64,000 nucleotides of DNA from Prostheceraeus crozeri (lineage: Eukaryota; Platyhelminthes; Polycladida; Euryleptidae). The notes under the pieces were generated by a model, which worked only from the letters and a program-made list of their open reading frames with translations, was not told the DNA's origin and searched no databases. The translations under genes and the position numbers were made by a program. This document shows, one piece after another, positions 1 to 64,000 of the stretch; positions within the stretch are counted from its first letter, which is position 1; each line of letters opens with the position of its first letter. The DNA is taken from contig CAJQUW010008924.1 in the NCBI GenBank assembly GCA_907163375.1, positions 372,001 to 436,000 on the forward strand, in the 5' to 3' direction.

Positions 1-469
1 TAGATTAGTGTTAGGTCAGGTTAGGGTTAGGGTTTTAGTCAAGATGAGAAGAAAGAGTACCTATGGCGCTCGGAGCCCATAGGTAAATATGCACTCGAAG
101 ATGTTTGTGCCCTATAATCCGAGAAATGTCGAGGTCCCCCGCAGCGCGCCATGTATGCAGTGCATGAAGGCCAAAGGTCGTGCTAGGTCAAGGTCGATGG
201 TAAAAGTGTTCAGTATTGTGATTATTTTCAGTTGTAAACTTTAAGTTTGGAACTTGGACAGAATCTGGAAAAATTTGTCATTTTTCGAGAAAAACGTGGA
301 AATTTTGCACTTGCATGCGCATGCATACAACAAGAATTTTTTCAGCAAATGGGTGCATACCTTATATCATTGGAAAGCTCTTTTCATTGTGATTCCAAAT
401 GAAAACAACTTCACAACAACTTCAGGATTGGAATTAATTGATTGGAATTGATGCAATTTCAGGACTTAC
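1..469. other. no gene seen
   Basis: No convincing coding sequence. The first 40 bases contain a short TTAGGG-like run (two units) that is too short to be a telomere. The open frame near 254 begins at a non-ATG codon and resembles nothing I recognise. Confidence 0.5.
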
Positions 470-966
470 ATACTTCCTAAACAAAGGAATTCCCAACAGC
501 CAATCAGAAGTGTTCTAATTCTCCCTCCTTAGGCTACATACGTCGTGGGATAGTTCCAATTGCTATCTATTCTAATCCTCACTACTGTCATGACAGGACG
601 TTCAAGCAATCTTATCTTATCGGGGAACACAGCGGAACCTATTGAAGGCGGCAAACTCAACGGTGTGATTGCAGAGATAGAAGACTAGTCCACGAGTGGT
701 GAGATCTTCTTCTCTGGTACCTCCTCTGGGATATTCCTAAATGGTGGAAAACTCGACGCCGTTATGAAACTGTCATGGGGTGTGAAGTCTTCTTATGGAG
801 AGTACTTTCAGTGACGGACCTACAACTTCGAAGCGGTCAGCCGGTCGTTTGCCCCGTCCACATAACGGAGTATGACTATTCGAATAACACTGCTTTCCAT
901 CAGTGGGGAGAGGGCTTTCTCTCTGAGATGGCCGTCATGTACCCTAACGCATTTTCACGTATTTAA
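470..966 (+). pseudogene. copy 1 of an unidentified small cysteine-containing protein gene, with promoter
   Basis: This segment matches the reverse complement of about 59550-59950, including the upstream region (shared AACAAAGGAATTCC and the CCAAT-box string CAGCCAATCAGA near 495-510). An ATG at 589 opens a frame with a GGKLNG motif that stops at about 686-688. After a break, another frame contains NGGKLDAVMKL, and the last frame (775-966) contains GCEVFLWR, a V-T-x-L-Q motif, P-x-x-CP and a W-x-E-x-FL ending. The same pattern (GCKVELWK, CPGH, WNENFL) is seen in the copy at 59546-59806. At least two frame breaks make this copy a pseudogene, or the pieces could be exons. I do not recognise the family. 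Conservation of coding pattern plus upstream CCAAT element between two copies argues that this was a gene, host or element-borne. Confidence 0.45.
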
Positions 967-2989
967 TTAAACATATATAGTAAATGTTGTCTTTTCACTT
1001 TGTAAACTATTATGGAATTTGGGAATCATATTATCAAGTAGCGTCAACACAAATTCGCAAAGAGTGGAAGTAATAATAATAATGTTAATTAGCAAAAAAA
1101 GAACATAAAACAGAAATGAATGATTCAATTCTCACAATGGTCACAATTGTCTCAATCGAACACAAACCATAATAAACATTCAAAACAATTCTCCATGCAC
1201 ATATATAGTCTTCAACATAATCATTCAAAAATAACAAGTTCAGCATTACAAACATCCGCGTACTCATCCTCATCACAATAACAACAGCATGTACTCATCC
1301 TCATCACAATGAGAACATTACGTACTCATCATCAACACAGTATCAATCCTCACACACTTAGCCATTCATGTTCAAATTATCAAGTCTAGAACATTTAAAT
1401 GTACCTAACCGAACTCGCATCATAAACACATTACACTATTTTTTTCCTAACGAAGCCAAAGCAGTACATTTGTGTTCGCAATCACCACTTCAAATAACAG
1501 AGGATTAGAGATCGAGGTTTAAAACCAGTTCGGTTCATTTAGGCTCCAATTCAAAATGTTTTCATCCTACGACAGAATGAGTAGTTTACCTACTACTCCC
1601 ATCTTTGCCGAAGACATTTTTATTTCAAGTAGGCCCACCTGTTGACTAACTTCTTCTCTTTCAAATTAAAAATAAGATAATATGTAAATGATGAAGTTGT
1701 GGAGTGATTAGATGTATCTTCTATTCGTTGGAGAATTCTGACGCATTAATGATACAGTCTTATAATGAACAACTTATAACAGGAGATTGGTTCTGATTAA
1801 TCTTGCCATTTTGAATCTACTGCAATACTAAGGACGCACTTTGCTAATGATGAGTGACATTGACGGACATAGCTTCTTACAAACATTTGGCTTATTTGCA
1901 GGTAATATTACAAAGATAAAGAAGAAAATATCAGGAGATTACTTTTCACAGACAAAAACTAAGAACGCAGTTGCTACGTTCGCGTGTTATGGAAAAGCAC
2001 TTGTTTTGAAAAGATTCAAAAGTTGGTTGTTTGACGAAAGTCATTGGCAACCCGAGGTTCTCAGTACTATTTTTTTCAAGGTTCAATCTTGATAGCCACC
2101 GTGAAAAAAGTCGGCACTTAACATCTGACTTCAATTTTACATGAGTTGTTGCATGGCATGACATCTCAGCACATTCAATTTAAAAAAATGAGATTAAAAT
2201 ATTGCATGTTTTCTTTTTTCGTTCACACTTCGAGCATGTTTCGTATACTTACAAAATACCAAAGACATGAGTCGATAAGATTGCAAACCATTTTCCATTG
2301 TCTACTCCTTGGTTGAAATCGATAGTGTATAGGATATATGTTTGGTATGTCTATATCTATTCACACAGTGTTCAGCTCTTGTTGATACAGATAGTTAAGA
2401 TTTGTTATACTTGATCATTATGTTCAAGAGCCTCTCCCGCAAATAAACAATTTGTTTTGCCTAAATTGTTGAATTTTAAAGTTTAATACACAAATTTATA
2501 CTTTGCAATGGATGTGAAAATTGATGTTCATGTACGCAAATGCGCGACCTTGATGCGTAACATGTATATTTTCAACTACAATTCACCCGATCTGCATGCA
2601 CTTAATAATTATGATAAACAAAATATCATACTTAGTCGCCTTGAATATGAAAAACTGTCACCAACATCAGTCTCTTATTATGGATGCTGGAATATCTGTG
2701 AAAACTCAGGAATTTGATTTTGATCAAAGGGCACTAAAGACGATTATTTCAATTAATGCATCTCTAGAATTGAAAGTCACATCCCTGAATGTTTAGGGAC
2801 TGCCCATATGTCCTGTTGGGAGGGTCCCCTCTGCCTGTTGTTATCAAGACTCCTGTTGGGTCAGTGATTTCGAAGTCCGGGGGACGAATGTGTTTTGTGA
2901 AATGTTTGAGTTTTTCTAATGACACAGAGAGGAACTTCCCAACATGACATTAAAGGCTATATTTTTGTAGCGATCCTTTCTAACCATCA
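967..2989. other. AT-rich sequence without recognised genes
   Basis: About 2 kb with only short open frames (for example 1841-2092 and 2508-2717), none with a recognisable motif or a paralogue in the window. I see no RNA gene or element end here. Confidence 0.4.
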
Positions 2990-3390
2990 AAAATGAGTTT
3001 CTTCACTTTGATCGGTCGTCGCATGCGGTTGTCTGTCTCGTCGTCTCGTGCGTCCTTGATGTTTTCTTGATTTTGTGATCGTCGATATCATTCGAAATTG
3101 GAATTTTTTATATCAATCGACGTCTTTCAACGTTGCCTGTGTCATTTCGCGGGAATTATTCATCGTTTGCATCGCATTTCGCCATTTTTTGTGGATTTGT
3201 GTGGATTTCGCGGTCTTTCGGTGGTGATTACTATTCACATCTGTCTGGCATCATTGCTATCTGTAAGTTCGCGACAATCCACCAAGTGCAATCTCGTGTG
3301 TGTTCAATCGACCATCTCGCTCGTGATTGATCGCTGATCAGAATACATTCAGTGTTCTCGGATTGTTGCGAATCAAGTGCGCCTCCAGTC

Positions 3391-3439
3391 GTGTGGCTTC
3401 AGTTCCTGCCTGTGATGCCAGTGCCCTGAGTTCGATTCC
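3391..3439 (+). promoter_or_regulatory. tRNA-like box A/box B motifs in LINE A 5' region
   Basis: TGGCTTCAGTT at about 3393 resembles a pol III box A, and GTTCGATTCC (3430-3439) is a good box B. LINE B has the same GTTCGATTCC just upstream of its ORF1 (27705-27714, minus). Function is inferred. Confidence 0.3.
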
Positions 3440-3485
3440 TTTTCGAGTTAATTTTTGTGGCATCTAAGCTTGTATTTTCTCGATC

Positions 3486-4255
3486 ATGTCGGAGAGTGTT
3501 TCAGTGTCAGAATTCCGCAAGATGTGTCTGCTTCCGAGATTGGAAAACTTTCAAAAGCCAAGCTGACTTCAGCTCTTCTGAGTGCTGTCGATTCCATCGA
3601 GAAAAGTGAAAAGGAAATTTTTACTCTCAAAAACTTGAAAGTTGCCCTCGATGATGCCATCTACAGCATCAAGAATGATGTCGCTCAACAAACAGAGCAA
3701 AAGCAGAAAGAGCTTGAGGAGACTTTCGTGAAGAGAATGAACGAAATGCATGTTTCTCTAACCTCAGGAATAGAGACTCTAACAAGTCATGTTGACAAGA
3801 AGCTACAATCACTAAAGTCGTCAATGGAATCTGACATAATTTCTGAAATTGAGGATCGTAAATTTCGGAAAGACAACCTGGTCATTTTTGGTCTACCCGA
3901 GTAAAGTGATCCCGAAGTCGATTCCGAGAAAATGATGGAATTGTTGAATTATCTTGATGATAATTTTGTCGATTCTCCTGTTGTCAAGTGTTTCCGAATT
4001 GGCAAACCTGGTCATAAACCTCGACCAATAAAGGTGAATTTTCTGCTGTTTGAGACGAAGATGAGATTTCTCAAGTGTGGTCCTATGCTGTCAAAATCCT
4101 CAGACTATCGGAACGTACATATCAAGCCTGACCTTACAAGGAAGCAACAGAACGAAGAGAAAGAGCTACTCCAAAAACTGAAGCGACGAAGGAGGAAAGG
4201 TGAAAAAGTCGTTATACGCAAAGGAAAAATCATGCAAAGCTTGTCGAGCGTTTAG
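3486..4255 (+). pseudogene. LINE A ORF1 (coiled-coil nucleic-acid-binding protein), broken
   Basis: ORF1 protein of LINE A, expected to bind element RNA. The ATG at 3486 is the likely start; its frame runs out after about 25 codons and the coding frame continues in another phase (open from 3455), implying an indel near 3505-3515. The N-terminal half is a heptad-rich, lysine/glutamate-rich coiled coil. It is followed by an EIEDRK-FRKDN motif and VIFGLPE, which is matched in LINE B ORF1 by EIEDRQRRRDN and VIINGLPES; these mark an RRM-like RNA-binding domain. A TAA at 3902-3904 interrupts directly after GLPE, and the frame continues to 4255 with R-x-GK, RPIKV and DLTRKQQ motifs shared with LINE B. 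The end overlaps ORF2 by about 55 bases. Confidence 0.75.
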
Positions 4256-6902
4256 CAGTAGTGGTAAAGGTTCTGAAAATGTGTCCATGTCTCGTGCACC
4301 GAAAATTTTAATGATGAACGCTCATTCAATTGTTTCTTCTGGGAAAATGGACGATATTCGCATTCACTGTGCCACCTTGAAGCCAGATATTGTGATAATC
4401 ACTGAATCTTGGCTAAGTAATGTGCATGACAGTTGCCTTTTCAATATAGATGGTTACTCCATGTTTCGATGTGATAGAAAGAATCGTACAGGTGGTGGAG
4501 TAGCTGTGTGGGTTACGTCTGAACTCCAAGTTTCCATTTTTGAAAGTAATGCTAATCCATCATTTTGTGAATGTCTGTTTTTAAAAATAATAATTGATTC
4601 TGAAATCATAAATTTGTTGGCTATATATGTACCTCCTCGTATTGTTTCACATCATAAAGAGCTGAACGATTTTGTAATTGATGTCTTAGACAGTATGACT
4701 GAAAATTAATCTGTCCCAAACGTGATTATAGGAGGTGATTTGAACGATTTTGACTCATCCATTTTAAAGCGCAGTTTTGATCTTTTTAACAAGATCTGTG
4801 ATCCAACTCGTTTTGAGTCCACGTTAGATATTTTTCTCGTGAGTAGAACTTTGAGTGAAAATTACGGATCTGCTGAAGTTGGGCCCTCGCTATTCAGTAA
4901 TCGTAGAACCTCTCATTGCTCTGTTTTGTTAGTTCCATTTGTAACCAAGGCCGATACTCATGATTTCTGCGTTCGTAAACTTTTTGACTTGAGAAGTTCA
5001 AATGTGCAACATTTTTTATCTGCTCTGTGTGAAAGTTCCTTTCAATGTGTCTATGAAGCTGATGATGTTGATAATAAAGTTGAACGGTTTTACTCAGTTT
5101 TTCTTGATTGTCTGTTTAGCTGCATACCAATCAAAGAAGTTCTCATTTCAAAGAGAGACAAGCCGTGGATGACTCCAGTAGCAAAGGATTGTATTAATCG
5201 CAGATGGCAGGCGTACCGAAATCGTGATTTTCAGGAGTACAATAGACTTAAGCAAAAATGCAAAGAAATTATAAAGGCCTGTAAAGAAAATTGGATGAAA
5301 AGGTCCAAGCAAACATCGAGAGATATTTGGTCCATAGTAGCCCACTACAAGGGCAAGCAAGCAAATAATAACACTGTGGAATCACTAATTTCTCAATTTT
5401 CGTCTGTTGAATATGCTGTTGACGAAATCAATGATGTATTTGTGAACAAATTTTGTGTCTCTCAACCTATAGAATTTGATTTTGATGACAGTTGGTGTCC
5501 TCTATCTGACCCTGTTGAAGTTTTCGGCTATCTGGAGAAATTGTCCGTCAATAAGTCTTCAGGAGCTGATTGTATTCCCAACCGAATTCATAAGATTGGT
5601 GCCCCATTTATTGCTGAACCGCTGTGTCACATTATCAACTCGTCTGTTTTGCTGCGCTATGTTCCAGCATCTTTCAAATCTTGTGTTGTAGTTCCTGTGC
5701 CGAAGAAATCTAAAGTTTCTGTTGAAAATTTGAGGCCCATTACAATATCAAGTGTGCCATGCAAGCTTTTGGAGAGACATGTGTTGTCATGTATGTATTC
5801 TAAAATAACTAGCTGTATTCCTGACTTTCAATTTGCCTACAAGCCTCAATCCGATTGTAAATCAGCCTTGATTACGATTCATAATTATGTTACTGAGATG
5901 CTTGATTCTGACAATGTCACATCTGTCATGTTAATAGCTTTCGATTTTTCATGTGCTTTCGACAGGGTTCGTCATGACATTTTGGTTGCCAAGTTGCAGG
6001 CTCTTGGCTTTCCCTCAGGTTTCATTTGTTGGACTATCTCCTATCTTCAGGATAGGTACCAAAGTGTTCGTCTTCGTGAATGTTTTAGCAGTAGCCGGTG
6101 TGTGTCCAGTGGTTGTCCTCAAGGATCCCTTCTGGGACCATTTTTGTTTGTCCTATACTGTTCTGACATAGCTACCGCCAATGAAACGACAAAGATTGTA
6201 CAATATGCTGATGATGTAAATTTGATTGTACCTTTGACTAAAAATGATTATAATATAACAGATCGCGTTTTCGACGAATTTCTCTGTTTGGAGAAGTGGT
6301 GCTCTGAGAATGATCTTATGTTGAATAAGAGCAAGACCAAGATTGTTCATTTTAAAAAGAAAAATTATGCATGTAATGACGCTTTTCTTGACTTATCCAA
6401 TTTTATTGTTGATGAAGCAAAAGTGTTAGGTGTTGTATGGGACGATAATTTAAGCTGGTCCAGACATTTTCGTGAAGTGGAGTCGAAATGTTCTCAGCGT
6501 ATATATTTATTGAAATCACTCAAGTTTATTTTGTGTCATGATGATTTATGGACCGTATATTACAACGTTATAGAAAAGCTTATGTTGTATTCAGCTCCTT
6601 TGTTTGGTGTGCTTAGGAGTGATGTAAAGGTGATGATGAAACGTATATTCAGACGATGCAAGAGAACTATTTGTAGAAAAGATTGTGCATGCTCTAAAAA
6701 CTTTGAATCACTTTCTATCAAAAGACTACGATCCTTTGAGACATTGCATAAGAGTTCTGTGAGTCCAACGCATCCACTAAATGTGCTTATACCACCAACT
6801 AGCTTGAGACGCATTAATGTACCTTTCTGTAAAACTACTCGTAGACAGAATTGCTTTCCAATTTCGTATCTGCTATATTTGAATGGATACTTTCGGCTGT
6901 GA
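4200..6902 (+). pseudogene. LINE A ORF2: AP endonuclease plus reverse transcriptase, one in-frame stop
   Basis: ORF2 polyprotein. The EN domain shows MNAHSI, the E of TESWLS, FRCDRK-x5-GGGVAVW and GGDLNDFD. A single TAA at 4707-4709, in frame, cuts it within the EN domain just before GGDLNDF; reading continues in the same frame to 6902. The usual EN motif SDH is replaced by TSH (RRTSHCSVLL), so a catalytic aspartate is missing. The RT shows FDFSCAFDRVRHD, SSGCPQGSLLGPFLF and the catalytic QYADDVNLIV (about 6199-6219), intact. A C-terminal cysteine-rich CRKDCACS segment and HPLNVL motif follow, as in CR1/Jockey-group LINEs. The likely methionine start is near 4290 in the EN domain; the earlier frame overlaps ORF1. 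Confidence 0.85.
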
Positions 6903-7022
6903 TAACTTTCCGCATTTTCTTTGGTGTTTATTTTGTGTACCTGCAAGATTCACTTGTAATTTGACTTTTGTAACTGTTCATGTTGTAACTTTTTGATTCT
7001 CATTCGGTTCAAATATACATAT

Positions 7023-7040
7023 TCTCTCTCTCTCTCTCAT
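7023..7040 (+). repeat. (TC)n microsatellite tail of LINE A
   Basis: A short TC tract directly after the last bases of the LINE A 3' region. CR1/RTE-type LINEs often end in short tandem repeats instead of poly(A), and the three best-preserved LINEs here each end in a different microsatellite. Confidence 0.65.
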
Positions 7041-7547
7041 CTGTTTAATGGAAAAAAGTTAACTACTTACCAACACGCTGCAAAACTATTCGCATGCACT
7101 TCGCAGTATTTATTCTTCAATATGATGCATGATACTGACTTTCAGCATTTGTGGAGATAGCGATATCATTATTGTTTATTAGTCTACCTCACTTTCGAGA
7201 CAAGACAGATGTGCTGAATCGTCACTGACGGTGGTTTGTCTTGGTCGTCATGCCCTAACCTTCATGTAGAATACTTTTGTAGAGAATTGATCGAATTCCA
7301 TATATTTGAATATGTACCATTGAAAGACATACACTTGTAGCGTTGGCTAAAAGTAACAAGCATTAATAGCAAAAATACACAGACAAATTTGCAAAGCAAA
7401 ATCACGAGAACAATTACTGATCAATAGAAAATCGGTAATTTGAGTGTGACACAGACTACAGCTCTAGAAATGGATTCTACACAGATCTGGAAATGGAAAG
7501 AATGTTTAAAATGTTCTCCAATCTGATGTCATAAGTATCATTTATAG
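7041..7547. other. intergenic, nothing recognised
   Basis: No open frame of note and no repeat partner recognised. It probably contains the 3' flank of the minus-strand Ly6-like exon that ends at 7548. Confidence 0.4.
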
Positions 7548-7900
7548 TCATGCTTTAAAATATCGCAGCACGCTAATGAAAAGGAGGAGCGCCACCAACA
7601 TGTTTGATGTCGTTATTCGATCAGCGAAATTGCCAGTGTTGCAGAGATTCGCTGAGCAGCAAGTGATAGCAGTAGATGCGACGGCGCCGCTAACGGCGCT
7701 GGCAGTGTTTGCAGCAGTTTGCGCTACACCGCAAGACGTTGTATCGGTGTAGCAGAGTCTGGCATGAGTGCTGGTGCTTCCGGTAGTCACACGTGTGACA
7801 CCACACTGTTGGCAGTTGACGGATGTGGTTGTGGTGCCGGCAGTGACAGTGGAACACGCGGAGCACGCATAGCAAGTGAGGTTAGCAGCTGCTGCGATGC
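7548..7900 (-). CDS. Ly6/three-finger (LU domain) protein, last exon
   Basis: Coding exon of a small, probably secreted GPI-anchored LU-domain protein. Reading on the minus strand from 7900, the exon follows a good splice acceptor (pyrimidine-rich, TTTCAG at 7906-7901) and starts in phase 1, the same phase as the paralogue at 56808. It encodes NLTCYACSAC, then CQQCGV, CYTDTTSC, the hallmark TCCSANLCN, and a C-terminal hydrophobic stretch (MLVALLLFISVL) typical of a GPI-anchor signal. The cysteine spacing matches a ten-cysteine LU domain. The paralogue at 55652-57154 shares CYTDTTSC, AQTAAN and LCNT. LU proteins act at the cell surface, often modulating receptors; the partner cannot be inferred. 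The signal-peptide exon should lie at higher coordinates; I could not identify it with confidence. Confidence 0.75.
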
Positions 7901-9339
7901 CTGAAATGAAAAATATGCGGATGACATTTTTTTGTGACAGCCTTGAATTTCACATACTGTTATCAAAATTCATTTGAATTCCAATAAATTGATTTCAATT
8001 AATCGTTGCTCAGTATTTCTAATTTCAATTAATTCTTAGCATAAAATTGTAGCTATCAACTATTTGATGTCTGAATTGTCTGTGTCAATTACCCATTTAC
8101 CCAATGCTCAGAAATCACATTCGAAACACTTTCATGCATATTTATAATTCAAACACGGGTTTGAATTAATTTCCTTAGTATCAGAATCATGCGCATTATT
8201 TCTTCTATGGCGATGTCAGTGGTGTGTTTACAAATTGGTGTGATATTTATTGTAGGAATACTAATGTACTGTGTACAACTGGTAATGAAACAACCTTTAC
8301 AGTCATATTGAAATAACAAATGATTATGAATAATGTCAAATCAAAAATTTGGAAAGACGCAATTATTGAAACAGAACTAGTATACCGTTGTCAGGTGCCG
8401 GATTATCAACCATCCGTCTGGCAATCTGCTAGTCCAAGTTAATTTTCCACTAGGCTATACGGTGTATCCCTTTCCCATATTATAGGTCCATGATGCGGTA
8501 TATGAGGATCGCGGTTCCTTATTGCAGTTCATGGGTCCGTTTATGTGAAGAAAAAATGTTCCTTTGGCAATAAATGGATAGCACCGAATGCCACTTCTGT
8601 AAAAGCGTTATTCCTTGCCCGTTATTCCAGCTTGCTGGCATTTTTTGGGTAAGTGTCGTGCATAGCATGAAATTTAACTTCCATTCTAGAGATTTTGTCG
8701 TTATTAACTTCTGTGGCTTCAATGTTAATGCGCTAATAATCAACGAAAGCGCTCGCAGCATTAGAGATTCCTTCATGGTGTACAAACAGCAAACAGCAAT
8801 ATGAGTATAAAAACTTATCATGAACCTTTCAATAACATTCTCGATAATATATCAAATTTAAATTTAGAAATCTGAGGCAGTTCGAAAAAAAGAGTGGATC
8901 TGAGTGCTTCTACTTTTATCAGTGATATAACCCGTGATTGGTAACAGCGCGACAGATGACATAAGTAAATAGTTATACCATTCAACAAGGCTAAAAACTT
9001 CTATATTTTCAATATAAAGATCTCATAAATTAATAACAATATAAAATGACTATGGTGAAAAATGCAGACTTACTTATGAAGCACAGGAGAGTGGCTAGGT
9101 ATAGAAGATACTTCATGGCTCAAATGTCTTTCTATCCCACTGCTTAATTAAACTTAGTAACTAACTTTTATACGAACAGCCCCGGAGATAGTAACTATGG
9201 AGGTGTAATGACAACACGCCGTGTCAATTGGTGACATCCAATGTGGATGCCGTAATGCAAGACTGATTTTTTATAGCATTCACTATAAACAATAGCTCAC
9301 CACTTCATTTCCACTTTCGCTTTGATACGCATGCCGTCC
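7901..9339. other. intergenic or intron; one coding-like repeat fragment
   Basis: Probably includes the upstream intron of the Ly6-like gene. Within it, 8519-8821 (minus) encodes a short peptide with the string SRMEVKFHAMH that recurs as SRMEIKLHAMH at about 38245-38345 (plus). I do not know the parent protein, but conservation in the reading frame suggests a decayed element gene. Confidence 0.35.
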
Positions 9340-10190
9340 TACCCATGGAGTAGGTATACTAGGTAAAGTGGTAACTCCGCATTTATTAAATCCTCAATGT
9401 GTATACACTTTCGATTCTATTAAATGAACTCAAGTGAGATACAGGTGGTACTGTCACCAACTGTGAGATGCACATCTATGCAGTTTTGAAGCAATTACAA
9501 TGGAATTGAGTGATCATGATTGTAGTGCAGAAGTAATGATGGTATTTTACAAATTGCCCGTGTCATGACAGCCTTGGAGAGGTAATGTTTGTTAAATTAG
9601 CAACTCAATGATCTGCTTTTATTTTCATGCTGAACCTCAAGAGTATTTTCTCAAGCGTGATCATGTTACAGGCAACCTGTAGAGCAAAATAACAGAATTA
9701 AAGACAATGATTTCAAAGACAATGTAAATGTAGGTCCCAAAGATAGGTCCACATCACCATTCAGATTCAAGAAATGAAACATGAATTTAGTGAATCATAA
9801 AATGACGGTGAAAATTGAATTAAAAACTTGAAATTTCAGCCAAGAAAGCAAGAATAATATCGTGACTTTTCATGAAGACTGCCATTATAATACGGTTCAT
9901 GAAATTCCCTTGATAATCAGCTTAATTTCCGCTTAGTTAGGATGCTTATCAGCAGATATTCATTCCTTTTGATATCCAACTTGTTTCATACTACTTATAT
10001 CGGAGAGTCATCTCGGTAGTATAGAATTTGGCAAATTTTGACTTTTTTCAAAAGTGCTTAAGTAATTTTTTGGACCACGGGAACGTAATCTCCGCAAATA
10101 ACTGAATCTTTTGATATAAAAATTTTCACTGTATACAGATACTTTTTTGAGTCGACACTCTACCAATCTATCCCTACTCTATGCTCCTAC
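9340..10190 (+). repeat. dispersed repeat R1, copy a (uninterrupted reference copy)
   Basis: About 850 bases repeated, in the same orientation, at 60040-60090 plus 62284-63122 (copy d, split by a pogo element), at 22215-22600 (copy b, partial) and at 28490-28615 (copy c, 3' part). Shared landmarks are AACTCCGCATTTATTAAAT, GTGTATACACTTTCG, GAACTCAAG, AAGCGTGATCAT, GAATTTAGTGAATCATAAAA, TACGGTTCA and CAGATAC followed by the CTCTACC-CTA box. It carries no long ORF. At its 3' end copies c and d have a TATATAT box, which is degenerate here. The nature of R1 is unknown: a non-autonomous element or a terminal region of a larger element such as the Polinton. Confidence 0.7.
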
Positions 10191-10775
10191 CCTATTTCCA
10201 TCCATCCATCCGATTTGAAAGTTCGTTTAAATGAAAGTTTGCGCATATTTTCAGGTTTTTATCAGATTATGAAGCCAGTTGTTTGATGCAGAGGATCTTC
10301 ATTCATTATGTGATACAATTCATACTTATAGGCTATCTCATAGTGAATGTAGATCATCTGCATAGTCAATGTGACTAAAAATACGTTTCCTAAACACTCG
10401 TAAAGTTTTTAGAGATTTGTAGATGATCTGCGCGTTCATGAAACACAACAAAAGGAGTCAATGTAGGACATATTTTAGTCTTCATATCAAAGTATCACTC
10501 TTCATGAGTAAGTCAAGAAAAGATTTGTATAAAATGTACTCCAGGCCATGGACTATATTTTGCGATCCAGCAAGATGCACATAGATAGCGCTGGATGACG
10601 CAGACCCATCAGCATTTTACGCAAAAACTCTTGTAAATTCGTCCTTAAAAGCGGAGAGCTTTGCCTCTTATTTGGTTTGCTGTCATTAAAGAGGCAATTC
10701 TTTTATGAAGTAAATTAGCCAATGGACCTGATCAATCATTTGTGGAATATACGAGAGGCGTGAATGTCCCTTTCT
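10191..10775. other. nothing recognised
   Basis: No coding signal seen. In copies c and d of R1 this position is followed by small ORFs, but here the sequence after the R1 end has none. Confidence 0.4.
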
Positions 10776-11860
10776 CTACTTCCAAAATCCTCTCTTCCTA
10801 TTGCCGCATCTTTTCATTCTCGTGTTCTTTATACGATGTTGCAGGGAGGATTTGTTGTTCTTGCATAAGTAAATGACGTCCCATTCTCCCCAACACCCTC
10901 TTGCAGTACTATCTAATCTCGCCTGGTCGTCAGCATTACCACCTTTGATGAAGTCAGATGATTCAATTGGCAATAATTTGGGCTCAATGCGAACATCTTT
11001 ACAGACTTCACTCAAAAAAAGACTCTCCGTGTCAAAAATAATATTGTGCCGAAGATTGACAAAGCCACCTATTTTACAACTAAGAGTATGATTTAAATCA
11101 TTTTTCTCACAACAAACACAATGCGTCGAAAGATAACCGGCCATTTGCAGCGCCATTTGATCGCATCTTGGAATTCCCTTTTGTTTAGAGAATATCCCAA
11201 TGCTTCTATGGGTAATGATGTTAACCATGAACTAGAGCCTTTCTCTTTCGCAAAAGTCAATGCCTTCTTCATCTCATCGGCATCAAGATTCATGATATAG
11301 TCATGTATTATTCATTGAAAAAAGCTTCTTTTTCTCTTTTCACATGTGCGATGCACCTGTTATTTCCGTTCCGTCAAGTCGATCTACCAGCAAATTGTTT
11401 TCCTGGTCATAAATTAGATTTTTCAAACATTCTGTAATTTTCACCTTACACTCGCGTTTTGAAGTTATATAAGGATCAGCATTTCCCAGACCTCCATACC
11501 TGCATTTCTGAAAGGATAAATTTCTGACGTATAACTTCTTCCAACCTCTGAAAGTTATTACTGATGTTATCAACTGTTTGTTGAAAAAAAGGTCCTCCCG
11601 TGACAGAGACATTTTTGTGCATTCTGAAAAAGCAGCTTGTGGATCTTCAGACGCTATATCACTGAGATATTCAATGTCTTTTATCCATGTCTCTATCTTC
11701 GAATCAACATATGAGGATTTGAATTCTTCACTTCCAATCGCTACACCTTTCGTTCTAATCTTCATACATTCATCAGATGTTCATGGAAGTGATTTTGCTT
11801 TTGTAAATGATGTCTGTCCTTTCCTTGATAAATCAAACCAACCGTGGCTATTTTATGAGT
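10776..11860 (-). pseudogene. C-terminal half of a reverse-transcriptase protein with zinc knuckle and nuclease-like tail, broken
   Basis: Three minus-strand frames (11765-11340, 11293-11093, 11228-10776) form one decayed protein. In order: GVAIGSEEF (the part after the RT catalytic core), W-x5-LS-x-IA and PQAAF, RYGGLG-x-ADP, then KEKGSSSWLTSLPIEALG and LNKREFQDAI, then HCVCCEKNDLNHTLSC-x2-GGF-x2-LRHN (a zinc knuckle), EVCKDVRIEP, and ARLDSTARGCWG. This order is found in a widespread animal RT protein family in which the last part resembles a restriction-like (PD-(D/E)XK) nuclease; I am unsure of its formal name. At least two frameshifts are present. The RT catalytic part itself, expected at higher coordinates, is absent or too decayed to see. 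Confidence 0.6.
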
Positions 11861-12483
11861 GTCACTAGTTAGTATTTCGTATTTTCACAGTCCAAAAGAA
11901 TATAGCAGTAAAAAACTTTCCACTAAAAAGCGATGACAATAGTCAACTTCATTTTAATTCATTTGCTTCATCTGATATAGTCAATATTCTATATTCAGTG
12001 ATAACGATGATAAGTTGGTTGCAACCCCATGTTCTTCCGATTTCCAGAAACTTCAGCTTATTTTTCCTTAGACACTTCGTTTTCACTTGACTAATTGCTT
12101 TCCACCATCGACAACTATTGAGTCAAACCGGCCGTCTTGTGTATAAATGAATTTCAGCTTTCAGTCCAGGTGTTATATATCTAGGAGTCCATGGTCTATC
12201 GCATTGCATCAAGATCTCATGCGATGAAAGTTTATGGTCAACTTCACATAGAAATATAACGCCATTATCTAATACCGGAACAGCCCGAATTCACGAAGCT
12301 GTTCTAGCACAGAACACTGTTGCTCTCAGACGCAGCAACTTGTAACCAGGTAGTGACGTACATCATGACCTTGACTTGCTTCTCTTGCCTATGGATTGGT
12401 GAAACTAAGGAAATGAAGACAAGTATGAAACATGCGTTTCTATTCAGAGCTGTGATTGTATTTTGCAAGTTAGATAAACGACC
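11861..12483. other. nothing recognised
   Basis: No gene or repeat partner identified. It lies between two fossil coding regions transcribed in opposite directions. Confidence 0.35.
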
Positions 12484-13186
12484 ATGGCACGCGAAAAATA
12501 CTCACAAGTCGAGAAACACTACCTTCTAGACGCTGTCAAGTAGAAATCAATTATTTCCTCCCGAAAAAGTGATTTGAAAACAAATTTGAAGAAGAGTGAT
12601 GCCCGGATAGATGTAACCAAGAAGTTCAATGCCGAATTTAAGAAGAATGTGTCTTGCAAGAACATTAATCAGCTGTATAGGAAAATGAGGACAGCGGCTC
12701 GAAACGAAATAACAGAAGTTGAGAAATCGTTGACAGCGACTGGAGGAGGTCCTAATACTTCTCAGATATCGGATATATCTAATCAAATAAGCGGCATAGA
12801 GTCCGATCTCACGTACACGATAGATAACGACTTTGATGATGACCACACTAGCGAAGTTACAGAGTCAGTCAATGTAAATCAATCCGACCAACCTCAGTCT
12901 GCCGATGAAATTTTCAGTCGACAATTTTTCAACCATCGAAAAGCCACAAACATCAGTAAGAAAACGAAGCACTTTGATGGAGATGGAACATGAAGAACGA
13001 ATGTATGTACTAGAAAACAGAGAACTTTTTAATGCTCAAATTTTGCTAGCACAGAAGCAATTTGAGGCAGAAGAAGAGCGCAAAGCATACTATCAAAAAC
13101 TCAATCAACAGCGTCGTGGTGATAATGAAGACATAATCCATTCTGATGTATTTATGTATCGGCATCTTGAGAGAAGATATTTTTGA
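12484..13186 (+). pseudogene. Myb/SANT-like DNA-binding domain protein (MSANTD type), broken
   Basis: An ATG at 12484 starts AREKYSQVEKHYLLDAVK, a Myb/SANT helix 1-like opening, followed by an in-frame TAG at 12541. The same frame then continues to 12993 with KSDARIDVTKKFNAEF, VSCKNINQLYRKMR and AARNEI, the usual second half of the domain that recognises DNA. A one-base shift near 12910-12990 leads into 12905-13186, with EERMYVLENRELFNAQILLA, a glutamate/arginine-rich helix common at the C-terminus of these proteins. Such proteins occur both as host regulators and as the DNA-binding partner of transposases (for example Harbinger). Two lesions mean a pseudogene. The next ORF downstream is the GIY-YIG nuclease, 226 bases away, same strand. 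Confidence 0.6.
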
Positions 13187-13411
13187 TAACGATTTGACTA
13201 TATTATATCGCATTACTGGAATTTGATCGTTTTGAATTGACAGGTCGATTGATATCATGATTGGTAAATAAGATAAATCTGGGATGGCTGAACGATTCTT
13301 CGCAGCGTCTACGGCTGTCGAGGAATTGTTGTGCTAAAACAAGTCTGAGGACATCGTTCTATTCAATGCCCAGGCGAACTGGCACTCTGCAATCTTAATG
13401 ATTATTTATGA

Positions 13412-14023
13412 TGTGATTGTGGTCGTGAAGCCCTTGTAGAAAAGGATTCTTTGCCTTTTATAAGAGGAAATTACAAAAGTGTTCTCTTTATTACAGCAAC
13501 ACCTAATTCGTTTTTGAAAAGAAAATGTGAAAAACAAGTTCACGATAGCGGTTTAAGAATAAAGGTCATCGAAAAAACTGGAACAACGCTTAAATCAAAA
13601 TTACAAAAATCCCATCCTTTTCAGAAAGCTGAATGTGAAAATGAATGTCTAGTATGTAAGTCAAACGGCAAAGGAAATTGTGCGACATCAGAAGTGACGT
13701 ATGAAATAGAATGTGACAATTGTAAAGCAATATATGTGGGTGAGACGTCAAGAAATACAAAAAAGAAGGGAAATGAACATGTCAAACAATTGACTGAAAA
13801 ACAAGAAGCATCTGTATTATGGAGACACTGTGAAACCCAGCGTGAAGGAATCAAACAAAATTTTAACATGAACGTAACCGGGGTGTACCATAACAACGCA
13901 ATGGAAAGACAGATCGCCGAAGCTGTAACAATCAGAAACAAAAATCAACAACAAATGACACTCATAAATAACAAAACTGAATGGAATCAATCGAAATTGC
14001 CTACATTGACATTACAGCATTAA
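13412..14023 (+). CDS. GIY-YIG-type endonuclease domain protein
   Basis: Open frame from after the TGA at 13409-13411 to 14023; no good ATG is seen near the start, so it may be an exon or a truncated gene. Order of motifs: CDCGREALVEKDSL, a VLFITATPNSFLKRK segment, VIEKTGTTLKSKL, a zinc-binding group C-x3-CLVC and NC, then VTYEIECDNCKAIYVGETSR, the GIY-YIG core with the second motif as YVGET and its arginine, NEHV, LWRHC, ME-x3-AEAV and NNKTEWNQS. The Glu/Asn parts of the active site appear present. Similar CCHH-plus-GIY-YIG modules form the endonuclease of Penelope-like elements and also exist as stand-alone proteins. No RT lies next to it; the PLE RT at 22582 is 8.5 kb away and R1 and other elements intervene. 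The first 15 codons are repeated at about 39905-39955. Confidence 0.6.
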   Translation, partial: CDCGREALVEKDSLPFIRGNYKSVLFITATPNSFLKRKCEKQVHDSGLRIKVIEKTGTTLKSKLQKSHPFQKAECENECLVCKSNGKGNCATSEVTYEIECDNCKAIYVGETSRNTKKKGNEHVKQLTEKQEASVLWRHCETQREGIKQNFNMNVTGVYHNNAMERQIAEAVTIRNKNQQQMTLINNKTEWNQSKLPTLTLQH

Positions 14024-15200
14024 GAGACTATGGTACGTGTATAATTACATGCTATGCAGATGTGATGAAAAGGTGGCACATAAAAAGTGCTATGTGCTCA
14101 TGAACGTTTAACTTCTCTGTCTTTGACTTATCTTTAACTTTGCCAATGATATTTTGACATTCTTCTTGTTACATGCTACTGAATTTGATTTCAAATCATA
14201 CTGAGCAATACTGTAAAATTGATTGACAAGGGCGGTCCGCCGAAATATATTTCGTAATAAAAAAAGATCGTGAGTCGAAAGATTAATTATTTAATAATAT
14301 CATTTACAAAATGTTATCTAAATCTTTCTTTAAAAATTCATTTGAGATTGCTAAAAAACTTTTTCAAAGTCATTTCTTTTAATTCTGATCTCAGTAACTG
14401 ATGCGAATGACAAGCTTGCCAATTAGCGCTAGAAGTTTTTATTCACAACGAGCAGATTCATCAGAAATCAGCTAGTTATTCTTCCGTCTATTACTGGATT
14501 GCTACCAGGGGAGGATGTTAACTGTTGCCCTACATTTGAGATGTGTCACGCGGTCACACCCCACTCAAGGTTTACATCAATAGAAATCATATAAAAAATT
14601 GTTAAAAGTATAGATTATATTCCATCACTTTTGCTTATTCATTTTAATGTTGCTTGCAACAGATCTATATGAAATTTTGCTTCAGCAGTTCAAGGATATC
14701 AAAAATATTTGGATGTCCGTCAATAGGGGTGCAGCACACCCCAAGATCTAACCGCAGATGCACTTTGTGTTTCACGTTTCACAACAGCTTTCTTGTATTA
14801 AACGGAGTTTCTTTGGTGCGACTTGTCAATTCCACATATTTCTCTGACAGAATATTATTATTTGCGCATGTCTATGCCAAAAAGACCATTTTCTATCAGT
14901 CCCGAAATTAGATCAAATTACTATAAATATGAATAGAGGGATGATACTGACACTGATAAGCGTCACAAACATTGACAAGCGTTACAAAGAGATATAATTT
15001 CAAAGCTCTCGTTCTATGCAACAGTTGTTTTGAATGCCCTTTTCAATCGTCATTTTGAATCATGTCGAGACCGAAGAGTGTTTGTAGAGACTGTTGCTGT
15101 AGGCCTCAACTTTGAAGATATCTGAAATCCATTTGAAATGATCTGAAATAGAAATGAAAAGATGTAGTGCCGGTAAGAAATTTTCTCGACAAGCAAATAT

Positions 15201-15210
15201 CAATATCTTT
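15201..15210. repeat. target-site duplication of RTE fossil (one side)
   Basis: CAATATCTTT here and again at 16589-16598 flank the RTE element exactly where copy B of R2 is uninterrupted. Confidence 0.7.
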
Positions 15211-15259
15211 TATTGGCTTACTTACTGCTTATAAGCAGTATACTGTATCCGTTTTCATC

Positions 15260-15755
15260 CCTTCAGGAAAATGGCATCCCTCCTCCTTCTGTCCCTCGCA
15301 ATTCTCGAGAAGATGTTGGGCAGCTCGTCTGTCCACCTTCGTTTTTGTCTTCCTCGTTTTCTTCCGCCGTCGCACGGTTTCCACTCCGTTACGCGTACAG
15401 TCCATCAATTGTCAGTTCTCCTTGAAATGAAACCGGCTCAACTCCATTTTAAATTTCTCGCTGTTTGTATTACATCTTTCACGCCTAACCATCTTCTTAT
15501 CTCCTCGTTTCTGATCTTGTCCCTTCTTATGACTACCAACATTCTCCTCTCCATTCCTCTCTGTGTGACTCTTAGTCTTTCCTGTTGGTTTGTTGTTAAT
15601 GACCATGTTTGTGCTCTGTGTAACATTACAGGAAGAACATGCATATTAAATAATCGTCGTCGGTGTAGTAGTGCCTCACCGCTACTCATTGACGTGGGTG
15701 CATGAACCTGTATAATTTTGAAGGTCACTGATTTGCTAACTTTCAGAATAAGCAC
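15260..15755 (-). pseudogene. RTE reverse transcriptase C-terminal fragment
   Basis: Frame 15755-15438 contains the RT thumb-region signatures VLPVML, QERLRVTQRGMERRML and RRWLGVKD. The next frame gives the basic GRKRGRQKRRWTDE motif, the last conserved block of RTE proteins, down to about 15267. The catalytic YADD block is not present. Confidence 0.65.
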
Positions 15756-15789
15756 GGAGATACGATTAGATTACGGTGACGTTGTTTCA

Positions 15790-16030
15790 TTTTTTACTGA
15801 TCCAGAAACCCGTACCGTATGAGCTCCCGCTATCTTTCCAGTAAGGCACACTTCCGTCTCTTCTCCGTAGCACCTCTTCACCGTTTCTCCTCATTTCGCA
15901 CATACCAAGGATATCTACTTTGACTTGAAAAGGGCACTTTCCAATTCTTCTAACCGTGTCTCTCCTTGTTGTCCTTCTTTTAATGTTCTTACGTTAAGCG
16001 TCGCAATTTTGAGTTGGGTAGTTGACTTTC
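15790..16030 (-). pseudogene. RTE endonuclease N-terminal fragment
   Basis: Carries LNVRTL, the E of MCEMRR, and GTGFWISKK spread over two or three frames. This is the N-terminal quarter of an AP-type endonuclease; the catalytic GD-N-D and SDH motifs are deleted. Confidence 0.6.
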
Positions 16031-16860
16031 TAGCATCCGTCTTCCTCCTCCGAGGACTGTTTTAGAGGAAAATTTCGCAGTCGATGAGGTAATTAATTGC
16101 CCATTGTGGCCTTGGCTGATACGGCCTTCATTTTCGTTGTGATCCATATTGATTAAGGGGTTAAGGTCGCAATCCTCCACGGTGACCCAATCCGGCTTGG
16201 TGAATGGTTTTAAATCAGAGTTTGCCTTCTCCTAGACTGGCTACCATCCAAGGCTAAAATGACCCGTGTCCGCCCACCGCCTGGTTATGCCGCCAGAAAC
16301 TCGGTCTGCACAGGCTCTAACAAGACCCCATGAGAATGTGTTATTACAGGCACAGCTGGGAAGGATGGGCCCTATTCATGTGTGTCTGAACACAGCGGCA
16401 GTCATCTCCCCTGAGTTGGAACGGACCACGAGAAGGTATGGCTGCAGACACAATAGGGAAGGAGAGGTCTCTTGCAAGTGCACTGTGCACCGCGGCAAAT
16501 CACTTCCCCTAGTAAGGAGAGGCTATTGTATTCGCGTCCTAACCTTGTTAGGCATGATGTTTCGCCCAACTTTCCCCCCATTTAATGCCAATATCTTTGG
16601 CAGTACGACCCAAATAGTATACCTAGTGTTCTTCATTCAGTGCATCAATATCAATGTCCGCATAAAGTTTGCGTCATTTCGCAATTTCACAATCGATGTT
16701 AACTAAGTACACCAAAATGGTTCTTCACATAATAAAACTACGGAATGACCTTAGACACCCGTTGTTATAGATGAAACGTTGACAACCGAGCGGGGTTCGT
16801 TTATTTTGACAACGAATCACATCATCTACTGCTTGTCAACTGTGGTGGTTTTAACACGCA

Positions 16861-17899
16861 ACTACATATGCAATTGGAGCATTATATCCAATCACCAACT
16901 GTCTCAATCAGAATCTTTATGCTAAAAGTGAGATGGCAGTCTTACAAAGCAGTCGACAATTTAGAAATACAATTTGTCCATAATTCATGAGACATGAATA
17001 CTATGTTTTTATTGGATATGTGAATACCTATATTGGATGATATGTTACAAAATATATAGGTCCTGCAGGTTACGTGTACGAAATGTGCAGGTATTATTAT
17101 TCAAGAATCAATCCACGCTGAAATTAAAAAAATCTAAAGTGAAATTGAAATACATTGTGGCAAATTTCAAAGCATTTAAAGAACTTTCAAGCCCTAATTC
17201 AAGTGCTTCATTGAATAGGTTATCACCCGTTGAACACCGGAAAACAGGGACACTACTATTTGATCTACATGTACATCAATGTTCAATATCTTTACCCTAA
17301 ATGCTGGAGAGACATGCTACAAGATATATTCAAGCTGAATATAGCAAGTGTATATATACATGTGTAATGCGCATTCATTTTAAATACTTGTTAAGCAATT
17401 TCTTTCCGGTCGAGACAAGATTCTTCTAGATTTAGCAGTTGCATAGTAGTGTATGCTTTATTTGTGTAATCTGTATTTGATTGAAATGGATTAATACTCA
17501 AAAGCTTGACCATGAAAAGCCAATTATTAAAACCGCCCGTTTTGCTGACTTCAAATTATTCGACCTATGCACTCCAAGTAAACGTACGGGAGCTTACCCC
17601 AATCCATACCAAGCTCTGGTTATGGAATATGGCCATCTCCTTAGCTTCTAAAATATAGCTCCAAATCACATGAAATTCACGATCCAACCTATTTCGCGTG
17701 TGAACTTCATAATGGTGGACTTCTTTGAACGCATCTCTTAGTTATTGAAATATTTAATGTATCCACTCTGTTCATTTCTAAACTATGGTCTACTGCTACA
17801 CTCCTTGATGTTATTTTTAAGTGTAAATGTACTGTATGCACCATTAATGCAACAGATGATTGATGCTTCAAGAATCACGCATGTCAAACTTTATTTTAA
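16861..17899. other. AT-rich, nothing recognised
   Basis: Short open frames only; no motif or repeat partner seen. Confidence 0.4.
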
Positions 17900-18135
17900 T
17901 GTTTATTTCAGCACTCACAACTCAATAATACATGCTCAAGGGCATCTTCTTCGTTGTCACATCTTCTACATTTCATACTATTTTGATCCATCCCTGTTTT
18001 ACCATTGTGCAACAAACTTCCCAATTTTACAGATCTATAAATCTTCGTTTTACGACTGAACCATTTCTCTTGTCATTCATTCTTATTGGTTAATAATTTA
18101 TTGACCTTTTATCTCTTGAGATTTCCTCCAATATC
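17900..18135 (-). pseudogene. LINE fragment with zinc knuckle (R2/R4-like C-terminus)
   Basis: On the minus strand one frame reads KTKIYRSVKLGSLL, then MKCRRCDNEEDALEHVLLSC, i.e. C-x2-C-x8-H-x4-C, the zinc knuckle that follows the RT in several non-LTR families (R2/R4/NeSL and relatives). Stops follow immediately. The sequence about 18075-18130 upstream of it (on the minus strand) is repeated at about 47197-47255, so a second decayed copy exists there. Truncated and dead. Confidence 0.5.
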
Positions 18136-19004
18136 TAGCTTAATGATCACCCGTTAGATCGTCCGACTCCGGTATGCGTTCATGACACGAACTCTTCCTG
18201 GCAAACGGGTCGTTCCTACCGACAAATGGACGGTACGAGCTCGTGTGCCCGAACCCTCTGGGAAAGAATCTTGCTAAAAGCTGGCGAATGTCAGCTACAG
18301 AATATCATGCTACAATTCAGTCATATTTGCGGCATATTCGTTGGCATATTCGCAAATATGTGCTCTATATGTCAACTTTTACTTTTGACTTTCTTTTATT
18401 TACTGCCGATCTAGGCTCCATTGTCTCGCTCACCTCCATGCCATTGCCCAGACGTGGCTAGCTTATCTAACAAGTAAGTGCAGACTACCTTTGAAAATGA
18501 TGAGAAACCTGAGAATCTGTTTATATCATTTTTACATAACATCTCTTGACATGTAATAATTTACAACAATAACAAATATTTGAATGATTTCATAGGATTT
18601 ACTACGACATTTATGGAAGATGAATACTTTTTATTTTAAGCTTTCATGAATTGAAAAAGATCCCTTTTTAACAGATCAGACTGAGTATACAATTTATTTT
18701 CACATGAAGGTAATATGCGAACATTACTACTTACTGCTATTTTCTACAACTTTCATTATTTCGCCGGTTGGCGAAAAATCATCTCAAATTAGCTAACAAG
18801 CATCTATCAATTAGTTATAACAAGTTACTCGTCATCTAACGCTTTTGTATTTTAGAAGCATTTCTAAAAAAACATAGCACATCTTGCGATGATTTTGTGG
18901 CAAAATTGAGCAAAAAATAGATTTAGCCAAAAAATCTCTAACTCACCAGATAATCTCTTGATATTAGGGAGCAACGTTGCCACAGGGAAGGAGGTTCCAA
19001 AAAA
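18136..19004. other. AT-rich, nothing recognised
   Basis: No gene, RNA or repeat recognised between the LINE fragment and the 19-kb hairpin. Confidence 0.4.
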
Positions 19005-19110
19005 ATCCGCCCTGCTGCTTGATTTACGGGCCTTCATTTTACCTCCAGTGCTCTGCATTTTTTTGCTGGAGATTAAATGAAGGCCCGGTTTTACAAGCAG
19101 CAGGGCGGAT
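19005..19110. repeat. near-perfect hairpin (inverted repeat, about 44-bp arms)
   Basis: Arms 19005-19048 and 19066-19110, starting ATCCGCCCTGCTGCTTG and ending CAGCAGGGCGGAT, separated by 17 bases rich in T. GC-rich compared with its surroundings. No ORF. It may be a small palindromic transposon or the fold of a structured RNA; I see no target duplication. Confidence 0.6.
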
Positions 19111-21267
19111 CCGACGTAAAGAGAAGAGTCAAACATGTCAAATAATAGGTTTATTCTTCATGAAATTATAGCTACGTAACGTAGTAACACTGCCTGAGAT
19201 AATTGACTAAAATAACAGTACCTGCGAAGTTTGACAGCAGTTTGATAACACCTTTATCCATTCCTTGTGTAGCAATTGCCTCCGCACTTGTAGAGAGTTC
19301 CACGTGGCCATGTATAGGCCTACTTTGCTTGATATCCCATTGAAGCCTATCGCGAAAAGTGCATAGGCCCTTGTTATAGCCACTTTTTCTGCCACATCAC
19401 GATCGAGTTGCTTTTCACGCATAGGCTACACGCATACATAATTTGCATTCTTTGATGCTTCTTTTTTTTGGTCCATTCATTTCGATGCTCTGCGTTGCTG
19501 TGTAGTCCTCTTGATATGTTTCAAATTTTCTTTCTGAGGTCGCGGTAAATCCATTTTAGGCCTATAGGTTATAACAACATTAGTCAAAAAACGTGTCTTT
19601 CGTCTGAAAAAGTATTTATATCTGAACCGATTTCCATAATTTTTTTCATCTTAAATCCTTGCCCTATGCTAGTAACACTCTTCTGACGGCCCTACGCTGG
19701 CTCAGGAATGGATCATATGAGTCGTCGTGGGCACTACTTTTTTGAGGATTGGCAAGGTGAGGGCAATTTATTCCCCAAGGTGATTGGCAACTAGTTCCCG
19801 ACATAATCCCGCACTACTTATGCACCTCCCAATTATGCAAGTGGAAAGAGTAATCGACCAAAGGAACATTTCATCAACATAGTTCTAACTTACAATAAAA
19901 TACAATGTGTGTTTCTGCATCTTCGAACTCCCAAAAAACCGAGGTTATCATATATGTAATCATGCTGTAGTTTTCATTAAATAAGCATTCTTTTATGCAG
20001 AAATTTCCATAACGATGTAAGTTATGGCATGCAATAAGCCATAATTGTCATTATGATGCTTAGTGGCGATTGCATAACATGTATTGTAATGCATCATTTT
20101 AATTTCGATTACTGTCACCAATCAATAAGCAACATTATCATGGAACAGATATTTCATTCTTCTACATTCCCGCATTTTGTGAGCACTAACGGAGTACTTG
20201 TTTCACCCTTACTCCACATTTGCTTGTTGACTCTGAAATTTCCCTTCATTTTCTGCCTATGAAGGCATTTGAAGCACAACGTTATAATAACTTACGCCAC
20301 ATTTAGAAGCTTTCCGTGTATTTTGCTTAAGTGCTCATATTTCAAATATGTCGTTTCTGCAAGCCAGTGGATTCTTGGAAAACGCTTGTCAGACATACTT
20401 CCTAATCCGCTGTTATACATCATTACCGACTGACTGGTGCGGAGGCAAGTATTGATTAAGCTCTACTGCAGTTAGTAAGAATAATACAACAATGGGAAGA
20501 TTATTCTAACCAATAAGTTTAGCCACAAGCCACATTACAAAAATTGTTCTCAGCGCCGTGCTTTTTAGTCTAGCAATTTAATTTCCGCGGGTTCTGATGT
20601 ATGCTTATCAGATTCTTTGAAGCATGCATTAAAGCAATATGAATGATGTTTACTTTTTTTTACTTCGTCATTTTTAATTGGCGTGCATATACGAGTTAAT
20701 TTATGTTTAATTGTTGTATACACTGCAAACTATGATCAACCAAATACCAGACAATTTATCAGCCATGATGATCAGATAATTACAAGAGACACTGGGCAAC
20801 AAAAAGGTGGCTGTTTATAACAGACAATTATCAACCAAGATATTAGACAATGCTTTCTACAAAATTCTAAAATTGTTGTTACTGAAATGATTCAACACCA
20901 GGTAATATGTCTTGATATTTGACATATTGATGTCATCTTTTAATTCCGTTTTTTCAATTCTTTGCAATTTTTAAGGGTAATATATTAATAATAATATATT
21001 ATACTATCATTTTTAGGGTAGGTAATTTTTAAGGGCAATTTTAAAGGGTATTTGTATATATACTTCCTTAAAATCCCTATCGACACACCGTTAGATAATT
21101 GGAAAGTAATCAGATTGCATAGTCCGGGAGCTACCAACATTTTCTCCCTAAATTCGAGCACAAAAGGTTTGTTATCATGGACGTGTAGATCTTGAATCGC
21201 TGAACCCGAAAATCAAATTCTTAAGTGTCACAACCAGTCTCGTTCGGTCAGGGGTCAAGTTTGGTCA
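19111..21267. other. AT-rich, nothing recognised
   Basis: Over 2 kb of low-complexity AT-rich sequence. No coding motif or repeat partner seen. Confidence 0.4.
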
Positions 21268-21340
21268 GTCAGTGACATATCGTTGGGAGCACCAAAGCCT
21301 TAGAGCAATAGAGCACTATGCCTCTTTCGTAGCATTGTGC
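21268..21340 (+). repeat. short copy of a Polinton-fossil segment
   Basis: GACATATCGTTGGGAGCACC and the following CTCTTTCGTAGCATTGTGCC match 29925-30000, inside the Polinton structural-type protein fossil. A few bases are inserted in this copy. It shows that the Polinton fossil family has at least one other fragment nearby. Confidence 0.6.
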
Positions 21341-22214
21341 CAGTAAGTCAGGTTAAAAAATGCAAGTTAAAAAATGCAAAAAGTCACATTCCTTACTAAA
21401 TTTATGCACAAGCATAGGAATTGCATTTAAGTCATCTTTGTATGCTACATAATCACAATCTATACTTAAGAATTGCAGATTTCAGTCTTTAACGCATTTA
21501 AGAACGATCTTTTGTCTGGCTGTCGACCTATTTTCCCTACCAACGGTACTTAGAACGGCTAAAATGCGTTTATATTTGTTTCTTTTGAAGCCAGCTTCAC
21601 AAAACTTTGCACACAGTTGTGAATGATGTGCTTTAGTAGCCCCACACAATCAATTTATCAGTTGGGATGTTTATTACATAGGCATCGATGCTCAAAGTTG
21701 GTAATTGTATTTCCAAAAATTGCAAAAATCGTAAGCTGGATAATCAAAAAAGGCGCACCTCAAACTTCAATGAAATTTTTATAGCATCATTAATACATAT
21801 AAGCCAGGTAAGTGACAAAAGATTGGCATGTTTTTTTTACCTCCTTTGGGAGATAGGGACAAAAAACGACATTTTTCAATTTTTTTTAACTTATAAATCA
21901 ATAATCCACGAATGATCATTCTAAGCGCCTATTTCATGCCTGTTCTGTTACATTGGATGAAAATATATTATTTCACATTTTGTATTTATTATTTCAGTGG
22001 TATTACTAGGGTCATTGCAACGGTCAACGAAATGACGCAACAAAAAAGTCGTGCCTTGATAACCGAACGAGATTATAACATAGACGAACAAAAGAGAATT
22101 AAGTAAGAAATGCAAGGTCTATGAGGTGGAAGAGGGGAGGTCTGACCTCCAAATGATGTTACAGTATCAAATGATGCAATAAAAAGATGTGAAAAATACA
22201 AAACTCATATCACA
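21341..22214. other. AT-rich, nothing recognised
   Basis: Short open frames (21688-21915, 21912-22106) have no recognisable motif and no paralogue in the window. Confidence 0.4.
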
Positions 22215-22600
22215 AGGAGCCAGCTGCCACTGGCCGAGCAAAATAACAGAATCAAATACAATGATTTCAATTAACTTTGAAAGATGTAAATGGGTCACAT
22301 CACTATTCAGATTCAAGAAATGAAGCATGAATTTAGTGAATCATAAAATCATACCGGTGAAAATTGAATTAAAAGTTGAAATTTCAGCTAAGTAACCAAA
22401 AATAATATCGCCACTTTTTCATGAAGACTTCCATTATAATACGGTTCACGAATTCCCCTTGATAATCAGCTTTATTTCCACTTAGTTGTGATGCTTACTA
22501 GCAAATAGTCATTCCTTTTGAAATCCAACATTTTTCATACTACTAATAAAGGGGCTTCCATGTCGGTAGTATATAAATTGACAAAATTTTGACTTTTCTA
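22215..22600 (+). repeat. dispersed repeat R1, copy b (middle part)
   Basis: Matches the middle of R1 (9660-10040 and 62580-62950): GCCACTGGC, AATTTAGTGAATCATAAAAT, TACGGTTCACG, GTATATAAATTGACAAA. It ends within the start of the Penelope-like RT frame, so the RT element was probably inserted into or beside this R1 copy. Confidence 0.65.
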
Positions 22601-24063
22601 GCCTCATTTGTAACCTCATTTGTAAACGTATAAAAAGACTAAAGTATTGTGAAAATCTATTCGAAAGAAAGTTTACGTCTATTAGATCACTTGATGAGAG
22701 CATTAAATGTATGCATGATCATTTTGTCATAGTGCCCGTCGATAAAGCGGCTAATAATTTTGCTGTTATATGTAAGAAATTGTATATCAACATCATGTTG
22801 GAAGAACTAGGTTTTGATTTAAACAGTTTGGTACCTGTCGGCAATGCAACTTATTCTGTTTCTTCGGAAGGTAGCAGTGAAATTGTTGACCGTCACTGTT
22901 CACTTGTTAAGTCATTTGGTATAAACTGTTCGGATGATTGTAAAAAGTTGCCTAAATTGTTTTGTATTCCGAAGTTTCATAAGTCACCATATAAGTTTAG
23001 ATTTATTGCTGGAGCGCGCAAGTGTACGAGTACACAATTGTCAGTTGTTCTTAATAAGGGTCTTTCCTTAATAAGAGGCTTTTTTAAACTTTATTGTGAA
23101 GCAATACAGAAGAATAGTGGCTTCCGATGTTTTTGGAGCATTAAGTCTACTGAAGAATTTTTGAACGTTGCAAATAATAAAAATAATGTCTTTTCAATTC
23201 AAGTATTCGATTTTTCTACATTGTACACTAACCTCAATCATGAAGACATATGTGCACATTTGTTAAGCTTGCTGGAGCTAGTTTTTAACTCCACGTCGAG
23301 AAAATTTCTTTGTGTTGGTTTTAATAAAACTTTTTTCGCTGGTAAAACGTACAAAGGTTATCACTGTTTTAGTTTGGAAATGTTGAAGTCCGCAATTAAG
23401 TTTGTTATTTCGGAAGTTTTCGTTGTTTTTGGGGGCTTGGCATTCAAGCAGGTTAGGGGCATTCCTATGGGGGGAAATTGCAGCCCTATGTTAGCTGATT
23501 TGTTTTTGTGCCACTGTGAATTCGTTTTTATGAAATCGTTAGTGTCGAACAAGAAATTCGGATTAGCTAGATTGATGTCTTGCACCACACGTTACATCGA
23601 TGATATATGTCTTTTCAATTATAAACATTTTGACACTTTGGTGACTAAGATTTATCCCGCGGATTTGAAGGCTGAGAGAAATGGGACGGATAACACCTCA
23701 GTAGAATATCTCGATGTCAAGCTTAATATTTGTAGTGATGGTTTACATACATCAGTTTTTCATAAGGTTGAGCAATTTTGTTTTGATGTTATTGTTTTCA
23801 CTTTTCCCGACAGTCTTCTTCCTCTTCATATGGGTGCGAATGTCTTTGCCAGTCAAGTTCTTCGTTACCTTAGGATATGTTCTCATCTGCCGTATGCCAT
23901 TGTTAAAGCTAAAAGCACGTTTAAAGTTTTAGTGAAACGCGGATATGAAGCCTGCAAGTTAATCAAATGTATGGAGAGACTGTTGAAAAAGCATTTTTTA
24001 GTTTTGTTTAAATTTGGTTTGCAGTCAGCCAGAGAATTTTGTATTTTGTGTGGCTTCATTTAA
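22582..24063 (+). CDS. Penelope-like element reverse transcriptase (no endonuclease attached)
   Basis: Open from just after the TGA at 22579; the first ATG is at 22711, but conserved sequence (ERKFTSIRSL, just before the ATG) begins earlier, so the true start is upstream or the element is 5'-truncated. Motifs in order: HFVIVPVDKAANN, LPKLFCIPKFHKSPYKFR, FDFSTLYTNLNH (RT A), FKQVRGIPMGGNCSPMLAD (B), TTRYIDDICL (catalytic, near 23590), VEYLDVKLNI. These are signatures of the PLE RT group, which is related to telomerase. The frame is uninterrupted for 494 codons and ends at 24063 without the GIY-YIG domain that most animal PLEs carry. Intact RT motifs with no stop suggest recent decay at most. 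Confidence 0.8.
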   Translation, partial: QNFDFSSLICNLICKRIKRLKYCENLFERKFTSIRSLDESIKCMHDHFVIVPVDKAANNFAVICKKLYINIMLEELGFDLNSLVPVGNATYSVSSEGSSEIVDRHCSLVKSFGINCSDDCKKLPKLFCIPKFHKSPYKFRFIAGARKCTSTQLSVVLNKGLSLIRGFFKLYCEAIQKNSGFRCFWSIKSTEEFLNVANNKNNVFSIQVFDFSTLYTNLNHEDICAHLLSLLELVFNSTSRKFLCVGFNKTFFAGKTYKGYHCFSLEMLKSAIKFVISEVFVVFGGLAFKQVRGIPMGGNCSPMLADLFLCHCEFVFMKSLVSNKKFGLARLMSCTTRYIDDICLFNYKHFDTLVTKIYPADLKAERNGTDNTSVEYLDVKLNICSDGLHTSVFHKVEQFCFDVIVFTFPDSLLPLHMGANVFASQVLRYLRICSHLPYAIVKAKSTFKVLVKRGYEACKLIKCMERLLKKHFLVLFKFGLQSAREFCILCGFI

Positions 24064-24166
24064 GAGTGTTATCATTGTTAAGTCATGTGTGGGGTCCGCC
24101 TTTTTGGCGGGGGTCCGCCAGCTAGGGTTTGAGCGTACAAAATGTTAAAGGACCCGAAACGCGACC

Positions 24167-24198
<32 letters not shown>
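24167..24198 (-). repeat. (AAGT)n microsatellite tail of LINE B
   Basis: Eight AAGT/TAAG units at the 3' end of the minus-strand LINE, read as CTTA repeats on the element strand. Confidence 0.75.
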
Positions 24199-24301
24199 GT
24201 GTATATTGCAAGACAATGAAAATCAAAAAGACAAGCATAGATACATATGACATGAACTACAAAATAACAGAATAAAGTAGACGCACGTATTGATTTGATG
24301 C

Positions 24302-26916
24302 TCAAACCGCAGAACTGGTACAAACACTTTGGGTGGTACTATTTGCCAACATACAACACCAAGGAAAGAACGAATTTAGGCGTCTGTTCGTTGAACAATA
24401 TGACAGAGCATAGTGCCCGGAACAAGGCAACACTGACGGGAGATATTGATGCAAAGGATGCTCAAGACATCTACACTTGTCTAAGAAATTCAGCGCTAAC
24501 CTTTCCCGGATATCTGTCAAATTACCAGTTACAAAGCACTCACATAATGAATCGCAAATAATATGATGGGCTCTCTTTTGGATTCTTTCCAGTTTCTTTA
24601 TGATGGAGGCAGGCAACTGACAAAATAGGGGCGATGCATAAAGTATGATTGACATAATAGAAGATTTGTACACCTCAACCAACTTCCTTTTCTCAACAAA
24701 TTGCTTTAATGCTCGGAGTAAATACAAACGCCTTGATGCTGAAAGAATCACACGATTGAAATGTTTATTCCACTTGAGATCATCTGTCAGAGTCACACCG
24801 AGAATCGTAAGTGAGTTTGTCAATTCGATGTTATCATACGGTACAGCCGAATCATTTCTGACACGATGAATCAACATCTGCTGGCACTTTTTTTGGTTAA
24901 GTGGCATTTTGTTTTGACATGACCACACAAGAACAAGCTCCAAATTATTGGGACATGGATTGTCAATTGAGCAGGACTCAATAAGAGTAAGGTCATCCGC
25001 ATACTTGACCAACTTCGCAACTGGAGAGTCAATGTTCAGCGTTGCAATGAACAAAGCAAACAAGTATGGACCTAAGACAGAGCCCTGAGGAACGCCAGAT
25101 GGGATGTCAATAACAGGACCGATTTCCCTTGCAATACGCACACGTTCACAACGATTCCTCAAGTAGGAGCTCAACCATGCAATGAAGCCTAGATTGAAAT
25201 TCCAACGAAGCAGGTTGTTCAGCAAGCGATTGAATTGAAGCTTATCGAAAGCCTTTGAATAATCGAGGCATGTGATCTTAACAGTTAGATTGTTCGGGCA
25301 TTCCATGAAAAGGGTAATATAATTATGAATTTCAATTAGGGCACTCGTTGTTGAGCCATATGGACGGTAAGCGTGTTGACTGCTGCCAAAGAATTCCAAA
25401 AAAAGACCTTTCATCGAAGCTAATACAAGCCGTTCGAACACCTTTGCAATAATTGGCAGGAGAGAGATTTGTCTATAGTCATGAATGGTTGGACTCGACT
25501 TTTTCGGTATGGGTACAATAAATGCATTTTTCCAATATTCGGGGAAAACTCTAGTTGAAACGCTAGTTCTGTAGATTTCGAACAAAGGTTCGCAGATGAT
25601 ATCAGCACATTCCCACAATATTCTCGCATATATTCCATCATATCCGGTCGATTGCTTGAATTTCAATCTTTTCAGCGAATTATACACATCATATGAGTCA
25701 AAGTGAAGATCCCAAATTTCATCCGACAATCCACAAAGGTCTTCATCTTTCTCGTTGTTGAAACATGATGCAAACGTATCCGAAAGATCCGACAAAAAGC
25801 GAGACAGTTCAATGTTGCTGTCAGGAAAATAAGTGCTAGCCTTATTGCTGCCTTGAAATTCTTTAACCACATTCCAAACATTTTTTTCCTTCCTCATTAC
25901 CCTTTCACTCCATGTTTTTTTGGCCTTGAAAATCTCTGTCCGAATCTTTGTCTTTAAATGATTGAACACAGTCCAATTCTGCACACGATAGGCCCTCCAT
26001 CGATCATTGATCATTTTCTTCAGTATGGGTGTAAGCCATGGCTTATCCTTTTTTGTAAATATCACCTCATGATGAGGAATCACACTTAGAGCGTCAAAAA
26101 ATAACTCGTAGAAGGCATGACATTTATCGTCGACATCACTCGCAGCATAAACCTTATCGAATCGAAGCCTGAAGAAGCCAATCTTGATACGAAATGGTCG
26201 ATGTTGGAACGTCTCAAGTCAAAAACTGTCTTGGTTACAGTGTTGTCAATAATTGGCTGGGATGAAGGTGTCAATAGAACACAATTATGGTCCGAATTTG
26301 AAAGAGGAGGACCGACTTCAGCTGGGCTGGTGTAAATGTCCGATAATTCCTCTGATATCCAGATTTGATCCAGCAATGACGCACCGCGTGTTGGTAAGGT
26401 AACTTTATTGGAACACATGAAATTTACATGAAAAAGATCTCCGTCAAAGTCATTAAAGTCTCCGCAAAAAATAAACTTGGACTCAGGATACGAATCAAGA
26501 ATGGAATCATGAATTAGCACCAATTTATCAAAGATATCTCGATGAGAGGATGCTCTGAGATTAGGTGGGATATACATGCAACAAATAACTACTTTGATTC
26601 TTGAAATGCGAATAAAGAGGACCTCAATGCCTTCAATCAAATGATGTTGCAATTTCCTCGGATTGAAAGAATTATGAATATAAATACATACACCACCTCC
26701 AATACGCCCGTCTCGATCAGCTCGAAAAAGTTCATAGTTCCTAATTGATAAGTAGTTGTCAGATATTTCACTTGTCAACCAGGTTTCGGTAATACTGATA
26801 AAACCAGGAGAAAATCTATCGACCAAAACCCGCAACTCATCCAGCTTGTAGTAAATTGAGCGTGCATTAATGAGCAGCATGGATGGAAAGTTTAAGTTAG
26901 GTAAAATCGGTTTCAA
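24302..26916 (-). pseudogene. LINE B ORF2: AP endonuclease plus reverse transcriptase, one frameshift
   Basis: EN part 26916-26086: MLLINARSI, ITETWLT, FRADRDGRIGGGVCIYI, FCGDFNDFDG and NSDHNCVLL, so all catalytic positions (N, E, D/N, SDH) are present. The first ATG is at 26881 next to the EN core; the frame overlaps the end of ORF1. RT part 26083-24302: KKDKPWLTP, FIVPIPKK, TCLDYSKAFDKL, SGVPQGSVLGPYLFALF, KYADDLTLIES (near 25000) and C-terminal IICDSLCECF and HPLHQYLP. The two parts are in different frames, joined at about 26083-26086, so a single indel separates this copy from an intact protein. EN nicks target DNA and RT primes from the nick. Confidence 0.85.
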
Positions 26917-27656
26917 AAATTTCTCAATGATTCCCGTGTTTGAATTTGACCTCTGTAAATAACTACATCGTGACCAGCAGTTCTTTGGCGATGCAGTTCC
27001 TGGCGGAGGAAATAATTCTCCCTCTGCTGCTGCCTCGTTAAGTCATCACTCACAAACACTTGGCGAAACGCGGGGGATGTTCTCAGTTCTTTGGACTTGC
27101 GGACGAAAGCTAATTTGGAATAGTGCTCTTGAAAAACCACCTTCAATGGTCTGGATTTCGTGCTGGAAAATTTGCCACATCTGTGAATTAATCCGATCTT
27201 CAGGTTGTCCAAGCCAACATGACGTATCATCTGCTTCACACTGCTTTCGTCTTGACTTTTCCGCTCTGAAATTGTGCCACTTGAACTCTCGGGCAAACCA
27301 TTGATGATCACATTATCGCGACGTCTCTGCCTGTCCTCTATTTCACCAAAAATTTCGCTTACTGGAATTTCCGGACCTCTGGATTCAAGGTCAGCAACAG
27401 CTGTTCGCAGTTCGGATATGTCTCTCGCTTGATCCTCCTGCACCCTCTGTACCGTTACCAACGAATCCTCAATGTTAAGAATGCGATTATTAATAGATCG
27501 TATTTCATTTCGCAACTGTTCAAATTCAAGTTTCACCGAATTTATTGAGTTCAGTACTTCGAGTTTTGATTCATTGATAATGTGACGAATATGTTCGAGG
27601 GAAAATGATTCCGAAGATGCATTCGCAGAATTGGATCTTGTCGTCCTTTGACTCAT
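26913..27656 (-). CDS. LINE B ORF1 (coiled-coil/RRM-like RNA-binding protein)
   Basis: 247 codons, ATG at 27656. N-terminal serine/asparagine-rich tail, a coiled coil (about residues 20-95 with regular leucine/isoleucine/valine heptads), then EIEDRQRRRDNVIINGLPES, which starts an RRM-like fold, IHRCGK, RPLKVVF and VSDDLTRQQQRENY, GHDVVIYRGQIQ. This is the L1-ORF1-like architecture seen in several LINE groups; it binds element RNA and acts as a chaperone. LINE A ORF1 has the same motif order. The stop codon overlaps the first codons of the ORF2 frame. Uninterrupted. Confidence 0.8.
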   Translation of the reverse strand: MSQRTTRSNSANASSESFSLEHIRHIINESKLEVLNSINSVKLEFEQLRNEIRSINNRILNIEDSLVTVQRVQEDQARDISELRTAVADLESRGPEIPVSEIFGEIEDRQRRRDNVIINGLPESSSGTISERKSQDESSVKQMIRHVGLDNLKIGLIHRCGKFSSTKSRPLKVVFQEHYSKLAFVRKSKELRTSPAFRQVFVSDDLTRQQQRENYFLRQELHRQRTAGHDVVIYRGQIQTRESLRNF

Positions 27657-28230
27657 TTTACAAAAATAGAGTTATATCAGTGAATCAAACAGGAAAACTG
27701 TGTGGGAATCGAACACAAGCCTCAACAGAGAGTAGTCGAAAATCGTACCCAGACACCACACACCCGCGATATCCAGTGGCTCTATTACTCTTTCTTATTC
27801 CAACAGATATTGAAATGAATTGACGGGAAGGCCACGTGATAGCTCTAGAAACGATATTGAAATTACAACACCAGCCGGTTATGCACGTGGTGCATACGAG
27901 CTCTATAGAAAATGGCTTTCTAGTAAGTCCGCGTGCTATGGTATTCAGCAAATTGATGGATGCGACGATAAATCTATACGCCACTTTTGCAGCAACCAAT
28001 GAACACAACTCCAAAGCGACCAGATGAATGCCAAAAATATCAAAAAACCACCAACAAGGCACAATCAGGGGACACACAAACCACCACGACGAGAAAGATG
28101 ATAGAACGAGGATCAACCTGATACCAAAATCCACGGAAAAGGACCAACGGGCACAAAATTACACGCACAACTGGATGACCATCAGAGAACAGCCAGAGAC
28201 CACAACCGCTGTCAACGAGTAGAATACCTA

Positions 28231-28489
28231 GCTGGTCATTTTGCTGATGAACCCCTTCTATGTTTATTCTTTTCTGGTATGTCTTGTATAAAGATTGTAA
28301 ATATGTTTTATTGTTCGGTACGCCATCTAAGTATTATTTCTTTCTTTTATATTACCCGATGACCGGCGTGAACGCTTTCAACAGCCCTTTTCAGGGCTAC
28401 ACTTATTAAGCATATATTAACTTTTTGTTGTATATTATTGTTCATTCGAAGTGCACTAACCTGACTTTTCCCATAACTAGAAGCTGCTC
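28231..28489. other. spacer between LINE B and R1 copy c
   Basis: AT-rich. Holds nothing recognised apart from a short GC-richer palindrome AGCCCTTTTCAGGGCT at about 28382-28397. Confidence 0.35.
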
Positions 28490-28615
28490 AAATAATTTTT
28501 TGTACTACGGGAATGTAATCTCCGCAAAAAACTGAATCTTTTCATTTAAAAGTTTTCACTGCATACAGATACTTTTTTTGAGTCGACACTCTACCTATAT
28601 ATCATTACTCTTCAT
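28490..28615 (+). repeat. dispersed repeat R1, copy c (3' end only)
   Basis: Matches 10060-10185: TACGGGAATGTAATCTCCGC, AACTGAATCTTTT, CATACAGATACTTTTTT, GAGTCGACACTCTACC. Ends in a TATATAT box (28596-28602) about 75 bases before the ATG of the next ORF. Confidence 0.7.
28596..28602 (+). promoter_or_regulatory. TATA-like box at the end of R1 copy c
   Basis: CTATATATC precedes a small ORF; the same box occurs at the end of R1 copy d (63109-63115). Position suits a TATA box for the ORF starting at 28674. Inferred only. Confidence 0.3.
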
Positions 28616-28673
28616 TCTCTATTATCAAACAACTCTTCAACAGCGGCGGAAAACAAACAAGCTGACAATAGTT

Positions 28674-28904
28674 ATGTCACCATCCACAATCCAGGACTCG
28701 AAAGTCAAAGCGATGGAACTGATGAAAAGGTATCGAGCAAGCGGCTATCCAACTCAGCAGCCGACAGAACAGGAACAGGAAGAGCACCAACAGTATTTCA
28801 GCTCCTTGGATGAACAAATCTCCGATATAGTCGGAGACGACTGGAGAATGAAGTATTGGGACATGATGATGATGATCCACAAATATTGTAATAAACGAGT
28901 GTAA
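28674..28904 (+). CDS. small hypothetical protein (76 aa) after R1 copy c
   Basis: ATG at 28674, uninterrupted to TAA at 28902-28904. Hydrophilic, with MELMKRYRASGYPTQQPTEQ, a Q/E-rich stretch, then DDWRMKYWDMMMM. I do not recognise a family. It sits after the TATA-like box of R1 and 380 bases before the Polinton ATPase fossil on the same strand, so it may be one of the small Polinton accessory genes. The uninterrupted frame contrasts with the broken genes downstream. Confidence 0.4.
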   Translation: MSPSTIQDSKVKAMELMKRYRASGYPTQQPTEQEQEEHQQYFSSLDEQISDIVGDDWRMKYWDMMMMIHKYCNKRV

Positions 28905-29284
28905 TCCATAGAAATGTGCTGCTTCTAGTTTAACACTGACGAACATAAGACGCAGTAAGAAAATGTAGAATGAATCAACGGTCAATTAAGAATTTATCGG
29001 TCCTATCAGCTTATGGCTCAATCGATGACAAATAATATGAAACCTACGAAAAAAAGAAGAAAAACACATAGTTGAATATCTAGTGAGCCGAATGCGGCTC
29101 ATTGATAATAGATGATGTGAGAATAAGAAACAAAGTGTCCGAATTGTTATTCCAAACTCCGTTAACATGTTAAACGACAAGGTTCATCGTACATTAGAAA
29201 ACAATAATAACAAACAAGATGCAAGCGCAAATTGTCTTAAAATGAACAAACGAGCCAATAGGAAAGTAAGACCAAAGGTTTGAA

Positions 29285-29710
29285 ATGCAACATTCAAAAT
29301 GTATTACCACATATTACTTTATTTTGACAGTCACAACTGGGACTATATTGGATGACCTCATAACTGAATCTCGAAACTCCGAAGATGTGACCTCAATGTT
29401 CACGAAAGCAGCACATCATAAATCATGCTTTCTCATTTTTATTATGGAAAATCTGTTTCCGAAAGGTCAAGATGCATAACACACACATTACTACATTATT
29501 TTTAAAAATCCACGTGATAGAAATCAAGTAGAATATCTTGCAAGACAAATCCTACCGCGAAAACTCAAAACTTTAATCGAAGTATTTGAAGCGGCAACTG
29601 AGCAACCCCATGGTCATCTTTTTCTTGATTTTGCCCAGGAGTGCCAAGACGGATTTCGATTCAGACCTGATTTATTCAGAAGACCAATGACTATCTACAA
29701 AATACTGTAA
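29285..29710 (+). pseudogene. Polinton packaging-type ATPase, C-terminal fragment
   Basis: In one frame: TILDDLITES (Walker B region, hydrophobics followed by DD), DVTSMFTKAAHHKSC, FIMENLFPKGQD, a stop, then IFKNPRDRNQVEYLARQILP, LKTLIEV, PHGHLFLDFAQ. This matches the C-terminal half of the FtsK/HerA- or A32-like ATPase found in Polintons, which in the family pumps DNA into capsids. The Walker A half is missing upstream, and a TAA at about 29477-29479 interrupts in frame, so it is dead. Confidence 0.6.
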
Positions 29711-29719
29711 TAGCAACAA

Positions 29720-30275
29720 TGGCGAATGTTCAGCGAATGGTTGTCATAGGGCCTACTACAAGAGGAATATATGCACATGTCATCAATGAAGCTGATGAAT
29801 CAATACTTGAATAAACTACAGTGCAAGTATGACGACACGCCGATCGAAAGCAATAATCCCTATGACCAAATGATCAAGCAAGGTGAAATAGTGGAACAGA
29901 TTAAATGCTGGAAAGAAGGGATGCGAGATGACATATCGTTGGGAGCACCGAAGCCTTAGAGCAATAGAGCCTCTTTCGTAGCATTGTGCCAGTAATAAAA
30001 TTCAATGAAAAAGGCGAAATGTTGGATGAAAATATAAAAATACCAATTTTGGGCTCACGTGCAGAAGATCTTATTCAACATGCTGTGCATGACAGATGAC
30101 GAAACTTTACTCCAATTGCTCGGAACAATCTTGTCAGTGCTTTGAAAAGACATGACATTCATATGAATGCATTGAACCGCTATACAATTGATGAATTAAA
30201 GATCAATGATATTCGGCCTACTAGCATAAGTGGTAAAGCGCCTAAAATTAGCAAAAATAGCACAAAATAGAAAAT
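29720..30275 (+). pseudogene. Polinton-associated small protein, broken
   Basis: Starts near MANVQRMVV (29726), shifts frame into SSMKLMNQYLNKLQ, DPYDQM-type helix and DDISLGAPKP, then after a stop continues IKFNEKGEMLDE, ILGSRAEDLIQHAV and LVSALKRHDIH. A protein with an N-terminal helical part and a C-terminal module of the type I-x-F-x3-GEM, DL(V/I), SAL occurs repeatedly beside Polinton ATPase and integrase genes in animals. Function in the family is uncertain. At least one frameshift and two stops. Confidence 0.5.
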
Positions 30276-30576
30276 CTTTCAGCATATGACCCGATAAGGA
30301 AGACATTAAGAGATTAAAAAATACCTGTTCTAAATCCCTACGCTATCCAAATACGAGCACAACCTTTCTAACAAAATTCTAACTTATACAAATGGAGACT
30401 GTTGCTGTTTGCACTGTTGCCGCATTGTAGAACGGGCAACGACTTGCCAACAGTTTTATTGAAGATAAACTGTTTCAGCACATGTTTTCAAAGTGAAACG
30501 GAAGAGAAAATAGACAGACCGATCGCAAAGGGAAAGGATAAGCAAGATTCCAACAAAAAGTAACCTCCGATAAAAA

Positions 30577-30900
30577 ATGACAGACAACCAGATGTTGAAA
30601 TCAATTTATCGTCATAGTGCAGGGTATGCATCAGTAGCTAAATTGGCTAGAGCAAGTGTCAAGCCCAAGTCACATGTTAAGCAGTGGTTGAAGACGCAAC
30701 CTACAAATGCATAACACAAGTCTGCTCGCAAGTGATATCCAACTCGACAATATGTGGCACACGACATCGATGAGCAAGGCAGGCACATTTAGTTGGCGTT
30801 TCTAGGACATCACGGTTCAACAACGGCCATAATTTTATACGAACAGTCATTGATATATTTTCTCGTGTAAGCATTTGCCCATTACCATTAATGTTCTATT
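30577..30900 (+). pseudogene. Polinton retrovirus-like integrase, N-terminal fragment
   Basis: ATG at 30577. MLKSIYRHSAGYASVAKL and VKQWLKTQPT are the usual opening of Polinton integrases. A TAA, then HKSARK, a TGA, YPTRQYV and HDIDEQGRH follow in the same frame, at the place where the family has a DLVDM-type first catalytic aspartate. A shift leads into TSRFNNGHNFIRTVIDIFSR (to about 30890). The remaining DDE core is not seen. Integrase would insert the element by strand transfer; this copy has multiple stops. Confidence 0.6.
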
Positions 30901-31009
30901 ATATGCTGTGTTTGATTCCCATATTGAAATATCAAAGACGCGTGACGTACTTACGCGATAGAATATCGATTGCTATCAGTATTATGAACAGACTTACATT
31001 TGAGAAACG

Positions 31010-31355
31010 CAATCCGTAAAAATGAAGATCAAAGATGTGTGGGTGCATTTCGTGGTGCATGCCATAATGATCAGTTGGAAAATGTGGATATAAACAGTTT
31101 ATCACCACCCTCATTTGTCATTATCAGCACAGATGCAAGTAATTTGCGTGGTCAACACTAGAAAGCAATATATATCGATAAAGATTACAATGGTGACGTT
31201 TTCGATTCACTAGCAACCTCTAATAGTGATAAATTAATCCAATTTATGAATTGCCAATTTATCAAATGGATACAAAATTCATTCGCCTATCAACATCCGC
31301 TATCTAAACCAAAGTGTTTATATATCAAGTGTGGAAACTCCCCATTACTCTAATG
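31010..31355 (+). pseudogene. adenain-like (Polinton-type) cysteine protease, broken
   Basis: One frame reads CVGAFRGACH, PPSFVIISTDASNLRGQH, a TAG exactly where the family has tryptophan after the catalytic histidine (GxHW), then AIYIDKDYNGDVFDSLA and FMNCQFIKW. Polinton and adintovirus maturation proteases have the same I-x-T-D/N-x-SN...G-x-HW-AIY and FDS pattern. The later Gln/Cys motif is replaced by unrelated residues (CLYIKCGN). In the family it processes capsid proteins. Inactive here. Confidence 0.6.
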
Positions 31356-31735
31356 TATTTTTAATGGCGACAAATCCGTCATCTTTTTTCGCCAAGATAA
31401 TTTTCAGATATTTATATTCATCGATTTCAAGAAGTCGATGTGGCTAAAATATTTGGTGACAACTTCATTTTTCTAGTGATTCCTACATAAAATTTACTGC
31501 TTTATTCATTTTTCACATCAATTTTGATGTTGAACGTGTCATTTCTGAATAATATGTCTTTATAGATGAAACAGTGGAGAAATTGTGTCATTTGGCTCTC
31601 AGATATTGTTTATCTACATACTGAAGATGCATATAATACAAATATTTCCTGGAATGAGAAGAAAGGAATATTTGCTCGCTATTTTAGCAGCATTTTTGTG
31701 CTTTGGATGGTTCTTTAACGTTTCATCCGCCAGTG

Positions 31736-32138
31736 CACGGTGGGTTTTAAGGGGTCAAAATCGACGTATCGACTCCATTCAAAATACCTTCATGAATGGG
31801 TAGCCTAGGGTCCTTGAAGTTGTAAAAACTGCATTTCAAAAAAATCGGTCGGTAGCTTTTTTTGTGGGACCATTTTTTCAAAATGGCGGCCAATTTTTCA
31901 GATTTTTGCCCTTTGTTCGAAGTATGACTATTTTTGATCCAACTTTATGCACAAGCTCTATTACAAATCCAGTATAAATTGATCAAGGAATATCAGTGTG
32001 ACATATTATAGGTATGCTGTTGTGTCATTGGCACATAACGATGTCAAATTTTCAAAATGGCGGTCATTTTTTTGCTTTTTTGCATTTTTGAAGTTCAGAT
32101 TATTTATACAAACCTACGAGTTTGCTCATATCATGTTC
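31736..32138 (+). repeat. left terminal inverted repeat of the RAG1-related transposon
   Basis: Pairs with 34978-35381 over its full length with only a handful of differences by eye (for example TTTTAAGGGG against TTTTGAAGGG). It contains two ATGGCGGCC/ATGGCGGTC motifs inside AAAATGGCGG strings that are YY1-like, and starts CACGGTGG. Confidence 0.9.
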
Positions 32139-32475
32139 TTTCATTCAAGTAATGCACACATGTCATAGTCAGATGTTTTTGTGATTTAGTCACACATGGT
32201 TGTAATATGTATATATGAGTATATGTATTTCATTAGTGTTATTGGCCTAAGTTCGCACAATGATCGAATCTTGTTTGAACAATGTAATGAATGCATTTTC
32301 TATACTCTTCGTAATTTGTATATACGTGCATGTAGTTCTACGAATAAATTGACCGTGACTCGGCATTCTGTACATAAGTAGGAAAATTGCAGGCATAGCT
32401 AATCAAAAACAGATGTATTGGTGTACAAGAAATACGTATGCATAAATAGCGGTATATAGGCCTAACAGCTTAAAT

Positions 32476-34721
32476 TTACAAATGCAAAGAGTTGTACTCG
32501 GAAACTGCGTGAAGGAGCCGTTCAGGATATCTTGAATTGATCAAATTGACCTTGTATTTTAACCAAGTGACTTTAATGTCTGAGTGCGCAGCTTCTGATG
32601 CCTGCTCCGACCATATACCAAGAGCACCATTGGTACGGTCGCAGAATTCTGGCACATGGTAGAACACCATGTGCATCTTCGGTGTGACAGGAAGTTCTGA
32701 ATCTTTGTATGCTCTCCTGAAATCATCAATAAAACGGCGGAAATCAGGATGCAATGCTGCTCCAAAGCAAGATTTCACAATCAATTTGAAGAGTGAGAAT
32801 AACTCAACGAATCGTAGACATTGTAGTGGGCACAAAGATCTCAACAAGTCAATATTATTCAAAAGAGTCATACAAGAGTTGTCATTGAATGCTCCTCCAT
32901 GCATGGCTTCTTTTTCTACATAGCATTTACTTGGCCAAATGATGGCCTGTGGCCAGACTTTAATCAGATGATTGTACAACGTATTTACAACATCAATGAG
33001 GAGATGTAGCTCCGGTGGTACCAGAATGTCGATAATTCCAACATTTTCATCCTCATGTTTGACAAGGGGAGAATGAATAACATTTCCAAATTGTTTTGCA
33101 TTTGATTTATCCTTACTGCTGGAAAACCACGTCCAGAACTTTTCTTTCAAGTTGCCAATGGTCCTAAAACATGAAGAGTATTGTTTAGGCTCAATCTAGC
33201 AAAAATGTTTACATAGAGTTTTTATTCCCTTGTCATAGATCCTACGTGTTAATAAGTTAAGCACTACGACTAGACTTTTAACAGTTCATGAACTTCAATA
33301 TCATAGGTCTAAGACTTTAGAATTAGGACCTATACATGTGCAACAGTGCTCGCAGCTTTTAGCTTTGATACTCGTATTATAAAAATGTAAGTAGCACTTC
33401 AAACAAAGAATATTATGAATGTACTGTATAAAGGGCCTATCCACATAAGATACGAAAAATTTGCAAACGTATTTCCTCAAAGATGATTCCACGTCAGACT
33501 CGCGACAACATTTTAGCTCACCTGAGTTTTCCTTCTTTATCCAACTTTGACTTATCGATATCACAATAACTGCAAGGATGGGTTGATCCGTGGGCCATCA
33601 AAACAAGAATAATGTTGGCAAGCTTTAAATCTGAAACAATTTTCCACCGGTCTCCAAGATCTTTTAATTTCAATGTCACGAACATTTGGAGTACGTTTCT
33701 ATAATTCTCATCCACTTCGGGAGTAATCAAAATCAAGAAAATTTTCTTTACGCTGGTATTAGTATCTTTTCGATGTCTTGTCTTTGGTTGTACATTCTCG
33801 TCATCGATGGCAAAAACGCTGATCATGACTTTAACAAAGCCTCCGCCTCCATCAAGAGACAATTTGATAAAAACATTGTCGTGGTCAATACCTCTCGTTG
33901 TGCATATCACATGGATAAGTCTTTGAATATCTTTGCAATACACTACAGGTCTCTCGTACTGTTCCCCAGAATTATCAAAAAAGTCGCACGTTTTCAATTC
34001 AAATTGTTCATCGAGAAAATGACTAATATTGTACAACTTGTCTTTCAAAAATGGTTCAATTGATACTTGATTCTGCGTTGCTTTACGAATTTCTTGACCT
34101 AGCTTCAGTGTTTTGTTACGAGAAAGATTCAACTCACTTTGAATATGAGCAAGACTTTTTGAAGAAATCTCAAAGCTTGCGGTTGGTAACTGGCTTGTAG
34201 CACCCACACATTCATCATCCGATGATGTTTGGGACTGAATATCACTTAAGTTCTGTTTAAATGTATCTTTGGTACACTGATGACTCTTTCCTCTTCCGAA
34301 TTCAGATAGACATTTTGCACACAGATTCTTAGAAGTTCCAGATTCTGATGGCTGTTCATCTTTTTTTCCATGGAAACACGTTGCCTTGTTTCAAATTTGG
34401 ATTTGAGGTTGACTTTGCAATTTTACAAATATAGCAGTCACAATCAGAATCTCGAGTTCGTGATGGGCGTCCAATCAATGAATAATCTGGTAATTCAATA
34501 GTGTGATCATATATGTTTCGAGAATAATCCGATAGAATAAGACGACACTTGCCACAAACTGCTGTTGGATATCGAATATCATCGGGATCAAAGTGCATTA
34601 AATTTGAATGAATAGTCCTGATCTGATTTTCTGTAAGAACTCGCATTTCCTTCGATTTTCGGAGACATAGTAAACAAACTTTTTCTCTACACGCATTGTG
34701 GTTCATTCGCTCATATGGCAT
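32476..34721 (-). CDS. RAG1-related transposase, two exons, one homopolymer frameshift
   Basis: Exon 1 runs 34721-33522. It opens with VCLLC, then YPTAVCGKCRLIL, then CDCYIC, the C-x2-C / P-T-x-x-C-x2-C / C-x2-C layout of the RAG1 N-terminal zinc region. An A7 run (34364-34370) shifts the frame after NVFPWK; the next frame gives LCAKCLSEFGRGKSHQC (another zinc finger). The core follows: FIKLSLDGGGGF, LILITPEVDENY, VSDLKLANIIL, STHPCSYCD. Donor CTCAG-GTGAGC at 33522/33521, acceptor TTTTAG at 33169-33164. Exon 2 (33163-32476) continues in phase, TIGNLKEKFW, PPELHLLIDVVNTLY, TPKMHMVFYHVPEF and WSEQASEAAHSD. Likely catalytic acids are the D of SLDGG, a later D and the E of SEQASE. About 630 residues. 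Apart from the A-run it reads intact. Confidence 0.75.
33164..33521 (-). other. intron in the RAG1-related transposase gene
   Basis: 358 bases, GT..AG with donor GTGAGC and acceptor TTTTAG; exon ends join in phase so that GKLR runs directly into TIGNL, as expected for the family (LRT-x-G-x-L). The intron contains stops in every frame. Confidence 0.75.
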
Positions 34722-34977
34722 ACTTGTCTGAATGTGATGAAAACAACTTCTGATGTGTTCAATATGCTGACTCGCATCATGCTATTGCTTGGCTGACGTC
34801 ATAATGCCAAGATCATCACTGAATGGCCATGATATGCGTTGCATTGAATTGAAACGAGCATCGATCGTTGATGTCTAGATGGGACATAGATATTCGTCCG
34901 ACCTCAAAATAGCTGCTTTTGTCTCTCTCGGAATAGCGACAACGACAACATAGCTTCTGATTATGACATGTGACGAG

Positions 34978-35381
34978 AGAACATGATATGAGCAAACTCG
35001 TAGGTTTGTATAAATAATCTGAACTTCAAAAATGCAAAAAAGCAAAAAAATGACCGCCATTTTGAAAATTTGACATCGTTTTGTGCCAATGACACAACAG
35101 CATACCTATAATATGTCACACTGATATTCCTTGATCAATTTATACTGGATTTGTAATAGAGCTTGTGCATAAAGATGGGTCAAAAATAGTCATACTTCGA
35201 ACAAAGGGCAAAAATCTGAAAAATTGGCCGCCATTTTGAAAAAATGGTCCCACAAAAAAAGCTACCGACCGATTTTTTTGGAATGCAGTTTTTACAACTT
35301 CAGGGACCCTAGGCTACCCATTCATGAAGGTATTTTGAATGGAGTCGATACGTCGATTTTGACCCTTCAAAACCCACCGTG
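34978..35381 (-). repeat. right terminal inverted repeat of the RAG1-related transposon
   Basis: Reverse complement of the left TIR; the outer end reads CCCACCGTG and is followed by AGTG. The coding start at 34721 lies about 255 bases inside it, so the TIR or this gap holds the promoter. Confidence 0.9.
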
Positions 35382-36352
35382 AGTGAAGATCAATTAATTA
35401 CTATGCCAAATCGAATCTAGCATTTTAACCGGAGAAATGGATCTTCATCTCATGTTTTTGTCTTCCAGATGTCTACGGATACTGTGTAATTTTTTACTAC
35501 TTCATAGTTTTGACATAGCTATTCAGTCCCTTCCATTCAATATTTCAATGCTATTCTGTTGTCAATTGCGATATCAAATAAAACTGCTTATAAGAGCTGG
35601 CGAAAAAGTAATATCATAGCTGTCGCCACAAATCAACCGTTGATCCATACTTCCCTTATATACTTACTTTGATCTAAACAGTGTGGCGTCTACGTATTAT
35701 ACCTTGTTACTCATTGGTTGTACTTTCATATCCTTGCTGATTTCTGTAACTAAACTTTTGTAACTAAACGTCCTTATGTACTATGATTCAATATAATCTT
35801 TCGTCCTACACTTGACACAGATATCAGCAAGAATGACAGAAATACATCATGCGTGATATGTATTGTAAAACGCGAAGATAAGTATTTTCAGATACTCTAT
35901 TTGTGCATCAGCATATAGTTGATACTTCGCAAAGTTTTAATTTGCATTTAACATTAATCTTAGTAACATTCATACAAAGCACGCTGAACATTTACCAAAT
36001 GTCCTATAGCTTATCTATGCAGCCAATGTATTTTCCAAGCGCTACATTCGTCATGTCATTCACTTCAATATGAAGATTTCTAAGTTTTGAAGATATCGAA
36101 AACATATGACATTACTTTTTGTACCTCACTTTTCGTACATTACTTTTTGTATCACATCAGCATGTATTTAATAAGGAATATTTACAATTTAGCTATTACT
36201 GATTTTCATCCTTTACCAAATTAAATAGAACTAATGAAGACCCTTCCCTGAGACTATATCAAAGCAATATTCATGCAGTAGCTCTACAATATCATTATAT
36301 TCAAATGATGAAATACAACATTATATAACTCTGAAAGGGAAGCGAAAAGAAA
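35382..36352. other. AT-rich spacer, nothing recognised
   Basis: Begins with the AGTG target duplication of the transposon. No gene or repeat partner identified in the remaining 960 bases. Confidence 0.4.
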
Positions 36353-37591
36353 TTATAAGTCCAGTTCAATTTGTCCCCATGATGCAGTTATCTTCATCTT
36401 CTTAGTTCCTGGCTCCCTGTCTCTTCGTAAATCGGTATCGTCACTTTGTATATCGTCCAGTAAGTTGCTTTGCAAACTTGTGCTGAACGAAACCGATTTG
36501 GAGATATCCTTTATTCGAAAACATTTCTCGGCAATCTGCATTCCCATCTCCACTTTTCTTTTGCTCTCACCACAATCATATGCAGTTAATGATTGCGGCG
36601 ATTTGTGTTTTGTCACACTCATCACCTCGCGATCAGAAAATCCTTTTTCTTTAAGTGTGCAGACGGTGGTGGCCCTGCCACAATGGTTGGTGTATAATTT
36701 CGACAATTCAAGCTCTTTGCTAATGTTTTTCATCATATTTTCCAGGGTGCATTTCCCAAACGGTACACCATCATACCAAATGGGCATTCCACTATTGACA
36801 TTTTTCTTCGGTCTTTGCCAAAATGCTTCACATCGGTGACTTCTTTTTGATATGTACACTTTCAGAGAATCAAAAGGGCACATAGATGAGTTTAGGACCA
36901 TCGGAATGACTCCTCCATCAAAATTGGATTGGTTAGCGTCTTCTCGATGGTTCTTGTCAAATTTTGGTATTAACCGAAACCATCTCGCACCAGTGGCATC
37001 GCTTTCCTCTTTAAAAGAGTTGGCGGTCATTTCTCGAAGCTCTTCACGTCCTCGTACTCCAAAATACACAATTATGTTTATGAAAACCTTTCTCTGCAAT
37101 CCCTTTGCTTCTGTTACATCTAACTTTTCATAGCATTTGACAAGATCCTCTGGCTGAATTTTGGGTTTGTGAACGGTATTCCCGAGTCCCTTCTGTTTGA
37201 TGTCTTTAAGTTTCGCGCGATACATATCCCAGCCTTGTTTATAGATGGTCTTGTTCGAAATGTCTACGTCATACGTTTCTTTCAAATAATGCCGAATCCC
37301 ATTCTTGAGTGATAGAAAGGAATTCTTTTTGTAATCCTCTCCATTCTCTTTTATAACTGCAGAAAAAAAACTAGACAATGTGTCATCTAATAATTTGTGG
37401 TCGTTAACTATTTTGTCAATATCCAACTTTTTGTGTTCTAAATAGTCACTGAAAATTTTCATTGTTGATTTGGTATTTCTGTCAGTATTCGGACATCTTA
37501 AATTATTCAACAGTCTCGCAGATTCAAGGTTCTCATCTCTAAAGCGACTGCAATTTGCCATCATCAACCAGTATGCTAAATCAGAATTCAA
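36353..37591 (-). CDS. Crypton-like tyrosine recombinase
   Basis: 412 codons, ATG at 37591, uninterrupted. N-terminal half: helical core-binding-type region (FSDYLEHKKLD, FLSLKNGIRHYLKE, YDVDISN). C-terminal catalytic part: YFGVRGREELREM with the first Arg, PMVLNSSMCPFDSLKVYIS, YTNHCGRATTV supplying His-x2-Arg, SVTKHKSPQSLTAYDCGE with a second His and the Tyr nucleophile in TAYD. This is the domain found in Crypton DNA transposons and in domesticated proteins such as the ZMYM/QRICH group (KCTD1-type DUF3504). No RT-RNase H lies next to it, which argues against DIRS. An intact frame suggests a recent element or a domesticated gene. Confidence 0.75.
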   Translation of the reverse strand: MNSDLAYWLMMANCSRFRDENLESARLLNNLRCPNTDRNTKSTMKIFSDYLEHKKLDIDKIVNDHKLLDDTLSSFFSAVIKENGEDYKKNSFLSLKNGIRHYLKETYDVDISNKTIYKQGWDMYRAKLKDIKQKGLGNTVHKPKIQPEDLVKCYEKLDVTEAKGLQRKVFINIIVYFGVRGREELREMTANSFKEESDATGARWFRLIPKFDKNHREDANQSNFDGGVIPMVLNSSMCPFDSLKVYISKRSHRCEAFWQRPKKNVNSGMPIWYDGVPFGKCTLENMMKNISKELELSKLYTNHCGRATTVCTLKEKGFSDREVMSVTKHKSPQSLTAYDCGESKRKVEMGMQIAEKCFRIKDISKSVSFSTSLQSNLLDDIQSDDTDLRRDREPGTKKMKITASWGQIELDL

Positions 37592-37798
37592 ATTGTGATC
37601 AACTCATTGATATTCCTGATTCAATCTAAATTTTGAATTCATGTGTAATCATTTTTCCATGGGAGGGATGCCTAGAAATCATTTCAACACACAGACGATA
37701 TGAGTCTCAACAAAGCTGTTTTTCTTGTTGATCCATGGACATCTACTAGTAGATTTCCATGGATGATTGCATATTTGTCCAAGTTATAGGACATACCA

Positions 37799-37895
37799 AA
37801 TGTGCCATAGCGCTTCAGCGACCTGACTTAAATATCAGCCACGGCCTCTGGCCTCGTCTGATATTTGTCATGTCGCTTCAGCGCTATGGGACATT
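37799..37895. repeat. hairpin inverted repeat with about 40-bp arms
   Basis: Arms 37799-37838 and 37858-37895 share GCCATAGCGCTTCAGCGAC and TCGCTTCAGCGCTATGGG in opposite order, loop about 19 bases containing GGCCTCTGGCC. Lies 200 bases beyond the 5' end of the Crypton-like gene; could be a small foldback element or part of that element's end. Confidence 0.55.
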
Positions 37896-38244
37896 ACCTC
37901 ATAGCTTTATGCTATGAAGTAGGGCAGTTAGATATCAGAGGTTTGACATAGAACGTTACAGTATGCTGTCTATACCTTTCGGAATACAAGTGAGGTAACA
38001 AGTCGAATTGAATAGAAAAATAGGAATTGTCCATCTCAATTCCCAATCCTATGCTAAATTCTCGTCTTCATGTACATATACTAATTTCTGTTAATGTCGC
38101 TGTGTGATCAGTACAGTTTGTTTTTTGATTTGCAGCAATAACATCGGTTGTCATGACGTTTTCATTATTCTCAACAGCAATTCGGGCAAGCTAGCGGACA
38201 CGAGGTATACCCACAGAATTAGACAGGTCGTTTCTTCTTCCGTT

Positions 38245-38345
38245 TGACTAGAAGCATAGAAATTGACAACAATAAAACCTCTAGAATGGAAATCAAGCTT
38301 CATGCAATGCACAATAACGGCACATAAATCGCACGCATTTTCACT
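38245..38345 (+). pseudogene. coding-like fragment paired with 8519-8821
   Basis: Encodes RSIEIDNNKTSRMEIKLHAMH; the partner encodes NNDKISRMEVKFHAMH on the minus strand. No family recognised. A short string TAATTCTGTGGGTATACC occurs at 38967-38990 and inverted at about 38206-38223, so the fragment may lie inside a roughly 780-base inverted-repeat unit. Confidence 0.35.
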
Positions 38346-38505
38346 TAGATGCACCTGCCAACGTCTATCATTGGGTTAGAATCAGTCACATGAGTAAATC
38401 GAAGCTTTTAATTGGTTCTTCATGCCCCAACTTAGTTCCCCCGGATGTGCCGCTACCTTGAGTCAATTTCCATTCTAGTCAACTTCAGATAAACAGTTTA
38501 TTTCT

Positions 38506-38784
38506 ATGACTAGAAGGGAAGCATTGGAACATGTAGCGTTATTGAAATGGCAAAATCTCCTGACTAAATACCATAGCAATCGAACAATGAGCAGCCAGTT
38601 CAGCATTAAACACGCCAAATTATGCAAAGTTTCAGTGACTGCCATCAACCGGATCACACAGCAAAGAGAAACAGTCGATGTCAAGTTCTACAGAGAAGTT
38701 TGTGAACATTTTTTCGTGAGCCTGCTAACTTTTTTTATAATGATCGGAGGGCCCAACATTATCGAGAAAACTTTTGCGCAATGA
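38506..38784 (+). CDS. hypothetical ORF (92 codons or fewer)
   Basis: Opens with TRREALEHVALLKWQNLL and ends at 38784. Basic and helical in its first 60 residues, hydrophobic LLTFFIMIGG near the end. No motif recognised and no paralogue seen; it could be a chance frame. It lies between the two arms of the short inverted repeat noted at 38206 and 38967. Confidence 0.2.
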   Translation: MTRREALEHVALLKWQNLLTKYHSNRTMSSQFSIKHAKLCKVSVTAINRITQQRETVDVKFYREVCEHFFVSLLTFFIMIGGPNIIEKTFAQ

Positions 38785-39067
38785 TCTGAATTCTTCGAAT
38801 CTGAAGGAGTCATGGCGATCGGAGCATTTTGAAGGAATTCAGAGCAATCCGCAAGCGACGCAGGACTATTTTCCTATCTCTGTAAGGTATTTTGCCCACT
38901 TATTAAGTTCCTGCATGTGCCATCTGTTTGAATCAGTTTGCACTTCTAGCAAAGTGATACGATTAAACAATCTAATTCTGTGGGTATACCACATTTCTGC
39001 ATACTCTGGAAGATGTCTACCTTTAACATGCAATGAAAATTATAAAAATGACAAAATGCTTTCTTAG

Positions 39068-39900
39068 TGATTAAATGAGTGCTAGATCATTACGCTACTA
39101 GTGCACAAACTTGGAAGCACCTGGATCTACATAAACAAATTTAATTTTGTGAAGTTTGACCGTCCATAACTTGCAAGACGACTGGAGTTACAGCTTATTG
39201 TGTAACTATACCTGTTGTTTACATATGATACAACAGCATATGATTATAATGTTGTTTTAATGGTGTTCGGTGACAATCTTCAAATTGAAAATAACAAGAA
39301 ACTGTTGCGCGAATTAAGGAAGAAAAGTCAGTAACTCTCGCACTAAATGGCTGGACGGTTCATTCATAGTCAATACAGAAAATGATGAATACATGTAGCA
39401 ATTGCGCAAAGTAAACACAATAGTGGTGCTATTGTAGCGAATCTTGATTATGTATTGATTAAGCATCATCTACTGATTTTTGAAATGATGTCAAAAGTTT
39501 AGTCATTCATTTGCATATATTCAATGTACAATCCATAAGAATCATATTTAGCAATTTGACATAAAAGGGAGCAGCAAAAGATATAACTTTACTGGTCAAA
39601 TATATGAAGGAATTTGCAAATGAAACGAGTGACCAGCAGATAGGATAATATAGGGACAAGGAAAGCATAGAACAAATAAATGAACAAAAATAGAATGTAA
39701 TAATAATAAATATAAGGATGCATGGAACTATAGTAGCAGGATAAACTATAATATAAAGGAGAACGCATGCTTTTATCAGTACGATAAGAAAAAGCGTACG
39801 GTAATGGTAGTGGAAGTTTTACAGTTGTGGTAGTAGTTGCCACCTCTGGAACCTGGAACACAAAGCTTTTGGCTTCGCGATGATCATATTATGGAGAAGC
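39068..39900. other. AT-rich spacer, nothing recognised
   Basis: Contains A/T- and ATA-rich low-complexity sequence around 39690-39730. No gene seen. Confidence 0.4.
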
Positions 39901-39904
39901 TCAT

Positions 39905-40101
39905 TTATGATGTGATTGTGGTCGTGAAGCCCTTTTAGAAAAGGATTCTTTGCCAGCAAGAAGTTTTCATGTCTTTCATTGGATTCTTTACAAACACTTT
40001 AACGAGATGATGAGCATTGGTGAGTACCATTCTAAGAACATGCAGTCTTTTGTTGGTTATATTTATGATCTCGTTGATGTAGCAGTCCCAGAGCAGATGT
40101 A
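39905..40101 (+). pseudogene. coding-like fragment sharing its start with the GIY-YIG ORF
   Basis: After a TGA the frame reads CDCGREALLEKDSLPARSFH, then VFHWILYKHFNEMMSIGEYH and GYIYDLVDVAVPEQM before a TAG. The first 15 codons, and the TGA before them, are nearly identical to 13409-13456, where the same start leads into the GIY-YIG protein. The two then diverge sharply. Unknown family. Either a shared exon of a multi-gene element or a recombination junction. Confidence 0.4.
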
Positions 40102-40890
40102 GCTACATGTAGCTTTCCAGAGCAAGTACTGCGTTGGCTACGAAGGATTTTTTCAATAAAACCAAGCATATTCATGAATCATGAGCTTAGACACATTCAT
40201 TTCACACATATTTACCACGTTACATTTTCTTATTTTAATTAAAATTCAAATATAAATTGATTAGCTACAATATCAAAGAAAAGAAGAACAATTTTAGAAC
40301 CATTTCTAGACATAGTAAAGAAGCCATGATTCTAAACATGCTTCGTTCAACTATGTTTTGCACATGGCGTTGAAGCCGTTAAAAAATTTTAATTAATTAG
40401 ATGTTATCTAAATCTCTCTATAAAAATTCATTTGAGATTGCTAAAAAACTTTTTTAAAGTTATTTCTTTTAATTTTGATCTCAGTAACTGATGCGAATGA
40501 CAAGCTTGCCAATAAGTGCTAGAAGTTTTTATTCACAACGAGCAGATTGAGCACAAATCAGCCAGTTATTCTTCCGTCTATTAATGGATTACTACTGGGA
40601 GGGGATGTAATACTGTCAACGGTTGCCCTACATTTGGGATGTGTCACACCCCACTCAAGGTTTACATCAATAGAAATCATGTAAAAAATTGTTAAAAGTA
40701 TAGATTATATTCCATCACTTTTGCTTATTCATTTCAATGTTGCTTGCAACAGATCTATATGAAATTTTGCTTCAGCAGTTCAAGGATATCAAAAATATTT
40801 GGATGTCCGTCAATAGGGGTGCAGCACACCCCAAGATCTAACCGCAGATGCACTTTGTGTTTCACATTTCACAACAGCTTTCTTGTATAA

Positions 40891-43800
40891 CCTCTTCACG
40901 CGCGCATTTTTAATCTTTGATGAAAAAATCTTTCTTTCGGTTTTGGTTACCTATGAGGATATATAAGAACATCTGAATAGGTCGAATTAAGAATAAATAA
41001 GTTTATGTCATATTTTCAGACTGTCGACATATGTCGACAGTGAGCGTTAGGACTACTTTTACTGAAAATTTGTTGTTAATCAAATTTTTTGTTATTGGCT
41101 CTCTTTCATTGAATATCGATGGGTACCATCATATTCTATCACTGTTTACAGTATCCGTTACTGATATATTAATTAAATGTTCATTCTATTTTAGTATTAT
41201 CAAAATATGGAACAGATTCTTTTGAATAGTCTATCATCTTCAGCACCAATAGGGCCTACAACAATGAAATAAATTATCTGGGTTCAAGTGAATTTTGTTC
41301 AAATTTGACCAATAAAAAAACTGAATTAGACTTTGATTATGTAAAACAGCTAGACTTGAATGAACTTTAAATTCATAGTAAGTACATGTAATCTATAATC
41401 CTGCAATTTCTTCGGATAACTTTTTTCGAATAGGACTTATAAAAACCACGTACTTGTTATCATTACAAAATATGTATTAAATATGAAATTGTACAATCAT
41501 ACTTCAAAATATATTGAAATGGAATTTAACTGTTATACATGAAAGTCAGTGAAGCAATTTCGTTCACTGGTCAAACACAAGAATACGTTGCACTTTGTGC
41601 ATTTCACTCGACCACTCTTGTTACAAAAGCTCTCGTTTACAACGTTGAGCAGATTTCATTTGACAGACTTCTGGCCAATGTTCAATGCCATCGTAACGAA
41701 CATCTTTAGCTGGCAAAACGGCTGGAGTGGTCTTTTTGTTTGGAACTTTCACATAGTTCAAAAGAGATTGAAAAGCCGGTCGACCCCGAAGTCGTGTTGG
41801 TTCGCAATTTGCCTTGCATAAAGCATCAGCGATTTCTTGTCGGAATGCCAACAAGTCAAGGACATTTCTCTTTCTGACACCTCTTTCAATTTCTCTCCTT
41901 CTATATTCCAACCAGCAATTCACAATGCTCAAAGAAAGAAGATGTAATATAACCCTCGTTGGCCATCGCTTAGTTCGCATGGTCAATTGGTAGTATGAAA
42001 TCAATCGGTCCATAAGGTCTACACCTCCCATATAGTCATTGTAATACTTGACTGCTTCTGGACGTTCAATTTCGATGAATTTCTTTTCTGACTTACTCCA
42101 GCGTCGAACTAAATCGACCTCGCCAATTACAACGAAGGTCGATGCAAGATTCACAATATTATTATCTTGCCATCTTACAATTGTCACTTCATCTGATTTC
42201 GAGACCCGACTATCCATGGTTCCCCTTCCTCCACGCCTCATCTCACTTCTTGTACTCATCACAACTCCAGACATTCGATTGGATTTCAAAACCCCGAGAC
42301 AGTAAAACCTTATATTTTTTAATTCAAGTAATAGAGGCACACTCGTGAAATAATTATCAAAAAATACCTTGAAATTTTCGTTCTCAGGGAGATTTTCAAC
42401 TAATCGCATGACTATTGACCCTCCTAATCCCAAGTACTTGTAATCTTCAAACACACCTGTACCTTTTCCTTCATAGAATTCGAAGTCATACGCAATTCCG
42501 GACTTCCCACAGCGAACAAAGCTCTTAATTCCGACTGGATTCGGTTTACCCTTGACATACTGTCTACCAGGTATCCGTCCCTTGAACGGAATCATTTGCT
42601 CATCGATGCTGTTAAATTCCTCTGGAGGAAATGACCTACACGCAGTGCGAACTGCATCGGCAACAGGTTGAATCTTCCAATAGATACTCGTTCTGTCCTC
42701 AGGAGCCTCTTCAGCACTAGATGCTGCTAGATTTGCAAAGAGATGAAGAAACCGTTTTTGAGTCATCGCGTCGGCGATTGAAGGTACGCGGAACTGCTTT
42801 TCCCAATACATTCTCAACCTAGGGAATTTCAAATGCCCATGTGAATACAAATACCAAAAAAGCGTCTTACTTCTGAAGCAGTCGCTTTCAACTCAGTGCC
42901 AGTTTTCTTCATATATCGATTATTTGTTTCGTTGGCTAATAACTCGAAAATATCAGGAGTGAAATACTTTTCAAGAAGCTTTATGGGACTATTTTCCTCA
43001 CCTGCACTTATACCTGATGTAAATGACGCATCATGCAACCATGTGCAATGCAGTCCGGCTTGGGGAAATCCTTTTTGCGCCAAGTATTTCTCGATCGCTT
43101 ACTTTTACATGACTCACTTGAAGAACTAGGGATCAGATCTACCTGACCGACTTCGTGGTCTTCGTCACTGACACCGGTTTCATGGTTGGGAGGGAGATAA
43201 TTATCGTCTATAACACAGTCAAGTTCATCAAAGTCATCTTCATCTAGCTCTATATCAGAACCGTTCGTTATGGCTGCAATCATCTCATCGACCTTCTAGA
43301 GCCTCTTCTTGAGTCGAGTTCGAAGACTGCGAGATTCATGGGCAACATTGAGAACCACTGACTGCGGCAGATGAAGTTGTTAAATCGTTGAAATTTGGAT
43401 CCAATTGAGCGTTTTCATTGTTTTCTTGAGAATCTCTATCTGTGATACCAATCAGGACATCTTGAGGAGTGAGTTTGCGTTTCCTACCTGAAAGAAGACA
43501 AACATACATAACTAAATCTACATACTATAACAATTTGATTATTATAGACCTGTATTCGGAAACGTGAAATAATTATCAGCACTCATCTCATGCAAAATAC
43601 AAGTGCAGTATGTATTGTCGATCTACATGTACAAGACAATGGCCAAATCTTATGTGGAAATAGTTGCACAAAAACTTACTTACACTAACGATAGGCTATT
43701 TACCTACGCGTGCAGTAGCTCATCTAATGGAGCATGGGTTATTATTGAAGACAACGTTTATATATGATCACGCTCTTATATGATAACATTACTCAAATCA

Positions 43801-44451
43801 AAAATAATTGGTTTTACTAGACCGTATTAATATGAAAAGACAGATTTGTAGTCGCGTATCGCTAAAGTAGCAACGATAATTATAGGCCTATTGACTCAGA
43901 AATTACCTAAGAAAATTTGAATGGGTCACTGTTGCTCGTACTTTCAAAGAATTGATGTTCCAAAACTCAAGAAATAATAATATAAAAATGATAGGTTCAA
44001 ATAATTTCGCTTTCGTTGAATTGAGATTCATATGTTAAACTAATAAAAGTAGGTATCAACGCGCATTGTCGACATGTCGACACTCGACATCAAAAAAATC
44101 CCTAAGGTTAGATACCAGCTATTTGTATAAATTTTTACATCTGACACATACGTCATGGCATAAATATTCATATTTGATCACTTTTATGCAACCCTGAAAT
44201 ATCTATGGTATATAAATTCATCAATGGACTTACCATGTTTGGTTGTATTTTCGTCAGAATCAACATCCATACTTCGAAGCGGTGCAGAGACACAGATATA
44301 CAAGTCACAGTCGAAAATGTGATTGAACCCGATAAGACAAGACTAGAAGTAGCAGAAAATATCTTCCCTAGCTGACGTCATTATGTTTATTGTTCGCAAG
44401 ATAACTCAAAGTCGTTGTCGACATATGTCAACGTCGCGCGTGAAGAGGGTA
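40891..44451 (-). mobile_element. piggyBac-type DNA transposon
   Basis: Ends CCTCTTCACGCGCG (left, 40891) and its complement CGCGCGTGAAGAGG (right, to about 44448). The right TTAA is at 44452-44455; at the left only TAA remains, so a few bases of the TTAA and TAC end were lost. The intact empty site TTAA is at 14798-14801 in R2 copy A. Perfect palindrome CTGTCGACATATGTCGACAG lies 130 bases inside the left end and imperfect relatives lie inside the right end (44067-44081, 44414-44433). The transposase gene is on the minus strand and frameshifted. Confidence 0.85.
41535..43283 (-). pseudogene. piggyBac transposase, at least three frameshifts
   Basis: ATG at 43283. N-terminal acidic region (ELDEDDFDELD, typical), then shifts at about 43060 (into GENSPIKLLEKYFTPDIFELLANETN) and about 42845 (into FPRLRMYWEKQFRVPSIADAM). 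The catalytic block shows SIDEQMIPFKGR (D1), FKVFFDNYFTSVPLL (D2) and YYNDYMGGVDLMDRLISYYQ (D3), all aspartates present. Near 41638 an extra T in a T-run shifts the frame, after which the C-terminal cysteine-rich domain (CNKSGRVKCTKC, LC, NCFTDFHV) follows to about 41535. piggyBac transposases cut and paste at TTAA. The lesions include homopolymer indels, so some could be sequence errors. Confidence 0.8.
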
Positions 44452-44767
44452 TTAAACGGAGTTTCTTCGGTGCGACTTGGTAATTCCACATATTTCTCTG
44501 ACAGAATAGGGCCTATTATTATTTGCGCATGTCTATGCCAAAAAGACCATTTTCTATCAGTCCCGAAATTAGATCAAAATTACTATAAATATGAATAGAG
44601 GGATGATACTGACACTGACAAGCGTCACAAACATTGACAAGCGTTACAAAGAGATATAATTTCAAAGCTCTCGTTCTATGCAACAGTTGTTTTGAATGCC
44701 CTTTTCAATCGTCATTTTGAATCATGTCGAGACCGAAGAGTGTTTGTAGAGACTGTTGCTGTAGGCC

Positions 44768-45480
44768 TACTTACAATGAAGTGATCTGGAGTGATTATTG
44801 CCGACAAGACGAGGAAAGGATTTGCCTGCAAGAGCAAGCGTAGGAGATGGCCATACGATGTCTTTTCGAATATGCTTGACATAATGACGAAAGTGCCTTA
44901 GGCAGGAATCACAGAACTCATTGCTCAAGGAAGCGTCATACCAGTTGACAGCCGGGCAGAATGTCTCGCGCCGTTTGAAACAGCGAAATCTGAAATCCAT
45001 GGTAGTCGATCTCTCTCCAATGTCTTGACTACCAAAGTGGGATGAAAAGAACAATCACTGGTTTGGAGAAGTAGAAGATGTGTGTTTTTGTGAGAGAGAA
45101 TCGAACAGAGAGATCAATTTTGCCTACTTATACTGCAGTCCACCCACATGTATTTTATATCGACCTTTTGTGTCATGCTTGTCAGAGAATCGAAGTTGAA
45201 CCTTCTAGGTTTGCACATTTTCATGAACTAATGTCACTAGTGCCTATCAAATTGTATGAATTTTGTGCGCGGTGGATAGCGATTTATGCCAAACAAAATG
45301 TTTTGGCATAACAGGTTTGTACATCGTGGGAGAAGATCTATTTACTAATGTAACTGTCATAAAAGGATTCAATATAGACTTCATACTCAAATTAAAGTGG
45401 CCTGCATAACGGAATACACATTGATCATAGTGAGCAATGAATGTGGTATTCGAAATTATTGGCGCTAGAACTCAACTATC
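44768..45480. other. segment present only in R2 copy B
   Basis: Absent from R2 copy A between 15105 and 15140. A minus-strand frame (45054-44767) with CDSCLRHFRHYVKHIRKD is open for 95 codons; I do not recognise it. It may be an inserted element or old R2 sequence lost from copy A. Confidence 0.35.
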
Positions 45481-46440
45481 AGATCTTTCCAAATCGATTT
45501 CAGATCTTTGCAAATGATTTTCAGACATTTCCAGATGGATTTCAGATTTCTCCAATTGAATTTCAGATGTCTATCAGAAACTCTCTGATGATCTGAAATA
45601 GAAATGGAAAAGGTGTAGCACCGGCAAGGAGTTTTCTCGACAAGTAAATATCAATACCTTTTCACCATGACCCAAGTAGTATAGCTAGTGTTCTTCATTC
45701 ATGAACCAATATCAATGTCCGATATCTATATCCTTGAAGCACTTTCACGATTGAGACATTCCATGATTACGAGATAGTTTTCTATATTAGCCTACATATT
45801 ATTCAGATTTTATTTACAATGATGCGTTTATGTGTACTAGATTGGGATGTGACACACCCCTTTTGGCGCTTAGCTTTCATTTCACTTAGACATTGGACAA
45901 CCGTAAAGAAATTCAGTTGCTTGATGGGACAAATGTAGGTAGAATTTTATAGCATCCATTAGCATTATATGAACATGTGATATGGCGAACTTAAATATCA
46001 CGCACCAATCCAGCTCTTGTGGGTGTCGATTCACAAAATAGGCTAGTCATTGGAAGAAAATATCGGCTGGGAAATACAAGGTTAGGAAAAGAAAGCAATA
46101 AACGCTAGAAAAGACATCATTGTTTTGCTTTAAATAATTAGAAAATCATGGTTTAGTCACTTGATAAAGTCATTCAAAGGGGTGTATTCATAATCTTATT
46201 TTAGAATGGCCAACCGTTTCGATTTTTATTAGCAGTTTGACCTTGCGGTCAAAAGTTTGCGTCAGTTAACAATTGCACAATCGATGTCAACTAATTTCAC
46301 CAAAATGGTTCATGACATCACAAAACTGCAGAATGATCTTAGACACCTGTTGTTATAGATGAAACGTTGACAACCGAGCGGAATTTGTTTATTTTGACAA
46401 CGAATCACATCATCTACTGCTTGTCAACTGCGGTCCACTG

Positions 46441-48790
46441 AACTGTGAATTCATAAAAGCATTTGAATGGATTATGATTATAGATGACACCATTAAATGT
46501 ATTGGAAAGTTTGATGATCACCTTACAAAATAACAACAATAGGTTACTAATGCTGCGTTTGAATATGCGATGAGTTGATGAAAATTCTTCTTTTGATATA
46601 TCAGTACGAGAATCAAAGTCGATGATTTTGGCGATTGGTACAAAATTGTATGTTCCGGGGTAAATCAAGCCCTTAAGCTGCCTCAAACAGCCAATTTAAG
46701 AAGAAAATTGATGCTGTACACCAGGTAATCACTAGGAGCCGCATGCTTTAATACTCTATAATTCACCAAAATTATTCTATGAAGCCGGCATCAATCTGTG
46801 AAAAATATAGGTGAATACTGATTTCTGGGGTACATTTAGAATGAAATTAAGGAATCAAACGCAGTGACGGACAAATTTGAAAAATTTCACAGTTATATTT
46901 AGTCGGCTCAAAACTGAGAGAAGTGACTTAAATTCACTGTCAAATTGCAAATGACAGAACACCAATAATTTGCTTGCTCTCAGACTTAAATAAAACAGAC
47001 AACTATATCTTGCTCCACCAACGTGTTCAAGCAGACAACATTCGGTAATTTAACTTCTACTGCAACTTCCTATAATGAATGTCAAAATAATTTGGAAATT
47101 GATGCGATTCGCAAGCTAGAACTGATGCGATTCAATTAGTAGCTTTATAATTGAGCAAGGCTGTAATGCTGATGAATAACTCATCCAAGGGTGCTTTCAT
47201 TCTTATTGGTTAATAATTTATTGACCTTTTATTTCTTGAGATTTCCTCCAATTTTGAGAATGTTCATCTTTGTGACATTTCATTCTTTATCATTTGTTTT
47301 TTAAAAAAATCAAAATTATTCATGTCCATTTACATACATGTATTTACTTGCACTGCTTATTTTCTTCTTTGCTCTCTATTTACTAATTCGTTCAATTGGC
47401 AAGTATAGAATAGAACAGAACTTCATTAAGATTTGCAATTAGCAAGTTATTGAAATGTGATTCCTGATACATGGAAGAAATGGCAGCTACTCAGGTAGGT
47501 CTGTTCCCATTCTTCAACTGATGATGCAACTCAATATTTGATCACTCTATTTCATTTTACTGAAGAATCAAATGAGAACGGTGATTGCTTTTACAGACAA
47601 CAGAACAAAATAACAGTTATGCAGAAAAAAGACAATTGACAGTCATTTTATACCATACCGAATAACTGGTAAAAGCGGGTCGTCACAGCATGTGGTGCGC
47701 GAATGCAATAAGGTTCCTCGGTGCAACTGCTCTGGTTAAGTCATGTGATTACAGTTCAATGCATGCATCAATGAAAACTTCCATCTGCGCTGAATTGGAG
47801 ACGCATTCAGCCCTTCATGTGATTTTCTTTGATCCTGTCTGACAACAAGATAAACTAGGTGGGACTTAGCAGGAGCGCAGATTCATAGCGGCCAATGGCC
47901 ATGTTAATAATATCATTCTGTGAAATTCTCATTTTTGGCCTCGTTCCATGCAGAAACTCCTGTTGTTTATGGAAGCAGCCTCGCATGTACATGCAAATTT
48001 ATGCAATTTAAACGTTCATTCATTTCATTCATACCAAAATACTGCATGAGAATAAACGATAACTTGGTGACATAACTTCGTCTTATTAATGGACATAGCC
48101 GATGGTCAATGAAAAACGTATCGGAGCTGAACATCATGTAATTTGTATAATTTGTTTTCCTTGAAAAACGCAATTATACTGTCGCAATAGCATAATATCG
48201 ATGCTGTGATGTCATTCCCCCCTCAATATTGATTCCTGATCGGAAATAGCATATCAGAATACCAATATTACTTAATTTCCACATCGTGAAAAGAGAGGAA
48301 ATTAAATGCCTTCTTGAAGTCGCAGCTCAAATTTTATCATGCATAAGTTCAAACTTATAATAAATTATTCTAAATTTCAATCTTCCATATCTCAGTATTG
48401 CTTTTTCAATTTGAATCTTAGCGGAGATGTAAAGCGAAAATACTGACGGAATGATAAAAGGCCGGTCATATAGTATGAGCGCTACAAGCATACTCAGTAA
48501 ACACAATACCGATCTGGGATCTCCCTACGACGTCACTGGATGACATCCTCACGACGTCATTGCTGGAGTACGAGTCGACGTCACCCGGCCATCATGTTTC
48601 CTCCTGTGAATGTTATGAATTAGCCCGGCGCACTTTTCTCATCAATTGAAAACATCACTTTACGGATGAAATTTTATTGTTTTCAGTGTTCGTAAAGTCA
48701 ATTTCATCCAGTAGGCCTATTCGTATGCTTTGATGAACACAGTCCACACACGAGGGTGTTTTCTCCACATACAGATATGTACGTATATAA
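46441..48790. other. AT-rich, one short repeat
   Basis: Only 47197-47255 is recognised: it repeats 18075-18130 (CATTCTTATTGGTTAATAAT and following), at the end of the R2/R4-like LINE fragment. No gene seen in the rest. Confidence 0.4.
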
Positions 48791-49717
48791 AAGTTTTATT
48801 AAATAGAATATCGTTTTTTAATTTTAAGCATTTCTGTAAATTTCTTTCGGTTTTTCTATATAGATCTTCTCCTTTTGTGCTGAGTTGTTTGAAAGCAATC
48901 TTTGAATGCCATTTTATTATAAAAAATTTCGACGTTTCGGACACACATACAAGGTCCATTATCAAGAAATGTAATGAAGATAGAAATGGCAAAAAGTTTA
49001 AATTCAAAAGTTGTGGAGAGATCATCAGTATTAAGTAAAAACAAACTAGCTATGAGAATGGCGGTAACATTGATATATTTGGTGCAACTGCAATTTGGTC
49101 GCTTATCCTGCTTGTTCATAGATGGACACTTCTCTTTGGTGACTATTGACTCAGCTATCTGCAATTTGTTGATGTCGTGATTTTTCCATAAGACATCAGT
49201 TGACGGGAGGAGGTTCTTTGGAATACAATGGATCCATTAGAGGTCATTTCTACGAATCTCACAGTAAGAAGCCAAAGAACCTCCTCCCGTCAACTGATGT
49301 CTGATGGAAAAATCACGATATCAACAAATTGCAGATAGCTGAGTTAATAGTCATCAAAGAGAAGTGTCCATCTATGAACAAGCAGGATAAAGGTTGCACC
49401 AAATTGCAGTTGCACCAAATATTTGCTGTTCTATCAATGTTACCGCCATTCTCATAGCTAGTTTGTTTTTACTTAATGCTGATGATCTCTCCACAACTTT
49501 TGAATTTAAACTTTTTGGCATGTTTTATCTTCTTTACATTTCTTGATAATGGACCTTGTATGTGTGTCCAAAACGTCGAAATTTTTTATAATAAAATGGC
49601 ATTCAAAGATTGCTTTCAAACAACTCAGCACAAAAGGAGCAGATCTATATAGAAAAACCGAAAGAAGTTTACAGAAATGCTTAAAATTACAAAACGATAT
49701 TCTATTTAATAAAACTT
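48791..49717. repeat. foldback element: 430-bp inverted arms derived from a Penelope-like element
   Basis: Arms 48791-49221 and 49272-49717 are near-identical inverted copies with a 50-base spacer. Read inwards-out from the spacer, each arm passes CTTGATAATGGACC, then GTCCGAAACGTCGAAAT (GTCCAAAACGTCG in the right arm). This resembles the degenerate hammerhead-like core at the long terminal-like repeats of Penelope-like elements (C-TGATAA, stem II GGAC/GTCC, GAAAC, GTC). A short coding stretch EDLYRKTERNLQKCLKLKND follows in each arm. Probably two head-to-head PLE terminal segments. Confidence 0.65.
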
Positions 49718-50216
49718 GTATAATGAATAATTTGCATCCCAAATTTGCGAGTATATAAAAGTATTACATGCTTGGTCAATTGTTGATGTCAAAGATCACG
49801 TGGATAAAATGAAATTAAAATAGCAGAGCTCTGAAATATGACAGGCTTGGGACAAACATGCCTGCCTTTTTCAAGCTTTTGTAATTGCTAGACTTTTGTC
49901 GACATGTTTTGGTGCTAAAATGGGAAATCCTTTAATCTGCAAAATGGTTCACTGATGATTGTAGGAATCTTCTTTTTCCGGAAGCAGTTGTAATCAGCCT
50001 CTCCATAAACACACTACTCGTACGTAAGATCTAGGTATGGCTTCGTCGGATTTTGGTAGAGGAAGATCATGAGACAAATTACATAGCTGTTGCTACATTT
50101 GTTGCGTAGATTTGGTCGTGTAGATTTTCTACACGCCTTCCCACAATTTTCTCCTGATAGATATTTTAAGATTCATTACAATTTCTGCCAGGAAAAACAG
50201 ACCTCGATTGTTGACA
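49718..50216. other. AT-rich, nothing recognised
   Basis: Spacer between the foldback and the 3' tail of LINE C. Confidence 0.4.
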
Positions 50217-50238
50217 TTAAATAATAATAATAATAATA
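50217..50238 (-). repeat. (TAA)n microsatellite tail of LINE C
   Basis: Seven ATA/TAA units at the 3' end of LINE C. Confidence 0.7.
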
Positions 50239-50348
50239 GCCGTTTATTTTCTCGAACACCTCAATAATGAAAATCGTGAGGTTATAAAAATACAAAGAAA
50301 AAAGCGTTACAGAAAATAAGAGCACAACAAATTATCAACAAAATGAAA

Positions 50349-52915
50349 CTAGAAAATTCCGCTGTTATGTGTGCGAATCATGCAAATAAGGAACGATCTT
50401 GATCTCATTGCTGAATTGCAATGAGGCATACGGAAAGTTTTTGAGTTCTTGTTAACATCAGGACTGATATGATTCAACGGATGATGAGTCTCATTCTCTA
50501 GCGATAGGAATAATTTGGAAGCTAAAGATAGTCTTCGAAAGTCCAAGCGTACAAAATTTTCACAAGTGCATTTGGATGTACCGCACATCAAACGATGCGC
50601 TCTGGAATGAACTTTCTCTAGAATGTCAGAAAGTGAAAGACCAATCCAGACGAAAAGTGGAGCCGAGTATTCGAGGATGCTGCGTATATAAGCATTGTAA
50701 GCAGTGGTCAAGTCACCTTCAGAAAGGAAGGGTTTTAATCTTCTCAACGCAGAAATTCTTGAGGAGGCTTTCTTGGAAATAGTTCGGATATGGTTGGACC
50801 AATTCAGGGTTTCGTCAAACTGGACTCCTAAGAATTTGAAATCAGATGACATAGAAATTTGTGGAAGACGAAGATTTTCAGAGTTATATTTGCCTGATAA
50901 TGATATAAACATTTGCCTGCATTTTTCTTCTTTAATAAACATGCTGTTGTCAGTAGTCCAAGAAATAACTTCCGAGAAAGTGATATTAGCAAAGCTGGCA
51001 GTGATATTTTTTCTGATTTTACTAACGAGGAGAATATCATCAGCGTATTTAGTCAGGATTGTATCACAATTGTCGATCGTTAAGTCAGAGGTGAAGAACC
51101 CAAAGGCTAGAGGGCCAATTGACGAACCCTGTGGAATGCCACTGGGGACATTAACGGTATGGCTGCAGCGATTATTCCACCGTATGCGCTGTGTTCTCTG
51201 AGACAAATAATTAGACAAGAAAGCCACCAAAAAGTTATCAAATCCAGATTTTTGCATCTTCTCGATCAAGAGTTTGTATGAAAGTTCATCAAGGCCTTTT
51301 ATGAGGTCAATCGACAGTACATGGCAAGCGGCAACATCTTTCTCTTGCAAACTGGATGATATGAAGTTCTCAACATTGATTAGAGCACATGTCGTAGAGC
51401 TCATCTTGCGGAAACCATATTGACATGAATCATACTTGTCAGAAAAGCAATGTCCAACACGTTTCGATAAGAGTCTCTCGAAAATACGCTCGGGAATCGG
51501 TAATAAGGAGATGGGCCGAACATTTTTGATAGTTGGGGGCTTTGTTTTAGGAAATGGTAAGACATCTGCACTTTTCCATTGTAGGGGTAGATCAGCAGCT
51601 TTGAGGCATTTGTTGTATAAAACCGCTAAGGGCTACGTGTGGACTGAAGCAAGTTTTGACCATACCATCGAAGGGATAGAATCAGAGCCATCAGATGATT
51701 TTGGATTGACATTCTCAAAGTGAGCTTTGACTTTTTTTCAGTAAATTGGAGCGGTATAATAATAGGAAGAGGACGATATTCAATAGGATCGTTTATCAAT
51801 TCAGAAAAGATTTGATGATTAACATCCTCTAAAATGTCGCTGATATTTCTGTCAGGGTCCAACCAATCACCACTCTCACTGGTATGATTCGTGACAACCT
51901 TGTGCAAATCCCAAATAGTATTTGCTCGCAAATAAGTCCTGCTCCAACTTTGTTTCGCAGCATATATCATTTTTTGACTTTATCCCTGTAATGGTAAAAC
52001 AAGGACCAGTTTTTGTCCCGATAGGCTTTGTATCTCTTATTTATCATGGGTTTGATTACATTAGTAATCCAGGGCTTGTCACTGGTTTTCCTTTTAACAA
52101 CATCTGTTGGAAGGAGTTCGACGGCGTTCTTCAAGAATACATTGAATGCTTTACATGCATTGTCAAGGTCCAAATTCTCGAGGATGTTAGTCCAATATAT
52201 AGATGAAAGATACACGCGAGCCTGAATTAAGAATGATTCTCGATAGTCAATCACTTTTATGAAGGATGAGGGAAAACAGAATTTACGCGTTGGTTTTATC
52301 AGAATGACATTGTGGTCGCTCATACCAAAAGGTGGAAAGTACATAGGTTTTGAATATAGATCAGCATATTGATCAGGAATAAGAACTAGGTCCAAAATAG
52401 CATTCATTCTTGTTGGATTGAACACGATATTTTCAATTCCAAAAGCAATCTCAAAAGGGGAGGAATCCACATGACTGAAATCACCAGCAAGATAGATCGC
52501 TGAGCCTGGATAGCGTTCTAGATAATCATCCGTTGTAGAGATCACATAGTCACATAAATGTCTCTGTCGTTCAATATTCAAAGTTCCGCCATGAGGGAAG
52601 CACAGTAAAGGCGGTAAGCAATGAAAAGCTTTGTAGGAAATTCGAGTGATTAGAAGTTCAACATCGCTGTAGATAGATTCACAGAAAACCATGCTGCTAG
52701 AGAAAGATGAGCGAGTCCAGCAGACGATACCGCCACCCTTCATACCAGAAGTACGATCGGCACGATACAAAATATACTGTGGTAGATCTACAGATTCATC
52801 ACAAGTTAGACTGTCACACCACGATTCCGTAGCACAAATAACATCTGGTGAATATTTTGAGGAAAATGCCATGATTTCATCAGTCTTGTTTGTGATCGAG
52901 CGAGCGTTAAAATAG
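50349..52915 (-). pseudogene. LINE C ORF2: endonuclease and reverse transcriptase, frameshifted
   Basis: EN from about 52915: FNARSITNKT, CATESWC, YRADRTSGMKGGGIVCW, YLAGDFSHVD and FGMSDHNVILI; the usual N of GDFN-D is replaced (GDFSHVD). Frame changes at about 51970 and between about 51630 and 51400 separate EN, linker and RT. RT part 51404-50349: LSIDLIKGLDELSY (motif A, with the catalytic Asp), SGIPQGSSIGPLAFGFF, TKYADDILLVSK (near 51045), LGVQFDETLNWSNH, C-terminal CGTSKCTC and HPLNHI. Inactive through frameshifts. The second half of the RT is well kept. Confidence 0.8.
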
Positions 52916-52920
52916 TAAAT

Positions 52921-55352
52921 AGTAGAAAATTACCACCATTTTCTTGTTCCCGACGAACACTTCACCTTACCAGATATGTTACTGTCTATTCATGGCTTCC
53001 TAGAGTGGTAGTTGCGAAGGCATATTTCTGCGAAAATGATTTTCTGCCAATAAACATAAGTAGTAGGATATAAACACACGACATAGTGATACGAATAGCA
53101 AGCTGATGACAGTGTTCTCTTTCACGCAATTGAGGTTGCCCGTTCAGGTTGTTTAATTGAATGGTTATGTAAAATGTTGGAATACAAAACGTTGGAAGAA
53201 AGACAACGTAAAACAAGAAAAATAATCGTAATCGAAAGCTTCATGTATTTGTACATTTCAAATATATCATTAGTTCAATAGGACCGTATTTAAATCGTGT
53301 TCACGGGCTGATCATTTTTACTCAACCTTTTGTATTTCAAAGGTGACCAATTTACCAAAAAAATGCCAATTTTTTTATCTTGTTGAGTCTACATTTAATC
53401 ACGGCCATGCTCTTCATCAAAATTAACCGCTTGTGATTTGTGAAGTGAATAAACAATGTTCATCACCACCATTAGTATTCCATACTAATCAACCTATATT
53501 TCCATGCTCGTATTATGCAACACAATTTACAAGCCCACTACTTTATACATACGTGTATTATCAAAAAGAGCTAGTTTTTATACTCGTATCTCGTTCAAGG
53601 ACGTTAGGCCTATTCAAATAGTTGCAGTAATTTACTTGTACTGAAGAAAACAAGATATCAATACAATGCACATGTACATCAAGGATACTTGATGTAGATG
53701 TAGATCCATGTCATTTCTATTTCGTGAATGCATTAGTAATAATTGTTCAAACTTTTTAACAGTAAACGGAGTGCAAGCAAAGGGACAAATAAACAACCGG
53801 TTCAACTTACCACTAGAAAAATCATTGATGGATGTATAAATACATGTAGTAAATTATGTTTTTGTCACAAACACTGCGGTCAAGTAAATAGTCGACATGT
53901 AAAACTCACTTAAATGCCATCATCTCTTTTATCTTCCTGAGGTTCAATCATATTCAACGAAATTGTCTTCGCCAAGTAGTTTTCTGTAATGCAAAATCAT
54001 TAAATAGGTCCTACTATACATGCTGTGAGTTAAAGAGAATGGGTACAATAGGCAGTGTCAAGCACAAAAAATGGTTACAGTGAATACCTTTATGTCAAAA
54101 GATTCAGTTTTTGTCGGAGATTGTGATTGTAAACTATATCATGACTGCATATTTTTAATGAAATATCATTTGATATGATATTTTTGGCGCAATTTCGAGT
54201 TTGTAGTTAATATCTTACTTTTCCAAACGGCTGTATGGATATGATCGCCAAATAGCTCGCATTTATCGATAAGTACTAGCTTGAGGCACTCACATTCGAG
54301 GCGTGAAAAATTGTTGAATTACATTCTAAAAACAAAAACTTTACATTGACTGAATGCACATAATCTGAATCTTGATAATCACTACTTCTAGGCAGAGAGT
54401 TAAGAGCTCCATGCTCTACTTCAGCGCTCCATGTCCGTTTTAATTTATCGTGTTATATCACAATCGTTTTACTGCAATGCTATATATTATTTAAGTTTCA
54501 AAATAAAGGAACGGACAAATATAGCGATGAAGAATAAATGTCAAATGTGAAAACAATGTGCTTTGATGTCCATAGAGTAACAAAATTCTCATGGATGATA
54601 TAGAAAGCAGTATATGGAATAGCAACTTGCTGGAATGACGGAAATAAAGAAAAAATAAACACTTTCAAACGTTTTACAAAATGTTTCGTTTCACTGCCCC
54701 ATCCCTCACAATAAATGGGCTTTTGCAACATAAGTTATTTTACATAACTTTTATGTAGACATAGGATATGACAAATATTATGTAACAGATAACAAACTAC
54801 TTGCATGATTTTCAGAGGTTCGGTCCTATATTTTTCAAATGTTATGTTGTTGATATATTTTGAATTTTGGAGAAAACTCCAATGTTTCCGCTTTTCATGA
54901 CTTCATGCAGCAGCAACAGGAAAGTCAGTTTTCAGAGACGTCTCAACTAGTCGCACTCGCCGCATTACATTCAAATGGACATATTAGAAAAGGTTTGAAT
55001 CGTAGAAACACAGCAGTTGATCTACAGTTGAGAATTATCAGCCTGCTGTCTCTTATTTGTTATGTTTCTTTACTTGTTGTAATTGTGTTCTCTTCATACT
55101 GACATCAAATACACAATGGAAAAGGAAGTCACTGAAAGTCTGGTCTTTGAAGACACCAAGATATCCAAAAGTGGGAGCGCTTTCGATATCACTAGGCATT
55201 TCAAATTAAAAAAGGCCTCGTGTGATGGCCAACATCTCTAATTCTGCTTCTTCTCCCAGGCGTTATCGTTTGGCTGCTATGAATTCACTATTTCATCGTT
55301 CAAAGTAATTCTTGTTTGAATTTTGTCTTTGATGCTTCGGAGTTGATCAATT
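52921..55352. other. AT-rich intergenic region
   Basis: About 2.4 kb without a convincing gene. A frame at 54860-55102 (plus) starts at a non-ATG codon; it has a Q-rich MQQQQESQFSE stretch and a C-terminal hydrophobic segment, but no family is recognised. Confidence 0.35.
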
Positions 55353-55553
55353 TTATTTGTTACGAAGAAAATGAAATGAGATTACAGTAGTCGAGAACAA
55401 TAAGACCATTGCCGCCAAAATCGGGTGTTGACCAGGAATAGTGCCTGAAAGACACCCCTGTCCACCGTTGATGAAACATCCGTGCCAAAGCTCGTCAGCA
55501 TTACTACTTATAGCTAGAATTATGCAACTGCTAAGATAGAATAATACATGCAT
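55353..55553 (-). CDS. possible small secreted or membrane protein (66 aa)
   Basis: ATG at 55553 gives MHVLFYLSSCIILAISSNA, a plausible signal peptide, then a short CFINGGQGC middle and a C-terminal hydrophobic AAMVLLFSTTVISFHFL, as in a tiny GPI-anchored protein. It lies 100 bases from the start of the plus-strand Ly6-like gene, head to head. Short, no family match, so it may be a chance frame. Confidence 0.25.
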   Translation of the reverse strand: MHVLFYLSSCIILAISSNADELWHGCFINGGQGCLSGTIPGQHPILAAMVLLFSTTVISFHFLRNK

Positions 55554-55651
55554 ATGTTATAAGAAGATTAGTAAAGTACTACCTAGGTGACGATTCACCG
55601 CATTTAAATGCAGCAAACTACCTCATTCATGTCACATAAGATCTCGGAAGC

Positions 55652-57154
55652 ATGAAGTTTGTTTTCAGCATTCTGATTATCCTTGGCGCTATCAGTAAGT
55701 ACTTTCGCTTGTCTAATAGTTACCGTAGTAGATAGCAATATCACTCCTCTTTATGATGTACGAGGTTATTACTGTTGCGATCTTGAACTCATTGCTACTC
55801 ATGGACTGCGCATATGAATACGTACATTCGAGTCATGCTCATTCAATAATCCAAGAAAACAACCGAATTATCGAGGCAAAGAGCATCGACACCTCGACGT
55901 ATTAAGATTCCTCTATTTTTTGGCAGCATGTAAGGACTAGTTCTGTCGAACCAATAATGAAGTTTGTTCAAGTTTGGCCATTTTTGGGAAATTGTATAGT
56001 TAAATAATTGACTCTTCTCAAGAATAAGACGAGTTCTGATGTCCGATATTTCGTATTTCTTTGTCAAAGGACCAAATAACAATGAAATGTTAATGCAGAT
56101 TACATGAGAGAACACGAAGAACACTATTCGATATGATATGTCGAATGATATACGATATATGATATGATTAATGATATGTCCAGACATTCAATGCACAAAT
56201 CATAGATATACAATAATTAGGTAAGTAAGCAGGACAAAGTGAAAATCTTAAGTAAAAGAAAGGCAAGAAAATTGAAAGAGTCAAGTATTAATTGCAATTT
56301 CTTTCTAATGTTTTTGTGAATTAAAAAACGCGCAGACCAAGTATTTCGTGAGACCTTTCAATTGGCTCGATTAAGATTAATGCACTTTCTAGCTCGCCTA
56401 AAACACCACAATACTTTTAAATGCACTACTATGAATAAACCTTGATGAGATCCACCTCTTTCGAATCAACGGCCTACCGGCAAACAAAAAATTCCTGTTT
56501 GGTTGAGAAAACAAAAAATCGAATTTTAGAGTAAAAACAGACTGCTATTTTATGCTTTCAAATATGTCTCTTTGCCAACCCGTTGTAGTCGGCTCAGAGT
56601 CGGCCCGATGATGTTTTCTTAGATAGAAGTATTGTAAAACGTTGCCGTCTTTAACTTTGCATTACTACTCTTACTAATTGCATATAGCTTGCGTGTAGAA
56701 GTGCCACTGGATGTTGCTATTAACAATATTTATATGAAAGTAACAGTTTATTTACAAAATGCTTCTCTTTGACTTCGTCACTGAAATTTTAATTTTTCTT
56801 ATTTAAGGTGTCGCCACAGCAACCAATCTTACTTGCTACGCGTGTAGTTCATGTACCACTATCAGCTCAAGTACCGGAACTTCAACTGGATGCAGTGAGT
56901 GCGGAGTGACACGGTCGACTGTTCTCTCAGTGTCAACACACACGAGGACGTGCTACACAGACACAACATCTTGTACAGCAGCACAAACCGCTGCAAATGC
57001 AGCTAATAGCATAACAAGCAGCCTCGGCACGACAACTGCAGTTAGTTGTTGCTCATCGGCAAGTCTATGCAACACTGACAATCCTGCTGGACGCATCGCA
57101 ATTTCAACTATGCTCATAGGCATTTTGTTATGTGTGTGCTTCTACTTGCGATGA
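55652..57154 (+). CDS. Ly6/three-finger (LU domain) GPI-anchored protein, two exons
   Basis: Exon 1 (55652-55694) encodes a signal peptide, MKFVFSILIILGAI, and ends at donor A-GTAAGTA. Exon 2 (56808-57154) follows acceptor TTTAAG and joins in phase 1: SVATATNLTCYACSSC. The mature region has ten cysteines in LU order: C-x2-C-x2-C, C-x2-C, CYTDTTSC, then the terminal SCCSSASLCN. A hydrophobic tail (MLIGILLCVCFYL) after a small-residue site suggests a GPI anchor. About 129 residues. The paralogue is at 7548-7900 on the other strand, 48 kb away. LU proteins act outside the cell at membranes; ligand unknown. The intron (1,113 bases, 55695-56807) holds a few short frames but no recognised element. 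Confidence 0.85.
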
Positions 57155-57528
57155 TTTCATGCGGTGATGAAAATGCTTTAAAATGACCGTATATGCTTCT
57201 TTATGATAGTGTGACAATTATGTTGGCTAATGAATATGACAATTATATTGACCTTGATGAATTACATTTGAATCTAACTTTATTGAATACTAGAAGATTT
57301 CTGGAAATTATTGATGGGTTATCTTTGATAGTCAGCTTAACTCTCATTGCACTTTAAACAAAGTCTAAAAGAAAATTTTCAAAATACTGACATCATAAAT
57401 TTCCACATGCAAATTACACCGCATGTGTAGTAAGTACATAAATGCATATTTTCAAATCACATTGGAAATCATTAAGTACAGGTATTTAAGGAAATTTACA
57501 TAAGGAAATTTAAACAAAGCACATTTTT
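57155..57528. other. 3' flank of the Ly6-like gene
   Basis: AT-rich; nothing recognised other than probable 3' UTR. Confidence 0.4.
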
Positions 57529-57552
57529 ATCAAATCTCAACAGATGTAATCA

Positions 57553-57599
57553 CCACGAGACATGTTTCGGCCTGTTGGGCCTCATCAGTCGTCGGTAGG
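57553..57599 (-). ncRNA. hammerhead ribozyme (type I), canonical core
   Basis: On the minus strand, from 57599: CCTACCGACGA (stem I 5' strand), CTGATGA (57588-57582), stem II GGCC-CAACA-GGCC, GAAAC, CATG-type very short stem III, the cleavage triplet GTC (cut after 57559), then TCGTGG closing stem I with one bulged base. All core positions match the hammerhead consensus. The stem III sequence CATG is self-complementary with no loop, so cleavage would probably need dimers, as in Penelope and retrozyme hammerheads. Confidence 0.75.
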
Positions 57600-57783
57600 T
57601 TGCATCTGTTGAGATTTGATAAATTTATCAATTGCCAGGTTACTTGTCTTAACATGTTATGTGGTGCGCCTGCGTGAAGCGCCTCAATCTCGGATGCGGT
57701 ATTAAGTGATTGCCGAATGCAGTCCGCCCTCCACGTGCCTGCGTTAAAGCAATGCCTTCCTGGCTAATTCCCACTCTCAACAG

Positions 57784-57955
57784 ATGGTCCGGTGGTCTTG
57801 TGGTTAGAGGGTATGCTTGCACGTCCCTTAGCTCCAACGTCGCTGGTTCAAACCTACCAACGACTGATAAGGCCCAACAGGCCGAAACATGTCTCGTGGT
57901 GGTTACATCTGTTGAGATTTGATAAATTTATCAATTGCCGGGTTACTTGTCTTAA
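57784..57955 (+). mobile_element. tRNA-headed SINE containing a hammerhead ribozyme
   Basis: The head resembles a tRNA: box A-like TGGTCTTGTGG (57793-57803) then TTAGAGGGTATGC, and box B GGTTCAAACCT (57845-57855), spaced as in a tRNA gene. The hammerhead follows directly (57853-57899), then a tail with TCTGTTGAGATTTGATAAAT. The same tail is found at 57606-57652. Pol III transcription is inferred from the boxes. SINE-like elements with hammerheads are known in Schistosoma (Sm-alpha). Confidence 0.65.
57853..57899 (+). ncRNA. hammerhead ribozyme-like motif with one core change
   Basis: Same layout as the minus-strand copy: CCTACCAACGA, CTGATAA (57864-57870), GGCC-CAACA-GGCC, GAAAC, ATGTC, TCGTGG. 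The core CTGATGA is CTGATAA, changing the catalytic guanine position (G8 to A), which should weaken or abolish cleavage. Stem I pairs equally well (ACGA with TCGT, ACC with GGT, one bulge). Confidence 0.65.
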
Positions 57956-57989
57956 AAAGCATATTTTGTGTACAGTGCATTTCTAGAAG

Positions 57990-59035
57990 AAAGCGATATA
58001 AATGTCGATTCTGGGCGCCACTTGACATCATTCAATCATATCATTATTCGCAAGAATCACTGTGGCAGGAAAGAAAGATTTTCGACGTCGAGTGGTACGA
58101 ACTGCAGGTTGAAGAAATCTACCAGATCGTTCAGATACTTCAGGACACAATGAATGAAGAGGGTGGTCTTGAATACGAAAAATCTTATTTAGGAATTGCA
58201 CACATCTTCATTACGGCGGGAAAGTAAATTCGGTAGAATTTGGCATCGTCAATCTTGGTGGCAAATGATTCGATGAGCTCGGTGTTATATCTTCTCGAGA
58301 ATGTGATGATTGCGAGCAGGTAGGGACACGAAAAGGGGAGACCAGTACTCAAGAATCGGTAGAATTAGACCACAGTAAACTCGATTTAGATCCACAGTGT
58401 TCAACAAGGGACGGAGGATTCTCAATGCATGAAGGCGATGAGAGGCGAATTTATTAACACCGTCAAAGTGTGCATCCCATCTTAAGTCAGACGTGATTGT
58501 AACACCGAGGATTTTCAGTTGTTGGACATATTGTAAGTCAGGCACTAAAGACGGAGGAGCATCAAGTGTCTTCGGTATCCATAGCAACTTACATTTGCGC
58601 ATATTCAGAGAAAAGCCAACTGAATGAGACCATGAAATAATGTGAGCATGCTCTTGAAAGTGAGAAGTCCCACTATTGACATCAATTGGAATGACATAAG
58701 TACAGTCGTGAATGTATTTGATGATTGTATTAACTGAGCTGAGTGGTGAAAGTGCTCTAACAACAGCGTTAAAGAAAAAAGGTCCCAAAATCGAACCTTG
58801 AGGAATGCCGCTAGTCACAGGCAGTGGATCACTGATGCAGCCATTGATCTTTACTGTCTGCGTCCTTCCTTGGAGATAACTAACAGTCCATTTGATAAAG
58901 CCGTTTGGAAATCCATATTCCACTAAACTGTTAATGATCGCGTAATGTGAAAGGTGATCAAATGCCTTGCTGAAGTCGTAGGCTAGAGTCATGATAGTCG
59001 TAGTAGTTGGATTTGCGGACGCGATGGGTATGGAT
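57990..59035 (-). mobile_element. non-LTR retrotransposon (LINE D), RT region only
   Basis: 5'-truncated CR1-like LINE on the minus strand. It starts near 59035 inside the RT and ends next to the SINE tail at about 57960. Frames are broken after 58285. Confidence 0.75.
57995..59010 (-). pseudogene. LINE D reverse transcriptase fragment with mutated catalytic site
   Basis: The frame down to 58285 shows LAYDFSKAFDHLSHYAI (motif A), SGIPQGSILGPFFFN, then IKYIHDCTYV where YADD is expected (near 58715), so both the alanine and the first aspartate are replaced. LGVTITSDLRWDAHF, LRILRPLL and LEYWSPLFVSLP follow. After the stop at 58285 the C-terminus continues in other frames with RRNEDVC, FRIQDHPLHSLCP, RSGRFLQP and RRRKSFFPATVIL (to about 57995), typical of CR1-group RT tails. 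Inactive. Confidence 0.8.
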
Positions 59036-59049
59036 TGGAACGTGGGGTA

Positions 59050-59085
59050 GGAACATGTTCCGAATATGCAAATACGAACATGTTC
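59050..59085. repeat. tandem 12-bp palindromes (GGAACATGTTCC type)
   Basis: GAACATGTTC occurs at 59051-59060 and 59076-59085, followed by related AGGAACC and GTTCC pieces up to 59117. Located just outside the 5' end of LINE D. Confidence 0.5.
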
Positions 59086-59117
59086 CGAAAATGTGAATAG
59101 GAACCGTGTTCCTATAT

Positions 59118-59545
59118 GGAACCGAATTGAGTTCATATTTTATGACTCGGTACAATTATTTGTGTGCTAGGATCGGAATGACTTGTTCTGAAATTGAATT
59201 CTAGTATGTGAATTAAAACAGGGATACGAACAATTATTTCGGAACCTAAGCGTATATATTTTGCCGCGGTACTTTAATAATATTTGAATTGGTAGTGGTA
59301 TATACGAGATAGACGAAGATGGTTTGATTTTAAGACTGCTTGCTCAAATGCGACAGTAACCATTGTGACTATAATGTCAATCCTTATCGAATTTCATAAT
59401 GCGTTCAAAGATCAGAAATTATCCTATCACTGTACTGTTGTTTGCTAATTATAATCCTAGTTCCAGAATCATATTGAAAGTAAAAGACACGTGGTTTACA
59501 AAATAGATGTATAATTATCCGTGAAAGATAAAAGATGGCTAAAGA
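59118..59545. other. nothing recognised
   Basis: AT-rich spacer between the palindrome cluster and the small paralogous gene. Confidence 0.4.
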
Positions 59546-59806
59546 TCACGTCCTTCGGGGTCTCCATAATTTTAAAAAATTCTCATTCCATTCGCGGAAT
59601 CTTTGATTGTCAGTAAAGTCATGGTTTGTTTCATGCCCAGGGCACTTCGCCGGCAGTCCTTTTCTCCCTTGCAGAGTCGTGACCGTCACTGTCTTCCACA
59701 ACTCCACCTTGCATCCGCAACACAAATTAAGGATCATGTCCAAAGGACCACCCATTTTTAATTGGCTGTCATTTTCGAAACAGAACAGTGGTTTCTGCGT
59801 AGCCAT
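59546..59806 (-). CDS. copy 2 of the unidentified small cysteine-containing protein gene
   Basis: 86 codons from an ATG at 59806, uninterrupted. MATQKPLFCFENDSQLKMGG, then PLDMILNLCCGCKVELWKTV, TVTTLQGRKGLPAKCPGHET, NHDFTDNQRFREWNENFLK and a basic end. The copy at 470-966 shares G-C-x-V-x-LW, L-Q-x-R-x-G-x-P-x-x-CP, the D-x3-N-x2-F pattern and W-x-E-x-FL. Four of the cysteines (CC-x-C and the CP motif) could bind metal, but I do not recognise a family. The conserved frame between copies, in spite of diverged DNA, argues that the protein was under selection. It may belong to a host gene or to a viral-type element. Confidence 0.45.
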   Translation of the reverse strand: MATQKPLFCFENDSQLKMGGPLDMILNLCCGCKVELWKTVTVTTLQGRKGLPAKCPGHETNHDFTDNQRFREWNENFLKLWRPRRT

Positions 59807-59950
59807 GTTAAAATCAATTCGTTCTCTTTAATGTATGGTAAACTCACGAGGATCAGAACTTACTTAATTGGAACAATGACATCCTTATATGCCCTATTAG
59901 GGAGAATCGGAACATCTCTGATTGGCTGTTTGGAATTCCTTTGTTTATAA
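59807..59950 (-). promoter_or_regulatory. CCAAT-box upstream region of copy 2
   Basis: On the minus strand CAGCCAATCAGAGATG (about 59932-59917) and AACAAAGGAATTCC lie 110-135 bases upstream of the ATG; both are conserved upstream of copy 1 (about 483-510). Confidence 0.45.
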
Positions 59951-60039
59951 AGTATATATGTCCCAACTTTGTACCAATTCTTATCAAAGATTCTAATCCT
60001 CACATTCCATATTGTAAGCTGTATCTTGTACTTGGACTA

Positions 60040-60090
60040 ACCATATAGTAGGTATATTAGGTAGATTGGTAACTCCGCATTTATTAAATA
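60040..60090 (+). repeat. dispersed repeat R1, copy d, left part
   Basis: Matches 9346-9388 up to ACTCCGCATTTATTAAA, where the pogo element is inserted at TA. Confidence 0.7.
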
Positions 60091-62281
60091 CCGTAAAACG
60101 GGGTAACTTTGAACGCTTTTTTCAGTTGAATACACGATTAAAATTTTTTTATCATTCGGATCCCTAAGTTTTCTACCCATGAACTGCAGAATTGGTATTT
60201 TACACAATCTAGACAGTTTATAGAGCTTAACTATTGCTAGTATGAAAAATCGATAAGGTTACTTAGTAGATAACACTTTTTCCAAAAACGGGGTAACTTT
60301 GAACAGACACATTTTTTCATATACAATGCTATATTTGGATCATAACAAGTTCTTTTAATTAACTATTCCGTAACTAAACAACAAAAACAATATACTAAGT
60401 AAAGAATAACACTTAGCAGTTGCAAGTTGATGAATTTGACTATTCACAGAAGTCACATTTGTAGAATGGATCCGTCGTCCCATCGTTGCAGAATCCACAA
60501 TACCATTGCAGACAGTCGACGCACCGCACCCAATCAGGTCCGGAATAGGCGGCGAAGGATCTGAAGCAGTTGCTGCAGTTATCGTCTGATCCCGATGACG
60601 AGGCTGCTCCGGCAGTTGAGGTACTCGGCTCTGACGAGCTGGTTCCTGGAGCTGTTCCTGTTGTGAGAGATTCTTCAGAAATCGGGCGCCCGGGCACTAC
60701 TTTTCTTCCTCTTGACGTCTTCACTTTGTCCGCTATTCCTCGATGGTCACGAAGCATCTGAATAAGCGCTCCATCAAGAGAACGCCCGATCTCACTTTTA
60801 TTGGAGGATGCATCTGGAAGGTGTTTCAAGGGTTCAGAAGGATTGAATGGAGACAGACCCGTTGCTCTGAATCCAGATTTGAGGTTGATGTCTATGGTCT
60901 TCTTTACTTCCTGATACAGTAACTGGAATGATGAAGTTGATGAACCAACTGTTGAGCATTACCGGGAAGTTCACCTTTGGAAGTGCACCCTTTGATCGAT
61001 GCTCTTTCCTGAAGTTGTCCAAGATGGTTGCCCATATTCTTTTAAACGGTCTAAAGACGGATACATCCAGTGGTTGCATTATATGAGTCGTGTTCGGAGG
61101 GAGAGCCACAAAGAGAATGTCGTTTTCTCGTGCCATTCGAACGACGCTAACGGAAAAATGCGATGCCAGATTGTCACCAATAACAATCTTCCGCCCCGGC
61201 TTGGATCGAACCTCTTCCAGGAAGACGTCCGGGAACCATTTCTCGAATATGTCAATATCGAACCATCCGGATTTCGAGACACTGTATTGAGCTCCAGAAG
61301 GACCGCCAACAGTCCAACCTTCGTAAAGGTTGGTAGCTTTGTAAACCACACGTGGAGGCAGCAACTCTCCTTCAGCTGAGCCGCATACCATGATGGAGAT
61401 ATTCACCTTGCTGTGTTCTTTCACAACCTCGACTCTTCTAGCACCACGAGGAACTACCACATTGCAGGCACCAGGATCGTCGGATAACGCGTTTTCATCG
61501 AAATTATCGATGTTTGTAGATGGAATCTGATCAGCTCCTGCTGCTTCCATCTCACGGAAGAAAGATTCAATGTGTTGAGCACTAACAGAAGACCGGGCTC
61601 TTGATGTTCCCAGGTTTTCTGTACACCATTTTGTTTCTCTTCATGAATGACACAACGAAGTCTTCGCCGGGTAAATTGTCTTTGAATCGAGACTCGACGC
61701 GTCCTTATTGGTCTAGGTATCCTTTTATGAGGAGGGCCACAGTCTTGCGACAGAAGCCGTAGGCCCATTCTGTAACTTGTTTTATAGTGTCGCGGATAAC
61801 TGTTTCTTCTTCATCTGATAGCACTGGTGGTCTTCCTGGTTTTCGTACGACGGTTGGATTCAGGTTATAGTGTAGGGTGCTCAGGTTGATATTGAATTGA
61901 TTGGCTGCACATCGCAAAGACATTCGCGATTTCACAGCGTCAACAGCAGGTAAAAGATCATCTTCAGTGAAGTTTCCGTATGTCCGTTTGTTATTTCCAC
62001 GTGTGTAGAACCTCGGCATCGTCGCTACTGTAGGATTTCAGTCATAGAATGAATATAAAGCCAGTGTCGACTGCACTAAGTTCTGACACACGTGCGCGCT
62101 TGAAAATCGATATCGTCTTTCTTGCATTCCAAGTAGAATCGTCGAATAAGCTATTGTTCACACGCTACAAGCATCTGTCATTGATTGACACAGTTAGAAG
62201 ACACTGCCGAATGCCAATGAAGAAAACAGATAGCAAAAACAGCATTTAGTGCTAAGTGTTCAAAGTTACCCCGTTTTACGG
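60091..62281 (-). mobile_element. pogo/Tigger-type DNA transposon
   Basis: TIRs begin CCGTAAAACGGGGTAACTTT (left) with the complement at 62255-62281, flanked by TA (60089-60090, 62282-62283), 2,191 bases. A second copy of the TIR core, ACGGGGTAACTTTGAACA, lies at about 60288-60305. The empty site is seen in R1 copy a (AAATCCTCAATG, about 9386-9397). The transposase is on the minus strand and broken. Confidence 0.85.
60440..62019 (-). pseudogene. pogo-type transposase with C-terminal cysteine domain, frameshifted
   Basis: ATG at 62019: MPRFYTRGNNKRTYGNFTED, then RMSLRCAANQFNINLSTLHY, a psq/CENP-B-type helix-turn-helix for TIR binding. Shifts at about 61720, 61610 and 60940 break the frame. 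The DDE core is visible: STNIDNFDEN (D1), RKIVIGDNLASH (D2), PPNTTHIMQPLDVSVFRPFK (D3 region), all acids present. After the third shift GLSPFNPSEPLKHLPDASSN follows and the last frame (60829-60440) ends in CSNC-x12-WVRCVDCLQWYCGFC, a PHD-like cysteine cluster found in many pogo-family proteins. Dead through at least three indels. Confidence 0.8.
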
Positions 62282-62283
62282 TA

Positions 62284-63122
62284 CCCAATGTGTATACACT
62301 TTCGATTTTATTAAATGAACTCAAGGGAGATGCAGGTGGCATTGTCAACAAATGTGAAATATGTAAATTTTTGCAGTTTTGCAGAAATTGCAGTGGAATT
62401 GCGTGATCATGATCGTAATGCAGAAGGAATGATGGCATTTCACAGATTCTCATGACTGCCTTGGAGATTTAATGTTTGTTAAATTAGCAATTCGATGGGT
62501 TCATATTACTTTCATGCTCAACCTCAAGAGTATTTTCCAATGATATTTAGTATTTTCTTAAGCGTGATCATATCACTGGCAACCTGCCACTGGCAGAGCA
62601 AAATCACACAATCAAAGACAATGATTTCAATTAACTTTGAAAGATGTAAATGGTTCCACATCACTAGTCAGATTCAAGAAATGAAACATGAATTTAGTGA
62701 ATCATAAAATCATGCCGGTGAAAATTGAATTAAATACTTGAAATTGCAGCCAAGAAAGCACGAATGATATCGAGAGTTTTTCACGTAGACGTCCACTATA
62801 ATGCGGTTCATGAAATTCCCTTGAAATCAGCTTCATTTCCACATTGTTATGATGATTATTAGCAAATATTCATTCCTTTTGATATCCAACTTCTTTCATA
62901 CTACTTATATGGCGTCATCTCGGTGGTATGTAAATTGGCAAATATGAAATAAAGACTTAAAGATAGGTGTAGCGTTTGGTCACTGGCGCATATTGTGCAT
63001 GATTAAAATGTGTTGGGGGATTTATCTAAAAAATACATTCGGGGCAGTGCCCCGAATGCCCCAATGGACGCTGCGCCCCTGCTGTATACAGATACCTTTT
63101 TCTCTACCTATATATCCCTACT
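62284..63122 (+). repeat. dispersed repeat R1, copy d, right part
   Basis: Continues R1 from GTGTATACACTTTCG through GAATTTAGTGAATCATAAAA to CAGATACCTTTTT and the TATATAT box. A stretch at about 62950-63080 differs from copy a, with a GC-rich segment GGGGCAGTGCCCCGAATGCC, so this end has an insertion or replacement. Confidence 0.7.
63109..63115 (+). promoter_or_regulatory. TATA-like box at the end of R1 copy d
   Basis: CTATATATCCCTACTC, the counterpart of 28596-28602. It is only about 10 bases before the first ATG of the next ORF, so if it acts as a TATA box a later ATG (63137) would be used. Confidence 0.25.
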
Positions 63123-63124
63123 CT

Positions 63125-63534
63125 ATGACACTAACTATGCATCGTACCTCTACAACTCCCGCTTCTCCAATTGAAAGGATCGAATCGGAACAGGTATTCG
63201 GATCAGGACCCGTAACTCCTGATTCAGAATCATCCGAAGATGAGAGCTTGGTACTAAAGAAGAGTGTGATCGAAATACCGGTGGAAGCTACTATAACAAT
63301 TAAGACACGTTGTGTAAGCCAGGTTCGAAATGCGCCCAGAAAGAAAAGATACACACCAAAAGGATAACTGTGAGATTGGAACCGGAAGAAAAGAATTTGA
63401 CCACCGCGCTGGAGTTCAGCATAATCGATCCAGCCACGCCTCGCCGGTGCCCTGGTGCCCCCAAAAAGACAAGAGTGTGTGTTCGCGAGGACCTGGAGAA
63501 CCTGATTCCTTTCCCGAATATTGACGTTATGTAA
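63125..63534 (+). pseudogene. hypothetical protein after R1 copy d, one frameshift
   Basis: ATG at 63125 (next 63137). The first frame runs MTLTMHRTSTTPASPIERIE, a glutamate/serine-rich SESSEDES stretch, then RNAPRKKRYTPKG and a stop at 63365. The frame open from 63310 continues after a one-base shift: ITVRLEPEEKNLTTALEF, PATPRRCPGAPKKTRVCV and a C-terminal DLENLIPFPNI. The proline-rich CPGAPKK motif and a serine/acidic N-terminus suggest a short disordered regulatory protein. No family is assigned. Its position directly after R1 is like that of the 28674 ORF, but the two proteins are unrelated. Confidence 0.4.
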
Positions 63535-64000
63535 TATTTTATCTTTAATAACATTTACATAGATGAACAATCTTGTTTTGTAATTTCACAAATTGAATTC
63601 CTGATAAGGTTTGAATAGGAACTGGGGATATGTTCATCTCTGAAATAGCTACCTACAAGTATTTCTAGGATAAATACTTGAAAATACTTGTTTGAGACTT
63701 TGAAACAGTACCGAACATGCCAGAAGAAATTTGAAATGAATAATAATGTGTAATTCAAATAATAATCAAATTAGATGAAAATAAGAATAGATTAACAATG
63801 TTTTTCAAATGTTTTTCACTTTAGGATGATATCATACAGATGCATACAATGCATCACTAGCTAGAGAATGAAAAGATCTTTCGAATGATATAAGGTATGT
63901 ACAGTACCAATTCGATAAAAGAATGCCTGTTTTATGCAAATGTATGCAAGAAGTAAATTTTTCACAGAAAAAGTTAAAAATGTTTTTTTTACAAAAATGA
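63535..64000. other. AT-rich end of window, nothing recognised
   Basis: No gene, RNA or repeat seen. Confidence 0.4.

Follow-up and report, generated by a model that had tools for sequence, protein, structure and literature searches.

What kind of transposon lies at positions 31736-35381 of the window (the whole 64-kb stretch of DNA analysed here), how it relates to RAG1 and whether it could still move by means of its own enzyme are the questions raised by this locus. Our reading is that it is very probably a decaying copy of a cut-and-paste DNA transposon of the Chapaev superfamily, in a transposon-rich eukaryotic genome that is probably that of an invertebrate. Its transposase, a DDE enzyme, is predicted to have a RAG1-like core and, less surely, a ZAD-like domain.

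Ends and gene of the element

The element is 3,646 bp long, and its minus strand carries a transposase gene in two exons (Table 1). Repeat search recovered inverted arms at 31736-32142 and 34975-35381 (407 nt, 98% complementary), and direct alignment of the terminal inverted repeats (TIRs) gave 7 mismatches over 404 ungapped positions (98.3% alike), with similarity ending beyond them. The tips read CACGGTG...CACCGTG. The left flank finishes CCGCCAGTG and the right flank opens AGTGAAG; the two have the 4 bp AGTG in common at this one site, and mismatch when the duplication is read as 3 bp (GTG/AGT) or 5 bp (CAGTG/AGTGA). Repeat search, alignment and ORF reading confirm the ends, TIRs, AGTG duplication and two-exon gene described in the initial annotation. 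A 30-base terminal pattern, with up to 3 mismatches allowed, was found in the 64 kb at the two TIR ends only (mean expected, 0.00), and no second copy of the element is present within the window.

Other mobile elements are abundant in the window. ORFs for LINE-type reverse transcriptases lie at 4710-6899, 24305-26218, and 50352-51632, the first having a 96% identical relative and the other two matching RVT_1. Minus-strand ORFs at 41624-42892 (DDE_Tnp_1_7), 60837-61640 (DDE_1), and 36356-37603 (DUF3504) are presumably piggyBac-like, pogo-like, and Crypton-like, respectively. Two similar cysteine-rich ORFs with the pattern LTCYACS...CCS...LCNT (7551-7949, minus strand; 56807-57151, plus strand) look Ly6-like by eye and have no Pfam match at E <= 0.001.

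The exon junction of the transposase gene reads KLR-TIGN, a stretch that is uninterrupted in relatives, and we infer from these sequences that the 358-bp intron is spliced. The intron site is spanned by a single ORF in 70/70 aligned relatives, all of which were picked as full-length rows. Among the 120 listed matches, P0004 is the sole relative that ends exactly at the splice donor, as expected if it has the same intron. The reading frame breaks within an A7 run in exon 1 (34361-34367); the remainder of both exons is free of stops, and the splice sites are preserved, as is every catalytic and metal-binding position.

Table 1. Features of the element, with positions counted from the first base of the window
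Feature	Position	Strand	Description	Basis
Left target duplication copy	31732..31735	.	AGTG	Flank comparison
Left TIR	31736..32139	+	404 bp, starts CACGGTG	Repeat search and direct alignment
CAAAATGGCGG, left TIR repeat 1	31879..31889	+		Window pattern count
CAAAATGGCGG, left TIR repeat 2	32053..32063	+		Window pattern count
Transposase exon 2	32476..33163	-	TAA stop at 32478-32476	ORF reading
Candidate catalytic E	32593..32607	-	E587 or E591, both conserved	
H(4)H motif	32656..32673	-	H565, H570	
LH motif	33004..33009	-	L453-H454	
Intron (putative)	33164..33521	-	358 bp, GT...AG	From sequence and relatives
Transposase exon 1	33522..34721	-	First ATG 34721-34719	ORF reading
C(2)C motif	33563..33574	-	C384, C387	
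Second catalytic D	33629..33631	-	D365 of window protein = P0005 D430	
First catalytic D	33851..33853	-	D291 of window protein = P0005 D338	
N-terminal zinc domain, ZAD-like	34506..34694	-	Window protein residues 10-72	
Right TIR	34978..35381	-	404 bp, 7 differences vs left TIR	Repeat search and direct alignment
CAAAATGGCGG, right TIR repeat	35054..35064	-		Window pattern count
CAAAATGGCGG, right TIR other repeat	35228..35238	-		Window pattern count
Right target duplication copy	35382..35385	.	AGTG	Flank comparison

Family placement and the relation to RAG1

Such an element had been called rare, which does not agree with the 174 relatives of the read-through protein found at E <= 1e-3 among 6,779 candidates. 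The best match, P0004, is 75% identical across 60% of the query, and the named relatives among the 120 listed come from a fly (Pseudolycoriella hygida), a beetle (Brassicogethes aeneus), and a flatworm (Macrostomum lignano). Pattern searches for relatives gave 9 matches in viral contigs and 54 in genome contigs, none of which was confirmed, and the TIR pattern had 0 matches in viral contigs. Matches of relative P0002 to TAL-effector chains in the PDB (E down to 2e-15) were set aside as repeat-protein artefacts, since all begin at residue 153 and no stretch passes alone; a Radical_SAM hit in P0002 was below the cut-off.

The hallmarks of Chapaev given in PMC4079192 are CAC...GTG tips, a 3-4 bp duplication and a DDE transposase bearing C(2)C, LH, and H(4)H. 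All of these are seen here, with CAC...GTG-tipped TIRs, the 4-bp AGTG duplication (one site) and the full motif set; a probable animal host is a further point in common. In P0005 numbering the residues are D338, D430, C449-x2-C452, L517-H518, H629-x4-H634, and E651/E655, two conserved E residues competing as the catalytic one, and this set fits the Chapaev signature of that source. The element differs from the Chapaev described there in the internal repeats of its 404-bp TIRs. According to PMC12730594, the combination of C(2)C and H(3-4)H is also characteristic of a larger group to which EnSpm, Mirage, Transib, and RAG1 belong. DUF1280 (PF06918) corresponds to Chapaev transposases, which form one clade with RAG1, as stated in PMC3985635; relative P0249, aligned to window pieces at 33% and 31%, scores above the cut-off of this profile. 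DUF1280 matched 16/70 full-length relatives at E <= 1 (best, 3.1e-4) and none of the 3 window protein pieces. Within the superfamily, Chapaev3 has these motifs as well, and silkworm Chapaev3 is similarly predicted to have two exons, but its duplication is a 3-bp TWA lying between A and T (PMC4079192), and the AGTG found here led us to reject membership in Chapaev3.

Comparison of predicted folds brings the transposase close to RAG1. The predicted model of relative P0005 has a RAG1-like core fold, with RAG1 core (418 aligned residues), BbRAGL (419), and HzTransib (375) as its top matches, at 12-15% identity in the best alignments. With RAG1 core, BbRAGL (ProtoRAG), and HzTransib the transposase would have in common the predicted core fold, in addition to the DDE and zinc motifs. 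A profile of the 70 relatives found no sequence match among RAG1 or Transib chains in the PDB, and no RAG2-like second gene was seen among window ORFs of at least 60 aa. The initial annotation had named the element RAG1-related and of the Chapaev kind. This stands in that the core falls, by prediction, within the RAG1/Transib/Chapaev fold group; the window protein itself gave no HMM match to RAG1 or Transib, and Chapaev placement is based instead on the motifs, the one DUF1280-positive relative and the fold.

The same fold matches could be taken to indicate that the element belongs to the RAG1/Transib lineage proper (Transib, TransibSU, or ProtoRAG type) and not to Chapaev, as could the CACGGTG tips, which differ at 1/7 bases from the heptamer of the recombination signal sequence (RSS). 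We regard such membership as highly improbable and rejected it, since the flanks do not share 5 bp (CAGTG vs AGTGA), the relatives have the Chapaev set of C(2)C, LH, and H(4)H with one passing DUF1280, and RAG1 and Transib chains in the PDB went unmatched by sequence. The duplication is 5 bp in Transib, as given in PMC8355894, whereas that of the present element is 4 bp, a difference that also separates it from RAG1 and BbRAGL.

Decay of the copy

The Chapaev copy in the window had been described as almost intact, with one single-base lesion. To the frameshift, however, must be added substitutions at 7/83 conserved positions (76/83 are kept), counted over the columns conserved in >=90% of 70 full-length relatives. 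When each relative was left out in turn, the median was 2 substituted positions and at least 7 were substituted in 3/70, although these relatives were picked as full-length ORFs and are hence biased towards intact ones. At the 97% conservation level, the window copy loses 3 positions, all glycines, while 67/70 relatives lose <=2. Very recent mobility, proposed earlier from the near-identical TIRs, is not supported either. In a cut-and-paste element the two TIRs may differ already at insertion, and their similarity alone therefore gives no insertion date.

These counts also bear on whether the element is recently active and autonomous, the frameshift being a homopolymer sequencing or assembly error and the substitutions being tolerated. 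The position of the break in an A7 run would suit such an error, and the otherwise stop-free exons, the intact splice sites and catalytic and metal-binding positions, and TIRs that are 98.3% alike point in the same direction. Against this stand the 7 substituted positions, a level reached in just 3/70 relatives, and the loss of three glycines from the most conserved columns, and we consider an autonomous element unlikely. Still less credible is that a Chapaev transposase has been domesticated as a host gene. The pair of exons and a reading frame that is long and largely open would be in keeping with it, but complete TIRs and the target duplication still flank the gene, a frameshift interrupts the coding sequence and conserved residues have been lost; given the complete ends and broken frame, it was rejected. 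On the preferred reading of a decaying transposon, the window copy probably encodes no working enzyme now and is drifting, as judged from its sequence, and a related enzyme made from another locus of the genome could still mobilise its ends.

Terminal repeats and the N-terminal zinc domain

By analogy with RAG1 and Transib, a transposase dimer would bind the long TIRs and pair the ends, which would be cut at the CAC/GTG tips through a nick and hairpin as in those enzymes; strand transfer to the target with a 4-bp stagger would produce the AGTG duplication. Potential points of contact are present in the TIRs. CAAAATGGCGG occurs twice per TIR at a spacing of 174 bp, and all 4 of its copies in the 64-kb window lie within the TIRs (~0.02 expected). 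The word resembles the YY1 motif, and its copies are candidate sites at which the transposase, or else a host protein of the YY1 type, would bind. At both ends (31736-31763 and 35354-35381), CACGGTG is followed by 12 bp and then TCAAAATCG, an arrangement loosely like a 12-RSS (heptamer 6/7, 12-bp spacer, nonamer-like word 6/9). Of the window's 1,542 CAC triplets, 1.9% have an equally good nonamer-like word at 12 bp, and 2.6% do when a spacing of 23 bp is allowed as well. This post hoc likeness counts once, because both ends are a single repeat, and the RSS-like ends are taken as a lead only.

The Cys/His-rich N terminus is conserved across relatives and, less surely than the main finding, appears to resemble the ZAD of insect transcription factors. 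The zf-AD profile scored 18.8 bits (E 0.0019) against the window piece, below the cut-off of 28; relative P0079 passes at 33.1 bits, and 19/70 relatives match at E <= 1. The cysteine pattern and, tentatively, the predicted fold are like those of insect ZAD zinc-finger proteins, with middling scores, but the domain belongs here to a transposase and is not followed by C2H2 fingers. In Chapaev-type transposases the N-terminal zinc region (Chapa domain) has been reported to be common to the RAG1 N terminus, and PMC8355894 likens the Aplysia transposable element N-RAG-TP to the RAG1 N terminus. It is conceivable, though doubtful, that the Chapa domain contains a ZAD and that the ZAD of the large insect ZAD zinc-finger family and part of the RAG1 N terminus share a transposase origin. 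Among the open-access papers listed, none names ZAD together with Chapaev or with RAG1, and one names ZAD together with transposase. If this idea were true, a dimerisation module of the ZAD type may be part of RAG1, and confirmation of the ZAD link would connect the history of RAG1 with insect transcription factors.

Being one decayed copy, the element is in itself unremarkable, a distant cousin of the RAG1 system. Its value is that of a complete, readable Chapaev element with a large protein family behind it. By predicted fold, the model sets the transposase beside RAG1 and Transib, where the sequence profile found no such PDB chain, and this placement is relevant to the way in which the core and N terminus of RAG1 came together.
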